Shown here: positions 1 through 64,000 of the stretch, piece by piece
Layout: every line of letters begins with the position of its first letter
Numbering within the stretch: position 1 is the stretch's first letter
Assembly (NCBI RefSeq): GCF_000166775.1
Contig: NC_014720.1
Location: 2,226,501-2,290,500 of the forward strand
Source of the DNA: Caldicellulosiruptor kronotskyensis 2002
Lineage (GTDB): Bacteria > Bacillota > Thermoanaerobacteria > Caldicellulosiruptorales > Caldicellulosiruptoraceae
Reading direction: 5' to 3'
Length of the DNA: 64,000 bases
Program-made: the position numbers and the translations under genes
Notes under the pieces: generated by a model
What the model saw: the letters and a program-made list of their open reading frames with translations, nothing else
What the model was told of the DNA's origin: nothing
Database searches by the model: none

Positions 1-543
1 ATCAATCTTTGCAGACTCTATAATAGAATCAGGTAAAGACATCGAAAGATATGTTCTAAAAATCAAAACATACCACATATTCATTACATACGGTAAAATT
101 AATGCATAAATAGTATTTTTTAAGTGAAGAATATTTACACACACTATATACCATGGAACAAGACCTGCATTGATTAACATTGTAAAAAAACCAAAGAATG
201 TGAAGAATTTTCTGTATTTAAAATCTTTTCTGAACAAAATATAAGCGTACATTGAAACTACTAACACACATAGCACTGTTCCAACAATAGTAACAAAAAT
301 AGTAATACCATACGCATGCCAAATTGCTCTTCCCTGAGATAAAACAAAATCATATGACTTTGTACTAAAACCAACCGGCCAAAATCTATATCCAATTTGT
401 CTAATCTTGTTATCATTACTGAGCGAAATTGATATAACAGACCATAGCGGAATTAAACATGCAAGAGTTACAATTCCAAAGAAGATGTGCAAAATGGCTT
501 CTGATACTGCAGAAATCTGTAAAAATCTGCTTTTTGAATGCAT
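1..543 (-). CDS. Sugar ABC transporter permease, LplC/YtcP-like (3' part lies outside the window)
   Basis: Reading on the minus strand from the ATG at 541-543 gives an open frame to the window edge, so the C-terminus is missing. It begins MHSKSRFLQISAVSEA, followed by a hydrophobic segment and a periplasmic loop containing SLSNDNKIRQIGYRFWP, then further membrane segments. This is the layout of the second permease (MalG/LplC-type) of a carbohydrate importer, an inner-membrane subunit that forms the channel with its partner permease. A ribosome binding site, AAAGGTGAT, lies about 8 bases before the ATG. The partner permease lies immediately upstream with a 42-base gap, so the two are co-transcribed. 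The binding protein is not in the window, so the substrate is unknown; an oligosaccharide is a reasonable inference from the neighbouring cellulase. Confidence 0.85.
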   Translation of the reverse strand, partial: MHSKSRFLQISAVSEAILHIFFGIVTLACLIPLWSVISISLSNDNKIRQIGYRFWPVGFSTKSYDFVLSQGRAIWHAYGITIFVTIVGTVLCVLVVSMYAYILFRKDFKYRKFFTFFGFFTMLINAGLVPWYIVCVNILHLKNTIYALILPYVMNMWYVLIFRTYLSMSLPDSIIESAKID

Positions 544-585
544 ACTATATCATCACCTTTCTTTGCTGTTTGTCTATAAAAGTTC

Positions 586-1527
586 TTAAAACAACGCTTT
601 TTCTGGGTCAAGTCTTCGAACAATAAGATTTGATGTAAGAACCAAAATAAACCCCATTATCGACTGATAAAAGCTTGCAGCAGACGCCATTCCTATATCG
701 TTCATGCCCATAAGAGTTCTATAAACATAAGTGTCAATAACATTTGTAACATCATAAAGTGCACCACTGTTCATAGGAAGCTGATAAAAAAGTCCAAAGT
801 CTGCATAAAATATTCTACCTATACCCAAAAGAACAAGAACAACAACAAGCGGTGATAAAAGCGGAATTGTAATATGTTTTATCTGCTGCCATTTTGATGC
901 ACCATCAATCAAAGCTGCTTCATAATACTCAGGATCAATTCCTGTAATTGCTGCTAAATATATGACTGCATTGTAACCAGTATATTTCCACAAATTTGCA
1001 AGTATTAATATCACCGGCCACGGTTTTGTTTCAAAATACCATGCAATTGGTTGTAAACCCAGTTTTGGAAGAACCATTGTATTTAAAATCCCTAAGTCTA
1101 TACTCAAAAACGCAAATGCCATATACGCAACAACAACCCAAGACAAAAAATATGGTAAAAACATTACTGACTGGTAAAATTTTGCCATAAATCTTGATCT
1201 CATTTCGCTCAACGCAATAGCCGTTGCAATTGCCGCCAAGTTCCCAAAGACTATAAAAGCAAAGTTGTAAAGAAGTGTATTTCTTGTTATAATAAAGGCA
1301 TCAGGTGTTTTAAAAAGAAATTCAAAATTCTTTAAACCCACCCAGGGGCTTTTAAGAATTCCTACATCATAGTGCACATCTTTAAATGCTATGATAAGCC
1401 CAAACAGAGGTAAGTAAGAAAATGCTATTAAAAGAACAACCCCCGGCAGTGCCATTAAGAATAGAGGAAAGTTTTTATTCAATTCTCTCAAAAAACCGCT
1501 TCGATATGTGCGCTGATCGTTTGCCAT
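586..1527 (-). CDS. Sugar ABC transporter permease, LplB-like
   Basis: This is a 313-residue inner-membrane permease of the MalF/LplB type with about six hydrophobic segments. The EAA loop that contacts the ATPase is visible near the C-terminal third (EAALIDGASKWQQIKHITIP). The reading frame could start at a TTG 66 bases further upstream. I prefer the ATG at 1525-1527 (protein begins MANDQRTYRSGF), because AAGGAG lies 12 bases before it and a promoter-like pair (TTGAAA, 16 bases, TATAGT) would start transcription close to the upstream TTG. It is followed by the second permease, and together they form the membrane channel of one importer. Family assignment is firm; the sugar is not known. Confidence 0.9.
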   Translation of the reverse strand: MANDQRTYRSGFLRELNKNFPLFLMALPGVVLLIAFSYLPLFGLIIAFKDVHYDVGILKSPWVGLKNFEFLFKTPDAFIITRNTLLYNFAFIVFGNLAAIATAIALSEMRSRFMAKFYQSVMFLPYFLSWVVVAYMAFAFLSIDLGILNTMVLPKLGLQPIAWYFETKPWPVILILANLWKYTGYNAVIYLAAITGIDPEYYEAALIDGASKWQQIKHITIPLLSPLVVVLVLLGIGRIFYADFGLFYQLPMNSGALYDVTNVIDTYVYRTLMGMNDIGMASAASFYQSIMGFILVLTSNLIVRRLDPEKALF

Positions 1528-1592
1528 TTCTGATGCCGTCTCCTTTCTCAAGTTGTTTATTGAAACTTTTGAATTGTTCTTTGAACTTTTCA

Positions 1593-1620
1593 ACTATAGT
1601 TTACAACCTATATTTTTCAA
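1593..1620 (-). promoter_or_regulatory. Putative sigma-A promoter for the ABC permease genes
   Basis: On the minus strand TTGAAA (1615-1620) is followed after 16 bases by TATAGT (1593-1598). It sits between the terminator of the cellulase gene and the first permease, where a promoter is needed. A perfect TTGACA also occurs at 1694-1699 but lacks a good -10 element at the right distance. Confidence 0.45.
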
Positions 1621-1703
1621 AATGAATTGAAAAAATTGCAGTTTTTTTGTGAAATGTTGATATTAAAATGTGCAATATTTTGTCATACAAGAGTGTCAAA
1701 ATA

Positions 1704-1740
1704 ATATAAAAAAAGCTGCCAGCATTTAGCCAGCAGCATT
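1704..1740 (-). terminator. Intrinsic terminator after the GH5 gene
   Basis: On the minus strand a GCTGC...GCAGC stem with internal GC pairs and a small loop is followed by seven T residues. It lies 28 bases after the cellulase stop codon and separates that gene from the permeases. Confidence 0.6.
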
Positions 1741-1768
1741 TGTTAAAAATTCTTTTCAAATTCATGTA

Positions 1769-4036
1769 TCATAGCTTGCCTGCTAAGTTCAAGAGATTAT
1801 AGAAAATTGTTGCCACCTCCCCTCTTGAAACGCTCTTATTTGGTTCAAATGTTCCGTCTGAATACAGGTCAACAATACCGAGCTTAATTGCTAACTTCAC
1901 GCTTTCTCTGTATTGAGGATTTATAAGTTTTTCATCAGCAATTGGAACATCGTCTGTATTAACTTCTATCTTACCAGTCAATCTTTTATACACTTCAATT
2001 GCCAAAGCTACTGCTTCTTCTCTTTTTAAAATATTTTCAGGAAAGAATTTATTCTCTTTTATTTCAAACAATTTGTTTTTATACGCCGTATAAACTACAT
2101 CTGAATACCAGTTGCCGCTTTTCACATCAGAAAATCTACCATCGTATTTTTCAATTTTCAGGTTCAGTGCCCTGACACAAAGTGCAGCAAATTCAGCCCT
2201 TGTAATGGTTTTATCTGGCAAGTACTTAAATACTGAAATTCCTTTTATGATTCCTTTAGAATAAAGCTTGTCGATAACATCATAAAGGCTATTTTCAAAA
2301 TTGATATCCTCAAAAAGGATATTGGTAAATCTAACATTATCTATATACATTTTCCCCTTAAAATCGCTATTGCCATCTGCTATGACTACTATTATATCTC
2401 TCAAGAGTGTGTCTGGACTCAGTACTTTATTATCTTGTATCTTGTCTAAGTCAAAAAATACATTGAATTTATAAATTCGGTCTTCTATCTTTTTTGCACT
2501 TGACAGTTTTGCAAGGTCAATATTAAAACTGTCTTGTACCTGAGCCCAGTAACCTAAGGAAGGCGGTGAAAAAGCTAAAAATATCTGAATCATACCTTTT
2601 AAAGCCCTATCTGGTTTCAAATAAAAATCAAAAGCCAAATATTTATTATCTCCCCTTTCTACATTTATGTCTTTAAGTATAAGCCTTGCAGCTGTTGCCC
2701 AGCCATCTTGTGGTTTTTTCTCTGGATACTCAACATCAAAAGATAGCGCTTTTGAACCATTCGCACTTTCGATGGTAATAGGACCTTTCACACCAGATGG
2801 TCCATCCCAGTCCCAGCCCTGACGAGTGTCATCTTCAAACGTGGATGGTAAGACTTTTTCGCCTAAAGGTGCACTTTTTCTTTCTTTTATTTTGTTATCT
2901 CTCTTAATTGGCTGATAAGCAATTCCTTTTATCCTTGCCCTCACATACTCTCCAGAAATACTAAGCTCTTCTATGTCCCACACCTTATCATCACCAGGGT
3001 CAAGTGGTGTGGCATCATGCATACCATTTATATATGGAACAAAAGCAGCTGATGTCTCATTTTTGTTTGACAGTGACCAGTTCACCCAGCTAATATAGTT
3101 TGAATTTAAATATTCAAGCCACTTATCTGCTTCATCAAGATACGGTCCACCATCACCGCTTGCCAAACTTGTTCCCCATTCACTCACGAAAATTGGCACG
3201 CCATTTTCAAATGCATTTTTCATGTTTTCAAAAACATATCCATCAACTTTGTGAGTTCCAGAGTAAAAATGAACTGAATACATAACATTTTTATCATTTA
3301 TAGGGTCTTGAATTGCAAAGTCAGGTCTCTGACTCCAGTTTGGCGAACCTACAATTATAATGTTCTGATTCCCCAAACTTCTGAGCATTTTTATGATGGG
3401 CTGTGCATAAGCCTTTACTTTTTTCCAGCCATCCAAGCTATTTTCTACTCCCGGTTCATTTGGATTTGGTTCATTGCAAAGTTCATATATTATGTGATAG
3501 TCATTGGGAAAACTTATAGCTATCTCTTTGAAAAAGTCTTTTGCCCCTTTATAAATTTCAGCATTCGGGTCGCCGGGATTTAATACATGCCAGTCAACAA
3601 TTACATACATGTCTTTCTCAATAGCAAGCTTAATCCCTTCTATAACTTTTTCTTTAATACTTGGATTTGAAGCATAGCCGCCTTCACCCACATACATCGC
3701 AAGCCTTATAACGTTGCACTCCCAATCTTTTGAAAGAGCTTCAAATGCATTTTTGTTTATAATATCACCATACCACTGAAGTCCATGTGTACTCATACCA
3801 CGAAGCTGAATTATTTCTCCTTTCTGGTCAGCTAAATACTTTTTTCCGTCCTTTTCAATAATCTGCAGTCTGCCGGCAACCGATGGTTTTTTAACTACCT
3901 GATTGCCAAGAAGATGTGGATATTTTTCCTTTTCATACGGTATGCTCTGGGCAAAAACAGGTAAAATTTGTAAAATAGAAACAATCAAAATCACTACCAT
4001 CATGAGTGCACAAAACTTTAAAATAATTTTCCTCAT
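1769..4036 (-). CDS. S-layer-anchored GH5 cellulase/hemicellulase with CBM28-like module and SLH repeats
   Basis: This 755-residue secreted glycoside hydrolase attacks beta-1,4-glucans outside the cell. Residues 1-30 are a signal peptide ending near VFAQ. Residues about 45-345 form a GH5 (beta/alpha)8 domain with the acid/base Glu189 in YELCNEPN and the nucleophile Glu286 in FVSEWGTS. Residues about 390-570 resemble a CBM28 cellulose-binding module ([16 protein letters not shown]). Residues about 575-755 contain three SLH repeats ([30 protein letters not shown]) that attach the enzyme to the cell wall. The same architecture is known from Caldicellulosiruptor (Csac_0678-type), where endoglucanase and xylanase activity were described. 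The ATG has a strong AGGAGG 9 bases upstream. A cre-like operator lies between promoter and start, and an ABC sugar importer follows, which fits uptake of the released oligosaccharides. Confidence 0.95.
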
Positions 4037-4053
4037 AATGCAAATCCCTCCTA

Positions 4054-4067
4054 TGTAATCGTTATCA
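4054..4067 (-). promoter_or_regulatory. cre-like / LacI-family operator upstream of the GH5 gene
   Basis: The 14-mer TGTAATCGTTATCA (plus-strand reading) matches the CcpA cre consensus TGWAANCGNTNWCA at every defined position. It lies 18 bases before the cellulase start and just after a possible -10 element (TATAAC at 4072-4077), a position suited to repression. Binding by CcpA or another LacI-family protein is inferred. Confidence 0.55.
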
Positions 4068-4189
4068 TCTTGTTATAAGTTTAATATATTCCATGCTCAG
4101 AAAGTTTTAAATTAAAAAAATTTCATATCTGTTTGAAATTTTTGACCTGCTTTTTGTAGCATCTTGCTCTAAGATAAGGTAAAAATTTT

Positions 4190-4249
4190 GCAAAAAATAA
4201 GGCTCCTGTCCCACCAAAATCTTTAACTATTTTAGGGACACGGAGCCGT
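4190..4249 (-). terminator. Intrinsic terminator after aspS
   Basis: On the minus strand GGCTCC-G-TGTCCC pairs with GGGACAGGAGCC around a loop of about 20 bases, followed by TTATTTTTT. It lies directly after the aspS stop codon. Confidence 0.75.
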
Positions 4250-4262
4250 GAAAAATTCTTTG

Positions 4263-6047
4263 TTATTTTACAACATCAACCTTGATGTGAAGTTCTCGAA
4301 GCTGTTTTGGTTCAACCTCAGAGGGCGCATCAGTCAACGGGCATGACGAATCTTTCACCTTCGGGAAGGCAATTGTATCTCTGATAGAATCTAAACCTAA
4401 AAGAAGCATGCAAAGCCTATCAAATCCATAAGCTATACCACCATGCGGTGGTGTACCATACTTGAAAGCTTCAAGCAAAAAGCCAAACCTGTCCTGTGCC
4501 CTTTCCTCTGTAAATCCAAGGGCTTTGAACATTCTCTTTTGAAGCTCAGGTGAATGAATTCTAATAGAACCACCACCAATTTCTGTTCCGTTTAATACAA
4601 TATCATAAGCCTTTGATCTTACTTTCGTCGGATCTGTCTCTAAAAATTCTAAATCTTCATCCATTGGCGATGTAAACGGATGGTGTTTTGCAACAAACCT
4701 GCCCTCTTCTTCTGAATACTCAAAAAGAGGAAATTCTGTTACCCAGAGAAGATTAAATTTTGACTTATCAAGAAGATTTAGCTTTCTTGCTATCTCAAGT
4801 CTCAAGTTCCCAAGAACATCAAAAACAATTTCATTCTTGTCAGCAGAAAATAGTAGCAAATCTCCAACCTCTGCTCCAAGTCTCTTTAGAATTTCATTTA
4901 TCTCCTCTTCTTTTAAAAACTTGACAATAGGGGACTTCAGACCATCACTTTCAACTGCGATCCATGCAAGACCTTTTGCTTTAAAGTTTTTTGCAAACTC
5001 AACAAGCGCATCAATCTCACGCCTTGAAAATGTAGCTGCACAACCCTTTGCATTGATTGCTCTCACCGATCCACCCTTGTTCGCAGCATCAGCAAATACT
5101 TTAAACTCGCAATTTTTGACAATGTCAGTAATATCAACAAGCTCCATTCCAAATCGTGTATCTGGTTTATCTGAGCCAAACCTTTCCATTGCTTCTTTGT
5201 AGGTAAGCCTTGGAAGAGGCAACTTAAGATCTATCCCAAGCATCTCTCTGAATATAGTCTGCAATAACTTTTCGTTTATCTCGATAACATCGTCAACATC
5301 AACAAACGACATCTCAATGTCAATCTGGGTAAACTCAGGCTGCCTGTCTGCTCGCAGGTCTTCATCTCTAAAACATTTTACAATCTGAAAATATCTGTCA
5401 AACCCTGCAACCATCAAAAGCTGTTTAAAAAGCTGCGGTGATTGTGGGAGTGCAAAAAATTTTCCCGGAAATATTCTGCTTGGAACTAAGTAGTCTCTTG
5501 CACCTTCTGGAGTGGATTTTGTGAGCATGGGTGTTTCTATCTCTATAAACCCATTTTGAGAAAGAAAATTTCGCACAACCTGATAGAGCTTGTGTCTGAA
5601 CATCAAATTCCTCTGCATATCAGGTCTTCTTAAATCCAAATACCTGTATTTTAGCCTTACTGCTTCATTTACATTTATTCCCTCTTCAATTGGAAAAGGG
5701 GGTGTTTCAGACTTGTTAAATATCCTCAGTTCTGTTGCTCTTACTTCTATCTCTCCTGTTTTTATTTTAGGGTTTACTGTCTCAGGTGGTCTTTTCTCCA
5801 CAATACCCCTAACGCCGATACAGTATTCGGACCTTAATGAGTCGGCCTTGTCTAAAAGTTCTTCTCCCATCTTCTCATCAAATACAACCTGTACAATACC
5901 TGTTCTGTCCCTCAAATCAACAAATATTATCCCACCAAGATCGCGTCTTGTATCAACCCAACCTGTTAATACAACCTCTTTTCCAACATCATCAAGTGAT
6001 ACTTCTGCACAGTATTTTGTTCGTTTAAACCCTTTAATACCTTCCAC
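4263..6047 (-). CDS. aspS: Aspartyl-tRNA synthetase
   Basis: This is a class II aminoacyl-tRNA synthetase charging tRNA-Asp (or tRNA-Asp/Asn) in the cytoplasm. The N-terminal OB-fold anticodon-binding domain (LTGWVDTRRDLGGIIFVDLR) is followed by the catalytic core, with motif 2 in FRDEDLRADRQPEFTQID and motif 3 in GIAYGFDRLCMLLLG. A GAD insertion domain lies between them, as usual for the bacterial enzyme. Length (about 594 residues) is normal. Three starts are close together: GTG 6056, ATG 6053 and GTG 6047. I chose GTG 6047 because AAGG then lies 8 bases upstream; the ATG would be only 2 bases from it. hisS precedes it by 47 bases, forming the common Firmicute hisS-aspS pair. Confidence 0.97.
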   Translation of the reverse strand: MEGIKGFKRTKYCAEVSLDDVGKEVVLTGWVDTRRDLGGIIFVDLRDRTGIVQVVFDEKMGEELLDKADSLRSEYCIGVRGIVEKRPPETVNPKIKTGEIEVRATELRIFNKSETPPFPIEEGINVNEAVRLKYRYLDLRRPDMQRNLMFRHKLYQVVRNFLSQNGFIEIETPMLTKSTPEGARDYLVPSRIFPGKFFALPQSPQLFKQLLMVAGFDRYFQIVKCFRDEDLRADRQPEFTQIDIEMSFVDVDDVIEINEKLLQTIFREMLGIDLKLPLPRLTYKEAMERFGSDKPDTRFGMELVDITDIVKNCEFKVFADAANKGGSVRAINAKGCAATFSRREIDALVEFAKNFKAKGLAWIAVESDGLKSPIVKFLKEEEINEILKRLGAEVGDLLLFSADKNEIVFDVLGNLRLEIARKLNLLDKSKFNLLWVTEFPLFEYSEEEGRFVAKHHPFTSPMDEDLEFLETDPTKVRSKAYDIVLNGTEIGGGSIRIHSPELQKRMFKALGFTEERAQDRFGFLLEAFKYGTPPHGGIAYGFDRLCMLLLGLDSIRDTIAFPKVKDSSCPLTDAPSEVEPKQLRELHIKVDVVK

Positions 6048-6094
6048 ACCCATCACCTTCTTTGAAAATTTTTAAAGTTATAAAAACGTTCTTG

Positions 6095-7360
6095 TTATTT
6101 TTGAAGTTTTTCTTTTAAATACTCGCAAATATTTTCTATTTCTACTATTTCCTCCGAAGATGTCTTCATATTTCTAACTTTGCAAACACCCTTTTCAATC
6201 TCATCATCGCCAATAATTATAGAAAACTCGCAGCCAATCTTATCAGCATATTTCATCTGAGATTTTAAGCTTCTTCCCATCTCTTCAACTACGGTTGAAA
6301 TTCCTTCAAACCTAAGCATCCTTGCAATCTCAAAAGCTTTTTTGATACCATTTTCCCCTATTGTTGCCACAAACACTCTCGGCACCTGCGATCTTGCAGG
6401 AAGAAGACCATTTTGCTCAAGCAGCATTAAAAGTCTCTCAACGCCAATTGCAAAACCAATTCCTGGAGTGGAATTTCCTCCTATCTGCTCTATTAAGTTG
6501 TCGTACCTTCCACCGCCGCAAATTGCAAGCTCTTTATCAGAGACAGTGGCAACAATCTCAAAAACTGTTTTTGTGTAGTAGTCCAAGCCGCGAACAATAT
6601 ATGGGTCAACCTTGTATGAAACCATAGCTGAATCTAAGTAAGTTTTCACACTTTCAAAATGGCTTTTACAATCATCACAAAGATAATCTATTGGTTTTGG
6701 TGCGTCTTTTGCAATCAGCTTGCAATCCTCTTCTTTACAATCCAAAATTCTCATAGGATTTTTGTCAAGCCTTTGGTGGCATGTATGACAGAGCTTTTGA
6801 GAATTTGCCGAAAAATACTCTTTTAAATTTTTCACATATTCTTTTCTGCATACAGGACATCCTATGCTGTTGATATTCACAGTAATATTGTCAAGCCCAA
6901 GGCTTGCAAAGAAATTGTATGCAAGTGAAATTACCTCTGCATCTGTTACAGGAGAAGAAGAACCAAAATTCTCAATTCCAAACTGGTGAAACTCTCTAAA
7001 CCTTCCGCCTTGAGTATTTTCATACCTGAAAGCTGAAATAATGTAGTAAAACCTCTGTGGCATCGGACGTGACGCAAAACCATGCTCGATGAACAATCTT
7101 GCTGTGGATGCTGTTCCTTCTGGTCTTAAAGTGATGCTCCTTCCACCCTTGTCCAAAAAGGTATACATCTCTTTTTGGACAATATCAGTAGTATCGCCCA
7201 CACCTCTTTGGAAAAGTTCTGTGTACTCAAATGTAGGAAACCTAACTTCCTGATATCCATAAAGCTTGCAAATCTCTCTGAATTTATTCTCAACATATTG
7301 CCACATATAACTTTCTTCTGGTAGCACATCCTTTGTTCCTTTTGGTGCTTGGATTTTCAT
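6095..7360 (-). CDS. hisS: Histidyl-tRNA synthetase
   Basis: This 421-residue class II synthetase charges tRNA-His. Motif 2 is visible as FRYENTQGGRFREFHQFG. The histidine-specific signature is VRGLDYYTKTVFE, and motif 3 lies in GIGFAIGVERLLMLL. The C-terminal segment (about residues 330-421, VPRVFVATIGENG onward) is the anticodon-binding alpha/beta domain. The insertion between motifs 2 and 3 contains several Cys residues (CPVC, CHTCHQ, CDDC) that may bind zinc, as in some bacterial HisRS. The ATG is preceded by GAGGAGA. It is the first gene of the hisS-aspS pair and no T-box-like leader is evident in the 120 bases upstream. Confidence 0.97.
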   Translation of the reverse strand: MKIQAPKGTKDVLPEESYMWQYVENKFREICKLYGYQEVRFPTFEYTELFQRGVGDTTDIVQKEMYTFLDKGGRSITLRPEGTASTARLFIEHGFASRPMPQRFYYIISAFRYENTQGGRFREFHQFGIENFGSSSPVTDAEVISLAYNFFASLGLDNITVNINSIGCPVCRKEYVKNLKEYFSANSQKLCHTCHQRLDKNPMRILDCKEEDCKLIAKDAPKPIDYLCDDCKSHFESVKTYLDSAMVSYKVDPYIVRGLDYYTKTVFEIVATVSDKELAICGGGRYDNLIEQIGGNSTPGIGFAIGVERLLMLLEQNGLLPARSQVPRVFVATIGENGIKKAFEIARMLRFEGISTVVEEMGRSLKSQMKYADKIGCEFSIIIGDDEIEKGVCKVRNMKTSSEEIVEIENICEYLKEKLQK

Positions 7361-7480
7361 TTCCTACTCTCTCCTCAAAATAATTAAAAAGATTAAAATT
7401 TGCAATATTTAAATTATATATTAATTCAATTTGGGGTTTCAAGTGATGAGACCTAAAAAATAATCAAAATATAGCAATAC

Positions 7481-7837
7481 TTAGATAAAGCTTGCTAACC
7501 AAATTCCCACACCAGCTGCAACTATTCCAAAAATGATAGAGACAAATACATAAATAAAAGCCTTCGTGTGTTTTTCTCTCTTTATATACCTTGATGTCTC
7601 AATCATAAACGCAGAGTATGTGGTGAATCCGCCAAGAAGACCAGTCATCAGAAAAAGTTTGTATTCACTCGAAAGATGGTTTGTTGACAAATATCCTATT
7701 AAAAAGCTCCCTATCACGTTTATAAACAATGTAGCAGCAGGATGGTCTTTATCCATTACCTCTCTAAATATTTTCCCAACTATATATCTCAAGATTGCTC
7801 CAATTACCCCACCAACTCCAACAATGAGATAGTTCAT
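7481..7837 (-). CDS. crcB: Fluoride channel CrcB/Fluc, subunit 2
   Basis: This 118-residue protein has four hydrophobic helices and Fluc family hallmarks: the GGxxGAxxRY opening (GGVIGAILRY), the NVIGSFLIGYL segment, and GLLGGFTTYSAFMIE with the conserved phenylalanine/threonine track. Fluc proteins export fluoride as a dual-topology dimer. Some Firmicutes use two paralogous genes that make a heterodimer, and a second crcB lies directly upstream with a 4-base ATGA overlap. Both are controlled by the fluoride riboswitch at 8292-8381. Start ATG 7837 is supported by GAGGAG upstream. Confidence 0.95.
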   Translation of the reverse strand: MNYLIVGVGGVIGAILRYIVGKIFREVMDKDHPAATLFINVIGSFLIGYLSTNHLSSEYKLFLMTGLLGGFTTYSAFMIETSRYIKREKHTKAFIYVFVSIIFGIVAAGVGIWLASFI

Positions 7838-8232
7838 GCTGCCTCATACTCCTCTTTTTGCTGTCTTTCTGAAACAGCCCTTGCAAGTTCAAAGCCAAAA
7901 ATTGAAGCTAAAAGCCCAAGTACAATGGATAAAAGAGGATAGACAATCGCAGCTGTAAATTCTCCTTTCATCAAAAACCTCACAATTTCAAGTACAAATG
8001 TAGAAAAGGTTGTAAAGCTGCTTATAAAACCTGTTGTTATCATATGTCTTAAGGCGGTTGAAATCTTTATGTGTTCTACCGTTATCTCTGCAACAAAGCA
8101 CAAAACAAAACTGCCAACAACGTTTATAAAAAGTGTTGTAAAAGGAAAGCTGCCAAGGCTCAGCTGAGATATAAAAAATCTACAAACAGCACCAAAAAAA
8201 GCTCCAATAGCAATTGCAACAACGTTTTTCAC
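7834..8232 (-). CDS. crcB: Fluoride channel CrcB/Fluc, subunit 1
   Basis: This protein of about 132 residues is a paralogue of the following gene, with four membrane helices. The conserved segments are GAFFGAVCRFFI, FINVVGSFVLCF and GFISSFTTFSTFVLE. It is the first gene after the fluoride riboswitch and should be made when intracellular fluoride rises. The frame opens at TTG 8259, but AAGGAGG overlaps that stretch. GTG 8232 (8 bases after GGAGG) fits best, with ATG 8238 only 2 bases from it. Low GC and codon use match the neighbours. Heterodimer formation with the downstream CrcB is inferred from the gene pair. Confidence 0.93.
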   Translation of the reverse strand: MKNVVAIAIGAFFGAVCRFFISQLSLGSFPFTTLFINVVGSFVLCFVAEITVEHIKISTALRHMITTGFISSFTTFSTFVLEIVRFLMKGEFTAAIVYPLLSIVLGLLASIFGFELARAVSERQQKEEYEAA

Positions 8233-8291
8233 GGCCATTGCCTCCTTCAGTAAAATCAAAGTAGTCAGCAGGAAATTAGGCCTATAAAATA

Positions 8292-8381
8292 CAAAAAACT
8301 CCTACAGATGTTGCTTTTTTGCAGCATCTGTAGGAGTCATCAGCCCTCATTGGCATTTGTACGGCGGACTCCATCGCCGTT
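8292..8381 (-). promoter_or_regulatory. Fluoride (crcB) riboswitch with terminator
   Basis: The minus strand reads GGCGATGGAGTCCGCC near 8378, then GAGGGCTGATGACTCC, the conserved core of the crcB fluoride aptamer. The 3' CTCCTAC of the aptamer doubles as the 5' arm of a long hairpin (CTCCTACAGATG...CATCTGTAGGAG) followed by TTTTTTGT at 8293-8298. Fluoride binding would hold the pseudoknot and block this terminator, switching on the two crcB genes. Sequence, structure and the downstream genes all agree. Confidence 0.95.
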
Positions 8382-8387
8382 AGTAAT

Positions 8388-8416
8388 ATTATATCATCGA
8401 ACACAGTTGATTTCAA
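8388..8416 (-). promoter_or_regulatory. Sigma-A promoter of the fluoride riboswitch operon
   Basis: TTGAAA (8411-8416) and TATAAT (8388-8393) lie 17 bases apart on the minus strand, placing the transcription start just before the GGCGATGG aptamer stem. This is a near-perfect sigma-A promoter, so control rests on the riboswitch rather than on promoter weakness. Confidence 0.85.
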
Positions 8417-8492
8417 TATAGACTTTTTGTGAATTCTCTTTTATGTTATAATAAAACCAGAGTAAAATCAGAAAAGAGAGAGGTAAATCTTT

Positions 8493-8750
8493 ATGCAGAA
8501 AATCATTAATATAAACTTACCATTAGAAATCTTTTTAGCTTTGCGAGAAGATGAAAACAAACTTTCAAGTGAAATAAAAAAACTTATAGCTGTCAAATAC
8601 TTTAAAGAAAAAAGACTGTCCCTTGGTCAAGCAGCAGAACTCGCCGGTATGAGTATTGCAGAATTTATTCAATTACTATCCGAGCAAAATATTTCTGTAT
8701 TTAACTTTGATTGCTTTGAAGAAATTAAAGAGGATGTAAAAAATGCTTAA
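8493..8750 (+). CDS. UPF0175 family protein, likely antitoxin
   Basis: This 85-residue protein has the UPF0175 pattern: a short N-terminal beta strand (INLPLEIFLAL), then EIKKLIAVKYFKEKRLSLGQAAELAGMS, a helix-turn-helix-like segment, and a short acidic tail. Members of this family are often encoded just upstream of DUF3368 PIN-domain proteins and are regarded as antitoxins or DNA-binding partners. Here the stop overlaps the start of such a gene by 8 bases, indicating translational coupling. A TATAAT lies at 8447-8452 without a clear -35 element. The pair is transcribed divergently from the crcB operon. A toxin-antitoxin role is inferred from family and context. Confidence 0.8.
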   Translation: MQKIININLPLEIFLALREDENKLSSEIKKLIAVKYFKEKRLSLGQAAELAGMSIAEFIQLLSEQNISVFNFDCFEEIKEDVKNA

Positions 8751-9228
8751 GGTAGTTGTTAATTCAACTCCTTTAATTGCGCTAAATGCTGTAAATCAAT
8801 TATCAATTTTGGAGGCTCTCTACAAGAGGATAATTGTGCCATATGGAGTATATGAAGAAGTATTTTTTAAAGCCCCTACAAACAAGAAAATTGATCTTTC
8901 TCTATTCGATTATATCTTAATAGAAAGAGTAAAAAACGCATATGCAAAAGAATTGCTTCAGACTTCCTTGCATAAGGGAGAAATAGAGGTAATTCTATTA
9001 GCGCAAGAAATAAATGCAGACTTATGCATCATTGATGATTATTTAGCAAGAAAATATGCCTCTCTATTTGGCCTTAAGGTTACAGGAACTATAGGTGTTT
9101 TATTAAGAGCAAAAGAAAATCAACTAATCAAGGAAATTAAACCTATTCTTAACGATTTAATTAAAAATGGAATATATATCAGTCAAGAGCTCTATGAACA
9201 TATACTAACGCTTGCTAATGAGAATTAA
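8743..9228 (+). CDS. DUF3368 PIN-like domain protein, likely toxin
   Basis: This 161-residue protein has the DUF3368 layout: an opening strand VVVNSTPLIAL, a central HKGEIEVILLAQE and IIDDYLARKYA, and TGTIGVLLRAKE near the C-terminus. The family adopts a PIN-like nuclease fold, in which acidic residues bind metal to cleave RNA. The first acidic position, usually Asp in PIN domains, is Asn7 here; Glu and Asp in the GE and DD motifs remain. Asn at this place also occurs in some family members as I remember them, so loss of activity cannot be assumed. It overlaps the putative antitoxin by 8 bases and ends 4 bases before the convergent cation transporter gene. Confidence 0.82.
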   Translation: MLKVVVNSTPLIALNAVNQLSILEALYKRIIVPYGVYEEVFFKAPTNKKIDLSLFDYILIERVKNAYAKELLQTSLHKGEIEVILLAQEINADLCIIDDYLARKYASLFGLKVTGTIGVLLRAKENQLIKEIKPILNDLIKNGIYISQELYEHILTLANEN

Positions 9229-9232
9229 ATTT

Positions 9233-10090
9233 CTACTCTTCTTCCTCAGGTTCAATGTGGATTGTTATATACGAATTTGGCAGAGCAGATTTTATATCAT
9301 TTTCTATCTGGTTACAGAGGTTGTGAGCGTCAATTAAAGTAGTTGAATTTTCCATTCTAATGTGAACATCAATCTCGCGCCTGTCTCCACTTTTCCTGGT
9401 TCTGAGCTTGTGAAAGCTTGTAACCTGGGAGTATTTTCTTATTATATTTTCAATTATCTCAATCTCGCTTTGAGGAAGACTCTTGTCAACAAGGTCACAG
9501 AGAGCTTTTTTAGTCAAATCAACAGAAGCTTTTATTATCATCAGGGCAACAATGATAGCAATTATCGGGTCTATAATGTACACATGTGTAAGTTTTATTG
9601 CAACAAGCCCTAAGAATACTCCAAATGAGGTAAACACATCTGTGAAAAGATGCCAAGCATCTGCTTCCAAAGCCACAGAATCTGTTTTTTTAGCTATTTT
9701 AAAGAGTTTTGAGGATATAAAAAGGTTTACAACGGCTGAGATTAGCATAACCAAAAGCCCTGCTTCTATTTTCTCAACTTCTCCACCCTTTACAATCTTT
9801 TTTATTGCCTCATAAATAATCATAGCTGCTGCTAAAAATATTAATATCGCTTCAAATGCACCAGAGACATTTTCAAACTTACCATGACCAAAAGGATGGT
9901 CACTGTCTGCTGGTTTTCTTGCCTGTTTGATGGAAAAATATGCAACCAAGCTTGCTAAAAGGTCAATGCCAGAGTGAATTGCCTCTGATATAACAGACAC
10001 AGAACCCATAATGCTACCTGCAATAAGTTTGAATAAAACCAAGGCTGTATTAGAAAAAACTGACAAAAGTGCTGCACCTTGCTTTTCCAT
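9233..10090 (-). CDS. Cation diffusion facilitator (CDF) metal efflux transporter
   Basis: This 285-residue inner-membrane antiporter exports divalent metal ions. It has six hydrophobic helices. The metal-site residues are in helix 2 (EAIHSGIDLLASL) and helix 5 (EADAWHLFTDVFTS). The conserved cytoplasmic loop is DHPFGHGKFE, and the C-terminal ferredoxin-like cytoplasmic domain spans about residues 205-285 (REIDVHIRMENSTTLIDAHNL region). The leader at 10148-10270 resembles a NiCo riboswitch, which would make Co2+ or Ni2+ likely substrates; sequence alone does not settle specificity. GGAG lies 14 bases before the ATG, a rather long spacing. Confidence 0.93.
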   Translation of the reverse strand: MEKQGAALLSVFSNTALVLFKLIAGSIMGSVSVISEAIHSGIDLLASLVAYFSIKQARKPADSDHPFGHGKFENVSGAFEAILIFLAAAMIIYEAIKKIVKGGEVEKIEAGLLVMLISAVVNLFISSKLFKIAKKTDSVALEADAWHLFTDVFTSFGVFLGLVAIKLTHVYIIDPIIAIIVALMIIKASVDLTKKALCDLVDKSLPQSEIEIIENIIRKYSQVTSFHKLRTRKSGDRREIDVHIRMENSTTLIDAHNLCNQIENDIKSALPNSYITIHIEPEEEE

Positions 10091-10147
10091 ATACTTTCAC
10101 AAAACTCCTTTCATTATAAGCTTCTTCACAAAAACTATTAAAACAAT

Positions 10148-10270
10148 AAAAAAATCCTGCCAAGACTCATGTTTTGTGTAAAAAACATGGGTCCCGCAGG
10201 ATTTTTTCATCCCTGCTGCCTGGTACAATTTCCAGGCCCGAAAAGAGCTTTTAAGCGCTCTTTTCTGACC
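10148..10270 (-). promoter_or_regulatory. NiCo (czcD)-like riboswitch with intrinsic terminator
   Basis: The minus-strand leader can fold as a four-way junction. An outer GGTC/GACC stem (10267-10270 with 10190-10193) encloses GAAAAGAGC/GCTCTTTTC, CCTGG/CCAGG and GCAGGGAT/ATCCTGC stems. The junctions read CGGG, GGCAGCAGG and TGCGGGACC, similar to NiCo aptamers as I remember them. The last strand AAAAAATCCTGC also pairs with GCAGGATTTTTT at 10148-10160 to form a terminator with a T tail. Metal binding would favour the aptamer and allow read-through into the CDF gene. The switch-like fold and its target are clear; the exact class is less certain. Confidence 0.6.
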
Positions 10271-10302
10271 ACTTCTTAACAGAAGGTATTAAATTTTTCA
10301 TG

Positions 10303-11172
10303 TCACTTGAGCTTTATTTTAACATCAAAGAGGTCTTTTGTAAAGACCTTTTTGGCATCTGAAAAGCTATTTATGGTTGTAAAGAGAAGCTTTTCACAAA
10401 TAATTTCAACCATGTTAATAGGCAAATCGATAAAGGGTGTCACGTTATATATACATATATCTTTTAGAGGAAGAAAATCAACACAAATCTCAGAAAGAAA
10501 AAAGGACTTTTTAAAAAATTCAAAATCTTTTATCACACCCATTTCAGGATAGCACACTATTCCTCTTTTTGACGCATAAGCTGTCTTGGCTATCTCTCTG
10601 AATATAAACACCACATCTGCAGTTTCAAACAACTTCTCTTCTTCCCAGCAGTTTATTACAATCGTTCCGAACTCTCCTAAAAGCTCATCAGCTATTTTTG
10701 TCTCTTGAAATGAATCAAAGGAAGTATAAAGAATATCTGTATTTTCCGCAAGCTCATATAAAAGTCCATTTTTTTTAGCTTTTTCAAGCCCAACTATTCC
10801 TATCTTTCTATTTTTTAAACGTTGACCGTACTTTTTTAATATTTCTCTTACAATATGATATGCAATAAAACAATTAATGTGAATATTTTGTTCATATGTC
10901 CAATCAAAGTGTATTACTCTTCCTCTTCTTTGCTGGTCAATAAAATGTTTTATTTTTTTATGTTTTTTTGAAACCTTCTCCATTTTCGGAAATATGAAAA
11001 ATTCTAATCTCATTTCTATTCCATTAATTAGCCTTATATACTCTTCGAACTTGGGTTGTGAATTTGCAACCAGAAATTTTCTCAAAAATAGAGGAAAAAA
11101 CTTTGCATATTCTGGAAGAAAAATTCTACTTTCACCTTCTAACACAAAAGTAATAGTATAAATTTTTATCAA
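10303..11172 (-). CDS. Uncharacterised protein with Rossmann-like segment
   Basis: I do not recognise a named family with confidence. The 289-residue product has no signal peptide or membrane helix. Residues about 120-150 (NRKIGIVGLEKAKKNGLLYE) resemble the glycine-rich turn of a Rossmann nucleotide-binding fold, and the context recalls shikimate/quinate dehydrogenase-like proteins. A catalytic pocket cannot be identified. The frame opens at TTG 11172, 19 bases after the preceding gene, with only a weak ribosome binding site. It is the last of three co-oriented, closely spaced genes (12655-10303), which probably act together. The NiCo-like leader follows its stop codon. Confidence 0.6.
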   Translation of the reverse strand: MIKIYTITFVLEGESRIFLPEYAKFFPLFLRKFLVANSQPKFEEYIRLINGIEMRLEFFIFPKMEKVSKKHKKIKHFIDQQRRGRVIHFDWTYEQNIHINCFIAYHIVREILKKYGQRLKNRKIGIVGLEKAKKNGLLYELAENTDILYTSFDSFQETKIADELLGEFGTIVINCWEEEKLFETADVVFIFREIAKTAYASKRGIVCYPEMGVIKDFEFFKKSFFLSEICVDFLPLKDICIYNVTPFIDLPINMVEIICEKLLFTTINSFSDAKKVFTKDLFDVKIKLK

Positions 11173-11191
11173 CCCAAGAAAATATCTTCTA

Positions 11192-12103
11192 CTAATAGAA
11201 TATTTCTATCCTGGGCTTAAAATCAATCTCTTTTATGAGCTTTTCTATCTCTTCCTGACTCATGTCTTCCAATCTCTTACCCGTCAGAGCGACTAAAATA
11301 GCCTCAACAACATTTGTCCCAAAAGATCTTCCGTCAAACTCAGGTGTTGTAGTAACAAGCATCTTTAGCTTTCTTTTCTTAAGCTCTTGAACATCCTCTT
11401 TCGTAATGGTATTTGTGATGATTATCTTTCCTTCTAAACTATCTGGCATGTACTTTTGAATGTATTTATAATCTCCCGCGATGATGTCTGCTACTTTAAA
11501 ATATTTCCAATACTTTTTGAGCTTTTTGGGATTTTCTTCTTTTTTCTCATCATTGGGATACAACATGCTAAATGGTAATTTTATTATCAATGGGACAAGC
11601 AAAGCTGCAAGATAGTAAAACGTCTTAAGACTTTTTATCATAAGCGGAATCCCTAAGGCAAATAGGGCATCGCCAAGCAAAAGTTTGCACCCTGCCTCAT
11701 ATAGTCCCTCTGCAAGCTTGTATCTATCAAGCGCACACACAACAAGCGCAGTTTTATCCTTGAAACCTATTATGTTGTTGTCTTGAAGATATTTTATAAC
11801 CCATTTTTCAAATGTATTTTTAACTCCTGTACCGTCAACAAGAGGAGTTTTTTGAGCAGCATTTTTTATTGGAATAGCCTCTCTTATGACATAATTTTTT
11901 CCTCCACCATATAGTACAATGTCAATTCCTCCCATACCAAAGGCGTCTACTTTTCCATCCAAAGACTTTATAATTTCTATTGCCTTTTTTATATCTCCAT
12001 CTGTCCCAATTCTTTCAATCTCAAAGTCAATACCCATTATTTTAGTCTTTGTTTTGTGATTCCTCTTGCTTGAACCAATGCTGACACTCACTATCCTTTT
12101 CAT
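11192..12103 (-). CDS. Conserved protein labelled 'quinate 5-dehydrogenase'-like; function unclear
   Basis: This is a 303-residue soluble protein. Related Firmicute proteins carry the label quinate 5-dehydrogenase as I recall, but I see no typical shikimate dehydrogenase catalytic Lys/Asp motif. Visible landmarks are AFGMGGIDIVLYGGG near residue 55, TPLVDGTGVKNTFEK near 90, and a C-terminal LVTTTPEFDGRSFGTNVVEA segment. The pattern suggests a two-domain alpha/beta enzyme or ligand-binding protein. AAAGGAG precedes the ATG. It follows an HTH gene by 27 bases and precedes the Rossmann-like gene by 19, so the three form one unit. Treat the enzyme name as provisional. Confidence 0.6.
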   Translation of the reverse strand: MKRIVSVSIGSSKRNHKTKTKIMGIDFEIERIGTDGDIKKAIEIIKSLDGKVDAFGMGGIDIVLYGGGKNYVIREAIPIKNAAQKTPLVDGTGVKNTFEKWVIKYLQDNNIIGFKDKTALVVCALDRYKLAEGLYEAGCKLLLGDALFALGIPLMIKSLKTFYYLAALLVPLIIKLPFSMLYPNDEKKEENPKKLKKYWKYFKVADIIAGDYKYIQKYMPDSLEGKIIITNTITKEDVQELKKRKLKMLVTTTPEFDGRSFGTNVVEAILVALTGKRLEDMSQEEIEKLIKEIDFKPRIEIFY

Positions 12104-12130
12104 GCAAAAAACATCTCCTTTTCCTTCTTG

Positions 12131-12655
12131 CTACTTCACAATAGAATCTAAGATTTTTTTCAGCTCTTCAACATCAACTTCAACATCATGTTTGAGCGGG
12201 GATTTTCCCAGAGGTATTGTAATGACCTCACAATCAAGAAAAGCTTTGAACCAGTTTAGTCTAAAGTCCGAACCCATGGCAATTACAATGTCAAACATTT
12301 TAAAATTATTTATATATTCACCCATGATGTTCAAAAGCTGAGCAGCAGAAAGGGAGTTTATAAAACTATTTCTCTCCTCTTCTGTCATTAAAAGATAGTA
12401 GTTTATTCCGTAACTCTTCAATACCTGCTCTACCTCATGCTTGTTTTTTACAGGAAATCCGATTGCAGCAATATTTTTGCCCTTGCGTACTTCTCCAAGT
12501 CCTTCAAGCTTTGAGATAAAAGACCTATCTATTTTCAGCTTTTCGGCAACCTCAATCTGCGAAAATCCTTTTTGACGAAGGTCCAATATCTTCTTGACTT
12601 CATCCACTATTTTTTGAAGACTTATGACCTTATCACCAACCCTGTAAAAATCCAT
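12131..12655 (-). CDS. HTH-domain protein, putative regulator of the downstream two genes
   Basis: This 174-residue protein contains a helix-turn-helix at residues about 28-52 (GFSQIEVAEKLKIDRSFISK), typical of XRE-like DNA-binding domains. A C-terminal alpha/beta part of unknown family follows (KNIAAIGFPVKNKHEVEQVL onward). The second domain may sense a ligand. A GTGGG-type ribosome binding site precedes the ATG. It opens the three-gene unit with the quinate-dehydrogenase-like and Rossmann-like genes, so local control of these is likely but inferred. The 98 bases upstream are AT-rich and show no clear terminator for the phosphoribosyltransferase gene. Confidence 0.7.
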   Translation of the reverse strand: MDFYRVGDKVISLQKIVDEVKKILDLRQKGFSQIEVAEKLKIDRSFISKLEGLGEVRKGKNIAAIGFPVKNKHEVEQVLKSYGINYYLLMTEEERNSFINSLSAAQLLNIMGEYINNFKMFDIVIAMGSDFRLNWFKAFLDCEVITIPLGKSPLKHDVEVDVEELKKILDSIVK

Positions 12656-12754
12656 TTCTTCATCCCACTCAATTTTAGTATTTGTTTTATTTTATATTAT
12701 CACAAAAGCCTCTTTATGTTAACATTTTTGTGCACACAGTTTTCAAAAAAAATT

Positions 12755-13381
12755 TTAGCTTAGTAGTTTTTTAATATCCTCTTCAGAAACCTGTGAAAAG
12801 TCAACATAAAACTGTCCAACTGCCCAAAATGGCTCACTACTTACAATATAAAAGATACCATCACATTCCTTTTCCAGCTCTTTTAAAGTCGAAGGTGCAA
12901 TCACCGGTGTTGCAATGTATATTTTTTTAGGATTTAGTTTCAAAAGAAACCTTATGCATGCTTTTGTTGTTGCACCTGTTGCAATTCCATCATCCACTAT
13001 TATTGCCACTTTGTTTTCCAAGCTTTTATACTTGATAGACCCCCTGTACTCAATAAGCTGGTCCTTCAAGCTTTCTAAGACTCTTTTCTTTTGGTGTTCT
13101 ATATATTCGTCTCTCATAGAGAAATATTCTACATATTCATTATTTAAAACCATATCCCCATCTATATCCACAGCGGCAATAGCAAACTCTCTGTTAAAAG
13201 GTGCACCTATCTTTTTTGCCAACACAATATCCAAAGGGATTTTGAGCCTATCTGCAATTACTTTTGCGACAACCACCCCACCTCTTGGAACTGCAAAAAG
13301 TATAACATCTTGTCTTCCTTTAAATGCTTCTAATTTCTCAGCTAACTTTTCTCCAGCATCAACCCTGTCTCTAAAAAGCAT
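12755..13381 (-). CDS. Phosphoribosyltransferase-domain protein
   Basis: This protein of about 208 residues has the type I phosphoribosyltransferase fold. The PRPP-binding signature is VAIIVDDGIATGATTK at residues about 120-135, and an N-terminal segment reads VILFAVPRGGVVVAKVIA. It belongs to the broad COG1926-type group, whose substrates are mostly unknown. A nucleobase is possible, but so is a non-base acceptor. Two starts are possible: TTG 13387 (6 bases from GGAG) and ATG 13381 (12 bases). I used the ATG because related proteins begin with a similar FRDRVDAGEKLAE segment. It follows the terminator of the chemosensory operon by about 50 bases, so it may have its own promoter or rely on read-through. 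Confidence 0.88.
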   Translation of the reverse strand: MLFRDRVDAGEKLAEKLEAFKGRQDVILFAVPRGGVVVAKVIADRLKIPLDIVLAKKIGAPFNREFAIAAVDIDGDMVLNNEYVEYFSMRDEYIEHQKKRVLESLKDQLIEYRGSIKYKSLENKVAIIVDDGIATGATTKACIRFLLKLNPKKIYIATPVIAPSTLKELEKECDGIFYIVSSEPFWAVGQFYVDFSQVSEEDIKKLLS

Positions 13382-13422
13382 TATCAAAACTCTCTCCTTT
13401 ATTAAAGAACTTTCTCTTTGAC

Positions 13423-13770
13423 CTAAAAAACAAAAAAGGCACCTAAATTTATTTTACCACATTGGTGCCTTCTAAAAATGAGTTTCACTTTGAAATTTAT
13501 ACTCTCTAATTTTCTACAAACCCATTCCATCTCTTCTCTTTCTCTGTCATCAATTAAAACATCTAACCACTTTTTGCCCTCTATTTGGTCAGGAAAATAC
13601 CCTAATAATTTCTCGCCATTTTCTTTGTATTCCAAGATTACTCCTTCTTCGTCCCAAACCACTACAACATATTCATTCATGTTACCGAAATAATCTTTAA
13701 GATTCTCAACAAAAAATTTAACTTTATTGTTTTCTATTAACTCTTTACCCCTTTTCTTTTCAACGTTCAT
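13423..13770 (-). CDS. Small PAS-domain protein, last gene of the chemosensory operon
   Basis: This 115-residue protein consists of a PAS-like domain: EYVVVVWDEEGVILEYKENGEKLLGYFPDQIEGKK-type core, of which residues about 33-70 carry the recognisable strand and helix pattern. It has no output domain, so it could be a stand-alone sensor or adaptor. Its last 16 codons run through the operon terminator hairpin, and the stop codon lies in the T tract. The C-terminal sequence (QCGKINLGAFFVF) is therefore dictated partly by the hairpin, which suggests a truncated gene or an eroded C-terminus. GGGGGT precedes the ATG. Confidence 0.65.
   Translation of the reverse strand: MNVEKKRGKELIENNKVKFFVENLKDYFGNMNEYVVVVWDEEGVILEYKENGEKLLGYFPDQIEGKKWLDVLIDDREREEMEWVCRKLESINFKVKLIFRRHQCGKINLGAFFVF
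13430..13473 (-). terminator. Intrinsic terminator of the chemosensory operon
   Basis: On the minus strand AAGGCACC and GGTGCCTT form a stem around a loop of about 20 bases, followed by TTTTTGTTTTTT. It overlaps the 3' end of the PAS gene. Confidence 0.8.
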
Positions 13771-13796
13771 CCAAATACCCCCGCTGCAAAATTAAC

Positions 13797-14240
13797 TTAC
13801 TGTCTTTTTAATCTATTAATGTAGTTTTTTACATTTGCAAATACACTTTTCTTTGAATTCTTTTTCTCAAATTCTTTTATAACATTATCAAATCTTTTGG
13901 ACCACTTTTCAATCTCTAAATCTTTCACAATAAAATCTTTTGCCCCTTTTAAAAGAGCTCTTCTTACTACATCCTCCTCACCTTTTGAACTTATGATGAT
14001 TACTGTTGCACTTTTATCAAATTTCAAAATCTCTTCCATTGCACTTATACCATCAAGTTTTGGCATCTCAATGTCCATTGTAACCACATCAGGCTTAAAT
14101 CTTTTGTAAAGCTTTACAGCCTCAACACCATCCTTTGCCTCTGCAATTATTTTACCATTGAGCTTTTCTTCTATGAACCTTCTTATCACCTTTCTCCACA
14201 TTGGAGAATCATCGACAATAAGAAAGGTCACCTTTTTCAT
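13797..14240 (-). CDS. CheY-like response regulator with C-terminal extension
   Basis: This 147-residue receiver domain has the expected acidic pair (Asp10, Asp11 in LIVDDSP), phospho-acceptor Asp56 in VVTMDIEMP, Ser in IIISSKGE and Lys in GAKDFIVKD. A basic tail of about 25 residues follows the receiver (KKNSKKSVFANVKNYINRLK), longer than in CheY. It is the second stand-alone receiver of the operon. It could carry output to a motor or pilus protein, or act as a phosphate sink for CheA. It lies 34 bases after the MCP-like gene, and AGAGGT precedes the ATG. Confidence 0.92.
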   Translation of the reverse strand: MKKVTFLIVDDSPMWRKVIRRFIEEKLNGKIIAEAKDGVEAVKLYKRFKPDVVTMDIEMPKLDGISAMEEILKFDKSATVIIISSKGEEDVVRRALLKGAKDFIVKDLEIEKWSKRFDNVIKEFEKKNSKKSVFANVKNYINRLKRQ

Positions 14241-14274
14241 TACTTAACCTCTCTCATCACAAGTTTTATTTCAT

Positions 14275-15264
14275 CTATATGTGTGCAATGCTTTTTTCCA
14301 GAATCTGAACACCTTCATTGTAGATATTCTCTAACACCCCAACAATTTCTTGAATACCTGCAAAGTGTTGTTTTACCTGGTCTGATAACTGATTTTGATA
14401 ATGTAGCACAGAGCTAATTAGTCTGTGAACAGATTCAAATTCATCGGTTATTTCATTAGTTCTATTTTTCAGCTCTTCCAATTTACTTACAAAAGTATTA
14501 ATACGGATACTGTTTGTATTAATATCCTCAACAATATTTGAAATGGTCTTGTTAACTTCTTTCAAACTCTGTTTGCCACTGTCTGCAAGTTTTCTCATCT
14601 CGGATGCCAACAAACTAAACGCCATAGAATCTTTCACTTTATTAGCTTCAATCTGCGCATTTAATGAAATGAAAGAAATCTCCTTTACAATATCGCTAAT
14701 AATCTGCGTTACTTTGCTCATATTTTCAATATGCACCGAAAGATTAACAACATTTTCTAATAACTCTTGCATTTGACCCAAAAGGATATTTATATCCTCT
14801 ACAGACTTTGAAACCTGAACTCGACCATTTCTTATATCATCTTCAACTTTATTTGACCGTTGAGTCATGTCTTCTAAATTCTTTACCAGGACCTCATTTA
14901 TCTCATCCACTACTACCTTAAATGCTTCCGCAAGCTCCTTAACTGAGTCAAATATAGTATGCAACTGTTCTTTAAACTCACTGTTGTGACTATCTAACAT
15001 TCTTCTACTTTCCTCTATTTCTTTTTGTAGGTACTGGTTTTCAGATTTAAGCTTAGATATCTCATTCTTAAACTGTTTTTCTATCAAGTCAAGCTTACTT
15101 TTATATACATTAACAAATTCCTTAGGTATTCCCTTTTTTACTTTCCCCGAACTCACAAATTCAATAATTTTTTTTATTTCATTGGACTTTTTCACAAGTA
15201 ACAATTTTTCAGCAATTATTATCATTAGCATTATTGCAAAGAGAAGATATGTATACAATTCCAT
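14275..15264 (-). CDS. Membrane-anchored, degenerate MCP-like protein
   Basis: This 329-residue protein has a single N-terminal membrane helix (YLLFAIMLMIIIAEKLLLV) and then a long coiled coil. Near residues 185-225 a weak version of the chemoreceptor tip appears (ISFISLNAQIEANKVKDS, then LLASEMRKLADSG), lacking the usual GRGFAVVA core. There is no periplasmic sensor domain. It may tether the chemosensory array to the membrane or act as a receptor with an altered kinase-contact site. Its ATG directly follows the stop codon of the Hpt-CheW gene (TAAATG), so translation is coupled. The receptor family assignment is good; signalling ability is uncertain. Confidence 0.8.
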   Translation of the reverse strand: MELYTYLLFAIMLMIIIAEKLLLVKKSNEIKKIIEFVSSGKVKKGIPKEFVNVYKSKLDLIEKQFKNEISKLKSENQYLQKEIEESRRMLDSHNSEFKEQLHTIFDSVKELAEAFKVVVDEINEVLVKNLEDMTQRSNKVEDDIRNGRVQVSKSVEDINILLGQMQELLENVVNLSVHIENMSKVTQIISDIVKEISFISLNAQIEANKVKDSMAFSLLASEMRKLADSGKQSLKEVNKTISNIVEDINTNSIRINTFVSKLEELKNRTNEITDEFESVHRLISSVLHYQNQLSDQVKQHFAGIQEIVGVLENIYNEGVQILEKSIAHI

Positions 15265-16266
15265 TTAAATCAACTCCATACTATTTTTTGACCTTTCTAT
15301 CAATTTCCTAATATCTATTATTTGTATAAACTCACCATTTCTTTCTACTATTCCTTTCAAAATCTCTCCTGATGAAATTGAAGAAACATTTAATTCTTTT
15401 TTTATCTCCTCAGGAAGCACACTCACAACTTCTCTTACATTATCAACGTACAGCCCAAATGTCAATTCATCATTGCCAATTATTAGAACTTTGTGATTAT
15501 TACTTTCACTCTTTTCAACTCCCAGTAGTTTCCCAAAATCAACTATTGTTACAACATCTCCTCTCAGATTCATAAGCCCCATTACATGTTCAGGTGCAAA
15601 CGGTATTGTGGTTACATCTGTTGGCCTCACTATCTCCCTGACAAACTCTACTTCAATTCCATAAGTAACATCTCCATATTCAAATGAAACAATCATTTGG
15701 TAAGAATCTTCATCAATACGTTGGTCATCATCATTTATTCTGAAGTTTGTAAATCCATCATTTTTATCATCTTCTTGATTTCTTGCAAATTCAGGTTCGT
15801 TCGATGTTTGAAAATCATCATTATTTTTTATTCTTCCTTGAATAGCTGTATCTGATGAATGTTTTGAACTGTCTATTCTCTTCAATTGTGCTATGTATGA
15901 GGTATAATCAATACAGCTTTGTTCATTATTCTCCAAATTATCTGCCAACTTTCGAATTATATCTATTCCCTCAAAAATAGCATTTATAACATCACTGGAA
16001 GGATATATCTCATAGTTTCTCATCTTGTCCAATAAGCTCTCCATTTCATGAGAAACGTTGATTATATCCTGCAGACCTAAAAAGTTTGCGCCTCCTTTTA
16101 TTGAATGAATTTCACGGAATATAAAATTTAGTGTTTCATAGTTAGCTGGATCTTTCTCAAGTTGCAGGAGAGCATCTTGAGCATTCTCAAGATGCTCGTA
16201 TGTTTCAACAATAAAATCTTTTTTAAGCTCTTCAAGTTCTGCTGCACTGAACAATTGGTCAGTCAT
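15265..16266 (-). CDS. Hpt-CheW fusion protein
   Basis: This 333-residue protein joins two chemotaxis modules. Residues 1-115 are an Hpt domain with the phospho-accepting His54 in FIFREIHSIKGGANFLGL, the same signature as the P1 domain of CheA. A polar, low-complexity linker follows (about 116-185). Residues about 188-330 are a CheW domain (GIEVEFVREIVRPTDVTTIP, GLMNLRGDVVTIVDF). There is no kinase domain. The operon's CheA lacks P1, so this protein most likely supplies the phosphotransfer histidine in trans while its CheW part docks it onto the kinase array. That role is inferred from domain content. A GAGGTGGG site precedes the ATG, and cheY lies 16 bases upstream. Confidence 0.92.
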   Translation of the reverse strand: MTDQLFSAAELEELKKDFIVETYEHLENAQDALLQLEKDPANYETLNFIFREIHSIKGGANFLGLQDIINVSHEMESLLDKMRNYEIYPSSDVINAIFEGIDIIRKLADNLENNEQSCIDYTSYIAQLKRIDSSKHSSDTAIQGRIKNNDDFQTSNEPEFARNQEDDKNDGFTNFRINDDDQRIDEDSYQMIVSFEYGDVTYGIEVEFVREIVRPTDVTTIPFAPEHVMGLMNLRGDVVTIVDFGKLLGVEKSESNNHKVLIIGNDELTFGLYVDNVREVVSVLPEEIKKELNVSSISSGEILKGIVERNGEFIQIIDIRKLIERSKNSMELI

Positions 16267-16282
16267 TACAATCCCACCTCTG

Positions 16283-16654
16283 TTAGCTTCTCATTTCTAT
16301 CCCCAAAAATTTTTGAACATGTGAAATCAATTCCTCGCTTGTCACAGGTTTTTTCAGGTAGAGATTTGCACCCGCTTCCAACGCTTTTTGCTCTTCTGAT
16401 GGATTTGTTGTTAGCATAATAACTGGTATTCTCTTATACATCGGGTTTTTCCTTATTTCTCTGGTAAGCTGCAGACCGTCCATCTTTGGCATATTGAGGT
16501 CTGTAATAACAAGGTCAATCTTCTCGCTTAAAAGTATTTCCAATGCAGCAACACCATCTAATGCTTCTTTTACCTCAAACCCTTTTTTCACAAGTGTTGT
16601 TGTTACAATTTTCTTTACAACCGGCGAATCATCAACAACTAAAATTTTCGGCAT
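16283..16654 (-). CDS. CheY-type response regulator
   Basis: This 123-residue stand-alone receiver has all phosphorylation residues: Asp8 and Asp9 in LVVDDSP, the acceptor Asp52 in LVITDLNMP, Thr in MLTTNPSE and Lys in LYLKKPVT. It matches the length of CheY and has no output domain, so it probably carries the signal from the CheA/Hpt system to a motility target. It lies between cheR and the Hpt-CheW gene with spacings of 31 and 16 bases. GGAGGGT precedes the ATG. The final target (flagellar switch or pilus machinery) cannot be told from this window, which has no motility structural genes. Confidence 0.93.
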   Translation of the reverse strand: MPKILVVDDSPVVKKIVTTTLVKKGFEVKEALDGVAALEILLSEKIDLVITDLNMPKMDGLQLTREIRKNPMYKRIPVIMLTTNPSEEQKALEAGANLYLKKPVTSEELISHVQKFLGIEMRS

Positions 16655-16685
16655 ATCTTTTCGTACCCTCCATTATTCTTTATTT

Positions 16686-17528
16686 TTACATGGGTTTTCT
16701 GAAAGCTATGTTGTTGTCAAAATAAACAATTTCAAAAGCTTTTGTGATTCTTAGGATACTCTCTGAATGTCCTAAAAAGATATAACCACCCGGATTTAAT
16801 GCATCATAAAAATATTCTACAACCTTTTTTCTTGACTCTTCGTCAAAGTAAATCAAAACATTTCTACAAAATATCACATCATAATTTCTCATAAGCCTCA
16901 TCTTACTCTCATCATAAAGATTCAAGTACCTAAAAGTCACCAGCTTCTTTATCTCATCTTTGAGCTTGTACATTTTATCTACAGGGCTGTACTCAAAATA
17001 TTTAAGTTTTATATACTCTGGAACATCTTTCAAAGACCGTGGCATGTAAATAGCATCTTGCGCAAGCCTTAAAACCCTTTCTGAAATATCAGTTCCAAGT
17101 ATCTCAATGTCCCAGTCATCAAAATATTCAAGCCTTTCTTTCAAAATTATTGCAATAGTGTAAGGTTCTTCCCCTGTTGAACATCCTGCACTCCAAATTT
17201 TTAACCTAAAATCACCTTTGCTTGCTTTTCTATTCAAAAGTTCAGGCAAAACATCTTTCGAAAACATGTCAAGTTGCGGAATGTCTCTGAAAAAATATGT
17301 TTCATTTGTTGTAATCAATTCCAATAATTTGTTAAGAGCATTTCTGTCAGTCTCAATTCTTTTTAAATACTCCCAAAAATCTGTTATCGCTAAATTATCC
17401 ATTGCTATTTTCAATCTTTTTTGAATATAGCTTTTTTTATCATCGGAAAAGTACAATCCTGTAGTTTTGTATATAAAATCTCTTATAATATACCACTCTT
17501 GATTATTTAAGACAATTTCTGTTAGCAT
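16686..17528 (-). CDS. cheR: Chemoreceptor glutamate methyltransferase
   Basis: This 280-residue enzyme transfers methyl groups from S-adenosylmethionine to receptor glutamates, opposing CheB during adaptation. The N-terminal helical domain (about 1-80, with YFFRDIPQLDMF at its end) is followed by the SAM-binding Rossmann domain with WSAGCSTGEEPYTIAI, ILGTDISERVLRLA and YDVIFCRNVLIYFD. No TPR or other extension is present. The ATG has GGAGGAG 5 bases upstream. It lies 12 bases after the HEAT-repeat gene. The receptors of this operon lack an obvious C-terminal CheR-docking pentapeptide, so it must bind them directly. Confidence 0.95.
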   Translation of the reverse strand: MLTEIVLNNQEWYIIRDFIYKTTGLYFSDDKKSYIQKRLKIAMDNLAITDFWEYLKRIETDRNALNKLLELITTNETYFFRDIPQLDMFSKDVLPELLNRKASKGDFRLKIWSAGCSTGEEPYTIAIILKERLEYFDDWDIEILGTDISERVLRLAQDAIYMPRSLKDVPEYIKLKYFEYSPVDKMYKLKDEIKKLVTFRYLNLYDESKMRLMRNYDVIFCRNVLIYFDEESRKKVVEYFYDALNPGGYIFLGHSESILRITKAFEIVYFDNNIAFRKPM

Positions 17529-17539
17529 TTTGCTCCTCC

Positions 17540-19018
17540 TTAGCCTCCAAGCAGGTCCTGAGCTTCAATAGAAATCTCTATATTAGGATGGTCAGCCAAA
17601 TACTCTAACTGTAATCTAAATGGTTCTTTATCACTAATTTTTCTTACAAGTTGTAAAAGCTTGAGAATATGAACATCAGATAAATACTCATTTGCAAGCT
17701 CATCTTTAATTAGAGCCACAACCCTTGCATCGTCAGGTCTTAGTTCAACCATACATTCAAGCATCAAAAGTCTTAAGTCATCGCTTTTGACATTGAAATA
17801 TTCTTCATAAATTCTATCAAATAACTCCTTCAAGTTTAGTTCTATCACAGTTTTTAAGACCTCTGGTAAAAGCTCATCTTCTTTTATCATCTCTGGCAAC
17901 ACATCTGCTGCCTCCTTGATACCATTGTATCTCATAATCTTCAACCCGCTAAGCTTTAAGATATTATCATCACCTTTGAATATCTCTCTCATATATTCAA
18001 CCAGTTTTGACTTATTAAAATATTTAAACACTCTAACTAATTCTCTTTTCTCTAAAGTATTCGATGCATAATAGAGTTTTATAGCGCTTAGAATAACTGT
18101 TTCATCAAACACCCTACTCTTTATAAACCTTACAAAATCCTTATCTTCTATGCTACCCATATAGTTAAAAATCTCAAATTTTTGTGTATCAGAACCATAT
18201 ATCAAAATGGTTTTTATTTCATCAAAAAAGCTTGTATTTGATAAAACTTTTTCAAGTTTTTGTTTATCTGACTTTATATAAATCGAATATATGGTATCTA
18301 AAACCTTTATCCTCAGCTGTGTTGAAAGCTTTAAATAAAGATTTACTGCATCCTCCACATTCTCAAGGGTACCATTTTCTTTCACCATGTCAAAAATACT
18401 GTCAAAGATGATATCCTCAATCTCCCATGGCAGATTTAAAACCTCTGAAATTAGTTCTCTATTGTTCACTTTTTTTATGCTCTCAATTATTGTCCACTGT
18501 ACCCACAGATGAGCAGAAGGTAAAAACTCAATTACCTTTTTGAGAGCTTCAACATCCCCAATATTGCCAAGTGCCTCAATGGCCCCCTGTACTACATTTA
18601 CATCATCATCTGATAACCTTTTCAGTAAAGTATCAACTGCTTCTTTGTTTTTAAGAGCACCTAAAATATCCACTACAAATTTCCTAACATTTTTATCTGG
18701 ATTTTCTGCCTCTTTGATTATTGCGTGAATATTATCATTACCTATTTTACTTAAAACCTCAAAAGCAAAAACCCTAACCCTTGCTTCTTCATGGTCTAAA
18801 AGCCTCAATAATTTTTCAACAGTATAACTGCCACCTATTTGTTTTAAAGCTTCTGTAATGTGCTCCTCAATCATTTTATTGTTTGTTTTTATAAAAAGAT
18901 CTATTAATCTATCAACAATTTCAGGTTCCTTAAACTTTGGCGCATTCTCAATAGCTTCTTTTTGTAATAGATAGTCATCTGAATTTAGCATTTCAATTAT
19001 TTCCATAGCTGAATTCAT
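17540..19018 (-). CDS. HEAT-repeat protein in chemosensory operon
   Basis: This 492-residue soluble protein is built of about ten alpha-helical HEAT or PBS-lyase-like repeats. The clearest lie in the N-terminal half: EARVRVFAFEVLSKIG, NVRKFVVDILGALKN and VNVVQGAIEALGNIGD. Such solenoids are protein-binding scaffolds. The position between cheA and cheR suggests it binds a chemosensory or motility protein, but no partner is evident. A HEAT protein is not one of the core Che proteins. AAGGAG lies 14 bases before ATG 19018. No signal peptide is present. Confidence 0.85.
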   Translation of the reverse strand: MNSAMEIIEMLNSDDYLLQKEAIENAPKFKEPEIVDRLIDLFIKTNNKMIEEHITEALKQIGGSYTVEKLLRLLDHEEARVRVFAFEVLSKIGNDNIHAIIKEAENPDKNVRKFVVDILGALKNKEAVDTLLKRLSDDDVNVVQGAIEALGNIGDVEALKKVIEFLPSAHLWVQWTIIESIKKVNNRELISEVLNLPWEIEDIIFDSIFDMVKENGTLENVEDAVNLYLKLSTQLRIKVLDTIYSIYIKSDKQKLEKVLSNTSFFDEIKTILIYGSDTQKFEIFNYMGSIEDKDFVRFIKSRVFDETVILSAIKLYYASNTLEKRELVRVFKYFNKSKLVEYMREIFKGDDNILKLSGLKIMRYNGIKEAADVLPEMIKEDELLPEVLKTVIELNLKELFDRIYEEYFNVKSDDLRLLMLECMVELRPDDARVVALIKDELANEYLSDVHILKLLQLVRKISDKEPFRLQLEYLADHPNIEISIEAQDLLGG

Positions 19019-19047
19019 CTTCTGTGCCCCACTCCTTTTAGTTTTAA

Positions 19048-20685
19048 TTAGACCATCTGAATAACTCTTTCAATTAGCTGTTCTGGTTCAAGCAAAAGTA
19101 CAACCTTCCCATCACCTAAGATTGTTGAACCAACAACTCCTTTTACATTCCCGACAAACTGATCTAAAGGCTTTACAACCACATCATATTCGCCCATCAG
19201 CCTGTCCACGATTATTCCTACTTTGCTTTCTCTATATTTTACTATTATTCCAAAATAGTAACTTCTATCATCTTCACTTTTCTGATATCCAAGTATTTCC
19301 TGAAGACTGAAAAATGGTACTATTTCACCTTTAATACTGCATACCTTTTTACCAGTTATAGACTTTATTGAATCTTTTCTTATCTTTACTGTCTCAACCA
19401 CTTTTTCAAGCGGAAGCAGATACAATTTATCCCCAGCTAAAACCAGCAATGTCTTTATTATTGCAACAGTGAGAGGAATTATCATCAAAAAGCTTGTACC
19501 TTTATCTTTTTCTGTTTTAACCTTTATCTCTCCTTTTAGCTCACTTAAATTCTTTTTCACAACATCCATTCCAACGCCTCTGCCTGCCACATCATTAATC
19601 TTATCAGCAGTAGAAAAACCTGGTAAGAAAATAAACTCTATTATTTCATCATCTGACATTCTCTCAATCTCATCCTTTGTCACTATACCTTTTAGCAAAG
19701 CTTTTTCTTTTACTTTGTCAATGTCAATACCTTTGCCATCATCTTCAACATTTACGTAGATATTCTCACCTTCTGCATATGCTTCTATCAAAATCCTTCC
19801 CTGAGGTCTTTTTCCCTTAGCAATTCTTTCTTCAGGCTTTTCAATTCCATGATTTACACAATTTCTCACCAAGTGAACAAGTGGGTCGGTTATCTTTTCA
19901 AGTATAATCTTGTCTATTTCTGTTTCTTCACCTTTTATGATAAGTTCAACCTCTTTCCCTTCTTTTTGAGCAACCTCTCGAACAATTCGCGGAAGCTTTC
20001 TCAGAACATTTTTTATAGGCAAAAGCCTCAAACTTGTTATTCCTTCCTGAATATCAAATGATATTCTTTCAAGTCGTAAAATTCCTTTTTCAAGATTTGA
20101 AATTAAGTTACTAAGCGTTTTATCTTTTATGTTTGTTTCTTTGAATGCATTTAATATCTGATTCAATTGAGATTTACAGGTAATAAGTTCGCCAGCAAGA
20201 TTTGTAAGATTATTGAGCTTGTTTATATCTATTCGCACTGAATCAATTCTTTTAATATCAATTTCTTTAAGATTCTTAATTCCATCCTCAAAAGTCCCCG
20301 TCTGATCACTCTCAGACTGGTTTACAATTTTGTCCACTTCTTCTGTTTCTGTTACCTCTAAATCCTCTTTTATTAGTTTTTGTATAAAGAAAATTTCCAC
20401 TACATCCTCAGTTTTACAGATATCCTCTACATCCTGCCGTAATGCATTTATTTCAATGTCGCCTTCAATAAAAAATAGATATTCATTTACTTCTTCACTA
20501 ACATGTTCCTGCTCTACATCCGGAATTGTTAAAAAAATATTGTATTTTTTTTTAAGAGCTTTATATATCTTTGCCATAGATGGAGATTTAAACTCAGCTT
20601 CTGGCTTTAATAAAAACTCTATTTTGTATATCTTTTTCCCCTCATCTAAAAGTTCCATAAGAAACTTCTTTTCTTCATAATTCAT
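19048..20685 (-). CDS. cheA: Chemotaxis histidine kinase CheA lacking the P1 (Hpt) domain
   Basis: This kinase of about 545 residues has, in order, a P2-like domain (about 17-105), P3 dimerisation (about 148-220, RIDINKLNNLTNLAGEL), P4 ATPase (about 220-405) and P5 CheW-like regulatory domain (about 408-545). The ATP site is intact: N box LVRNCVNHGIE, G1 VEDDGKGID, and GRGVGMDVV. No Hpt with an HxxKG motif is present anywhere. The phosphotransfer histidine is found instead in the Hpt-CheW protein of the same operon. The frame extends upstream to ATG 20718 (overlapping cheB) and 20757, but only ATG 20685 has a ribosome binding site (AAGGGCAGGG), so I use that. Even the longest form has no P1. 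Confidence 0.95.
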   Translation of the reverse strand: MNYEEKKFLMELLDEGKKIYKIEFLLKPEAEFKSPSMAKIYKALKKKYNIFLTIPDVEQEHVSEEVNEYLFFIEGDIEINALRQDVEDICKTEDVVEIFFIQKLIKEDLEVTETEEVDKIVNQSESDQTGTFEDGIKNLKEIDIKRIDSVRIDINKLNNLTNLAGELITCKSQLNQILNAFKETNIKDKTLSNLISNLEKGILRLERISFDIQEGITSLRLLPIKNVLRKLPRIVREVAQKEGKEVELIIKGEETEIDKIILEKITDPLVHLVRNCVNHGIEKPEERIAKGKRPQGRILIEAYAEGENIYVNVEDDGKGIDIDKVKEKALLKGIVTKDEIERMSDDEIIEFIFLPGFSTADKINDVAGRGVGMDVVKKNLSELKGEIKVKTEKDKGTSFLMIIPLTVAIIKTLLVLAGDKLYLLPLEKVVETVKIRKDSIKSITGKKVCSIKGEIVPFFSLQEILGYQKSEDDRSYYFGIIVKYRESKVGIIVDRLMGEYDVVVKPLDQFVGNVKGVVGSTILGDGKVVLLLEPEQLIERVIQMV

Positions 20686-20714
20686 CTTTTCAACCCTGCC
20701 CTTAAAAATCTTTC

Positions 20715-21746
20715 TCATGAAAATATAGAATTTATAGCCCCTGCAATACTTGTGCAAGGCAAAATCAAATCAGCTATCCCCTGATCAATTACAGCTTTTG
20801 GCATTCCAAATATAATAGCAGTGGAATGATCCTCAGCTATTATAAAACCACCAAGTTTTTTGATAAATGCAAATGCTTTTGCACCATCATTGCCCATTCC
20901 TGTCAGCATTATTGCAACAAGTCTGTCTTTATAATGATTGGCAAGTAAAAACCCAACATAATCAACAGAAGGCTTGTATATCAAATCATTTGGACCATCA
21001 ACTATATTTATTACAGTTCTGCCACCAGAGATTATTAGTTCCATTTGCTTGCCACCTGGTGCAATGTAGACTGTATTAGGTTTTACAAATTCACCCTTTT
21101 CAGCTTCCTTTATAAAAAGCGAACTTCTTTCTGAAAGGGTTGAAGCAAGTTGTCGTGTAAAGTTTGGTGGCATATGCTGAACAATAAATATTGGTACACC
21201 TATATCACTTTTAATATAGGGTATTATCTCACCAAGAGTTTTTGGTCCACCTGTTGAAACACCAATAAATATAGCATTTGGCTTTACTAATGGTTTTTTT
21301 GAAACTGAAATAATTTTAGTAGTGTTCAAAGAATCTACTTTTTTGCCAAAGACATTCGCTTTTGCTGCATTTAATACTTTTTTAATAATCTCATTTTCTA
21401 TACTTTCAAGCTCGCTTGAGTAGGCAGAAGGCTTTGGAATAAAATCCACCGCACCAAGACTCAAAGCTTTTAATGTGACTTCAGCACCTTTTTGGGTAAG
21501 CGTTGATATCATCACAACAGGTGTTGGACATGTTTGCATTATTGCTTTCAGAGCCTCAAGACCGTTTAATACAGGCATTTCAACATCCATTGTGACAACG
21601 TCTGGGCGAAGGGAGGCAACCTTTTCGATTGCCTCCTGCCCATTTGTTGCATAATCTATAACCTTTATAAAAGGACTTTTTTGAAGTATTTTTATTAAAA
21701 CCCTTCTCATCAAAGGGGAATCTTCTGCTACTAACACTCTTACCAT
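20715..21746 (-). CDS. cheB: Chemoreceptor methylesterase/deamidase
   Basis: This 343-residue enzyme removes methyl groups from receptors and may deamidate glutamines. The N-terminal receiver has Asp9 and acceptor Asp54 (VVTMDVEMP). The linker is about 105-155. The C-terminal esterase has the catalytic triad Ser164 (GVSTGGPKTL), His191 (VQHMPPNF) and Asp287 (GMGNDGAK). Length and layout are standard. It lies 38 bases after cheW. Phosphorylation by the CheA/Hpt system should stimulate the esterase, closing the adaptation loop with CheR. Confidence 0.96.
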   Translation of the reverse strand: MVRVLVAEDSPLMRRVLIKILQKSPFIKVIDYATNGQEAIEKVASLRPDVVTMDVEMPVLNGLEALKAIMQTCPTPVVMISTLTQKGAEVTLKALSLGAVDFIPKPSAYSSELESIENEIIKKVLNAAKANVFGKKVDSLNTTKIISVSKKPLVKPNAIFIGVSTGGPKTLGEIIPYIKSDIGVPIFIVQHMPPNFTRQLASTLSERSSLFIKEAEKGEFVKPNTVYIAPGGKQMELIISGGRTVINIVDGPNDLIYKPSVDYVGFLLANHYKDRLVAIMLTGMGNDGAKAFAFIKKLGGFIIAEDHSTAIIFGMPKAVIDQGIADLILPCTSIAGAINSIFS

Positions 21747-21784
21747 CTTTGAATTTCTACTCTCCCGTGTGGTTTAGTAAAAGT

Positions 21785-22336
21785 TTATTGTGTATTTGTG
21801 TTCAAAAGTTCCTCTTTTAACTCCTCAATTTGAATTACCTCATTTGATGTTAATATCTTTGACATGTCAAGAAGAATTATTATCCTACCATTAATTTGAC
21901 CAACACCTTGTAAGTACTCAGTGTTGATTCCCCTTATAACAGGTGGTGGGGGAGTTATAGCATCATTTGGAAGTCTTAAAACCTCCGTAACTTCATCAAC
22001 AATTCCGCCTATTGTCATATTGTCAAGGTTTATGACAAGGATTCTTGTTTGTCTTGTTCTTTCTGTCTCTGGAAGTCCAAATTTTTTTCGCATATCAATT
22101 ATAGGCAGTATTTCTCCCCGCAGACTTATTATCCCTTCAACAAAAGATGGTACTTGTGGTATTTTGGTAATGGTGGTTGTTCTGATAATCTCTTTGACCT
22201 GCATTATATCAACACCGTACTCTTCATCCCCAAGCTTGAAAATAACAAGCTGCTTTTCATCAGTGAGTTCATCTTCTTCTTCAAAATCTTCAGCTATATC
22301 TGCTTTTAACAATTTTTTTCTTTCTTCTTCAATCAT
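21785..22336 (-). CDS. cheW: Chemotaxis coupling protein
   Basis: This 183-residue adaptor links receptors to CheA. The CheW fold occupies residues about 30-170 (GVDIMQVKEIIRTTTITKIPQVP, then ISLRGEILPIIDMRKKFGLP). An acidic N-terminal extension (ADIAEDFEEEDELTDE) and a short C-terminal tail flank it. The frame opens at TTG 22345, but ATG 22336 lies 10 bases from AGGAGG and is preferred. It follows the receptor gene by about 30 bases. A second CheW domain in the operon is fused to Hpt. Confidence 0.94.
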   Translation of the reverse strand: MIEEERKKLLKADIAEDFEEEDELTDEKQLVIFKLGDEEYGVDIMQVKEIIRTTTITKIPQVPSFVEGIISLRGEILPIIDMRKKFGLPETERTRQTRILVINLDNMTIGGIVDEVTEVLRLPNDAITPPPPVIRGINTEYLQGVGQINGRIIILLDMSKILTSNEVIQIEELKEELLNTNTQ

Positions 22337-22370
22337 ATTACTCAATCCTCCTCTTTTAAACTAACCCCGC

Positions 22371-24323
22371 TTAAATATTTTTAAGCTCTTCAGCAAGATT
22401 AGCAAGTTCCTGGGCTGCCTGAGCAATCTGAGATATTGCTTTTAGCTGTTCTTGTGCCTGGGTTGCTGCACTTTGAGCTGATTGTGATGCTTCTTCTGCT
22501 CCTCTTGCTATCTGCATGGTTCCTGCTGCAATCTGGGTTAAAGCTGCTTCTGCATCCTGTGCCATCTTAAGTAGCTGCCCGCCTTCAGCTAAAACTTTTT
22601 CAGTTGCAATCCTAACTCTTTCAAGCGAAATGGTAATTTTTTGTGCTTTTTCGTTTTCCTGTGTAGATGTCTTTACTGCATTTTCTACATCCTCATACAC
22701 AATTCTTACTTGGTCGCTAATATTTCTCACCATTTCTTTGATGTTTCCAATAGCTTCACTTGACTGCTGAGCAAGCTGCTTTATATCTCCTGCAACAACT
22801 GCAAATCCCTTTCCATACTTGCCGGAACGGGCCGCTTCAATTGAACCATTGAGTGACAGCAAGTCCACTTTTGTTGTAACATTTGAGATTGTATCAATTA
22901 TCTTTTCAATGTTTCTAATTCTTTTCTCAAGTACTCTCACACTTTCCAATGACTGTTTGTTCTTTTCAACCGAGTGGGCAACACCCTCAATCAATCCTTC
23001 TACGTCTTTCCTGTTCTTTTCTAAAATTTCTTGAAGCTCTTTTGACAACTTTGTAGCATTTTCTAATCTATCAACTATGTCTTTTTGCATGTTTTTAAGA
23101 TTCTCTGTTGCCCTTTGGGATTCTTCACATGCAGCTGCTTGTTCTTCAGAAGCTTGCATTATTTGTTCAAGCGCTGAAGAAATCTGATAACTTGCCTTGT
23201 GTGACTCTTCTACCATAGCAGCAAGCTCAGAAGACGCTGCAGCAAGTTCTTCTGCATTTTTCTGAGTTACACTTGTAGATTTTAACTCATCTGCCATTTC
23301 AGCAAGCATAGTTATTGCATTGTTAATCTCGTTCAATGCTTTTGTCTGTTCAATTAACGATGCATTTGACTCTTCAGTTGCAGCTGCAGTTTCCTCAGCA
23401 GCTGCTGCAATCTGCTGGCTTCCACCCCTGACCTCGCTTGATGCATTCATCATGTTCCTTGACAAAACCCTTATTTCCTTCATGGCTTCGACAATTGTAT
23501 TTATAGCATCCTCTATTTTCTTCAAATCCTCAGTAACACCTTTTGCCTTTTCAGCTTCCCCTCTGACAAGTGTTCCAACGCTTCTTATGTCTTCCGCTAC
23601 AACATTTACATCTTTTTGAATATCCTCTATGATGTTTTGAATCTCTATAGCAGCTTTATTTGTTATCTCTGCTAAGCTTCTTACCTCATCTGCAACAACT
23701 GCAAAACCACGACCATGTTTTCCTGCCCTTGCAGCTTCAATCGCAGCATTGAGTGCAAGCAAATTTGTCTGGTCAGCGACCTCCATTACAGCTTGGGCAG
23801 TATTTTTAATTTCATTTGCCTGTCTTTCAAGTTGTAAAACATTCTCTGCAGACTCAACAGAACTTTGAGCAGATATTTCAATTCCTCTTATGACTTCTTC
23901 TATCTCATCTGAAATACTCTGAATAAGCGTCTGAAGGTTTGCAATAGAGTTTGAAAGTTCAACTGCTTTTTCATCTGAAACCTTTGCAACCTTTTCAATC
24001 TCCTGAATAGCTTTTAAAGATTCATTAGCAGCTTTTGATGCTTCCTGAGCCGATGCCGCAATCTCTTGCACTGCAACCTGAAGTTCATTTACATTACGTG
24101 TTGCCTGGGCTACAGCCGCCTGAGTTTCAGCTGATGCTGCAGCCAGCCTCTCGATTATTGTGTTTTTCTTCAGCTCATCTCTTCTTTCTTTTCTCTTAGT
24201 TGAGTCAAAAATACTGGTACTGTAAGATTGGCTCTGAGAAACATCTTGAATTTGGTTTGATGCAGCAGGTTGAGCGCCTGCTTTCAAAGGATTTCTCGGT
24301 GTTTGTAATTTTGAAAGTTCCAT
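22371..24323 (-). CDS. Cytoplasmic chemoreceptor with two MCP signalling tips
   Basis: This 650-residue protein has no membrane helix and no recognisable ligand-binding domain; it is coiled coil almost throughout. Two receptor hairpin tips are visible. The first, at about 184-212, is canonical ([20 protein letters not shown] then [14 protein letters not shown]). The second, at about 482-512, is slightly divergent ([20 protein letters not shown] then [14 protein letters not shown]). This looks like two signalling domains in tandem, so one molecule could contact kinase at two places. The N-terminal 45 residues are polar and probably disordered. GGGGAGG precedes the ATG. It is the first gene of the 11-gene chemosensory operon. 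Confidence 0.93.
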
Positions 24324-24352
24324 TCTTCTACCTCCCCTTTATTTTTGAATAT

Positions 24353-24380
24353 ATAATACCACAATGTTGTGGTTTTGTAA
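24353..24380 (-). promoter_or_regulatory. Putative promoter of the chemosensory operon with inverted-repeat operator
   Basis: On the minus strand TTACAA (24375-24380) and TATTAT (24353-24358) are 16 bases apart. The spacer contains a perfect inverted repeat, CCACAA-TG-TTGTGG (24359-24372), well placed for a repressor or activator. A 25-base A tract lies directly upstream of the -35 element, where A tracts act as UP elements. The promoter is predicted from sequence only. Confidence 0.5.
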
Positions 24381-24381
24381 C

Positions 24382-24406
24382 TTTTTTTTTTTTTTTTTTT
24401 TTTTTT
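24382..24406. repeat. 25-base homopolymer (A tract on the minus strand) upstream of the chemosensory operon
   Basis: Twenty-five consecutive T residues on the plus strand, in the 282-base gap between the receptor gene and the upstream-lying cyclase gene. It directly abuts the predicted -35 element. A second promoter-like pair (TTGAAT 24436-24441, TAAAAT 24412-24417, 18 bases apart) would start transcription at or in this tract. Homopolymers of this length are prone to slippage in replication and sequencing. Confidence 0.95.
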
Positions 24407-24561
24407 AATAAATTTTATTTATGTTATACAAATATATTCAATCCATAACCACAATAATATTGGCATTGTATACGTTAATACCAATTAATCCAACTAAAAC
24501 AGAAATATTTAAAAATAATTTGCAATTTAATTATCAAGTTATCTTTACTGATAAAAATACC
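24407..24561. other. AT-rich intergenic region upstream of the chemosensory operon
   Basis: Very AT-rich spacer without an open reading frame. Apart from the weak promoter-like pair at 24412-24441 and a GTATAC palindrome near 24469, I see no recognisable element. Confidence 0.5.
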
Positions 24562-24597
24562 ACCAAAAATAAGTAGGTGTAAATGAGACCTACAAAA
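24562..24597 (-). terminator. Intrinsic terminator after the cyclase-family gene
   Basis: GTAGGT and ACCTAC pair around a 9-base loop on the minus strand, followed by TTATTTTT. It lies 9 bases after the stop codon. Confidence 0.7.
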
Positions 24598-24605
24598 TTT
24601 TTGGA

Positions 24606-25268
24606 TTAAAAATCAATCAATATCACTCTTGCAGGTGCACCGTCGCAGTCTTTTAGTTTTAGTGGCAGTGCTGCATACCTGTATTTCCCTTCACAAACCT
24701 GTGAAAGATCCAATCCTTCAATAACCACTACACCATTTGACAGCAGACTCTTGTGTACAGCAAAATCATTTGAAGCAAATTCTTCTATTGAAAGATAATC
24801 TATTCCTACAACTTTAACCTCTCTTTCTATGAGAAACTCGGCTGCTTCCAAAGTCAAATAAACATACTTTTCATAGAACTCTGAACTCCTTTTAAGATAC
24901 TGAGAATTTTTGGTCTTGAAAAATATCCTATCACCATACTCTATATTCTTGCTTTCAAGAAACTCTCTGGTTATCTTATTATCTTCATATACCTCGAAAA
25001 CCTTGACTTCTCCAATCAGGTATTCCAAAGGAATCTGGTCAACTGTTTTACCATCCTTTATAAAATGAGATGGTGCGTCAATGTGCGTCCCTGTGTGGGA
25101 TGAAAGTATTAATTTGCTTACGTTTGCCACATCTCCACTTTCAATACTATAAACCCTTGATATCTGCGGTTTTGGATCACCGGGAAAATAAACCATATTA
25201 TTTGAAATTGGAATACTGACATCTATAATCCTCAATTTCAAACCCTCCTTTAAACTTAACATTTTCAA
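24606..25268 (-). CDS. Cyclase / kynurenine formamidase-like metal-dependent hydrolase
   Basis: This 220-residue protein belongs to the cyclase family (PF04199). The metal-binding motif HTGTHIDAPSHF lies at about residues 55-66. The N-terminal signature is DVSIPISNNMVYFPGDP. The family includes kynurenine formamidase and isatin hydrolase; the substrate here is unknown. No tryptophan-degradation genes surround it, so an arylformamidase role is only one option. It follows the terminator of proS, so a separate promoter or read-through is needed. The annotated ATG lies in an ambiguous context: M1 and M3 are both possible, and the internal segment from RIIDVSIP onward is the conserved start. Confidence 0.85.
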   Translation of the reverse strand: MKMLSLKEGLKLRIIDVSIPISNNMVYFPGDPKPQISRVYSIESGDVANVSKLILSSHTGTHIDAPSHFIKDGKTVDQIPLEYLIGEVKVFEVYEDNKITREFLESKNIEYGDRIFFKTKNSQYLKRSSEFYEKYVYLTLEAAEFLIEREVKVVGIDYLSIEEFASNDFAVHKSLLSNGVVVIEGLDLSQVCEGKYRYAALPLKLKDCDGAPARVILIDF

Positions 25269-25277
25269 AAATAAGAA

Positions 25278-25313
25278 TAATAAAAAGGGGCTTTTGCTTA
25301 AAAGCCCCTTTTG
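25278..25313 (-). terminator. Intrinsic terminator after proS
   Basis: AAAAGGGGCTTTT and AAAAGCCCCTTTT form a 13-base stem with a 4-base loop; on the minus strand a further T run follows. It lies 19 bases after the proS stop codon. Confidence 0.9.
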
Positions 25314-25331
25314 CTGACAAACATTTTAAAC

Positions 25332-27050
25332 TTATATTTGGTATTTTGCTTTTTCTTCCCTGATTAGATTAATTACAACTTCTATTGCTTTCTCAATTTC
25401 AACTTCAAAAGATTCTTTTGTTCTTCTATTTCTAATCTCAAGCTTTCCTTCTGATATTTTCTTTCCAACAGTAACTCTAAACGGAATCCCTATCAAATCT
25501 GCATCCTTGAACTTAACACCTGCTCTTTCATCTCTGTCATCAATCAAAACCTCAACTCCATTTCTCTGAAGGTTTTCATAAATCTCAAATGCAATTCTAT
25601 TTTGATTTTCATCTTTTACATTTACAGGCACAATAATTACCTCATACGGTGCAACTGTAATTGGCCAAATTATACCATCTTCATCGTGCATCTGTTCAAT
25701 GATAGCTGCAGCTGTCCTGTTGATACCAATACCATAACATCCCATTATCATGAGCTTCTTTTCGCCTTTTTCATCTGTGTACACGCAGTTAAATGCCTGT
25801 GTATATTTAGTGCCAAGCTTAAATATATGTCCAACCTCAATTCCTCTCTCAATTGTCACCTTCTGAGAGCAACATTTTGGACAAAGGTCATCTTGGGTTA
25901 TATTCCTGAGGTCTGCAAATTTTGTTACTTTAAAATCTGAAAGATTAACATTCTTTATATGATAATCTGTCTTATTTGCACCTACCACAAAGTTTTTGAG
26001 ATATTTTACTTCATTGTCTGCATACACATTTATCGAAAGACCAATTGGACCGGCAAATCCCACCTTTGCACCTGTAATTTTCTCTACATCCTCTGCCGAT
26101 GCAAGTTCAAGGTCTGTAGCTTTTAAAAGATTTTTTAGCTTTGTCTCATTTACCTCTCTATCTCCCCTTACCAGCACTGCAACAAACTTGTTATCTGCCT
26201 TGTAAATCATTGTTTTTACAAACCTTGTACTGTCGATGCCAAGAAAACTCACAAGCTCCTCAATTGTTCTCACATTTGGAGTGTAGACTTCCTGTTTTTC
26301 TTTAAGCTCCTCATTGTTTTCAATAGGCTCATCCAAACACTCTGCCTTTTCCAAGTTTGCAGCATATCCGCACGCTTTGCAATATGCAATCTCTGCCTCA
26401 CCAACAGAAGATGGAACCATAAACTCGTGTGAGCTTGCTCCGCCCATTGCACCTGTATCTGCCTCGACAATCTTTACATCAAGCCCACATCTTTTGAATA
26501 TTCTCACATATGCATCATACATCTTCTTATATGATATGTCCAAGCCTTTCTCATCAACATCAAATGAATAAGCATCCTTCATTGTAAACTCTCTGCAACG
26601 CATAACGCCAAACCGCGGTCTTCTCTCATCACGAAACTTTGTTTGGATTTGATACAAAATTTTAGGAAGGTCCCTGTAAGATGAAATCTCGTTTCTGACT
26701 ATATAAGTAAATGCTTCTTCGTGAGTGGGACCCAAACAGTATTCCCTTTCATTTCTATCTTTTACCCTAAACATCTCAGGGCCAAATACAGCCCACCTAC
26801 CCGACTCTTCCCAAAGTTCTTTTGGCATAAGAGCTGACATATGAACCTCTTGTGCACCGCTTTTATCCATCTCTTCTCTTACAATGTTTTCTATCTTTCT
26901 TAAAACTCTGTAACCAAGCGGAAGATAAACATAAATGCCAGAGGAAAGCTGTCTCATAAAACCAGACCTTAGCATAAGCTTGTGTGATTCTATCTCTGCA
27001 TCAGAAGGTGTCTCTTTCAAAGTTGGCATAAAAAGCTCTGAAACTTTCAT
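25332..27050 (-). CDS. proS: Prolyl-tRNA synthetase (bacterial type, with editing domain)
   Basis: This 572-residue class II enzyme charges tRNA-Pro. Motif 1 and 2 regions are visible ([37 protein letters not shown]), with the proline-specific TKDAYSFD-type sequence [14 protein letters not shown]. Residues about 225-395 hold the YbaK-like INS domain, which hydrolyses Ala-tRNA-Pro ([16 protein letters not shown]). Motif 3 ([17 protein letters not shown]) and the anticodon-binding domain follow. Cys clusters (CKAC, CPKC) flank the insertion. Length is typical. It precedes the mscS group with only 38 bases between them, so it may be co-transcribed with those genes. Confidence 0.97.
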
Positions 27051-27087
27051 CTTCCTTTGTTACTACCCCTTTCTAAACCTTAGTTTT

Positions 27088-27879
27088 TTAGCATATAAAA
27101 AGTTTTTCAATAATCTTTTTTCTCATCGCTCTTTCTAAATCCCAGTGGCGAAGAGGTTTTGTCTCTGTCACAATCCTGAGCGTATATTCTATCCAGTTCG
27201 TGTCCACAATACCAACAATCTGCGGTGGTGTTACAATATCATCTTTAAACTCCTCCTCAATCTCTTTAAAAACCTCTTGTAGCTTCAAAGACACCTCATC
27301 AAAGTTCATTTTTGTATTGAGCTTAACATCCACAATCGCCTTTGAGTTATGCCTCGACCAATTCGTAATAGCACCTATTGAACCGTTTGGTATAATATGG
27401 ATTGAGCCGTTGTAGTCCTGGATTTTTATTGTCTTTATCCCCATTTCTTTTACAGTACCACTTCTCCCATCGATGGTGACATAGTCACCGACAGACAGCT
27501 GGTCTTCTATAATTAAAAAAAGACCTGCTATGACATCTTTAATCAAACTCTGTGCACCAAAACCTATTGCAAGTCCACCTATCCCTGCAACAGCCAAGAT
27601 TGTCTTGATTGAAACGTTAAAGTTTTCAAGAATGAGCACAATCACTAAAAAGTATATAGAGTATTTTATAATACTTTTGAAAAGTGCTGCAAGAGTATCT
27701 ATTCTTTTTTGATTTATAGGAAATACAGAACTTCTCTGTTTTTTCTTCCATTTTTCAAGCGTTCTATTAGAAACTTTCAAAAATAAAAAACCAATAATTA
27801 GGATGAACACAGAGTATATGATTTTGCCACTGTATTTCAAAATCATATCAGATATTTTCCCAATACTCAAATACATCAC
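27088..27879 (-). CDS. mscS: Small-conductance mechanosensitive channel, MscS family
   Basis: This 263-residue membrane protein has three predicted transmembrane helices. The pore helix carries the MscS signature (GIGGLAIGFGAQSLIKDVIAG), followed by the beta domain (GDYVTIDGRSGTVKEMGIKT) and the C-terminal alpha/beta vestibule. It opens under membrane tension to release solutes during osmotic down-shock. It overlaps the upstream peptidase C26 gene by 4 bases. The length is close to E. coli MscS (286 residues). Confidence 0.93.
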   Translation of the reverse strand: MMYLSIGKISDMILKYSGKIIYSVFILIIGFLFLKVSNRTLEKWKKKQRSSVFPINQKRIDTLAALFKSIIKYSIYFLVIVLILENFNVSIKTILAVAGIGGLAIGFGAQSLIKDVIAGLFLIIEDQLSVGDYVTIDGRSGTVKEMGIKTIKIQDYNGSIHIIPNGSIGAITNWSRHNSKAIVDVKLNTKMNFDEVSLKLQEVFKEIEEEFKDDIVTPPQIVGIVDTNWIEYTLRIVTETKPLRHWDLERAMRKKIIEKLFIC

Positions 27880-28598
27880 CCTCCCAAAAACTTCTCAAAA
27901 AGCCTTTTCTGAAAAAGGTCGTCTTTTGCCATAAGCTCGGGATGCCATTGCACACCTACAAAAAAATTTCTGTCTTTCTTCGAAATTGCCTCTACAATGC
28001 CATCCATTGATACTGCCTCAATTTCAAATCCAGGTGCTACTTCTTCTATTGCTTGATGGTGAAAAGAGTTTACTAAAATCTTTCGGCCCCCAAAGATGCA
28101 AGCAAATAACCCTCCAACAACCTCTACAGTATGATATCCATATATACCATCAAGATTCTGGTAATGAGACATAGAGGATTTTCTCTCTATGTCCTGTATC
28201 AAAGTCCCACCAAACGCAACGTTCATAACCTGCACTCCTCTGCAAATTGCCAAAACTCTTCTGCTCATCTCATATGAAATTTTCATTGCCTCAAGCTCTA
28301 TTCTATCTCTCAAAAGATTGATTTTTCTTATTCCTACTTGAGGTTCTCTGCCATAAAATTTAGGGTGAACATCTTCACCTCCGCAAAAAAGAACATACTC
28401 ACACATCTGTATGTACTCTCTTAAAAGATCAGTTGATAAAACACTTATAGGGAAAATTATGGGTTTTGCATTTAGCATTAAAAGTATTTCTATGTACTCA
28501 TTCATAACATAAAGTTTTCTATTCTCTGTATCAAACCCGCCAAATATAAGAACCTTCATTGGACTTACCTTATTCACTTTGAGTTCTTCAATTTCCAT
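27876..28598 (-). CDS. Class I glutamine amidotransferase-like hydrolase (peptidase C26, PuuD-like)
   Basis: This 240-residue protein resembles gamma-glutamyl-gamma-aminobutyrate hydrolases. The catalytic Cys lies in AICRGVQVMNVAFGG, and the partner His and Glu in VGVQWHPELM. SFHHQAIE, typical of this subfamily, is also present. It hydrolyses gamma-glutamyl amides; the substrate is unknown because no other putrescine-pathway genes are nearby. It overlaps the ANTAR gene (25 bases) and mscS (4 bases), so all three are translated from one message. ANTAR proteins often control nitrogen genes, which fits a glutamine-type substrate. Confidence 0.88.
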   Translation of the reverse strand: MEIEELKVNKVSPMKVLIFGGFDTENRKLYVMNEYIEILLMLNAKPIIFPISVLSTDLLREYIQMCEYVLFCGGEDVHPKFYGREPQVGIRKINLLRDRIELEAMKISYEMSRRVLAICRGVQVMNVAFGGTLIQDIERKSSMSHYQNLDGIYGYHTVEVVGGLFACIFGGRKILVNSFHHQAIEEVAPGFEIEAVSMDGIVEAISKKDRNFFVGVQWHPELMAKDDLFQKRLFEKFLGG

Positions 28599-29158
28599 TC
28601 TATGATTCTCTTTGCCACTTCTTTAATAGGCATCTGGTGGTCCATGCTGAGCTTTTGAAGTTTTTTCATTGCACTTTCCTCATCAAGCTTTAGCTCCTTC
28701 ATCAAAATCCCTTTTGCCCTTTCAACAAGCTTTCTTGTCTCCAAATCATCCTGAAGCTTCCTTACTTGTTCTTCTAACTTTCTTAATTTCATCCAATTTT
28801 TTGCAATAGTCTCAACAAAAGATATGAACGCCCATTTATTAAATGGACTGTATAAAAAAATATTGAACTCATCGTCTTCTAAGATTACGCTTTCTATATT
28901 AGACCTTTGTGCCTGGTTTGCCAAGATGACAACAGGACATATTCTGTCATTTTTTAAAATATCTATCATCTCCACCATACTGCCAACACTAAATCCATAC
29001 TCCATAATAACAATATCTGGTTTTAATGCTCTTATCTTTCTCAGACAATCTGCAAAGTCCGAAGCAGTGTCAGCAATGGTATAGCCATTTTCAATGAGAG
29101 CATTTTTTACAACAGAAAATAATCTTTGGTTTTTTATAGCCAGAATAACCTTGAACAT
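28574..29158 (-). CDS. ANTAR-domain RNA-binding antiterminator with pseudo-receiver
   Basis: Residues 1-120 of this 194-residue protein have the receiver fold, and residues about 135-190 are an ANTAR domain (LVERAKGILMKELKLDEESA onward), which binds paired hairpins in RNA to prevent termination. The receiver lacks phosphorylation residues: the usual acceptor Asp is Glu53 (DIVIMEYGF), and the acidic pair is replaced (VILAIKNQ). It probably signals without phosphorylation, or is constitutively on. It is the first gene of the unit with the C26 hydrolase (25-base overlap) and mscS. AAGGGGC precedes the ATG. Confidence 0.9.
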   Translation of the reverse strand: MFKVILAIKNQRLFSVVKNALIENGYTIADTASDFADCLRKIRALKPDIVIMEYGFSVGSMVEMIDILKNDRICPVVILANQAQRSNIESVILEDDEFNIFLYSPFNKWAFISFVETIAKNWMKLRKLEEQVRKLQDDLETRKLVERAKGILMKELKLDEESAMKKLQKLSMDHQMPIKEVAKRIIEWKLKNSK

Positions 29159-29218
29159 CTATATTTTTGCCCCTTACCAAGCTTATTTAATAATTTTAAC
29201 ACACTTCTTTTTATTTTT

Positions 29219-30706
29219 CTATAAAAACATTACTAAACCTTTTTGGGCTAAATTAAGCAGTTTTTCCACTATAGTAGTATCAAACTGACTTCCAGCACAC
29301 CTTTTCATTTCGTTCAACGCCGCCTGTTTATCAAAAGCTTTTCTATAGGGTCTGTCAGAAGTCATTGCATCATAAGCATCTGCAACAGCTACAATCTTGG
29401 CAAGAAGGTCTATCTCTTCATCTTTCAATCCAAACGGATAACCTCTGCCATCCACCCTTTCATGGTGCTGAAGCACAACCTTTTTAATCCTGTCCGTAAA
29501 CTCTAAATCTTTTAAAATGTTGTAACCTATTAAAGGATGTTTTTGGATTTCTTTATACTCATGCTCATCTAAAGAACCTTTCTTGTTCAGTATATCCTCT
29601 TTCACACCAATCTTTCCTATATCATGAAGCAAACACGCAACCTTTAAAATGTTTTTTTCTTCCTCTGAAAGCGAAAGCTCATCAGCAATTTTTAAAGCAA
29701 TACTTTGCACTCTTTCGCAATGTCCTTTCGTATGCACATCTTTGTACTCAATCGCTTTGGACAAGCATAAGATTGTTTCATAGAAGAACTTTTCAATTTC
29801 TTGATTTTTCTTTTCAAGTTCTGCCTTTGATTTATTTAATTCTTCAATTGTGTCTTTCAGTCTTTCGTTCATGTAAGTGCTTTTCTCATACAAATCTTCT
29901 ATTTCTGATTTCTGTTTTTTGAGATTTGAATAATAAATGGCATTTTTTATGGCTATAGTAATAAAATTGCACAGGCTGATATAATATTCAACATCTTCGC
30001 TTGAAGTGCTTTTGCATTCAATGCCATAAAAACAAATACCTTCACATCTCTCTTCTGAAACAATCGGAATAGCTACTTTTACCAAGTTATTATTTATTAT
30101 TTTGAAAGCAATATTAATATCCTCTTTTGCTCTGCTCAGAAGAAGATGTTCATGAATATCTTTTTGCCCAAACTGACCCAAGATTTTGAATTTTTTATCA
30201 TCACCATCATGATAAATGCTTATACGAGAAAATCTCAAACTTCCATGGCTATACTCACCTATAACCTCAACTATATTTTCTACATTCGAAAGACTAATAA
30301 TCTTAGTTGAGAGTTCAAAAAAATTTTTAAACCATTCATTTTTTTCTCTTAAGTCCCTTTCTGTTTCAATTAATCTTTTTACAATATTTGTCATTTCTTT
30401 GTTCAGTCGAATACTATCAATGTAGTTCTTTTCAATACTATCTTTTTCCTCTTTTAGCTTTTTAATTATGACTTTTTGTTTTTTCTCAAATACTCTATAT
30501 CTTTTCAATATACTGCCATATCTGAGAATATAAAATACTGTAAAAAATACCACTGCAAGGAACAGTGTTACAATTTTAAGATATTCAATGACAGGTTTTT
30601 GAATATGTATGAAAATCTCAGCAACCTGAACTGCCAGTGGAAAACATATTAAAAAGAAGAGAAAAAACTCAAAAATCCTCATCCATAAATTCTTTTGTAG
30701 TTTCAA
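29219..30706 (-). CDS. Membrane-bound GAF/HD-GYP phosphodiesterase
   Basis: This 495-residue protein has two N-terminal membrane helices (about 10-33 and 43-62), a coiled-coil linker, a GAF-like sensor domain (about 125-260), another coiled coil, and a C-terminal HD-GYP domain (about 310-490). The HD motif is His361-Asp362 in LLHDIGKIGV, and the GYP motif is in HHERVDGRGYPFG (about 413-425). The family hydrolyses cyclic di-GMP. A link to motility or adhesion is plausible given the chemosensory operon 5 kb away, but not shown. TTG 30706 lies 8 bases after AGGGGG and is the likely start; ATG nine codons in is the alternative. Confidence 0.92.
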   Translation of the reverse strand: MKLQKNLWMRIFEFFLFFLICFPLAVQVAEIFIHIQKPVIEYLKIVTLFLAVVFFTVFYILRYGSILKRYRVFEKKQKVIIKKLKEEKDSIEKNYIDSIRLNKEMTNIVKRLIETERDLREKNEWFKNFFELSTKIISLSNVENIVEVIGEYSHGSLRFSRISIYHDGDDKKFKILGQFGQKDIHEHLLLSRAKEDINIAFKIINNNLVKVAIPIVSEERCEGICFYGIECKSTSSEDVEYYISLCNFITIAIKNAIYYSNLKKQKSEIEDLYEKSTYMNERLKDTIEELNKSKAELEKKNQEIEKFFYETILCLSKAIEYKDVHTKGHCERVQSIALKIADELSLSEEEKNILKVACLLHDIGKIGVKEDILNKKGSLDEHEYKEIQKHPLIGYNILKDLEFTDRIKKVVLQHHERVDGRGYPFGLKDEEIDLLAKIVAVADAYDAMTSDRPYRKAFDKQAALNEMKRCAGSQFDTTIVEKLLNLAQKGLVMFL

Positions 30707-30783
30707 TCTTCAGTCCCCCTGTCAAAAAAGTCACACACCTTATTATTTCGACAAAAGGTACAAAAATCCTTTAAACAAAATGA

Positions 30784-30814
30784 CAAAAAAAGAGAGCCGA
30801 ACACGGCTCTCTTA
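30784..30814 (-). terminator. Intrinsic terminator of the lacI-xylB unit
   Basis: AGAGAGCCG and CGGCTCTCT form a 9-base stem with a 4-base loop, followed by TTTTTTTGTC on the minus strand. The stem overlaps the xylB stop codon. Confidence 0.9.
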
Positions 30815-32320
30815 TGCGTTAAATAAATCTTTTACTCTTGGATATATACTATTATAAAGTTTATAAGTCCTTCTATATACTTCAAATAAGTCTTTATTTG
30901 GATTACAGCTTTCAACCTTCTGAATCATAACATCGCAGGCTTCTTCGACCTTATTATACTCTCCGGCACCAACTGCTGCCAGAATAGCCGCGCCAAATGC
31001 AGGTCCTTCTTTGGAATTCAGTGTCCATACATCCATCTCAAATATGTCTGCCTGCATCTGTTTCCACAGCTTGCTCTTTGCACCACCACCTGAAACTCTG
31101 ACTTCTTTTACCTCAATACCCATCTCATTCAAAATATCAAGACAGTTTTTAAGCGAAAATACAACACCTTCCATAACAGCCCTAATAAATTCCCTTCTTG
31201 TGTGTTTTGCAGTTATTCCAAAGAAAATACCTTTTGCGTACGGGTCCAAAATGGGTGTTCTTTCGCCCATCAAGTATGGCAAGAAAACAAGCCCATCTGA
31301 CCCTGGATTTGCAAGTTCTGCCTCCTGGTCCATCAAAATGTATGGGTCTTTGTCAATAAACTCAAACGCAGCCTTTTCAATGTGAGCAAAGTTGTCTCTA
31401 AACCACTTGAGAGAAAGCCCGGCACCTTGAGTTACACCCATCACATGCCATTTTCCCGGCACTGCATGACAAAATGTATGAACCCTTCCCTGTGGGTCAA
31501 TCTTAAACTCGTCAAGATGGGCAAAAACAACACCAGACGAACCTATTGTAGAAGAAATCACACCCGTCTTTACTATGCCATTTCCAACAGCACCTGCTGC
31601 TTGGTCCCCTCCACCTGCAACAACAAGCGTCCCTTCACAAAGACCTGTAATCTCACTTGCTTGCCTGCTCACTTTTCCAGTAACCTCTGGTGACTCATAG
31701 ACTTTTCCAAGAAGATCTTTGTCTATCTCAAGCTTTTCAAGAACTTCATCAGACCAGCATCTGTTTTTAATGTCCAAAAGCTGCATGCCAGATGCATCTG
31801 ATACATCTGTTGCAAACTCGCCTGTGAGTTTAAATCTTATATAGTCCTTTGGAAGCAAAATCTTGTAAACCTTTTCATAATTTTGGGGTTCATTGTTTTT
31901 TACCCACAAAATCTTTGACGCTGTAAAACCTGTCAGTGCAGGGTTTGCTGTTATTTCAATAAGTCTTTCCTTGCCAACTTTTTGTGTAATCTCATCACAT
32001 TCTTTTGCCGTTCTCTGGTCACACCAGATTATTGATGGTCTTATGACATTGTAGTTTTTGTCAAGCATAACAAGCCCGTGCATCTGCCCAGTAAGTCCTA
32101 CAGCTTTGACTTCTTTTGGGTCTACTTTTGACTTTTCAAGTACAGCTTTAATTCCTTTTACGCTTGCATCCCACCAGTCTTCAGGGTTTTGCTCAGCCCA
32201 TCCAATCTGAGGCTGATAAAGAGGATACTCAAAAGTTGCTGTTGCCAAAATGTTGCCTTTTGAATCAGTTAAAATAGTTTTTGTACCAGATGTTCCAACA
32301 TCAATTCCAATAAAATACAT
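30812..32320 (-). CDS. xylB: Xylulokinase
   Basis: This 502-residue FGGY-family sugar kinase phosphorylates D-xylulose, the entry step from xylose to the pentose phosphate pathway. The N-terminal phosphate-binding loop is GIDVGTSGTKTIL, the substrate-site segment AVGLTGQMHGLVMLD is typical of xylulokinases, and the C-terminal ATPase signature is VRVSGGGAKSKLWKQMQAD. Length and start (ATG after GGAAGGTG) are normal. A LacI-family gene lies 44 bases upstream in the same direction. Xylose isomerase is not in the window. Xylulose is the likeliest substrate, though closely related kinases act on other ketoses. Confidence 0.93.
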   Translation of the reverse strand: MYFIGIDVGTSGTKTILTDSKGNILATATFEYPLYQPQIGWAEQNPEDWWDASVKGIKAVLEKSKVDPKEVKAVGLTGQMHGLVMLDKNYNVIRPSIIWCDQRTAKECDEITQKVGKERLIEITANPALTGFTASKILWVKNNEPQNYEKVYKILLPKDYIRFKLTGEFATDVSDASGMQLLDIKNRCWSDEVLEKLEIDKDLLGKVYESPEVTGKVSRQASEITGLCEGTLVVAGGGDQAAGAVGNGIVKTGVISSTIGSSGVVFAHLDEFKIDPQGRVHTFCHAVPGKWHVMGVTQGAGLSLKWFRDNFAHIEKAAFEFIDKDPYILMDQEAELANPGSDGLVFLPYLMGERTPILDPYAKGIFFGITAKHTRREFIRAVMEGVVFSLKNCLDILNEMGIEVKEVRVSGGGAKSKLWKQMQADIFEMDVWTLNSKEGPAFGAAILAAVGAGEYNKVEEACDVMIQKVESCNPNKDLFEVYRRTYKLYNSIYPRVKDLFNA

Positions 32321-32364
32321 TCAAAACACCTTCCTTTCTTGAATTTTTGTCTTGAAAATATATT

Positions 32365-33351
32365 TTATGCAGATTGTCTGATTATAAGCTGAGTGTCAAG
32401 AATATATTCACTTTCAAATTTTTTGTTCGGGTCATCTATTTTTTCAAAAAGAATATCACAAGCTGTCTTTGCCATAAGGTCAATTGGCTGGCGAACTGTT
32501 GTAAGTCTTGGCATTTTGCTGAGCTGAAGCCCTACTAAATCCACATCGTCAAACCCGACTACTTTCACATCATTTGGGACAGACATTCCCATTTCATCTA
32601 ATGCGTACATACTTGCATATGCCATAAGGTCGTTTGCTGCAAATATGCCATCTATTTTTTTGTTTTGTAAAAGCTTTTTTGTATTTTCATATGCCTTTTG
32701 AAACATAAAATCTCCCTCGATGACAAGTTCCTCATCAAATTCTACTCCAAAGTCTTTTAATGCTGCCTTATACCCCTCATATCTTGCAACACTTTCAAAA
32801 GACTCAAGCGGACCTGATATATGTACAATTTTCCTGCAACCTTTTTCAATAAGGTACTTTGTTGCAATGTAGCCCCCCTGCAGGTTGTTTACATTTATCC
32901 TCGGAACATTTGTAAATTCAGTATTGTTTTCAGCAAGAACAACTGGAACATTGTTAGCATGCAAAAGCTTTAGTGCTTGTTTATCAATACTTTTATATCC
33001 AAAAACTATAACTCCATCCACTCTGCCTACCAAAAATTTGAAGTAGTCAATATTATCTATCAGCTGACAAAATATAGCCCCGTACCCGCGCTGGGTTATA
33101 TATTGGTTGAGTAACCCCACAACTTCACTGTAAAACCAGCTACTGAGCTGTTGGATTATGATTCCTATTGTATCTGTCTTTCTTCTTGCTAAATTTTTGG
33201 CTGTTACATTTGGAGTATAATTCAAAGCTTTAATAGCTTCCAAAACAGCCTTTTTCTTTTTCTCAGAGACGTTTGCTGTTCCATTTATAACTCTTGACAC
33301 AGTTGCCTTTGAAACACCAGCTCTTCTTGCAACATCTTCAATTGATGGCAA
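32365..33351 (-). CDS. LacI-family transcriptional regulator
   Basis: This 328-residue repressor has an N-terminal LacI helix-turn-helix (IEDVARRAGVSKATVSRVIN) and hinge (NYTPNVTAKNLARR). A periplasmic-binding-protein-like sensor domain follows to the C-terminus (TIGIIIQQLSSWFYSEV; VKVVGFDDVDLVGL). It probably controls itself and xylB in response to a pentose-derived signal. A LacI-type operator lies upstream at 33404-33417. The start is TTG 33351, with AAAGGAGG 8 bases before it. A CcpA identity is unlikely given the pairing with a sugar kinase, but is not excluded. Confidence 0.93.
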   Translation of the reverse strand: MPSIEDVARRAGVSKATVSRVINGTANVSEKKKKAVLEAIKALNYTPNVTAKNLARRKTDTIGIIIQQLSSWFYSEVVGLLNQYITQRGYGAIFCQLIDNIDYFKFLVGRVDGVIVFGYKSIDKQALKLLHANNVPVVLAENNTEFTNVPRINVNNLQGGYIATKYLIEKGCRKIVHISGPLESFESVARYEGYKAALKDFGVEFDEELVIEGDFMFQKAYENTKKLLQNKKIDGIFAANDLMAYASMYALDEMGMSVPNDVKVVGFDDVDLVGLQLSKMPRLTTVRQPIDLMAKTACDILFEKIDDPNKKFESEYILDTQLIIRQSA

Positions 33352-33403
33352 ATGCTCTACCTCCTTTCACTTAGCTTTTTTAAATTTCTCAAATATAGAA
33401 GTT

Positions 33404-33417
33404 GTAAGCGATTTCGA
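33404..33417 (-). promoter_or_regulatory. LacI-family operator upstream of the regulator gene
   Basis: TGTAAGCGATTTCG (plus reading) matches the LacI/CcpA operator TGWAANCGNTTWCA except for the last base. It lies 53 bases before the TTG start and downstream of a possible -10 element (TATAAC near 33433), a position suited to autorepression of the lacI-xylB unit. Confidence 0.55.
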
Positions 33418-33583
33418 TTATTCTTTGTTATATACTTTATCACATTGGTAGTTGATTTATCAACAAAATTTTTAAAAATAGCAAGGTAGGGTATTAGAAT
33501 TTTTAACTATATATTACAAAAACATCTATTGACGTTTCTTTTTTTTTGATAAAATGGAAATAAAGGTTATAGGGGTGATTAAG

Positions 33584-33781
33584 GTGGAAAGCGGATGGCT
33601 TCCAATTGGAAGTGTAGTCGTTCTAAAAGGTGGAAATAAACCATTAATGATTTATGGTCGAAAACAGTTCAATTCGCGAACAGGGCATGAATTTAATACT
33701 ACCTTAATTTATTCAAAGATTTGCCTTAATTATATCATATTTGGTTTTCATTTTTTATCATTGCATTCATCCCCACCCTAA
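33584..33781 (+). pseudogene. Truncated DUF4176-like gene fragment
   Basis: From GTG 33584 the frame reads a sequence beginning ESGWLPIGSVVVLKGG, then NKPLMIYGRKQ. This is the N-terminal core of DUF4176 proteins, small proteins often found near type VII secretion and polymorphic toxin loci. After about 30 codons the similarity stops and the remaining 35 residues look like random hydrophobic sequence, whereas the family continues for another 60 or so. An AGGGGTGAT site precedes the GTG and a TTGACG/TAAAAT pair lies upstream (33529-33555, 15-base spacing), so expression signals survive. I read it as a decayed or deleted gene left between the regulator and the riboflavin operon. Confidence 0.55.
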
Positions 33782-33822
33782 AAGGACGAGGCTTTCTGCA
33801 AAGTTTCGTATAAATTTTGCTA

Positions 33823-33851
33823 TTGAAATTTCGTAAATTTATGAATATAAT
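33823..33851 (+). promoter_or_regulatory. Sigma-A promoter of the riboflavin operon
   Basis: TTGAAA (33823-33828) and TATAAT (33846-33851) are 17 bases apart, placing the transcript start about 30 bases before the FMN aptamer. Confidence 0.85.
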
Positions 33852-33886
33852 GAAATGTAAATTGAATATAAGCTAATAGTAAAAGT

Positions 33887-34002
33887 CCATCCTTCGGGGC
33901 GGGGTGAAATTCCCCACTGGCGGTAAAAGCCCGCGAGCAAAAGCTTTTCTGGCTTTTGCAGAACCGGTGAAATTCCGGTGCCAACGGTTACAGTCCGGAT
34001 GG
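33887..34002 (+). promoter_or_regulatory. FMN riboswitch (RFN element)
   Basis: All conserved RFN parts are present in order: the closing stem CCATCC...GGATGG, TTCGGGGCGGGGTGAAATTC, CCCACTGGCGG, AGCCCGCGAGC, AACCGGTGAAATTCCGG, GCCAACGGTTACAGTCCGG and ATGGGAGAAGG. Flavin mononucleotide binding favours the downstream terminator, so the rib operon is shut off when flavin is plentiful. Confidence 0.98.
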
Positions 34003-34055
34003 GAGAAGGATTGGATGTGTAAGGAAGATTTCTTATACATCTTGTCAATAGCCCA

Positions 34056-34101
34056 AAAAGCCTCGAAGGTGGAAAATCTACTTTCGAGGCTTTAGTTTTT
34101 T
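34056..34101 (+). terminator. Regulated terminator of the FMN riboswitch
   Basis: AAAGCCTCGAA and TTCGAGGCTTT form an 11-base stem, extended by GT/AC pairs, and are followed by TAGTTTTTTG. It lies between aptamer and ribD. Confidence 0.9.
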
Positions 34102-34136
34102 GTGTATCAAATTACACCTTAGAAAGGAGGAAGCAT

Positions 34137-35252
34137 TTGAGAGCTCTTTCACATAGCTACTACATGAACATGGCACTTGAGCTGGCAAAAGAAGCTTCTC
34201 CTTTGGTGCTGCCAAACCCAAGAGTTGGGTGTGTGATTGTAAAAAATGGAACTGTAATTGGAAAGGGGTATCACCAGAAGTATGGTGAAAAACACGCAGA
34301 AGTTTTGGCAATTGAGGATGCAATAAAAAATGGATACTTGCTCAAAAACTCAACAATGTATGTTACATTAGAGCCATGCTGTCATTATGGTAAACAGCTG
34401 CCTTGTACAGAAGCAATTATAAAAAGTGGAATTAAAAGAGTTGTCATTGCCACTAAAGACCCAAATCCTCTTGTCAATGGCAAGGGCATACAGATATTAA
34501 AGCAGCACGGAACAGAAGTCATAGAAGGTGTGCTGCAGAAAGAAGCAGAAAGTATTAACAAGGATTTTTTTAAGTACATGAAGACAGGCATTCCCTATAT
34601 CGCTATAAAAGTTGCCCAGAGTATTGATGGCAAAATTGCAATACCTTCAAATAAGAGGTTTTTGTTTAACACTGAAGAGGAAAATGTCTTTGTGCACAGT
34701 CTTCGTCAAAAATATATGGCAACTTTGGTGTCTGTAAATACTGTAATTTCAGATAACCCAATTTTAAATGCAAGGTATGGCCAGATTGTAAGGCAGCCTA
34801 TAAGAGTTGTGCTTGATTCAAAGCTTCGAATTCCATTAGAGTGTAATATTGTAAAAACCTCTGACAAGTATTCTACCTACATTGTGTGCAGTGAAAATGT
34901 AAATGATACTCAAAAAATAGAGCTTCTTTCTCAAAAAGGAATAAAAATAATCTTTGCAAAGTCATCAGAAGATGGTCATCTTGACCTTTTAGATACATTT
35001 TTAAAACTTGCACAGCAAAAGATAGTATCAGTCCTTGTTGAGGGAGGAAGTCTACTTAACTTTTCTCTTTTGAAACAAAGAATTGCGGATTACTGGTATT
35101 CATTGATATTCAATGTTTTTATTGGCGGACAGAATACAAAAGGTGCGGTAGGCGGAGAAGGCTTTGAACAGTTTTTCCCAAAGCTTGCAAATACAAAAGT
35201 TACAACATTTAGAAATTCTACTATTATTGAGGGAGATATAACTTATGTTTAG
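34137..35252 (+). CDS. ribD: Bifunctional riboflavin biosynthesis deaminase/reductase
   Basis: This 371-residue enzyme deaminates the pyrimidine intermediate and then reduces its ribosyl side chain, the second and third steps of riboflavin synthesis. The N-terminal deaminase has zinc ligands in KHAEVLAIEDA and TLEPCCHYGKQLPCTEAI. The C-terminal reductase (from about residue 150, KVAQSIDGKIA) has the NADPH-binding VLVEGGSLLNFSLL near its end. The start is TTG 34137, six bases after AGGAGG; the first ATG is nine codons later and lacks a site. First gene of the FMN-controlled operon, overlapping ribE by 8 bases. Confidence 0.97.
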   Translation: MRALSHSYYMNMALELAKEASPLVLPNPRVGCVIVKNGTVIGKGYHQKYGEKHAEVLAIEDAIKNGYLLKNSTMYVTLEPCCHYGKQLPCTEAIIKSGIKRVVIATKDPNPLVNGKGIQILKQHGTEVIEGVLQKEAESINKDFFKYMKTGIPYIAIKVAQSIDGKIAIPSNKRFLFNTEEENVFVHSLRQKYMATLVSVNTVISDNPILNARYGQIVRQPIRVVLDSKLRIPLECNIVKTSDKYSTYIVCSENVNDTQKIELLSQKGIKIIFAKSSEDGHLDLLDTFLKLAQQKIVSVLVEGGSLLNFSLLKQRIADYWYSLIFNVFIGGQNTKGAVGGEGFEQFFPKLANTKVTTFRNSTIIEGDITYV

Positions 35253-35823
35253 CGGAATTGTTGAAGAGGTTGGCAGGGTTGTTCTAATGAGAAAAATTGA
35301 GGATATTGTAAAGCTGAGTATAGAAGTGAAAAAGATAGATGCAAAAATTGGTGACAGTATAGCCGTTGATGGTGTGTGCCTGACAGTTACAAATATCTCT
35401 AATAACAAATTTGACTTTGACCTGTCACCCGAAACAATTGAGAGGACCACACTTAAATTTTTAAAAGAGGGAATGCCTGTTAATCTGCAACCTGCTTTGA
35501 AGATGGGAGACAGAATTGGCGGTCATATTGTTCTTGGTCATGTGGACTGTATTGGCACAATCTGTATGCAAAAAATTCAGGGAAAAAGTAGAATAATTGG
35601 AATAAAGCCTTCCGAAGATTTTAAAGGTCTTGTTATCAAAAAAGGTTCTGTTGCAATTGACGGCATTTCTCTTACAATCGTAGATGTCTTTGATACATAC
35701 TTTACAATATCTTTGATTCCACACACCATTGAAAATACTACCTTGAAGTACAAAAAGGTAGGTAGCTGGGTAAACATTGAATTTGACTATATTGCAAAGA
35801 TTGTGAAAGAAAATTTGAGGTGA
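35245..35823 (+). CDS. ribE: Riboflavin synthase (alpha subunit)
   Basis: This 192-residue enzyme dismutates two molecules of 6,7-dimethyl-8-ribityllumazine to riboflavin. It has the two tandem lumazine-binding barrels: MFSGIVEEVGRV and GDSIAVDGVCLTVTN in the first, VLGHVDCIGTI and KGSVAIDGISLTIVD in the second. The length is close to the B. subtilis enzyme (about 215). It overlaps ribD by 8 bases and is 6 bases before ribBA, so the operon is translationally coupled. It works with RibH, encoded by the last gene. Confidence 0.96.
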   Translation: MFSGIVEEVGRVVLMRKIEDIVKLSIEVKKIDAKIGDSIAVDGVCLTVTNISNNKFDFDLSPETIERTTLKFLKEGMPVNLQPALKMGDRIGGHIVLGHVDCIGTICMQKIQGKSRIIGIKPSEDFKGLVIKKGSVAIDGISLTIVDVFDTYFTISLIPHTIENTTLKYKKVGSWVNIEFDYIAKIVKENLR

Positions 35824-35829
35824 TAGATA

Positions 35830-37038
35830 ATGTACAAGTTGAAAGATGTAATACAGAAGTTTAAAAATGGAGAATTTGTCATAGTATTTGACAGCCAAAA
35901 CCGTGAAGATGAGGCAGATTTAATTCTGCCTGCTCAGTTTTCAACCCCAGAGAAAATAAGCTTTGTTTTGAATTATGCTAAAGGAATGTTCTGTGTTGCC
36001 ATAGATAAAGAAATTCAAAAGCGCTTGAATTTATACATTCCTTACAATACTCAAAACACCTGTACCTTTACAGTTACTGTTGACCACAAAGATACAAAAA
36101 CGGGTATAACTGCTAAAGAGAGAAGCAAAACAAGCAAAGAACTTGCAAACCCAAAAGCAATTGCTTCTGACTTCAAAATTCCAGGTCATGTAAGTCCTGT
36201 TGTTGCGCATGAAGGGGGGGTTTTGATAAGAAAAGGGCACACAGAGGCAGCTGTAGAACTTTGTAGAATCTCAAAGCTTTTTCCTGCTGCAGTCATGATT
36301 GAAATCTTAGACGAAAAAGGAGATAGTCACAACAAAGAGTATGTAAAAAATTTGGCAAAGAAATTTTCAATACCTATTACCACAATTGAGGAGATTGAAA
36401 AATATATCCTACTTAGCCAGCCTACAGTGCAAAAAGAAGCTGAAGCAGAGCTTCCCACACAGTATGGAAAGTTTAAGATTTTTGCTTTCAAAAACTATTT
36501 TTCGCAAAAAGAACATGCTGTGCTGATGAACCAGACTTTTAACCCAAGCCAGCCTGTAAATGTCCGAATACACTCATCGTGTAAAACAGGAGATATTTTT
36601 CACAGTTTAAGATGTGACTGCCATCAACAACTTGAATTTTTCTTGCAGTTTATGGCAGAGAACAAAAACTGCATGCTTATTTACCTTGACCAGGAAGGAA
36701 GAGGAATTGGATTTGCCAATAAGATTAAAGCATATGCACTTCAAGAGCAAGGCTTTGATACCTATGAGGCAAACAATCTACTTGGCTTTGACGACGATTT
36801 GAGAGATTACTTCGATGCTCTGCATATTTTGAGATTCTTTGGAATAAAGAGAATAAATATTGCAACATCCAATCCTGAAAAAGTTTCTTTTTTGCAGGAT
36901 TGCGGAATTGAAATTCTGAAGAAGATAGCTATTCCGGTTTCTGTAAATCCATATAACAGGAAATATATACATTCTAAAATGTTAAAGAAAAAGCATGAAA
37001 TCTTAATAAAAGGAGAGGATAGCTTTGAGAACTTTTGA
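35830..37038 (+). CDS. ribBA: Bifunctional DHBP synthase / GTP cyclohydrolase II
   Basis: This 402-residue fusion supplies both precursors of riboflavin. The N-terminal half (about 1-200) is dihydroxybutanone phosphate synthase with the acidic loop [12 protein letters not shown] and [20 protein letters not shown]. The C-terminal half is GTP cyclohydrolase II with zinc-binding Cys residues in [17 protein letters not shown] and the catalytic [15 protein letters not shown] segment. The length is typical for the Firmicute fusion. It overlaps ribH by 14 bases. Confidence 0.97.
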
Positions 37039-37495
37039 AGGAAGCTTTTGTGGAAAAGACTTGAAATTTGCAATTGTCATTTCAAGGTTTAACTCATTTA
37101 TTACAGATGAGCTTTTGAAAGGGTGCTTAGATGGTCTTAAGCGGCATGAGGTGGAGAGTGAAAATATCGACGTATATTACGTACCAGGTGCTTTTGAAAT
37201 ACCACTTGTGTGCAAAAAGCTTGCAAAGTCAAAAAAATACAATGCAATAATTGCACTGGGTGCAGTGATTCGCGGTAGCACACCACACTTTGAGTATGTA
37301 AGCGCAGAAGTCTCAAAAGGCATTGCAAACGTCTCCTTGGAACAAGAAGTTCCAGTTATATTTGGTGTTCTGACATGCGACACAGTTGACCAGGCAATCG
37401 AAAGAGCAGGAACAAAAGCAGGAAACAAAGGGTTTGACGCAGCCCTTTCTGCCTTGGAGATGGCAAATTTGATGAAAAATGTTTCTGAATCTTAA
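37025..37495 (+). CDS. ribH: 6,7-dimethyl-8-ribityllumazine synthase
   Basis: This 156-residue enzyme condenses the two branches of the pathway to the lumazine that riboflavin synthase uses, and forms icosahedral shells in relatives. Signatures: [17 protein letters not shown] at the N-terminus, [15 protein letters not shown], and the catalytic [16 protein letters not shown]. The start is TTG 37025, with AAAGGAGAGG upstream, inside the end of ribBA. Its last 4 bases overlap the convergent HEPN gene, and no terminator is visible between the two. Confidence 0.96.
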
Positions 37496-37896
37496 ATTGG
37501 CAATAGATTTTTTACAAATTGACAAATTTTTCGAGCAATTTCAAATGCTTTTTCTGCATCATCTTTGTTCGGCAAACCATCTGGAAGGCTTCCAAGGGGC
37601 GCGTTAGGATACCTTGAGGGAATGTAGAAAACATCGATTATGCGCGCCTCTTCTTTAAATTTTTCAAAATCTTTTTCAATATTAGCACACATCTCAATTA
37701 AATATACTATGCTATGTGTTCGGGGTGGATTTACACCATTATATACCAAAAACGCTTTCAAATATTTTTCAATTGCCTGCTGAGAATGGAAACACACAAT
37801 ATTATAAAGTTTTGAGTTTAACAGCTCTTGAGCAGCTTTTAGATCATTTTCTGCATACATTACCCATTGTTCAAATTCAGTTTTTCCTTTTTTCAT
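37492..37896 (-). CDS. HEPN-domain protein, putative partner of MNT nucleotidyltransferase
   Basis: This 134-residue all-helical protein has the HEPN pattern ([34 protein letters not shown], and [12 protein letters not shown]). Many HEPN toxins are ribonucleases with an RX4-6H motif. None is present here, the only Arg-His pair being RTH. This fits the PF05168 type rather than HepT. It overlaps the upstream nucleotidyltransferase gene by 20 bases, forming the HEPN/MNT pair common in thermophiles and regarded as toxin-antitoxin-like. A GGAG site precedes the ATG. Confidence 0.85.
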
Positions 37897-38224
37897 AGAG
37901 TATAACTCCTTTTTTTAAAATTTCTTCCGTGTAGAACAAATGGTTATTTTTTATAAATTCTTCTTCCTCTTCTGGAGTATAGACCAAAAAATCTACAGGT
38001 GCTTCAGGTTTTACAGTCTGCGCAAGATGTAATAATCTTTCTATAAACCTAAGGTTAGTAGGCATTATTACCACCAAGTCAATATCGCTCGATTCATTAA
38101 AATTCCCATTTGCCATTGACCCAAACAGTATCACCTTTTCAGGATTGAAATTTTCAATAATTATGTTTAATATTCTATCTAATTCATTCTTCAAAGAACT
38201 ATTGACAACCGAAATTGCTGGCAT
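37877..38224 (-). CDS. MNT minimal nucleotidyltransferase, putative antitoxin
   Basis: This 115-residue protein is a minimal nucleotidyltransferase with the polymerase-beta signature KVILFGSMANGNFNESSDID (GS, then DxD) and a further acidic residue in PVDFLVYTPEE. Related MNT proteins AMPylate or otherwise modify the HEPN partner to silence it. The frame opens at ATG 38233, but that codon touches the GGAG site; ATG 38224 is 9 bases after it and is preferred. It overlaps the HEPN gene by 20 bases. A TATACT about 40 bases upstream could be the -10 element. Confidence 0.87.
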   Translation of the reverse strand: MPAISVVNSSLKNELDRILNIIIENFNPEKVILFGSMANGNFNESSDIDLVVIMPTNLRFIERLLHLAQTVKPEAPVDFLVYTPEEEEEFIKNNHLFYTEEILKKGVILYEKRKN

Positions 38225-38327
38225 CGCAATCATCTCCTATTATTTCTTCAATTATTAGTATACCACAAAACTTATAGACAGCTAACAAGTTATTTATGAC
38301 ACTCAGTCATTTTGGAAAGCATTTCAT

Positions 38328-38357
38328 TTGAGTTGAGTAAAACGTTGGCTTTATAAT
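38328..38357 (+). promoter_or_regulatory. Putative promoter of the LysM protein gene
   Basis: TTGAGT (38328-38333) and TATAAT (38352-38357) are 18 bases apart, about 45 bases before the ATG of the secreted LysM protein. Confidence 0.65.
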
Positions 38358-38400
38358 GAAAATATATTAAAACTCTAAAAATGAAAAAGGCGGGGTTTTT

Positions 38401-39924
38401 ATGAAAAGTTTATTAAGATTTTGGCTGTTTGTTGTTACTATTATAATCTTATCTTTAGTCATAGTTTTTCCTTCGTTTGCCTCTGATATTCAAAAAGAAG
38501 AGGCTCTGATTTTTGATGCAAATGGCAACCCATCTTACATCACCATTATTAACAAAAGTTCAGTAGAGCTCCTTTCCCCTTATGAACTTTCAAGGATACT
38601 GGGTGGAAATTTTGCTTTCGATCCAAAAGACTATAACTTTCTTCAGTCAAAGCTTATCGTTGACCAAAATGAACTTATATTCAAGCTCGATAGCAATGTG
38701 GTGACATTCAATGGAAAAAACTTTTATATGGACGGACCAATGCAAATCATACAAAATAGAATTTGTGTACCTTATTCTACTTTCAAAACTTACTTGAATT
38801 TATTTGAATTTCGTCATTATACATCCGGAAAGCAGATGATATTCAAGCCAAACGGAAACTACATAGTCTACAGTGTTCAAAGTGGTGATTCACTCTGGAT
38901 ATTATCCCAAACGTTCGGAACATCTATTGAAGCTATTAAGAGTTTTAATAATCTTACAAATGATACACTCTATGTGGGACAAAAGCTCATTGTAAAAAAA
39001 GTGAGCCTCAATTCTGTGCAAATTACTGGAACAACAAAGTGGTGGACATATGTAAAAGCTGCACCAACTTCATCAGCACAAAACTTATTTTATCTTACTC
39101 AAGGGCAAAGCGTAAATGTTATTGGAAAGCAAACAGATTTCTATAAAATTTCAAGCCCCAAAGGAACTGGCTTTGTTTCAATATGGGCAGTAGATATAAA
39201 ACAAGATATTTCTGACGTCTCAAAACCAAGTAGCTATTTTTATTCTTATATACCTGTTGATACTTCAGGTGACTATGTAAGCTACACATACTATAAGGTG
39301 CAAAATGGAGATACAATATGGTCGATTTCAGTAAAATTTGGAATACCCGACTATGAACTTATGTCAGCAAATAATCTTAATCAAAACTCATACATCTATG
39401 CAGGACAAACTTTAAAAGTGCCGGTTCACACAGTTGCTGTGCATTCAAATGAGTTCGGTGTTGAAATGCTCGACTGGTTTTCACAGGGAAATTATGTATT
39501 CCCCATCGGCAGCGTTGGCAAGTTTATTGACATCCAGACAGGAAAATACTTCTTTGCAAAAAGGACAATGGGGGCAAGCCATGCCGATGTAGAAACCTTG
39601 AGCTTTAAAGACACTCAAATCATGAAAGAGATATTTGGCGGAAGCTTTACATGGGAAAGACGTCCGTTTATACTTGAAATAAATGGTAGAAGAATAGCCG
39701 TGTCAGTTTCTGGCATGCCACATGCAGGGGTGGACGGCCTTCCTTACAATCAAAATGTTGCAAATAGAAGCGGTGGATATGGCTACGGTCCAAACCTTGA
39801 TACAATTGTAAATGGAATGGACGGACATTTTGATGTGTATACTTTCAACGGTCTTCGCCATAAAGACAATCAAATTGACCCTCAGCATCAGTTGACAGTA
39901 AGTATTGCTGCAGGCTTGAGGTAA
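38401..39924 (+). CDS. Secreted LysM cell-wall protein with copper-amine-oxidase-N-like domain
   Basis: This 507-residue protein has a signal peptide (1-27, ending VFPSFA). A domain at about 45-155 resembles the copper amine oxidase N-terminal-like domain common in clostridial surface proteins. A LysM repeat at about 157-200 (YSVQSGDSLWILSQTFGTS) and a second at about 298-343 (YKVQNGDTIWSISVKFGIP) bind peptidoglycan. An SH3-like segment lies between them (TTKWWTYVKAAPTSSAQN). The C-terminal 150 residues (VGKFIDIQTGKYFFAKRTMG, then HADVETLSF) form a conserved domain of unknown function containing several His and Asp residues. It is likely a wall hydrolase or wall-remodelling protein. A promoter lies upstream, and radC converges on it. 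Confidence 0.85.
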   Translation: MKSLLRFWLFVVTIIILSLVIVFPSFASDIQKEEALIFDANGNPSYITIINKSSVELLSPYELSRILGGNFAFDPKDYNFLQSKLIVDQNELIFKLDSNVVTFNGKNFYMDGPMQIIQNRICVPYSTFKTYLNLFEFRHYTSGKQMIFKPNGNYIVYSVQSGDSLWILSQTFGTSIEAIKSFNNLTNDTLYVGQKLIVKKVSLNSVQITGTTKWWTYVKAAPTSSAQNLFYLTQGQSVNVIGKQTDFYKISSPKGTGFVSIWAVDIKQDISDVSKPSSYFYSYIPVDTSGDYVSYTYYKVQNGDTIWSISVKFGIPDYELMSANNLNQNSYIYAGQTLKVPVHTVAVHSNEFGVEMLDWFSQGNYVFPIGSVGKFIDIQTGKYFFAKRTMGASHADVETLSFKDTQIMKEIFGGSFTWERRPFILEINGRRIAVSVSGMPHAGVDGLPYNQNVANRSGGYGYGPNLDTIVNGMDGHFDVYTFNGLRHKDNQIDPQHQLTVSIAAGLR

Positions 39925-39936
39925 GGTAAAGTAAGT

Positions 39937-39963
39937 TGGGGCTGTTTCAAATGAACAGCCCCA
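39937..39963. terminator. Inverted repeat between convergent genes
   Basis: TGGGGCTGTT and AACAGCCCCA pair around a short loop between the convergent LysM and radC genes. The T tail is poor on both sides, so terminator strength is uncertain. Confidence 0.5.
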
Positions 39964-39980
39964 TTGAAATAATAGCCATG

Positions 39981-40679
39981 TTATATCTGCGGCTGGGGCA
40001 GCATTCCATTTTGTGCAAAGCTGTAGTACTCATCTTTTGCCACTATAAAGTGGTCATTTACAGCAACACCTATCGTAGAAAGAGCATTAACAATCTTCTG
40101 AGTTGTCTTAATGTCATCCATTGAGGGTCTTACAGAACCTCCAGGATGATTGTGAGCCAAAATTACACTGCTTGCATTGTACCGAATAACACATTCAACA
40201 ACTTTTCGTGGATACACAACAGCTTCTTTAACTGTACCCTCAAAAAGTGGCACGGAATATATCACATTTAACTGGGTATCAAGACAAATAACATAAAACA
40301 CCTCATTTTTCCTGCCAACAAACAAACTCTTTATGTACTCTGCTGCCGCTTCTACATTTCTTAGCTGAAAGGTTTTTCTATTTTTATCAGCAAGATATCG
40401 TCTTGATATTTGAGAAATAAGAGATATCAAAATGGCAGAATTTTCACCGACACCTTTTACCTTTTGAAGTTCTTTTGGGTGAGCTTCAAATACATTTGAT
40501 ATACTTCCAAAAGTTGAAATCAACCTGTGTGCAATCTCATTTGTATCTTTCCTTGGAATGCTGAAAAATAAGAGAAGTTCTAACACTTGATGGTCTTCAA
40601 AACCATCAAGCCCTTGTTCAATAAATCTTCTTTTGAGCCTTTCTCTGTGCCCTTCATGCAGGTTACAAGACAAATCCAT
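39981..40679 (-). CDS. radC: RadC/UPF0758 family JAMM-domain protein
   Basis: This protein of about 232 residues has an N-terminal helix-hairpin-helix-like part (LQKVKGVGENSAILIS) and a C-terminal MPN+/JAMM domain with the zinc motif in LAHNHPGGSVRPSMDD. The name RadC is historical; a DNA-repair role is not established, and the JAMM fold points to a metal-dependent peptidase or DNA-linked function. The frame opens 45 bases upstream, but AAAGGGAGAG lies 5 bases before ATG 40679 (MDLSCNLHEGHR), so I use that start. It is convergent with the LysM gene. Confidence 0.93.
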   Translation of the reverse strand: MDLSCNLHEGHRERLKRRFIEQGLDGFEDHQVLELLLFFSIPRKDTNEIAHRLISTFGSISNVFEAHPKELQKVKGVGENSAILISLISQISRRYLADKNRKTFQLRNVEAAAEYIKSLFVGRKNEVFYVICLDTQLNVIYSVPLFEGTVKEAVVYPRKVVECVIRYNASSVILAHNHPGGSVRPSMDDIKTTQKIVNALSTIGVAVNDHFIVAKDEYYSFAQNGMLPQPQI

Positions 40680-40812
40680 ACACTCTCCCTTTAAAATAAC
40701 TTTTCTTTTGAATTTTTTAATCACATTTTATTTTGATTATATCATTCTTTTCAATAAAGAATAATAACCCATGAATTTTGGGTATTAAGTATCTTAAAGA
40801 AAAAAATTTTTG

Positions 40813-40841
40813 TTGCTTTAATTTTACAATAATGTTATAAT
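40813..40841 (+). promoter_or_regulatory. Putative promoter of the glycogen operon
   Basis: TTGCTT (40813-40818) and TATAAT (40836-40841) are 17 bases apart. A second TATAAT at 40953-40958, closer to glgB, lacks a -35 element at the right distance. No riboswitch-like fold is evident in the leader. Confidence 0.5.
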
Positions 40842-40983
40842 TGAATTTGTGTTTTGTATGTTTTTTATAACTTATTAGTCTCTGTTTTGATAAAATTGCT
40901 TACAGTATTTTCTACTAACACTTATTTAAATTTTGTAAACATTTATCTTTTCTATAATATAAGCTCTAATGGGGGTGCTAAAT

Positions 40984-42918
40984 ATGATAAAAAAAGTAAA
41001 ATCTACTATTTATCTATCTGATATAAAAAAATTTGAATCAGGAGAACATTTTGAAAGTTATAAGTTCTTAGGAAGCAGGGTTGTAAACTACAGAGGCAAG
41101 GTTGGGACAGTTTTCTGTGTGTGGGCACCAAATGCTAAAAGCGTATCTGTTGTTGGAAATTTTAATAATTGGCACGGCGAAAACCATAAGATGATGAGAG
41201 TTTATGGAAGTGGGTTTTGGTGGCTATTTGTAGAAGGAATTGGTGAAGGAGAGCTCTACAAATATGAAATTATTGGTGCTGATGGGAAAAGGGTTTTAAA
41301 AGCTGACCCGTATGCAATCTATTCTGAGAAACGTCCCAATACAGCATCAATTGTCAAAAACATCCCGGACTATGAATGGCATGACCAGGAATGGATGGAA
41401 AAAAGAAAAACCACTCCACCATATGACAAGCCCATCAATATCTATGAGGTGCATCTTGCATCATGGAAAATGAAAAAGGATGGAAGCATAGAGAAGGCTG
41501 GCGAGTTTTATAATTACCGCGAACTTGCCCACATGCTGGTAGACTACATAAAAGAAATGAACTATAACTACATTGAACTTCTGCCAGTTTTAGAACATCC
41601 TCTTGACATGTCATGGGGTTACCAGCCAACAGGTTACTTTTCTCTCACATCACGCTACGGTAGTATTGAGGATTTTATGTATTTTGTTGACTATATGCAC
41701 CAAAATGGAATTGGAGTAATAATTGACTGGGTGCCAGCTCATTTTTGCAAAGATGAGCATGGACTTTATAGGTTTGACGGAACATTTTTATATGAATATG
41801 AGGATGAACTTTTGAGAGAAAACTACACATGGGGTACTGCTACATTTGACTTCTCAAAACCCCAGGTTCAAAGCTTTCTTATCTCAAGCGCCATGTTTTG
41901 GTTTGATGTTTATCACATTGACGGAATAAGGGTAGATGCTGTTTCTCACATCATCTATATGAACAACAACCAGAAAAACAGGTATGGCGGACATGAAAAC
42001 ATAGAAGGAATTGAATTTATAAAAAAGCTCAACAAGGCAATATTCTCAAAATATCCAAATGTTTTGATGATTGCCGAAGAGTCAACTGCATTTCCTCTGG
42101 TCACATATCCAACATACGATGGAGGGCTTGGCTTTAATTACAAGTGGAATATGGGATGGATGAACGACACTTTAAAGTACATGCAAAAACACCCTGATGA
42201 AAGAAAGTATCACCATAATTTCTTGACATTTTCTATAATGTATGCATTTTCTGAAAATTTCATTTTACCTTTTTCTCATGATGAGGTTGTTCACGGGAAA
42301 AAATCTTTGCTTGACAAAATGCCAGGTGATTACAATCAAAAATTTGCAAACCTAAGACTTCTTTACGGTTATATGTACACTCATCCGGGCAAAAAGCTCC
42401 TTTTCATGGGTGGTGAGTTTGGTCAGTTCATTGAATGGAGATTTTATGCATCGCTTGACTGGCTACTTTTGGACTACCCCATGCACCGCATGCTTCAGCA
42501 CTATGTTAAAAGTTTAAACAGATTCTACTTAGAAAACAAAGCTCTGTGGGAGCTTGACCATAAAATGGATGGTTTTAGATGGATAGATGTTCACAACTGG
42601 GAGCAAAGTGTCATATCATACTTGAGATTTTCCAAAGAACCTGATGATTACCTTGTTGTCATTTGTAACTTTGGTCTTGCTTCATATGAAAATTACAAAA
42701 TAGGCGTGCCAAGAAAAGGCATTTATCTGGAAGTATTTAACAGTGATAAAGCTGAATTTGGTGGTAATAATATAGTAAACACAGAAAAACTTAAAACAAT
42801 TGATGAAGTGTGGCATGGGTATAACCAGTGTATAGAATTTAGGCTTCCTGCACTTTCGTGTTTGATTTTCAAGCCAATTGAATTTTTCAATGCTCAAGAA
42901 GAAAAAGAATCAAAATGA
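40984..42918 (+). CDS. glgB: 1,4-alpha-glucan branching enzyme
   Basis: This GH13 enzyme of about 644 residues introduces alpha-1,6 branches into glycogen. An N-terminal CBM48 domain ([20 protein letters not shown]) precedes the catalytic barrel, with nucleophile Asp in [12 protein letters not shown], acid/base Glu in [10 protein letters not shown] and the HD pair in [12 protein letters not shown]-terminal beta domain follows. The frame opens at ATG 40969, but GGGGGTG overlaps that codon and lies 6 bases before ATG 40984, which I prefer. First gene of the glg operon; its end overlaps the glgC frame but not the chosen glgC start. Confidence 0.97.
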
Positions 42919-42950
42919 CAACAATATTCAGACATAGGGTGGTGATTAAA

Positions 42951-44132
42951 ATGAACGGTCCCAAGCGTGAGATTATAGCAATGATTTTGGCTGGCGGACA
43001 AGGAAGTAGGCTAAAAGACCTCACCAAAACAAATGCAAAGCCTGCTGTAGAGTTTGGGGGAAAGTATCGGATTATTGACTTTACTTTAAGCAACTGTGCA
43101 AACTCATCAATCGACGTTGTTGGCGTTCTTACTCAGTATCAACCCTTTACATTACACTGTCATATCGGAACTGGAACTGCATGGGATTTGGACCGCACAA
43201 AAGGAGGTGTATACATCCTGCCACCTCATACAAATGACAGTGGCGGAAATTGGTATAAAGGCACTGCAGATAGCATCTACCAAAATATGAGCTTTGTGGA
43301 GCTGTTTTCACCTGAGTATATTTTAGTACTGTCTGGCGACCATATCTATACCATGGACTATCAAGAGATGTTTAAATTCCACAAGGAAAAGAAAGCTGAT
43401 GTGACAATTGCATGCATTGAAGTTCCTATTAAGGAAGCTTCAAGATTCGGAATTATGAATACAAAAGAAGATGGTAGAATATATGAGTTTGAAGAAAAAC
43501 CAAAACATCCAAAAAACAATCTTGCATCAATGGGCATATACATCTTTAACTGGGACAAATTAAGAAAATATTTGAAAGAAGATGCAAAAGACGAGGAATC
43601 TGCACATGATTTTGGAAAAAACATAATTCCCAAGATGTTAAAAGGTGGTGAAAAATTATTTGCATACAGGTTCAAAGGTTACTGGAAGGATGTGGGGACG
43701 GTTGAGTCTTACTGGGAGGCAAATATGGACCTTTTAAATGAAGAGTGTAAATTAGATGAACCAAGTTGCATATTAGATTTGTACAATGAAGAGACAAAGG
43801 TTTATACATCATCAATTGCATATCCACCTCAGTACATAGCCCCTTGTGCAAAGGTCAAAAAGTCGATGGTAGTAGAAGGTTGCAGCATCTGGGGTGAGGT
43901 TTACAATTCAGTTTTGTCATACAACGTGTACGTAGGCCAAAATGCCAAAGTTATAAACTCTGTTTTACTTAGCAATGTCTTCATCGAAGATGGTGCTGTG
44001 GTTGAAAATGCAATTGTGTGTTCAGGGGCAAGAGTTACAAAAGGTTGTAAAGTTATTGGAAAACCAGGAAAAATTGCAGTTGTTCCTGAAAACAAAAAGG
44101 TAACTTCTGACATCATAATTTCAGAACAATAA
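42951..44132 (+). CDS. glgC: Glucose-1-phosphate adenylyltransferase, catalytic subunit
   Basis: This enzyme of about 393 residues makes ADP-glucose, the committed step of glycogen synthesis. The nucleotide-binding motif [20 protein letters not shown], the sugar-phosphate site [14 protein letters not shown] and a C-terminal left-handed beta helix (hexapeptide repeats from about residue 285) are present. The frame extends back to 42915, but GGGTGGTGAT is placed for ATG 42951 ([11 protein letters not shown]). GlgD, encoded next, is the non-catalytic partner; in Geobacillus-type systems GlgC and GlgD form a complex with greater activity. Confidence 0.97.
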
Positions 44133-44148
44133 AGTGGAGGAGATTAAA

Positions 44149-45291
44149 ATGCTTACAAATTACTTAGGTATTGTAAGCCTTACAGAAAATGATAGTAAAC
44201 TTAAAAGTCTAACAGCAACAAGACCTTTAGCGTCAATTCCTATATTCGGCAGATACAGGGTTATTGATTTTGTGCTTTCAAATCTTGTCAACGCAGGTAT
44301 CACAAACGTGGGGATTTTGGCTCCAACCAAGTCCAGGTCCTTGATAGACCATGTTGGAACAGGCAAACCCTGGGACCTAAACCGCAAGGTTGATGGTCTT
44401 TACATTTTCAATTATTCATATGAACCGCCTTCCATAAGTGACATAAAACTTTTGAAAAGTAATATAGAATTCTTACTTCGTAGTAGAAAGGAAATGGTAA
44501 TTTTTGCTTCATCATATATGATTTGCAATATTGATTTTGAAGATGTAGCAAGGTTTCATGAAGAAAGTGCTGCAGATGTAACAGTTGTATATAAGAAGGT
44601 TACCAATGAAGATGAACATTTTTTGGATCTTTCAACAATCATGGTTGACCAAAACTCAAATGTAATTGGAGTCGGAAAAAACATAGGAAGGCGCACAGCT
44701 GTAAATATATCTTTGGATATGTTTGTGCTTAGTAAAGAATTCTTGATTGAGTGCATTATGATATGTCTTGAAAATGGTAACTGTACAACATTTAGAGATT
44801 TTATCTACAAAAATGTCCAGAATTTTAATGTAAAAGCTTATGAGTTTAAAGGATATGTAGGATGCATAAACTCCATCTCCTCATATTTTAAAGTATCAAT
44901 GGACATGTTAAATGTTGATATTCAACGTGAACTTTTTTCAGAGGAAAGACCTATTTATACAAAGTCCAACGACTCGCCACCAACAAGGTATTTTTCCACA
45001 TGTGAGGTTGAAAACTCATTTGTGTCGAACGGATGCCTGATTGCAGGCAAGGTAAAAAATAGCATAATTTCAAGAGGAGTTGTAATAGAAAAAGATGCAA
45101 TTGTTGAAAACAGTATAATATTTTCAAAATGCGTTATTAAAAGAGGCACTATATTGAAAAATGTGATTTTAGATAAAAACGTAATAATAGATGAAAATAC
45201 TACACTCATTGGGCACAACAAAAATCCCCTCGTGATGGAAAAACAAAGCTTTATTAATTTCAGTCAGTTAAAAGAGGTGAAAAGAATATGA
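44149..45291 (+). CDS. glgD: ADP-glucose pyrophosphorylase regulatory-like subunit
   Basis: This 380-residue paralogue of GlgC keeps the fold (ASIPIFGRYRVIDFVLSNLV, C-terminal hexapeptide repeats) but lacks the GGxGxRL nucleotide-binding motif, replaced by SLTENDSKLKSLT. It is therefore probably non-catalytic and tunes GlgC. The start is ATG 44149 with GGAGGAG 6 bases upstream; the codons before it contain the ribosome binding site. It overlaps glgA by 4 bases. Confidence 0.95.
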   Translation: MLTNYLGIVSLTENDSKLKSLTATRPLASIPIFGRYRVIDFVLSNLVNAGITNVGILAPTKSRSLIDHVGTGKPWDLNRKVDGLYIFNYSYEPPSISDIKLLKSNIEFLLRSRKEMVIFASSYMICNIDFEDVARFHEESAADVTVVYKKVTNEDEHFLDLSTIMVDQNSNVIGVGKNIGRRTAVNISLDMFVLSKEFLIECIMICLENGNCTTFRDFIYKNVQNFNVKAYEFKGYVGCINSISSYFKVSMDMLNVDIQRELFSEERPIYTKSNDSPPTRYFSTCEVENSFVSNGCLIAGKVKNSIISRGVVIEKDAIVENSIIFSKCVIKRGTILKNVILDKNVIIDENTTLIGHNKNPLVMEKQSFINFSQLKEVKRI

Positions 45292-46724
45292 AAATTTTAT
45301 TTGCAGTGTCTGAGGCATTTCCTTTTGCTAAAAGCGGAGGCCTTGCTGATGTAGCATATTCTTTGCCAAAGGCATTAAGAAAACTTGGTGTTGATATAAG
45401 AGTCATTATGCCAAAATATAGTGATATACATCCTGATTTTACAACAAAGATGAAACATATATGTCATTTCACTGTACCTGTTGGATGGCGAAATCAATAT
45501 TGTGGAATAGAATACCTAAATTTAGATGGTGTACCATTTTATTTTGTTGACAATGAATACTATTTTAAAAGACCTGGATATTATGGATATTATGATGATG
45601 GAGAAAGATTTTCTTTTTTTTCAAGGGCTGTATGTGAAGCAGTGTATCATCTTGACTTTGATGTTGATATAATTCATGTAAATGATTGGCACACGAGCGT
45701 TATACCTGTCTTACTTAAAGCTCATTACGGACATTCAGATAAACATAATAAAATAAAAACCATTTTGACAATACACAATCTTAAGTACCAAGGTATTTTT
45801 CCAAAAGAAGTTATGTATGACCTTCTTTCACTGCCGGATGAATATTTTTCTGAAGATAAGCTAAAATTCTATGATGCTATATCATTTTTAAAAGGCGGTA
45901 TAATATACTCTGATAAGGTCGTAACTGTGAGCAGAACATATGCAAACGAAGTAAGAACACTTTCTTACGGCGAAGGACTACACGGACTTTTGTCTGGGAT
46001 TGGAGAAAAATTAATAGGCATTATTAACGGAATTGACTATGAAGTTTACAATCCTGCAACAGATAAGTTAATATTTGTAAATTATGATTCTAATACATTT
46101 GAAAATAGAAAAAAAGAGAACAAATTTAGACTTCAGCAAATGCTAAACCTTCCTGTTTCAGACGAGATTGTTCTGATTGGTATGGTTTCAAGGTTAACAA
46201 AAGAAAAAGGAATTGAGCTTATAGAAAGAATTATAAATAAGCTTTTGACATTACCAATTCAGCTTGTAATCTTGGGTGCTGGTGACTATCATTATGAACA
46301 AATGTTAAAACAATATGCAGGAGCGTTTCCTTCAAAGGTTTCGGCAAATATTTGTTATAGTGAAGAACTTGCACGAAAAATTTATGCCGGTTCTGACATG
46401 TATCTTATGCCATCTTTAACAGAACCTTGTGGAATATCTCAGCTCATTGCAATGAGATATGGAAGTGTGCCGATTGTCAGAGAGACAGGTGGACTTAAAG
46501 ATACAGTAAAACCTTATAATCAGTTTACAGGTGAGGGCTGGGGATTTTCGTTTGCAAACTATGACCCTGCAGAGCTTTTTGCCACTATAAAATATGCACT
46601 TTCAATATATAATGATAAAAATCAGTGGAGAAATATTGTCCATCAGGCAATGACACAAGACAATTCGTGGAATGCTTCAGCCTATGAATATCAAAAGGTT
46701 TATGAAAGCCTTTTAAATTCATAA
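45288..46724 (+). CDS. glgA: Glycogen synthase (ADP-glucose)
   Basis: This 478-residue GT5 glycosyltransferase extends alpha-1,4-glucan chains from ADP-glucose. The N-terminal motif is KSGGLADVAYSLPKAL (KxGGL binds ADP), HVNDWHTSVIPVLL is typical, and the C-terminal GT-B half has RLTKEKGIELIE and the catalytic-site segment SLTEPCGISQLIAMRYG. The length matches bacterial GlgA (about 477). Its ATG overlaps the glgD stop by 4 bases, and glgP follows after 28 bases. Confidence 0.97.
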   Translation: MKILFAVSEAFPFAKSGGLADVAYSLPKALRKLGVDIRVIMPKYSDIHPDFTTKMKHICHFTVPVGWRNQYCGIEYLNLDGVPFYFVDNEYYFKRPGYYGYYDDGERFSFFSRAVCEAVYHLDFDVDIIHVNDWHTSVIPVLLKAHYGHSDKHNKIKTILTIHNLKYQGIFPKEVMYDLLSLPDEYFSEDKLKFYDAISFLKGGIIYSDKVVTVSRTYANEVRTLSYGEGLHGLLSGIGEKLIGIINGIDYEVYNPATDKLIFVNYDSNTFENRKKENKFRLQQMLNLPVSDEIVLIGMVSRLTKEKGIELIERIINKLLTLPIQLVILGAGDYHYEQMLKQYAGAFPSKVSANICYSEELARKIYAGSDMYLMPSLTEPCGISQLIAMRYGSVPIVRETGGLKDTVKPYNQFTGEGWGFSFANYDPAELFATIKYALSIYNDKNQWRNIVHQAMTQDNSWNASAYEYQKVYESLLNS

Positions 46725-46752
46725 AAATTTAGACTCAGGAGGATAATTTTTT

Positions 46753-49215
46753 ATGATAGGTGGAATTAAGGGTCTTTCAAAAGAAGAACTCAAAGAAAAA
46801 ATAAAGCAGGATTTTCAGCGAAAGATTATATCCCTCTTTGCAATTGATCCAAAAGAAGCAACAACTTATCAGCAATATCTTGCTCTTGGCGAGGTTATAA
46901 AAGAATACTCTTTCGAAAGATGGCTTCAGACAAACAAGTATTACAAGCAAAACGATGTAAAACAGGTGTATTATTTTTCGATAGAGTTCCTTCTTGGTAA
47001 ACTTCTTGTTAACAATCTTATAAACTTAGGGATTCGTGATGTATGCAGAGAAGCTTTGAGCGAACTTGGCATAACTCTTGAAGAGATTGAAGAGGCAGAA
47101 AGAGAACCAGGACTTGGAAACGGCGGTCTTGGCAGACTTGCTGCATGTTTTTTAGATTCTATGGCATCAATGGGTCTACCTGGTCATGGAAATGGAATAA
47201 GATACCGCTACGGTCTTTTTGAACAAAAAATTCAAAATGGGTATCAGGTTGAAGTGCCCGACAACTGGCTTTCTGAAGAGTATGTATGGGAGGTAAAAAG
47301 AAGCGACAGAGCCTGCGTTGTAAAGTTTGGTGGCACAGTGCGTTTTGACATTGTTGATGGAAAACTGAAAGCCTTCCACGAAAACTATGAACCTGTTTGG
47401 GCAATACCTTATGATATTCCTATAATAGGTTACGGTTGCAACACAGTAAATACTTTAAGGCTTTGGAGTGCAGAACCGTTTGAAAATGTATTTGACTTTG
47501 CTTCGTTTTCAAGAGGTGACTATATTAAAGCTGTGGAATACAGGTATATGGTGCAGTCTATAACCCAAGTTTTGTATCCAGATGATACAAATGAGCAAAA
47601 CAGGATTTTGAGGCTCAAGCAGGAATACTTTTTTGTATCAGCCGGTGTTCAGAGTATAATAAGGACATTTAAAAAACGTGGAAAACCAATTTATGAGCTT
47701 CCAAACTATGTAATGATTCAAATCAACGACACACATCCAGCACTTGTTATACCAGAACTTATGAGGATACTAATCGACGAAGAGGGACTTCCATGGGAAG
47801 ATGCATGGAATATCACAACAAAAACTGTTGCATACACAAATCATACTATAATGGTAGAAGCTCTTGAAAAGTGGCCAATTGATATGGTAAAAACTCTTCT
47901 TCCAAGGATATATACGATAATCGAAGAGATAAATAGAAGATTCTGCAGTGAAATGCTTGAACGTACTGGCGGTGACTGGCAAAGAGTATGCAATGTAGCT
48001 ATTATCCATGATGGGCAAATAAACATGGCGCACTTGGCTGTTATTGGTAGCAGCTCTGTAAATGGGGTTTCAAAACTTCACACTGAAATTTTAAAGAATG
48101 AAGTTTTGAAATGTTTTTACACTATATACCCTGAAAAGTTTAACAGCAAAACAAATGGTATTACACACAGAAGATGGCTTGTTGAAGCAAACCCAGATTT
48201 GGCAAGGCTTATCTCTGAAACTTTGCAGACAGACAGGTGGATAAAAGATCCTATGCTCATGCTCAGATTCAAAGATTTTGCAGAAGATAAGCTAACACAG
48301 GAGCTTGTTGCGAATATTAAATTTAACAACAAGGTCAAACTTGCCAAGTATATAAAAGAAAAATACAACATCGTGGTTGACCCGCGTTCAATATTTGATG
48401 TGCAGGCAAAAAGACTCCATGCTTACAAACGCCAGCTTTTGAACGCTCTTCACATACTGCATCTTTACAATATGCTGAAAGAAAATCCTAGCTTGGATAT
48501 TTATCCGCGAACCTTTATCTTTGCAGCAAAAGCAGCGCCGGGTTATATCCTTGCAAAAAAGATTATAAAACTCATAAATTCTATTGCTGAAAAGGTCAAC
48601 AAAGACCCAGATGTAAAAGACAAACTCAAAGTAGTGTTCCTGGAAAACTATTGTGTATCTTTAGCAGAGAAAATTATCCCTGCTGCTGATGTGTCAGAGC
48701 AAATCTCAACAGCCTCAAAAGAAGCGTCTGGTACAGGCAACATGAAGTTTATGATGAACGGCGCAATTACCATTGGAACTTTGGACGGTGCAAATGTGGA
48801 GATAAAAGAGGCAGTGGGTGATGAGAACATAGTCATTTTTGGCCTTTTGGCTGAAGAGGTCTTGGACTACTACAAAAATGGCGGGTACAGTAGTAGTCAG
48901 CTTTATCAAAAAGATTTGAGAATCAGAAGGCTCATTGATCAGTTAATCGGAAACTTTTTTGATGTGCCACCTGGTGAGTTTATGGATATTTATAATCACT
49001 TGATAACATATAACGATGAGTACTTTGTATTGAAAGATTTTGACTCTTACCATGAAGCTCAAATGAAAATTGATAAGCTCTACCGAGACACCAAACGCTG
49101 GCGAAAAATGATGATAATCAACATAGGAGCATCTGGAATTTTTTCAAGTGATAACACCATTCAAAAGTATGCTGATGAAATTTGGCATATAAAAAGGGTT
49201 GAAATTCCAGATTAA
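46753..49215 (+). CDS. glgP: Glycogen/maltodextrin phosphorylase
   Basis: This 820-residue GT35 enzyme releases glucose 1-phosphate from the ends of glycogen. The active-site region reads PGLGNGGLGRLAACFLDS near residue 115, and the pyridoxal-phosphate site is GTGNMKFMMNGAITIGTLDG, in which the Lys carries the cofactor. Length matches the long GlgP form (about 800). AGGAGG lies 12 bases before the ATG. It completes a synthesis-and-degradation operon, ending at a strong terminator. Confidence 0.97.
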   Translation: MIGGIKGLSKEELKEKIKQDFQRKIISLFAIDPKEATTYQQYLALGEVIKEYSFERWLQTNKYYKQNDVKQVYYFSIEFLLGKLLVNNLINLGIRDVCREALSELGITLEEIEEAEREPGLGNGGLGRLAACFLDSMASMGLPGHGNGIRYRYGLFEQKIQNGYQVEVPDNWLSEEYVWEVKRSDRACVVKFGGTVRFDIVDGKLKAFHENYEPVWAIPYDIPIIGYGCNTVNTLRLWSAEPFENVFDFASFSRGDYIKAVEYRYMVQSITQVLYPDDTNEQNRILRLKQEYFFVSAGVQSIIRTFKKRGKPIYELPNYVMIQINDTHPALVIPELMRILIDEEGLPWEDAWNITTKTVAYTNHTIMVEALEKWPIDMVKTLLPRIYTIIEEINRRFCSEMLERTGGDWQRVCNVAIIHDGQINMAHLAVIGSSSVNGVSKLHTEILKNEVLKCFYTIYPEKFNSKTNGITHRRWLVEANPDLARLISETLQTDRWIKDPMLMLRFKDFAEDKLTQELVANIKFNNKVKLAKYIKEKYNIVVDPRSIFDVQAKRLHAYKRQLLNALHILHLYNMLKENPSLDIYPRTFIFAAKAAPGYILAKKIIKLINSIAEKVNKDPDVKDKLKVVFLENYCVSLAEKIIPAADVSEQISTASKEASGTGNMKFMMNGAITIGTLDGANVEIKEAVGDENIVIFGLLAEEVLDYYKNGGYSSSQLYQKDLRIRRLIDQLIGNFFDVPPGEFMDIYNHLITYNDEYFVLKDFDSYHEAQMKIDKLYRDTKRWRKMMIINIGASGIFSSDNTIQKYADEIWHIKRVEIPD

Positions 49216-49230
49216 ATTGTCAAAAAATAA

Positions 49231-49270
49231 ATAAGGGCAGGCTTACTTTCTGTGCCTGCCTTTATTTTGG
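49231..49270 (+). terminator. Intrinsic terminator of the glycogen operon
   Basis: GGCAGGC and GCCTGCC pair around an 11-base loop and are followed by TTTATTTT. It also faces the end of the convergent esterase gene. Confidence 0.85.
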
Positions 49271-49274
49271 GTAA

Positions 49275-49919
49275 TTAAAATTCAACAGCTTTCAAAAACT
49301 CATTTGCTATAATCATATGTCCTGTTAAATTCGGATGAATTCTGTCAAGCGCAAGTGCATATGAATGATAGTATTTTAAGAATTCATCAAAAGCTTCCTG
49401 AACATCAACAAATATTGCACCATGTTTTTGAGCTATTTCTTTCATTGCAAATCTGTACTCATCCATTCTCTTTCTCATAGCATCATTTTTGTTATCATCA
49501 ATTATAAATGGCGACATCAGAACAAGTCCTTTTAAGTCTGGCTTTGTAAGATTTATAAGCTCATCCAAGGTAGACTTGTACTCATCCAAATACACATGGC
49601 ACTCAGGAATAAGTGGATTGTCAAACTGTCTCCAAACATCATTTATACCTATCATGATAGAAAGCCAGTCAGGTTTTAAATCTAAAACATCTGTCTGCCA
49701 GCGCGCTTTGAGATGCCTTACAGTATCTCCACCAACACCCATGTTTATAACTCTTATTTTGCTCTCAGGATACTTTGAAAGAAGCTGAGCTTGTACAAGA
49801 GAAACATACCCATTCCCCAAATTATTCCAATGTAGCCCTTCACCAACTGGTCTTGCTCTGCCGCAGTCTGTAATTGAATCGCCTATGAAAAGAAGTTTGC
49901 TTCCATTTTCAATCTTCAT
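49275..49919 (-). CDS. SGNH/GDSL hydrolase, probable carbohydrate esterase
   Basis: This 214-residue enzyme has the SGNH blocks: catalytic Ser in LFIGDSITDCGRARP, Gly in MGVGGDTVRHL, Asn in IMIGINDVWRQF, and the Asp-x-x-His pair in LDRIHPNLTGH. No signal peptide is visible, so it acts in the cytoplasm, perhaps removing acetyl groups from imported xylo-oligosaccharides; this is inference from the hemicellulolytic setting. It lies 34 bases after the ROK kinase gene in the same direction, so both may be co-expressed. Confidence 0.88.
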   Translation of the reverse strand: MKIENGSKLLFIGDSITDCGRARPVGEGLHWNNLGNGYVSLVQAQLLSKYPESKIRVINMGVGGDTVRHLKARWQTDVLDLKPDWLSIMIGINDVWRQFDNPLIPECHVYLDEYKSTLDELINLTKPDLKGLVLMSPFIIDDNKNDAMRKRMDEYRFAMKEIAQKHGAIFVDVQEAFDEFLKYYHSYALALDRIHPNLTGHMIIANEFLKAVEF

Positions 49920-49953
49920 TTTTGCTGCCCACCTTCTTTTGTAATTTTACATT

Positions 49954-50904
49954 TCACAGCTGCTTTGCTAAAAGCGCAGCCCCAATTATACCAGCATCAT
50001 TTCCCAAAACGGCAGGAATGATTTTGGGCATTGGAACCTGTTTGCAGTAGAATTTTTCATACACAAGCTTTCTCACAGGTTCTAAAAGATACTCTCCTTC
50101 TTTGCTAACTCCTCCGCCAATGCAAATTACCTCTGGTTCAAATATATTGCAGATGTTTGCAAGGCCTTCAGCAAGGTATTTTACATACCTGTCAACAATT
50201 GCTGCACCAGTGCTGTCTCCCATTCGCTTTGCATCAAAAGCTGTTTTGGCATCAATCTTTGAAATATCACCATTTACAAGCTTCATGATAGTGCCGTTTA
50301 TATCCCTTGCAGCAGCCTCTCTTGTCATTCGAATAAGAGCTGTTGCTGAAGCATAAGCCTCCCAGCAACCTCTTCTGCCACATGTGCACTGCTCACCATC
50401 AACACAAATTACCATATGCCCCAGCTCTGCACCTGCATGGTGTGCCCCGGTGAATATTTTGCCATCGATTATAATTCCCCCGCCAATGCCAGTTCCCAAT
50501 GTAATTGTAACAGAAATCTTTGTGCCTTTTGCACCGCCTGCTATATACTCACCATATGCTGCACAGTTCGCATCGTTTTCTATGTTAACAGGCTTTGGAA
50601 TGTATTTTTGTATCTCTTCTCTCATAGGCACATTCAAAAACGCAATATTGTTGCTGTAAAGAATCATGCCCTTTTCATTGTCAGGTGCACCTGGACTTCC
50701 AATTCCAACAGAATGAATATCATCAAGTGTAAGTCCACATTCCTTTACAAGATTTAAAGATAGCTCAGCCATATCCTTCATAATCTCTGTATAATGTCTG
50801 TGCGCTCCTGTTGGCACAGAACCTTTTTTTATAATTTTTCCTCCCTCATCAACAATTCCTGCTGCAATGTTTGTTCCTCCCAAGTCAATTCCTATGTAAT
50901 ACAC
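49954..50904 (-). CDS. ROK-family glucokinase
   Basis: This sugar kinase of about 316 residues phosphorylates glucose or a related hexose. The ATP-binding loop is IGIDLGGTNIAAGIV, the catalytic Asp lies in IENDANCAAYGEYIAGG, and the ROK zinc site is CTCGRRGCWEAYAS. There is no DNA-binding domain, so it is an enzyme rather than a repressor. The frame opens at TTG 50922, which is part of the ribosome binding region; GTG 50904, 5 bases after AAAGGAGAG, is the better start. Confidence 0.93.
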   Translation of the reverse strand: MYYIGIDLGGTNIAAGIVDEGGKIIKKGSVPTGAHRHYTEIMKDMAELSLNLVKECGLTLDDIHSVGIGSPGAPDNEKGMILYSNNIAFLNVPMREEIQKYIPKPVNIENDANCAAYGEYIAGGAKGTKISVTITLGTGIGGGIIIDGKIFTGAHHAGAELGHMVICVDGEQCTCGRRGCWEAYASATALIRMTREAAARDINGTIMKLVNGDISKIDAKTAFDAKRMGDSTGAAIVDRYVKYLAEGLANICNIFEPEVICIGGGVSKEGEYLLEPVRKLVYEKFYCKQVPMPKIIPAVLGNDAGIIGAALLAKQL

Positions 50905-51102
50905 TTTCTCTCTCCTTTCCAATTCTCAAGATTTTGATTTTATTATATCAACAAAAAGAGATTAAGTAAAATAGACTTTTTAGTCTCTATTTTTAGATAT
51001 TTTGCATAATAAACTTGCATAAAATTAAATATTTTTTGTTATCTACAAGAACTGTTTTTTTTGATATTATGAAAAAAATTGCAACATAATAAGGGAGAAG
51101 CT

Positions 51103-51552
51103 ATGAAATTAATAGGCAAAATATTTGGTATCTTTTTCAAATATTTTGCTTTGGTTCCAGCTTTTATTGGTTTTATCGGGGGTACTATTCTTTCCATTAT
51201 TAATAAATCAATTGGTGGTCTACTATTTATGTTAAGCGTTTTAGTTATCTATTTGTTTTTACCCGAATTAGCATTGCTTATTGGAAGACAGGGATTTGAG
51301 GAAGTATGGAAACAATTTGGTATTCAAGCAAAACCTGACTTTTCAAGACCTTGGAAACTAACTAGAATAGCATTATTAATTTCTTCTTGTACAGCAGCAT
51401 TAATTTTCATCCTGAAAACAACTGAAACTAAAAATCTCTTTTATCTTTTTGGTATCCCAATTAGTGGTTTGTTGTTTTATCTGGTGTTGATAGCAGATAA
51501 GCTTATCCTTAGACTTATCTTAAACAAAAAATCTACAAAACAAAAATCATAA
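51103..51552 (+). CDS. Uncharacterised membrane protein
   Basis: I do not recognise a family. The 149-residue product has about four hydrophobic helices (FGIFFKYFALVPAFIGFIGG, GGLLFMLSVLVIYLFLPELA, IALLISSCTAALIFIL, LFYLFGIPISGLLFYLVLIA). A soluble loop between helices 2 and 3 reads RQGFEEVWKQFGIQAKPDFS. ATG 51103 has AAGGGAG 5 bases upstream; the frame opens 24 bases earlier without a site. A second small membrane protein follows after 14 bases and ends at a terminator, so the two form an operon. Confidence 0.75.
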   Translation: MKLIGKIFGIFFKYFALVPAFIGFIGGTILSIINKSIGGLLFMLSVLVIYLFLPELALLIGRQGFEEVWKQFGIQAKPDFSRPWKLTRIALLISSCTAALIFILKTTETKNLFYLFGIPISGLLFYLVLIADKLILRLILNKKSTKQKS

Positions 51553-51566
51553 GGAGACTGAGAAAT

Positions 51567-51971
51567 TTGAGAAATAAAAGGTTGACCAAAAGTGCTATAG
51601 TAAAATTGTTGAGAATATTTGTATGGATAACACAAATTCTATTTTTAATCTTTGGAATATATTTTTCAATAACCTCAAAGAATATGTTATTTATTGAAAT
51701 ATTTTTAATTGTTAGTATAAGCGGTATTTTATTTTTTGAAACCATTGTCAAAAATTTTACTACAAATATCCCTGTTAAACTTAAAGTGTGGAATATTTCC
51801 AAAATATCATGGTTTATAGCCTGCGCTATCATAGCAGTGGTATTAGTAAACTATAAACCCAGAATCTCGTTGGCTTATATTCTGTTAGCAATAATCATAA
51901 TAATTTTATCAATAGCAGCAGTCTTCATAATTGATATAAAAATAAAAAGTCGAAATATAAAAAAGAGCTAA
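51567..51971 (+). CDS. Uncharacterised membrane protein
   Basis: I do not recognise a family. This 134-residue protein has four hydrophobic helices and basic ends, and no conserved catalytic residues are evident. The likely start is TTG 51567, preceded by AAGGAG 10 bases away. It is the second gene of a two-gene unit that ends in the terminator at 51964-52014. It differs from its neighbour in sequence but shares the four-helix layout, so the two may form one membrane complex. Confidence 0.72.
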   Translation: MRNKRLTKSAIVKLLRIFVWITQILFLIFGIYFSITSKNMLFIEIFLIVSISGILFFETIVKNFTTNIPVKLKVWNISKISWFIACAIIAVVLVNYKPRISLAYILLAIIIIILSIAAVFIIDIKIKSRNIKKS

Positions 51972-52014
51972 TCAGTGTGTGAAAAACCACATCTGATTAG
52001 CTCTCTTTGTTTTT
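51964..52014 (+). terminator. Intrinsic terminator after the membrane protein pair
   Basis: AGAGCTAATCAG and CTGATTAGCTCT form a 12-base stem, extended inward by TGTG/CACA, followed by CTTTGTTTTT. Confidence 0.9.
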
Positions 52015-52033
52015 AAAGTAAAGTTTTCATCTT

Positions 52034-54121
52034 TTATCTTCTCACAGCAATCTTATACTCTTTCCTGAACTTAAACTCTTCTTGCTTGCCCTTGTTCCAG
52101 CACTGAACAGGTCTGTAGTAGCCCACAACTCTTGAGTAAACCTCACATTCTTTGCCACAGGTTGGACAGCTAAAGTACTCACCTGCAACATAGCCATGGT
52201 CTGGGCATACAGAGAATGTCGGTGTTATTGTGTAGTATGGAATTCTATAGTTGTATGCAATCTTTTTGACTATCTCTTTGCAAACCTCAATATCGTCAAT
52301 CTTCTCACCAACAAAGCCGTGCAAAACAGTTCCGCCTGTGTAGCGAATCTGAAGCTCTTCTTGATGATCCAAAGCTGTAAATATATCATCTGTGTAATCA
52401 ACAGGAAGCTGGGTTGAGTTTGTGTAAAATGGCTCGTCTTTGCCTGATGTAATTATGTCCGGGAACATCTGCTTGTCTTTTCTTGCAAGCCTGTAAGAGG
52501 TTCCTTCTGCAGGTGTTGCCTCAAGATTGTAAAGAATTCCTGTCTCTTCCTGGTACTTTATAATTCTTTCTCTCATAAAGTCAAGCACTTTTATAGCAAA
52601 CTCTCTTCCCTCTTTTGTATCAATACCAACGCCCATGAAGTTAAGCAGGCTTTCGTGCATTCCAACAATTCCTATTGTGTTGAAGTGATTCTTCCAGTAC
52701 TCACCAAATCGTGCATAAATGTCGCGCAGGTAAAATCTTGAATATGGATATAAACCTTTCTTGGTAAGATCTTCTAATACCTCTCTTTTTATCTCAAGGC
52801 TTGTCTTTGCAATGTCCATAAGCCTTGCAAGTCTTTCAAAGTATTCATCTTCAGATTTTGAAAGATACCCTATTCTTGGCAGGTTAATTGTGACAACCCC
52901 AATAGAACCAGTCAATGGATTTGCACCAAAAAGACCTCCACCACGTTTTCTGAGTTCACGGTTATCCAACCTTAATCTGCAACACATGCTTCTGGCATCT
53001 TCGGGTTTCATATCCGAATTTATAAAATTGCTGAAGTAAGGAAGACCATACTTTGCTGTCATCTCCATTATCTTGTTTACGACTGGGCTGTCCCAGTCGA
53101 AGTCCTTTGTGATGTTGTATGTTGGAATCGGGAATGAGAAAATTCTCCCTTTTGCGTCCCCTTCCATCATAACCTCAGCAAATGCCATGTTGAACATATC
53201 CATCTCGCGCTGAAATTCTTTATAGGTCCTGTCCATAATCTGCCCGCCAATGATAACAGGCTCATCCTTTAAAGTGGAAGGAGGTACCAAATCCAAGGTT
53301 ATATTTGTAAATGGACTCTGGAAACCTACCCTTGTTGGCACGTTTGTATTGAACACAAACTCTTGCAGAGCCTGTTTTACATCAGAGTATGTGAGCTTGT
53401 CGTAGTATATAAAAGGTGCAAGGTATGTGTCAAAGTTAGAAAAAGCCTGTGCACCTGCTGCCTCACCTTGAAGTGTATAGAAGAAATTGACAATCTGACC
53501 AAGAGCACTTCTAAAATGTTTTGCAGGCTTTGATGCAACTTTGCCTTCAACTCCTGTAAATCCGTTTAAAAGAAGGTCTCTCAAATCCCAACCACAGCAG
53601 TATACTCCAAGCACACCCAAATCATGAAGATGAAAATCACCGTTTATATGCGCCTCTGCAACCTCTTTTGGATATATCTTGTTTAGCCAGTACTTTGAAA
53701 TAACTGCTGTTGATATGTGGTTATTGAGTCCCTGTAGAGAATAGCTCATGTTGCTGTTTTCATTGACTCTCCAGTCCATCTTGCCAATGTACTGGTCAAC
53801 TGTGTTTTCAATGTCTAAAAACAGGTTTTTGAACTCTCTCATGTCTTGATGCTGTTTCCTGTAGAGAATGTAAGCCTTTGCTGTCTTTGCATGACCGTTT
53901 TCTATCAAAACCTTTTCCACTATATCCTGAATATCCTCTACATGCGGAATTGAATAGCCGAATTTTTGCTCTAAGATTTCAATAACTTGGTCTGTGAGCT
54001 TTTCAGCAATTGAGTAGTCAGAGCCACCAACGGCCTTTGCAGCCTTAAAGATTGCATTTTCTATCTTTTTGCGGTCAAAGTCAACAATTGTCCCATCCCT
54101 TTTCATTACCTTTGTTATCAT
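52034..54121 (-). CDS. nrdD: Anaerobic ribonucleoside-triphosphate reductase
   Basis: This class III reductase of about 695 residues makes deoxyribonucleotides without oxygen. An N-terminal ATP-cone (VMKRDGTIVDFDRKKIENAI) senses ATP/dATP. The catalytic barrel follows, a zinc site reads CPDHGYVAGEYFSCPTCGKEC, and the glycyl radical lies in the C-terminal RVVGYYRPVQCWNKGK. The frame opens at TTG 54142, but ATG 54121 has AAAGGAG 9 bases upstream. No nrdG activase gene is adjacent. Two NrdR-like boxes lie upstream. Confidence 0.95.
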   Translation of the reverse strand: MITKVMKRDGTIVDFDRKKIENAIFKAAKAVGGSDYSIAEKLTDQVIEILEQKFGYSIPHVEDIQDIVEKVLIENGHAKTAKAYILYRKQHQDMREFKNLFLDIENTVDQYIGKMDWRVNENSNMSYSLQGLNNHISTAVISKYWLNKIYPKEVAEAHINGDFHLHDLGVLGVYCCGWDLRDLLLNGFTGVEGKVASKPAKHFRSALGQIVNFFYTLQGEAAGAQAFSNFDTYLAPFIYYDKLTYSDVKQALQEFVFNTNVPTRVGFQSPFTNITLDLVPPSTLKDEPVIIGGQIMDRTYKEFQREMDMFNMAFAEVMMEGDAKGRIFSFPIPTYNITKDFDWDSPVVNKIMEMTAKYGLPYFSNFINSDMKPEDARSMCCRLRLDNRELRKRGGGLFGANPLTGSIGVVTINLPRIGYLSKSEDEYFERLARLMDIAKTSLEIKREVLEDLTKKGLYPYSRFYLRDIYARFGEYWKNHFNTIGIVGMHESLLNFMGVGIDTKEGREFAIKVLDFMRERIIKYQEETGILYNLEATPAEGTSYRLARKDKQMFPDIITSGKDEPFYTNSTQLPVDYTDDIFTALDHQEELQIRYTGGTVLHGFVGEKIDDIEVCKEIVKKIAYNYRIPYYTITPTFSVCPDHGYVAGEYFSCPTCGKECEVYSRVVGYYRPVQCWNKGKQEEFKFRKEYKIAVRR

Positions 54122-54174
54122 CTTTACTTTCTCCTTTCGCAAACTTTTTTAACCAGCAAACTTCTTTTTGCAAA

Positions 54175-54190
54175 CTACTATATATTGTGT
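54175..54190 (-). promoter_or_regulatory. NrdR-like box 1 (proximal)
   Basis: CTACTATATATTGTGT fits the palindromic NrdR box ACACNATATATNGTGT at most positions. It lies 54 bases before the nrdD start, and 32 bases from the second box. Confidence 0.6.
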
Positions 54191-54206
54191 TAATTATTTT
54201 TACTTG

Positions 54207-54222
54207 GCACAATATATTATAT
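54207..54222 (-). promoter_or_regulatory. NrdR-like box 2 (distal)
   Basis: GCACAATATATTATAT matches the left half and core of the NrdR box. It starts exactly 32 bases from box 1, about three helical turns, which is the usual spacing of tandem NrdR sites. Confidence 0.6.
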
Positions 54223-54261
54223 TCCAACCTCATTTCCAAATCAATGGAGAACAAAAAATTT

Positions 54262-54312
54262 TTTAAAAAACAAAAGGCAGGCATATTCTAAAAAATTGGT
54301 GCCTGCCTTTTA
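54262..54312 (-). terminator. Intrinsic terminator after the Fe-S protein gene
   Basis: AAAAGGCAGGCA and TGCCTGCCTTTT form a 12-base stem, followed on the minus strand by TTTTGTTTTTT. It separates the Fe-S gene from the downstream nrdD gene. Confidence 0.88.
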
Positions 54313-54313
54313 C

Positions 54314-54988
54314 TCAAACCATTTCAATTGCGTTTTTAGGACATACCACTTTGCAGCTTTCGCATTTTATACAGTTTACACTTTCAATGTTTCCATTTTC
54401 TTTGAAATAACAAACTTCCACTTCCATCGGACAATTTTTGTTGCAAAGCTTGCAGCTCACACATTTTTGGGCGTCTATCTTTAGCGTCCCTCTTTTTTGG
54501 CCTACAATTCCACTGACTGTCCCCATCGGACATATAACACACCATGTTCTTGCTCTAAATAAAATTCCCAAAATTATTGCAATCAAAGTTGTAACCCATA
54601 AAAGCATCACAACACCTTTTGCGAATTTCTCTAAATCTCCCCCGCTTAAAATAGCATTTGCACTCATCATTACAACAAAAAATGTAACCATAAATGCTTT
54701 TGCAACCTTTGATTTTAAAACTGCAGGAATATTTTTATTAAAGCTTGCCTTTGCAATAAACTCATCTAAAAATACACCTCTTGGGCAAAACCTGTAGCAC
54801 CAGTACCTTCCTTTGTAAAAACTCAGTAAAACACTACCTATCATGCACACAAATGCAAACAAACCTACTTTCGGATAAAAAAGTCCGCCTATTAAAACTC
54901 CAAAAAATACAAAAGTCAAAAGTATCTTTGCAATGTTGCTTTTGTCCATCTTCAATCTTTTTTCATCTCTTCTTTCCAGTATTTCCAT
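54314..54988 (-). CDS. NapH-like membrane 4Fe-4S protein
   Basis: This 224-residue protein has about four membrane helices with two conserved cysteine motifs at their ends (YWCYRFCPRGVFLDE; WCVICPMGTVSG). Two 4Fe-4S ferredoxin clusters follow near the C-terminus (CVSCKLCNKNCPMEVEVC; CIKCESCKVVCPKNAIEM). This is the NapH/CcoG-like layout of quinol-linked electron transfer proteins. It lies upstream of nrdD on the same strand, but a terminator separates them. GAGGGGG precedes the ATG. Donor and acceptor are unknown. Confidence 0.87.
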   Translation of the reverse strand: MEILERRDEKRLKMDKSNIAKILLTFVFFGVLIGGLFYPKVGLFAFVCMIGSVLLSFYKGRYWCYRFCPRGVFLDEFIAKASFNKNIPAVLKSKVAKAFMVTFFVVMMSANAILSGGDLEKFAKGVVMLLWVTTLIAIILGILFRARTWCVICPMGTVSGIVGQKRGTLKIDAQKCVSCKLCNKNCPMEVEVCYFKENGNIESVNCIKCESCKVVCPKNAIEMV

Positions 54989-55311
54989 CTCACATACCCC
55001 CTCACTTTTTTCTTTTGTGTTATATGTAATCCAGACATTTTTTATACCATGGGTAGGTATTGTATGTCAATTAGAAGCCCTTTATGAAATTTGCTAATAA
55101 ATGTGAAAAATAAATTTTCTAAATTGCACAATCAGTTTAGTTTTGCTGTAAATTTCGAAACTAAATTACCCTTTCATAAATCTGATGTTTTATGTTAAAA
55201 TATCACTAAATCTATTTTTGACCTTATCGACTTGGATCAGCAATCAAATTGTGAATAACCATATCATAATACTAATAAAACAATGCTATACCAAATTTTG
55301 AGGGAGGGGTT
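54989..55311. other. Intergenic region between divergent genes
   Basis: This spacer separates the Fe-S protein gene from dapL, which are divergent. It holds an 8-base inverted repeat, TTTAGTTT / AAACTAAA (55136-55143 and 55158-55165), and two similar stretches, CCCTTTATGAAAT and CCCTTTCATAAAT. No confident promoter, RNA gene or coding frame is visible. Confidence 0.4.
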
Positions 55312-55314
55312 TTG

Positions 55315-56550
55315 ATGGAAAGCTATATCCAGAACATGTTTGCAGAAAGAATTGGCGGAAGCAAATTTGGTAAAGAAACTGTGCTTTATAAGTTTGAAAA
55401 AATTAAAAGGGCAAAGGCAAAAGCAAAAGAGCTTCACCCTGACATGGAACTCATTGATATGGGAGTTGGTGAACCTGATGAAAAAGCTGACATGGGTATA
55501 ATTGGAACGCTTGCCTATGAGGCAGGAAAAGATGAAAACAGAGGGTATGCCGACAATGGAATTTATGAATTTAAAGTGGCAGCTGCCAAATACTTAGAAA
55601 GAGTGTACGGCGTCAAGGGGATTAACCCTGATACAGAGGTAAACCACGCGATAGGTTCAAAGTCAGCCTTAGCACTTTTGCCCTATGCATTTATAAACCC
55701 TGGTGATGTAACAATAATGACTGTGCCAGGCTACCCTGTTTTAGGAACAATCACAAAATGGCTTGGTGGCGAAGTGTATAACGTGCCACTTTTGAAAGAG
55801 AATAATTTCCTTCCAGATTTGTCATCAATCCCGGCTGACATAAGAAAAAGGGCAAAACTTTTGTATTTAAACTATCCTAACAATCCATGTGGTGCTGTTG
55901 CAACAAAAGAGTTTTTTGAAGAGGTCGTAAAATTTGCAATGGAAAACAACATAATAGTTGTGCACGATGCAGCATATGCAGCTTTAGTATTTGACGGATA
56001 CAAGCCACTATCCTTCTTGTCGGTTGAAGGGGCAAAAGAAGTTGGTGTTGAGATTCATTCTCTATCTAAAGCATACAATATGACAGGGTGGCGACTTGCA
56101 TTTGTTGCAGGAAATGAGCTTGTTGTAAAGGCATTTGCAGCTGTCAAAGACAACAACGATTCTGGTCAGTTCAAAGCTATACAAAAAGCAGGAATTTATG
56201 CACTTGAGCATCCTGAGATCACTGAGAAAATCAATGAAAAATATTCACGCCGTCATGACCTTCTTGTAAAAACATTAAGAGATCTTGGTTTTGATGCTCA
56301 AAAGCCAAAGGGGTCTTTCTATTTGTACGTTGAGATCCCAAAGGGAATTAAAAAGGGCCGAAGGTTTGAGACAGCTGAAGAGTTTTCCGAATACTTAATC
56401 ACTGAAAAATGCATCTCAACAGTTCCATGGGACGACGCCGGACATTTTGTTAGGTTCTCTGTCACATTTGAAGCAAAGACACCTGAGGACGAAATAAAAG
56501 TTATGGAAGAGCTCAAAAGAAGACTTTCCGATGTGGAATTTGAATTTTAG
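55315..56550 (+). CDS. dapL: LL-diaminopimelate aminotransferase
   Basis: This 411-residue PLP enzyme converts tetrahydrodipicolinate directly to LL-diaminopimelate for lysine and cell-wall synthesis. The lysine carrying the cofactor lies in HSLSKAYNMTGWRLAF, the substrate region NYPNNPCGAVATKEFF is typical of class I aminotransferases, and the N-terminus (MGVGEPDEKADMGI) matches the DapL subgroup. GGGAGGGG precedes ATG 55315; a TTG directly before it also fits but is less likely. It begins a plus-strand unit with the ybjQ-like gene and coaX. Confidence 0.93.
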   Translation: MESYIQNMFAERIGGSKFGKETVLYKFEKIKRAKAKAKELHPDMELIDMGVGEPDEKADMGIIGTLAYEAGKDENRGYADNGIYEFKVAAAKYLERVYGVKGINPDTEVNHAIGSKSALALLPYAFINPGDVTIMTVPGYPVLGTITKWLGGEVYNVPLLKENNFLPDLSSIPADIRKRAKLLYLNYPNNPCGAVATKEFFEEVVKFAMENNIIVVHDAAYAALVFDGYKPLSFLSVEGAKEVGVEIHSLSKAYNMTGWRLAFVAGNELVVKAFAAVKDNNDSGQFKAIQKAGIYALEHPEITEKINEKYSRRHDLLVKTLRDLGFDAQKPKGSFYLYVEIPKGIKKGRRFETAEEFSEYLITEKCISTVPWDDAGHFVRFSVTFEAKTPEDEIKVMEELKRRLSDVEFEF

Positions 56551-56562
56551 GAGGTTTTTTTG

Positions 56563-56883
56563 ATGATTGTTACAACAACTCCCTCTATTGAGGGCAAAAA
56601 AATTGTGGAATACAAAGGAATTGTGAGCAGCGAAGTAATTGTAGGAGTCAATCTTGTAAAAGACTTTATAGCTTCTATCACAGACATATTTGGCGGAAGG
56701 TCTGGAACATATGAAAATGAGCTTATAAGGGCAAGAGAAGAAGCTTTGCAAGAACTTCAAAATAGGGCTGCAATGCTCGGTGCAAATGCAGTTGTTGGAA
56801 TTGATATAGACTATGAAGTTTTGGGTGCAAATGGAAGTATGCTGATGGTTTCAGTTACAGGAACTGCAGTTGTTGTGGAATAA
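56563..56883 (+). CDS. YbjQ/UPF0145 family protein
   Basis: This 106-residue protein has the YbjQ (DUF74) pattern: [20 protein letters not shown] at the start, [26 protein letters not shown] in the middle, and a beta-rich end. It forms pentamers in solved structures and has been called a putative heavy-metal-binding domain, but its function is unknown. TTG 56560 precedes the ATG directly; I use the ATG because AGGAGG is then 7 bases away. It lies 12 bases after dapL and 22 before coaX. Confidence 0.9.
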
Positions 56884-56905
56884 ACTCTTTAATAGGTGAG
56901 AGAAA

Positions 56906-57694
56906 ATGAAAGATAAACTTTTAGTTGTTGACATCGGCAATACTAATATTGTGTTCGGTGTTTTCAAAGGGAAAGATTTAATAGCGAGTTACAGGATGAA
57001 GACTGATAAAGAAAAGGCTGCAGATGAATTTGGAATACTTATGACACAGATGCTTCTGTACAGTGGTATAAACCCAGCTGAAATAATGGATGTTATCATT
57101 TCTTCTGTTGTACCACCAATTATGTATTCGTTTGAAAGAGCAATACAAAAGTATTTTGGAACAAATCCTATGGTGGTGGGTCCAGGCATCAAGACGGGAC
57201 TGAACATCAAAACTGAAAACCCGAAAGAGGTTGGTTCAGATAGAATTGTCAATGCTGTTGCGGTAAATGAACTTTACGGAGGTCCAGCAGTAATAATTGA
57301 TTTTGGAACAGCAACAACTTTCTGTGCCCTCTCAAGAAAATCAGAATACTTAGGTGGTGCAATTGCACCAGGTATTAAAATCTCGGCAGAGGCACTTTTT
57401 TCTCATGCAAGCAGGCTCCACAGAATAGAACTTCAAAAGCCACCAAGTGTAATTGGCAAAAATACAGTACATGCTATGCAGTCTGGTATCCTCTATGGTT
57501 ATGTCGGTCTTGTTGATTACATGGTAAACAGGATAAAAGAAGAAATGAGTGAGATAAATGCAAAAGTCATTGCAACAGGTGGCCTTGCAAGGCTTATTGC
57601 TGAAGAGTCAAAAACAATTCAGATTGTAAATCCTACCTTGACATTAGAAGGACTCAGGATAATATACTATAAAAACAAACAGATGTCAATTTAA
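56906..57694 (+). CDS. coaX: Type III pantothenate kinase
   Basis: This 262-residue kinase performs the first step of coenzyme A synthesis. Signatures of the acetate-kinase fold are [15 protein letters not shown] (phosphate loop), the pantothenate-site [12 protein letters not shown], and [15 protein letters not shown]. Length is typical for CoaX. GGTGAGAG precedes the ATG. It is the last gene of the dapL unit, which ends in a strong terminator. Confidence 0.95.
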
Positions 57695-57711
57695 AAATGC
57701 TAAAATAAACA

Positions 57712-57766
57712 CGGGGCAATAAAACCTTAAAAAAAAAACAGCAGGTTTTGTTGCCCCTTCTTTTTA
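57712..57766 (+). terminator. Intrinsic terminator after coaX
   Basis: GGGGCAATAAAACCT and AGGTTTTGTTGCCCC form a 15-base stem with one mismatch, followed by TTCTTTTT. Confidence 0.92.
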
Positions 57767-57795
57767 TATCTGCTTTTCTTATATCTGCTTTTCTA
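57766..57795. repeat. 15-base tandem duplication at the 3' end of a CotS-like gene
   Basis: TATATCTGCTTTTCT occurs twice in direct succession. On the minus strand each copy encodes the last residues and stop (EKQI-stop), so the downstream copy is now untranslated. Confidence 0.9.
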
Positions 57796-58771
57796 GCCAT
57801 CTGACAAAATCATAGTGAAATTCTTTTTCTGCAATAACTTCATGAAGCTTGTTTGTAAATGCTTTTTCAGACCAGCTCTTTTTACCATTATAATATCTGT
57901 TGCATGTCTTCCAATATCTGTATGGAAAAAGCAGAATTATATAAATAAGTTCAATCTCGTCTTTGTTGAGCGGCGATACATTTGAATACCAGTTCAAGAT
58001 GCTCTCACCTGTTTTTATGTCCCAGTGAATCCTTTTTAACACCTTTTGCATAAAGCTTGTGAGGTCAATTATTCTAAGATCATACGTAAGATAATCAAAG
58101 TCTATAATATACACATCACCATCGTGAGTGTAGAGAATATTGTGGTAAGAGTAATCTCTGTGAATAAAACCTCTTTTTTCTCTTGCCTCATCACAAAGTT
58201 TTAAGTAATTTGAATTTTTAAGTTTTTCAAGCGCTTCCTTTGCAAGGTCAAAATAATATGAGTATGTAAATAGATACTCGTAATCAAACATGCTCTTTTT
58301 TTTCTCTGCCATCTTTCTCATACGCAAAAATTCGTTGCAGCGCTTTTCAAACTTAGTCAAAAGTTTTCCCAAATCATCTCTGACCCTTGCACCTTCGGGA
58401 ACATTTGTATAACCTATCGATGCTTCGTGCATCATAGCAAGTTTTTCTGTCGCAGCTTTCAATTCTATCGGGTTTTCAAGTTCACACTCTCTCGCGTCAA
58501 TCCAGTCTGTCAACACATAGATTTCATCACCCAACATAACATAAGGCAAGTCTTCCTTGCTTAAGTTAAACCTGTCAATGTCTATAAACCCTCTTGAAAC
58601 AAGGTGTTCTTTGCCCCCGTGAATAAACAAAAGTGTTTCTATCGAATAATCTACTCTTTTAAAACACTTAAGACCTCTGTCTGTTGAAAGAACCAAAATG
58701 TCACGGATAGGCATAAAATAAAAAACCTCTATATCAAAAAATTGAGTTATCTCCTCTCTCAGAGCAATCAT
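57779..58771 (-). CDS. CotS/aminoglycoside-phosphotransferase-fold kinase 1
   Basis: This 330-residue protein has the kinase-like fold of the CotS/YutH family (spore coat-associated, related to aminoglycoside phosphotransferases). The catalytic segment is intact: FIHRDYSYHNILY (HxD...N) and YIIDFDYLTYD (metal-binding DFD). Substrate unknown. The frame opens at GTG 58789, but GGGAGGTG covers the start; ATG 58771 is 8 bases after it. A 15-base tandem duplication lies at its stop codon. Caldicellulosiruptor is regarded as non-sporing, so a coat function is doubtful. Confidence 0.85.
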   Translation of the reverse strand: MIALREEITQFFDIEVFYFMPIRDILVLSTDRGLKCFKRVDYSIETLLFIHGGKEHLVSRGFIDIDRFNLSKEDLPYVMLGDEIYVLTDWIDARECELENPIELKAATEKLAMMHEASIGYTNVPEGARVRDDLGKLLTKFEKRCNEFLRMRKMAEKKKSMFDYEYLFTYSYYFDLAKEALEKLKNSNYLKLCDEAREKRGFIHRDYSYHNILYTHDGDVYIIDFDYLTYDLRIIDLTSFMQKVLKRIHWDIKTGESILNWYSNVSPLNKDEIELIYIILLFPYRYWKTCNRYYNGKKSWSEKAFTNKLHEVIAEKEFHYDFVRWLEKQI

Positions 58772-58816
58772 AACAAAAACACCTCCCACTAAAAACTATA
58801 TGATCACACAGCTTTT

Positions 58817-59785
58817 TTAATGCAGGGAGGCTAAAATTTTATCTTTATATTGTTCTTTTTCACATAAACTTGTAAATTTTTCTTCAAATTCTTCAGACGC
58901 CCAGTCCAAATCTCTAAACCTGATGATTTTCTTGAGAAGAGAGAAATACTCATATGGCAGAAGTATCATAGCCAATACTAAACATTTTTTGTAATTATCA
59001 TATGAGGTAACATAAAATTTATTTATACATTCTTCAAAATCAAAATTTTTATCTATTTTAATCAGGCTTTTCACAAACGTGGCTATGTCCTTTTCACGGA
59101 CATTTAGCTCTAAGTCAAACATATTTGCAAGTCTTAATTTACTGTAACATTTGTATATGTTGTAAATAGTTAGTTTGCCATGTATGAATCTATTTTCTTG
59201 CATGCTGCGCGATATTACCTCAAGATACCTGTCATCTTCTAAAATTTCTAACGCTTTTTTTACATATTCGATGTTTGAGTCAATTGTCCTCAAAATTATG
59301 TTTCTCAGCTTTTCATTTTTTATGAGCTGAGGTTTTTCTTTCAGCTTAACGAACATCGAATACATATTCCGTGCAGTAATCCTATCTTTTCCATATTGAA
59401 CATTGTATCTTGCACCTACAGCCGATTTTAAGTTGGTAGACGCTGCATGAAAAGAATTTATAAATTCAATACAGCTGATCACCTGTTTTTCAGAAAGTTC
59501 AACCGGTTCTTTTTTAAAATGTTCTATCAGCACATATGTCATCTTGTCAATTCTCAGATAAGGACAACCATCCTTTGTGGGAATAATCTTCTCAAAATTA
59601 ACAAATTTGTTGTCTTTTAAATGCTGATGACAGTGAAATATAAAGACAATTTCTGCTGGCGACATTTTAGTCTTTTTCAAAAGGTATTCTTCTTTGCCTG
59701 TTTTTAATAAATATCCATCTTTGAACTTCTTGAGCTCTTTTATGTCAAAGCCATAGTAAAGCTTAAATTTTTGTTTCAACACCAT
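58817..59785 (-). CDS. CotS-like protein 2, probable pseudokinase
   Basis: This 322-residue paralogue of the two flanking genes has the same fold and size, but the catalytic loop reads FIHGKLTIYNIY, where Lys replaces the catalytic Asp, and the metal loop is degenerate (MFDLELN). It is probably catalytically dead, perhaps a structural or regulatory partner. It overlaps the upstream CotS-like gene by 10 bases and lies 45 bases before the downstream one. GGGAGGGAT precedes the ATG. Confidence 0.78.
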   Translation of the reverse strand: MVLKQKFKLYYGFDIKELKKFKDGYLLKTGKEEYLLKKTKMSPAEIVFIFHCHQHLKDNKFVNFEKIIPTKDGCPYLRIDKMTYVLIEHFKKEPVELSEKQVISCIEFINSFHAASTNLKSAVGARYNVQYGKDRITARNMYSMFVKLKEKPQLIKNEKLRNIILRTIDSNIEYVKKALEILEDDRYLEVISRSMQENRFIHGKLTIYNIYKCYSKLRLANMFDLELNVREKDIATFVKSLIKIDKNFDFEECINKFYVTSYDNYKKCLVLAMILLPYEYFSLLKKIIRFRDLDWASEEFEEKFTSLCEKEQYKDKILASLH

Positions 59786-60789
59786 TTAAAAATCCCTCCC
59801 GCAAATTCCTTAATTATCATCTCCTTTCCTGCTTGTATTCTTTCTGATCCTTTAAGTCTTTTGAGAAAATACTCTTCCGCCCACGGCTGTTTTTCGAAAT
59901 AGTACTGAAATCCAACTTGCCAAATCTCTTGTGGGAAATACATCAAAATCCAAAATGTTTGCAACCAGAATTTATTTAAGATATTTTTATCCTGTAGCAA
60001 TTTTAAATAAATTCTAAACATATTTCTGTCCCAATCATTTGTTTTCAAAACCCTCACACCAAGGTTTACAAAGTCATGTACACTATAATCTACCATCGCA
60101 TAATCGAAGTCGATAAGGTATACACCTTTTTCAGAAAATATAAAATTGTGATGAGCAGGATCATGATGAATTAATACCTTCTGATTCTCTTCTTTGAAGT
60201 AGTCTTCAACTTTTTTCATCATATGCATGCTCTCCACAAACCTATCTTCAAATCTGCTTAGAACATTCAAGAATATTTCATCAAAATAGCTAAGATTATC
60301 TTTTTGATGTATAATATTCTTCATTTGGATAACTTGTGAATACTTTCTACAAAACACTTCTTGATAAGATGGATAAAAACTATCTTTTATTTCCTCAGCA
60401 AAAGAAAGTGAGGCTAAATGAAGGTGATGCAAGATTGAAACTACTCTTCTCAAGTCATAAACATTTCTGAAATCTGCACTTCTGCCATCTATCCACTTAC
60501 ATAGAAGATAAACCTTTTTGTGATTATCTAAAAAATAAAAGCCACCGTCAATGGTCTTTTGAAAATCAATCAGGTGGCTTTTAAAACTTGTATTTTTCAG
60601 GTGTGAAAAAATCTTGATAATAAAATCAACATGTTCTTTGTCAACTCTACTGACCTTCAAAAAAAATTCTTTACCATCCTTTGTCTTTACAAAATAGGCA
60701 TTGGATTTTATTTGTTTTATTTCATCTATCTTTATATAATAATTCTCTTCAACTAACTTAAGTTCAGGTGTTCCCATGAAAATATACAT
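59776..60789 (-). CDS. CotS/aminoglycoside-phosphotransferase-fold kinase 3
   Basis: This 337-residue protein is the third paralogue. The catalytic loop LIHHDPAHHNFIF (HxD...N) and the metal motif YLIDFDYAMVD are intact, so it could be an active small-molecule kinase. The ATG at 60789 has only a weak ribosome binding site (GAGCAATGAAAA). An alternative ATG four codons later is also possible. The gene follows DUF2156 by 44 bases on the same strand, so all four genes (61730 to 57779) are probably one transcript. Confidence 0.85.
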   Translation of the reverse strand: MYIFMGTPELKLVEENYYIKIDEIKQIKSNAYFVKTKDGKEFFLKVSRVDKEHVDFIIKIFSHLKNTSFKSHLIDFQKTIDGGFYFLDNHKKVYLLCKWIDGRSADFRNVYDLRRVVSILHHLHLASLSFAEEIKDSFYPSYQEVFCRKYSQVIQMKNIIHQKDNLSYFDEIFLNVLSRFEDRFVESMHMMKKVEDYFKEENQKVLIHHDPAHHNFIFSEKGVYLIDFDYAMVDYSVHDFVNLGVRVLKTNDWDRNMFRIYLKLLQDKNILNKFWLQTFWILMYFPQEIWQVGFQYYFEKQPWAEEYFLKRLKGSERIQAGKEMIIKEFAGGIFKWC

Positions 60790-60833
60790 TTTTCATTGCT
60801 CAATTTCATTATATGGCAAGTCTGCAGTGAGTG

Positions 60834-61730
60834 TTAATCAAAAAGAATAGTAAACTTCTCTGCAAACTTGAATGGATGGTAAGACATCTTTGCCTTTCTT
60901 ATTCCCTCCTTACCCAAATCTTCTTCACGGTTTACAAATTCATAATTCTGCCAAAACTCTGCTAAGAATTTTTGGTTAATAAAAGCATAAAGCCCTTCAA
61001 CATCCGGGTCTGCCTTTTCTATATGTATGACCACTGTATTTTTATTTAAAGGTTCTCCAAACGTGAAGGCTTTTATTCTGCCATCAATAAAAATTACCAT
61101 ACCTTCATAAGAAAGTTTTTCAAAATTTCTTATAGCCCTTTCTATAGCCATTTTTTCAAATGTAAGCCCTATATCCTCCTTCCCATTTCTCTTTTCGTAC
61201 CATTCACATTCAAAGTCCCAGCAAAGCTTTACAATTTCTTCATCTATTTTTTTCCACTCATATCTCTCTGAATAGAGTCTTAAAAACTTGTTAATATGAT
61301 TCTTTTTGGGATGATATTTTTTCCCTTTTAGCTGAACCAAATCTTCAACTCTGTAAACATAGTCAGAAAGATCTCTTTCAAAAATACTTTTGAACTCCAT
61401 TTTACACTCAGAAAGCATATCTAACGTCTTTTTAGAAGCTCTTTTTATCATGAAATTATATCCTTCAGATTCAAAAAAACTTCTGGCTTTTTCAATAACA
61501 ATGGGAAGTTTGTCTAAATCTTTGCCCACAGGTCCATGTAAAAAAGGTGGCTGATTGTACGGCTTTGCCATGATGAGCAAAAATCCATCTTCCTCAGTAA
61601 AATGAATATCATAAAACGGATCCCACATAAAGAGGTTTGTAAATGTCAGGTCAGCAATCTCAGGCTCAAATTCGGCAAAATATTGGTCAAAAATGCTTTT
61701 GTGTGAAATGTCTATTTTGTAAAATTTCAT
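60834..61730 (-). CDS. DUF2156 (phosphatidylglycerol lysyltransferase C-terminal-like) protein
   Basis: This protein of about 298 residues has the DUF2156 GNAT-like fold found at the C-terminus of MprF (TFTNLFMWDPFYDIHFTEED at the start; YHPKKNHINKFLRLY, IDGRIKAFTFGEPLN and VNREEDLGKEGIRKAK further on). Stand-alone members are common in clostridia and may aminoacylate a lipid or other acceptor. There is no membrane domain. ATG 61730 has GGGGGT 6 bases upstream and is preferred over the frame opening at 61745. First gene of the group with the three CotS-like genes. Confidence 0.85.
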   Translation of the reverse strand: MKFYKIDISHKSIFDQYFAEFEPEIADLTFTNLFMWDPFYDIHFTEEDGFLLIMAKPYNQPPFLHGPVGKDLDKLPIVIEKARSFFESEGYNFMIKRASKKTLDMLSECKMEFKSIFERDLSDYVYRVEDLVQLKGKKYHPKKNHINKFLRLYSERYEWKKIDEEIVKLCWDFECEWYEKRNGKEDIGLTFEKMAIERAIRNFEKLSYEGMVIFIDGRIKAFTFGEPLNKNTVVIHIEKADPDVEGLYAFINQKFLAEFWQNYEFVNREEDLGKEGIRKAKMSYHPFKFAEKFTILFD

Positions 61731-61837
61731 ATTTTCTACCCCCATATCGATACAAAAGTTTTGAATAAAACATAAATAAAATATATAATATCATATAGAA
61801 GGTTTCTGCAATCCATAAAAATAAAGGATGGTAGACA

Positions 61838-62344
61838 ATGGCTACATATGTAGTGTTGTACTGTTTGTACTTCTTAAAAGTATTTTTTCTTGTAAGCCTG
61901 ATTTTAAGTTTGTTTGGGATATGTTATAGCATAAAAAAAGTTGTGGTTGTGAGTTTTATTCAAGCTTTCTGGGATACCATTGTATTTGGCAACCATATAA
62001 ATCTTATGCTGGGACTTATACTTATGACTACTTGCTTAATACTTTTGTATATCTTATACCTCAGACTTCTACCCTTATATGGTATCATCTTGGGACTTAT
62101 TTCGCAATCCTTATGTCTGACATTGAAATTTGGAGGTTATTCAATAATTAGTACAATTGCTAATAATCTCTCGCTCACACCATCAGTGCTTGCATGTGAT
62201 ATCACAACACTTGTAATTGAGATAGCTGTTATGAGCGTACTTCTTGCTATTATAAAGAGTAGAAACTACTTGGTATTTGAAATTTGCAAAATATTGCCTT
62301 CGCATATTGATAAAGGGAATGAGGTAAAGTATGAAGAAAAGTGA
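61838..62344 (+). CDS. Uncharacterised polytopic membrane protein next to a histidine kinase
   Basis: This 168-residue protein has about five hydrophobic helices and a short charged tail (LPSHIDKGNEVKYEEK). It lacks the His and Cys of an AgrB peptidase. Its layout recalls the membrane sensor half of AgrC-type kinases, and it overlaps the kinase gene by 14 bases, so it may be a separate sensor subunit for that kinase. That is inference from the overlap. AAAGGATGG precedes the ATG. I do not recognise a named family. Confidence 0.72.
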   Translation: MATYVVLYCLYFLKVFFLVSLILSLFGICYSIKKVVVVSFIQAFWDTIVFGNHINLMLGLILMTTCLILLYILYLRLLPLYGIILGLISQSLCLTLKFGGYSIISTIANNLSLTPSVLACDITTLVIEIAVMSVLLAIIKSRNYLVFEICKILPSHIDKGNEVKYEEK

Positions 62345-63203
62345 CCATACAAAGCTTTTGATATCAATGCTTTTTTTACTTGCACTTATTATGTTTTTGC
62401 TCATCTATTCGATATACTTTATAAACACCGAATTCATAAAACATCAAAAGATACCTCAGTGGCAAAGAACGCTTGTTATATATTCTTTCACTCTGCTTGC
62501 AATTTTAAATTTGTACACTGTAAAAAACCTTTTTTCAGCACTAAGTATACTAAAGGCAACTCAGGTTTATAAAGACAATATAAAATCATTAGACAATTTT
62601 ATAAACATCTTAAGAGCTCAAAGACATGAGTTTAACAACCACCTTCAAATTATATGGGGACTTATTTGTGTTGGAAAATATGATGATGCCATTCGTTATA
62701 TTGAGCAAATCAGCGAAAATCTTAAAAATACATCAAAATTTTACGGACTTGGATGTGCAGAACTTTCTGCTTTGATATTTGCAAAAAGTGCTTTGGCTGA
62801 GAAGTACGATATAAATTTTGAATTTCATTACAGCGTAGACTTTAGCAATCTCAAGTTTGATTCAATGGACCTTATAAATATCTGCGGCAACTTAATTGAC
62901 AACGCATTTTACTACGCCAAATCTTCATTTTCAAAATATGTCGGACTTAATATAGAAGATGAAGGTAATCAAATTGAAATCACTGTAACAAATTCGGGGT
63001 CATATATAGACAAATGTAAAAAGGAGAGAATATTTGAACTTGGATATTCTACAAAAAATTCAAGTGGTCTTGGTCTTTTCATTGTAAAATCAACAGTAGA
63101 GAAATACAAAGGTAAAATTGATGTTTTCTCTGAATACAGAGCACTTGACAAAATAGAAGAAGGATATACAACCTTTACAGTCACACTGCCAAAAAAAATA
63201 TAA
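62331..63203 (+). CDS. Sensor histidine kinase of the AgrC/DcuS-like (SpoB-type) class
   Basis: This 290-residue kinase has two membrane helices (about 8-32 and 43-65), a dimerisation/phospho-acceptor region with His in LRAQRHEFNNHLQIIWGL, and a GHKL ATPase domain (N box NICGNLIDNAFYYA; FELGYSTKNSSGLGLFIV). It has no periplasmic sensor domain and only a short extracytoplasmic loop. There is no response regulator gene after it; a terminator and tRNA-Ser follow. The overlapping upstream membrane protein may provide signal input. AGGTAAAG precedes the ATG. Confidence 0.9.
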   Translation: MKKSDHTKLLISMLFLLALIMFLLIYSIYFINTEFIKHQKIPQWQRTLVIYSFTLLAILNLYTVKNLFSALSILKATQVYKDNIKSLDNFINILRAQRHEFNNHLQIIWGLICVGKYDDAIRYIEQISENLKNTSKFYGLGCAELSALIFAKSALAEKYDINFEFHYSVDFSNLKFDSMDLINICGNLIDNAFYYAKSSFSKYVGLNIEDEGNQIEITVTNSGSYIDKCKKERIFELGYSTKNSSGLGLFIVKSTVEKYKGKIDVFSEYRALDKIEEGYTTFTVTLPKKI

Positions 63204-63243
63204 CCTCTTCAGCTTTTCACTTGAAGAGGTTATATTTTATTTC
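63198..63243 (+). terminator. Intrinsic terminator after the histidine kinase
   Basis: ATATAACCTCTTCA and TGAAGAGGTTATAT form a 14-base stem with a 10-base loop, followed by TTTATTTC. Confidence 0.9.
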
Positions 63244-63265
63244 AACTAATCTATCTTTCATTTCC

Positions 63266-63357
63266 TGGCGGAGAAGGAGGGACTCGAACCCTCGCGCCGG
63301 TTTTACCCGACCTACGCCCTTAGCAGGGGCGCCTCTTCACCACTTGAGTACTTCTCC
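63266..63357 (-). tRNA. tRNA-Ser (anticodon GCT)
   Basis: The minus strand folds as a class II tRNA: acceptor stem GGAGAAG/CTTCTCC, anticodon GCT at 63322-63324 (reads AGC/AGU), the long serine variable arm, T loop GGTTCGAGTCCC, and an encoded CCA end. The length (92 with CCA) suits tRNA-Ser. Confidence 0.97.
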
Positions 63358-63407
63358 GCACCCTCTAAATGGCACATTAATTATTATACCCAAACCTTTT
63401 GCACTTG

Positions 63408-64000
63408 TCAAGGTTGGACAATCACTTTTAGTTGATTCTCAAACTTTTTTGAAAGTGCCTCAGGAAGCTTATCAATCGAAATTTTGTGAGTTATTATATG
63501 TTTCAAATTTATCTTCCCCTGCTGCAGCAGGTCAATTGCAAGCTTTTGGGTAAACGGGTTCACAAATGACCAAAAAATTTGTGCTTCTTTTCTGAACATC
63601 TCAAACGGACAAATTTCAGTAGCAACAAGCGGTGACGGTACTGAAAACACCAAAATTCTGCCACCTTTCCCTATCTTCTTAAATGCCATTTCGATACTTT
63701 CTTTTGTCCCTGCACACTCAATTACAACATCAAAACTTTCTTCTCTGCAATCTTCATCAACAATATCTTTAACTCCATACTCTTTAGCAATATTTTTTCT
63801 AAAATCATCAACTTCATAGCCAAAGATATTGTCAGCCCCATACATTTTTACAAGCTCAAGCATTATAAGGCCAATCGGACCAAAGCCTATTATCAAAACT
63901 TTGTCGGTGGGAAAAATCTTAATTCTATCAAGACCATGAAGACAGCAAGCCAGAGGCTCTGCCAGTGCCGCCTCAGCAAAATCTATATTATCAAATTTTA
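63408..64000 (-). CDS. Zinc-type (medium-chain) alcohol dehydrogenase, N-terminal part outside window
   Basis: The open frame continues past the window edge, so the N-terminal domain with the catalytic zinc site is missing. What is present is the NAD(P)-binding Rossmann domain. AEAALAEPLACCLHGLDRIK leads to VLIIGFGPIGLIMLELVK (GxGxxG), then a sorbitol or threonine dehydrogenase-like GYEVDDFR (an acidic residue after the second strand suggests NAD preference), VVIECAGT and a C-terminal FENQLKVIVQP end. The substrate (polyol, amino acid or alcohol) cannot be decided from this half. Confidence 0.9.
   Translation of the reverse strand, partial: KFDNIDFAEAALAEPLACCLHGLDRIKIFPTDKVLIIGFGPIGLIMLELVKMYGADNIFGYEVDDFRKNIAKEYGVKDIVDEDCREESFDVVIECAGTKESIEMAFKKIGKGGRILVFSVPSPLVATEICPFEMFRKEAQIFWSFVNPFTQKLAIDLLQQGKINLKHIITHKISIDKLPEALSKKFENQLKVIVQP

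Follow-up and report, generated by a model that had tools for sequence, protein, structure and literature searches.

A sub-threshold leader of the NiCo (czcD) class very probably acts as a terminating riboswitch before the one detected CDF exporter gene of Caldicellulosiruptor kronotskyensis

In the window, the 64,000-nucleotide stretch of Caldicellulosiruptor kronotskyensis DNA analysed here, the leader of a cation efflux gene is very probably a riboswitch of the NiCo (czcD) class, an ON switch that acts through transcription termination on the only CDF exporter gene that we detected in the genome. We computed the fold, the family match, the conservation, the shared bases, the energies and the gene assignment, and we carry over metal binding, the identity of the metal and the ON direction from the class. 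Judged by its sequence, the segment 10270-10190 is a real and conserved member of the NiCo class that scores below threshold, and no new kind of element (Table 1).

Table 1. Parts of the leader and the gene behind it, in window positions.
Feature	Position	Strand	Remarks
Promoter-like site TTTACA-17-TAAAAT	10344-10316	minus	10/12 consensus matches; inside 3' end of upstream ORF 10303-11172
NiCo-class aptamer, four-way junction P1-P4	10270-10190	minus	Rfam match spans 10187-10282
P1 5' strand GGUC	10270-10267	minus	pairs with GACC 10193-10190
P2 hairpin, 9 pairs	10265-10257/10248-10240	minus	2-nt bulge of Rfam consensus absent
First GGG tract	10239-10237	minus	two P2/P3 junction Gs and first P3 base
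P3 hairpin, 6 pairs	10237-10232/10223-10218	minus	
P4 hairpin	10216-10212/10200-10196	minus	3' strand doubles as part of terminator 5' arm
Second GGG tract (GGGAC)	10195-10193	minus	two P4/P1 junction Gs and first base of P1 3' strand; also in terminator stem
Intrinsic terminator hairpin	stem 10211-10145; U-tract (seven U) 10154-10148	minus	
AAGGAG, likely ribosome binding site	10110-10105	minus	14 bases 5' of ATG; from sequence
CDF cation efflux transporter gene, 285 aa	9233-10090, ATG at 10090	minus	

Pfam places the controlled gene in the CDF family (PF01545, E 5.1e-52; PF16916, E 1.1e-24), and it is the sole PF01545 match in the 2.84-Mb genome. The initial annotation had put the leader 58 bases before a cation efflux gene; the gene is as described, and 57 bases separate the last U of the tract (10148) from the ATG (10090). 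Across all 13 clade members the promoter-like site keeps identical hexamers and an identical spacing, and transcription would start at about 10309 on the minus strand. The upstream ORF whose 3' end this site overlaps (10303-11172, minus strand, 289 aa) returned nothing at E<=0.001 when searched against Pfam and NCBIfam.

Elsewhere in the window, a fluoride riboswitch (RF01734, 8324-8387, minus strand, 51.4 bits) is followed by two crcB genes for fluoride exporters, arranged in tandem (7834-8259 and 7481-7837), on the same strand as the NiCo-controlled gene and downstream of it. An FMN riboswitch (RF00050, 122.2 bits) lies at 33886-34014 on the plus strand. On the opposite strand, in the interval that separates the fluoride genes from the metal efflux gene, a UPF0175 gene adjoins a DUF3368 gene (8493-9228, plus), the layout of a VapBC-like toxin-antitoxin pair.

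The initial annotation had assigned the leader to the NiCo/czcD class and named a covariance-model search as a check. Such a search supports the assignment: in a focused scan, the NiCo model RF02683 matched over its full length (model positions 1-96 of 96) with an E value of 2.3e-6, though at 35.1 bits against a gathering score of 37, which is a reporting threshold and not a structural feature. Because this copy lies 1.9 bits under the gathering score, a standard Rfam scan misses it, and our scan of the whole window at that score did not report a NiCo element. Searched with RF02683, the genome gave a single match (E 4.2e-6) and 14 control genomes gave none. The low score probably reflects the short P1 and the unbulged P2.

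The same arrangement recurs throughout the genus. An RF02683 match precedes the same CDF gene in all 12 genus genomes and in one genome of the sister genus (n=13), with scores of 31.3 to 44.7 bits; at this orthologous site, four of the 12 genus copies exceed the gathering score, as does the copy from the sister genus. The latter (L013) scored 38.7 bits in the genome search yet was absent from two cmscan runs on its locus, a discrepancy for which we suspect the speed filters. The other 24 genomes searched in the class, all outside the family, gave no match to the same model, and a survey of the phylum found a match in 98 of 398 genomes, above the cut-off in 71. Both GGG tracts, read as CGGGC and GCGGGAC, are invariant in 13/13 clade members. 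Among the 83 loci that we read, all contain [CU]GGG[CU] and 82 contain GGGAC.

We next consider how the aptamer and the terminator compete. The terminator uses the 3' strand of P4, the closing strand of P1 and one GGG junction, so the earlier proposal that the last stem and a strong terminator are mutually exclusive holds, with both P4 and P1 sharing bases with the terminator stem. In folding computed for successively longer transcripts at 37 C, P4 remained part of the minimum free energy (MFE) structure up to an end at 10155; the terminator was favoured by 3.0 kcal/mol at end 10150 and by 8.7 kcal/mol at 10145. At 75 C, all computed energies were small, between -7.6 and -12.6 kcal/mol, and by 10155, one step earlier, the aptamer was lost. 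The aptamer thus has an opportunity to act while the U-tract is still unfinished, and a modest energy gain from binding could settle which structure wins. A crude test found a terminator overlapping the aptamer in 13/13 clade members and in 64 of the 83 loci, and failed in the other 19. Terminator pairs showed no covariation beyond that of shuffles (95/500 as high), and a simple terminator scan did not list the hairpin at 10211-10145.

According to excerpts of PMC7689651 and PMC7917058, the published mechanism of the NiCo class is that metal binding leads to read-through of a terminator. Applied to this leader, the mechanism would run as follows. Once transcription has begun near 10309, the aptamer P1-P4 would fold first. 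If no metal is present, completion of the U-tract would let the long terminator hairpin capture the junction GGG together with the 3' strands of P4 and of P1, and transcription would stop. By analogy with the class, a transition metal lodged between the two GGG junctions would hold P4 and P1 in place, the terminator would not form, and the exporter would be made.

In the solved NiCo structure, as described in excerpts of PMC7689651, the metals are held by G45-G47, G87 and G88. By analogy, the two GGG tracts of this leader are probably the metal ligands, and they would correspond base by base to the Gs of the crystal numbering. The metal itself is a matter on which the sources differ. The class, for which cooperative metal binding is expected, was first described for Co2+/Ni2+. 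Excerpts of PMC7689651 state that czcD expression in Clostridium is promoted by Co2+ and Ni2+ but not by Mn2+ or Zn2+; portions of PMC7689651 and PMC9434800 report an Fe2+ response of a czcD riboswitch, and that Fe2+ agrees better than Co2+/Ni2+ with the metal levels estimated for cells. That Co2+/Ni2+ is the natural ligand of the NiCo class is disputed. We therefore give a little less than an even chance to a reading that narrows our best explanation, in which the fold is of the NiCo class and the metal sensed here is Fe2+, or another, in place of Co2+/Ni2+. The reported Fe2+ response and metal levels speak for this reading, while the expression results from Clostridium count against it, and nothing in the window discriminates between metals. 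The transporter leaves room for it: the protein passes the general CDF superfamily model only, and its scores for MntE, FieF, DmeF and the other NCBIfam equivalogs listed, named for a metal or a function, fall far below the respective cut-offs, which means that the choice of metal is not settled by the protein. A further possibility, that the clade-specific P1 and first junction and the missing P2 bulge alter metal preference or cooperativity, making this leader and the other low-scoring members a distinct subtype of the class with a different natural metal, strikes us as unlikely.

The details of P1 also bear on whether the leader belongs to another riboswitch class, or is a new metal-sensing leader that merely resembles NiCo. 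Its P1 is unusual, with only four pairs and a poor fit to the consensus register, which has an internal loop and in which two of the four outer pairs form, and the score lies below the NiCo cut-off. In all 12 genus copies (11 distinct rows), every pair of GGUC/GACC forms, and NiCo matches from two other genus-level sources, L146 and L153, have the same P1. Of the 83 loci, 17 contain the string G-GU-CAR, namely the 12 of the genus and L146, L147, L153, L155 and L156; because five of these lie beyond the genus, we regard the P1 variation as lying within the NiCo class. A shifted P1 (GUGG/CCAU) was also tried and rejected, as it pairs 91.7% of P1 cells, versus 97.9%, and fails in the GCGG members L005 and L008.

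Searches with other models point the same way. In the rest of Rfam, the next best family at the aptamer site was a microRNA model (E 0.44), and no other riboswitch family appeared there at E<=10. The yybP-ykoY model RF00080 found nothing genome-wide at E<=10, while the same search gave matches in nine of the 14 control genomes. For a reciprocal test, we built a covariance model, R1, from the 13 clade members alone and searched 70 distant NiCo loci. At E<=1 it made 35 matches, 34 of them on the RF02683 site, and left 36 of the 70 distant RF02683 sites unreached; at E<=0.01, 12/12 matches were on site. The one off-site match, in L131, had an E value of 0.02. R1 also matched the opposite strand of the window at 10226-10308 (19 bits; E 0.012, or 0.546 genome-wide), which probably arises from hairpins that read alike on both strands. 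Given the full-length match, the orthologues over the cut-off and this reciprocal result, we consider a different or new class very improbable, and the new metal-sensing leader that had been kept as a fallback is not needed.

At the 83 NiCo loci, a profile made from the clade identified a CDF gene downstream in 64; the downstream genes of 14 carry P-type ATPase motifs, and five were given no assignment. Relatives of the CDF protein in named genomes left 80 loci, the best 58% identical and none a close relative, in a collection from which records near the window may be absent. At 13 of these 80 loci, Rfam at the gathering score found no NiCo element, and it missed L001 too; at E<=0.1, the same 13 gave one, in L088. 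There, on a Bacillota metagenome contig, a NiCo match at 744-836 (plus strand, 35.0 bits, E 3.4e-4) ends 76 bases before the CDF relative at 913-1755. On another contig, from a Thermoanaerobacterales metagenome (L097), a cobalamin riboswitch (RF00174, 1-126, plus strand, 74.4 bits) with its 5' end cut off lies about 1.4 kb upstream of the CDF relative at 1501-2352. Among the matches listed for the Caldicellulosiruptor riboswitch literature, no title or abstract opening concerned NiCo.

We then asked what chance alone would produce. The four-way-junction fold with GGG junctions noted in the initial annotation was confirmed on the minus strand, and its P1-P4 order agrees with the RF02683 model. 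The RNA 10285-10170, which leaves off most of the terminator 3' arm, folds at -42.5 kcal/mol (z -4.9; shuffle mean -26.1), and 10285-10140, which includes the terminator, folds at -62.9 kcal/mol (z -8.35); 0/200 shuffles were as stable in either case. The shape of a four-way junction is weak evidence by itself, and conservation is stronger evidence against chance than the folding statistics. The 13 clade sequences reduce to 12 distinct rows, in which 99.7% of cells are paired and both sides have changed in five of the pairs, all located in P2 and P3. In a shuffle control that leaves relatedness in, 0/500 shuffles matched the percentage paired, the pairs changed on both sides, the cells so changed or the covariation score; the fifth measure, further pair types, was not above shuffles (457/500 as high). 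P1 gave no covariation, as three of its four pairs are constant and the only change in the fourth is a break in a single sequence; nor did P4, which never varies in the 12 distinct rows. That the leader is a constitutive terminator only, with its upstream folding due to chance, is scarcely credible: dinucleotide shuffles of the aptamer do give a four-way junction in the MFE of 151/2000 and the hairpin is strong by itself, but 0/2000 are as stable, the junction bases are invariant in 13/13 members, P2 and P3 hold compensatory changes, and the NiCo family match stands against it.

These results show that the curated RF02683 cut-off hides real NiCo members, as eight of the 12 genus copies fall below it, all before the same gene. 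As the C. kronotskyensis genome has a single match each to the NiCo and CDF models, the pair also makes a simple system for asking which metal the class senses, a disputed point.

Compared with known systems, the leader is most like NiCo RF02683. It shares with that family the four-way junction, both GGG tracts, CAG at the first junction, GGCA ending P3 and the terminal GGGAC, as well as a terminator that overlaps the aptamer and a CDF gene downstream. It differs in P1, which is GGUC/GACC here and acuG-Ag-C/G-A-Cagu in the consensus, and in a P2 that lacks the 2-nt bulge. The yybP-ykoY RNA (RF00080) is likewise a metal-sensing four-way-junction RNA, one that controls Mn2+ homeostasis genes according to excerpts of PMC6754395, but unlike its members, our leader gives no match to that model.
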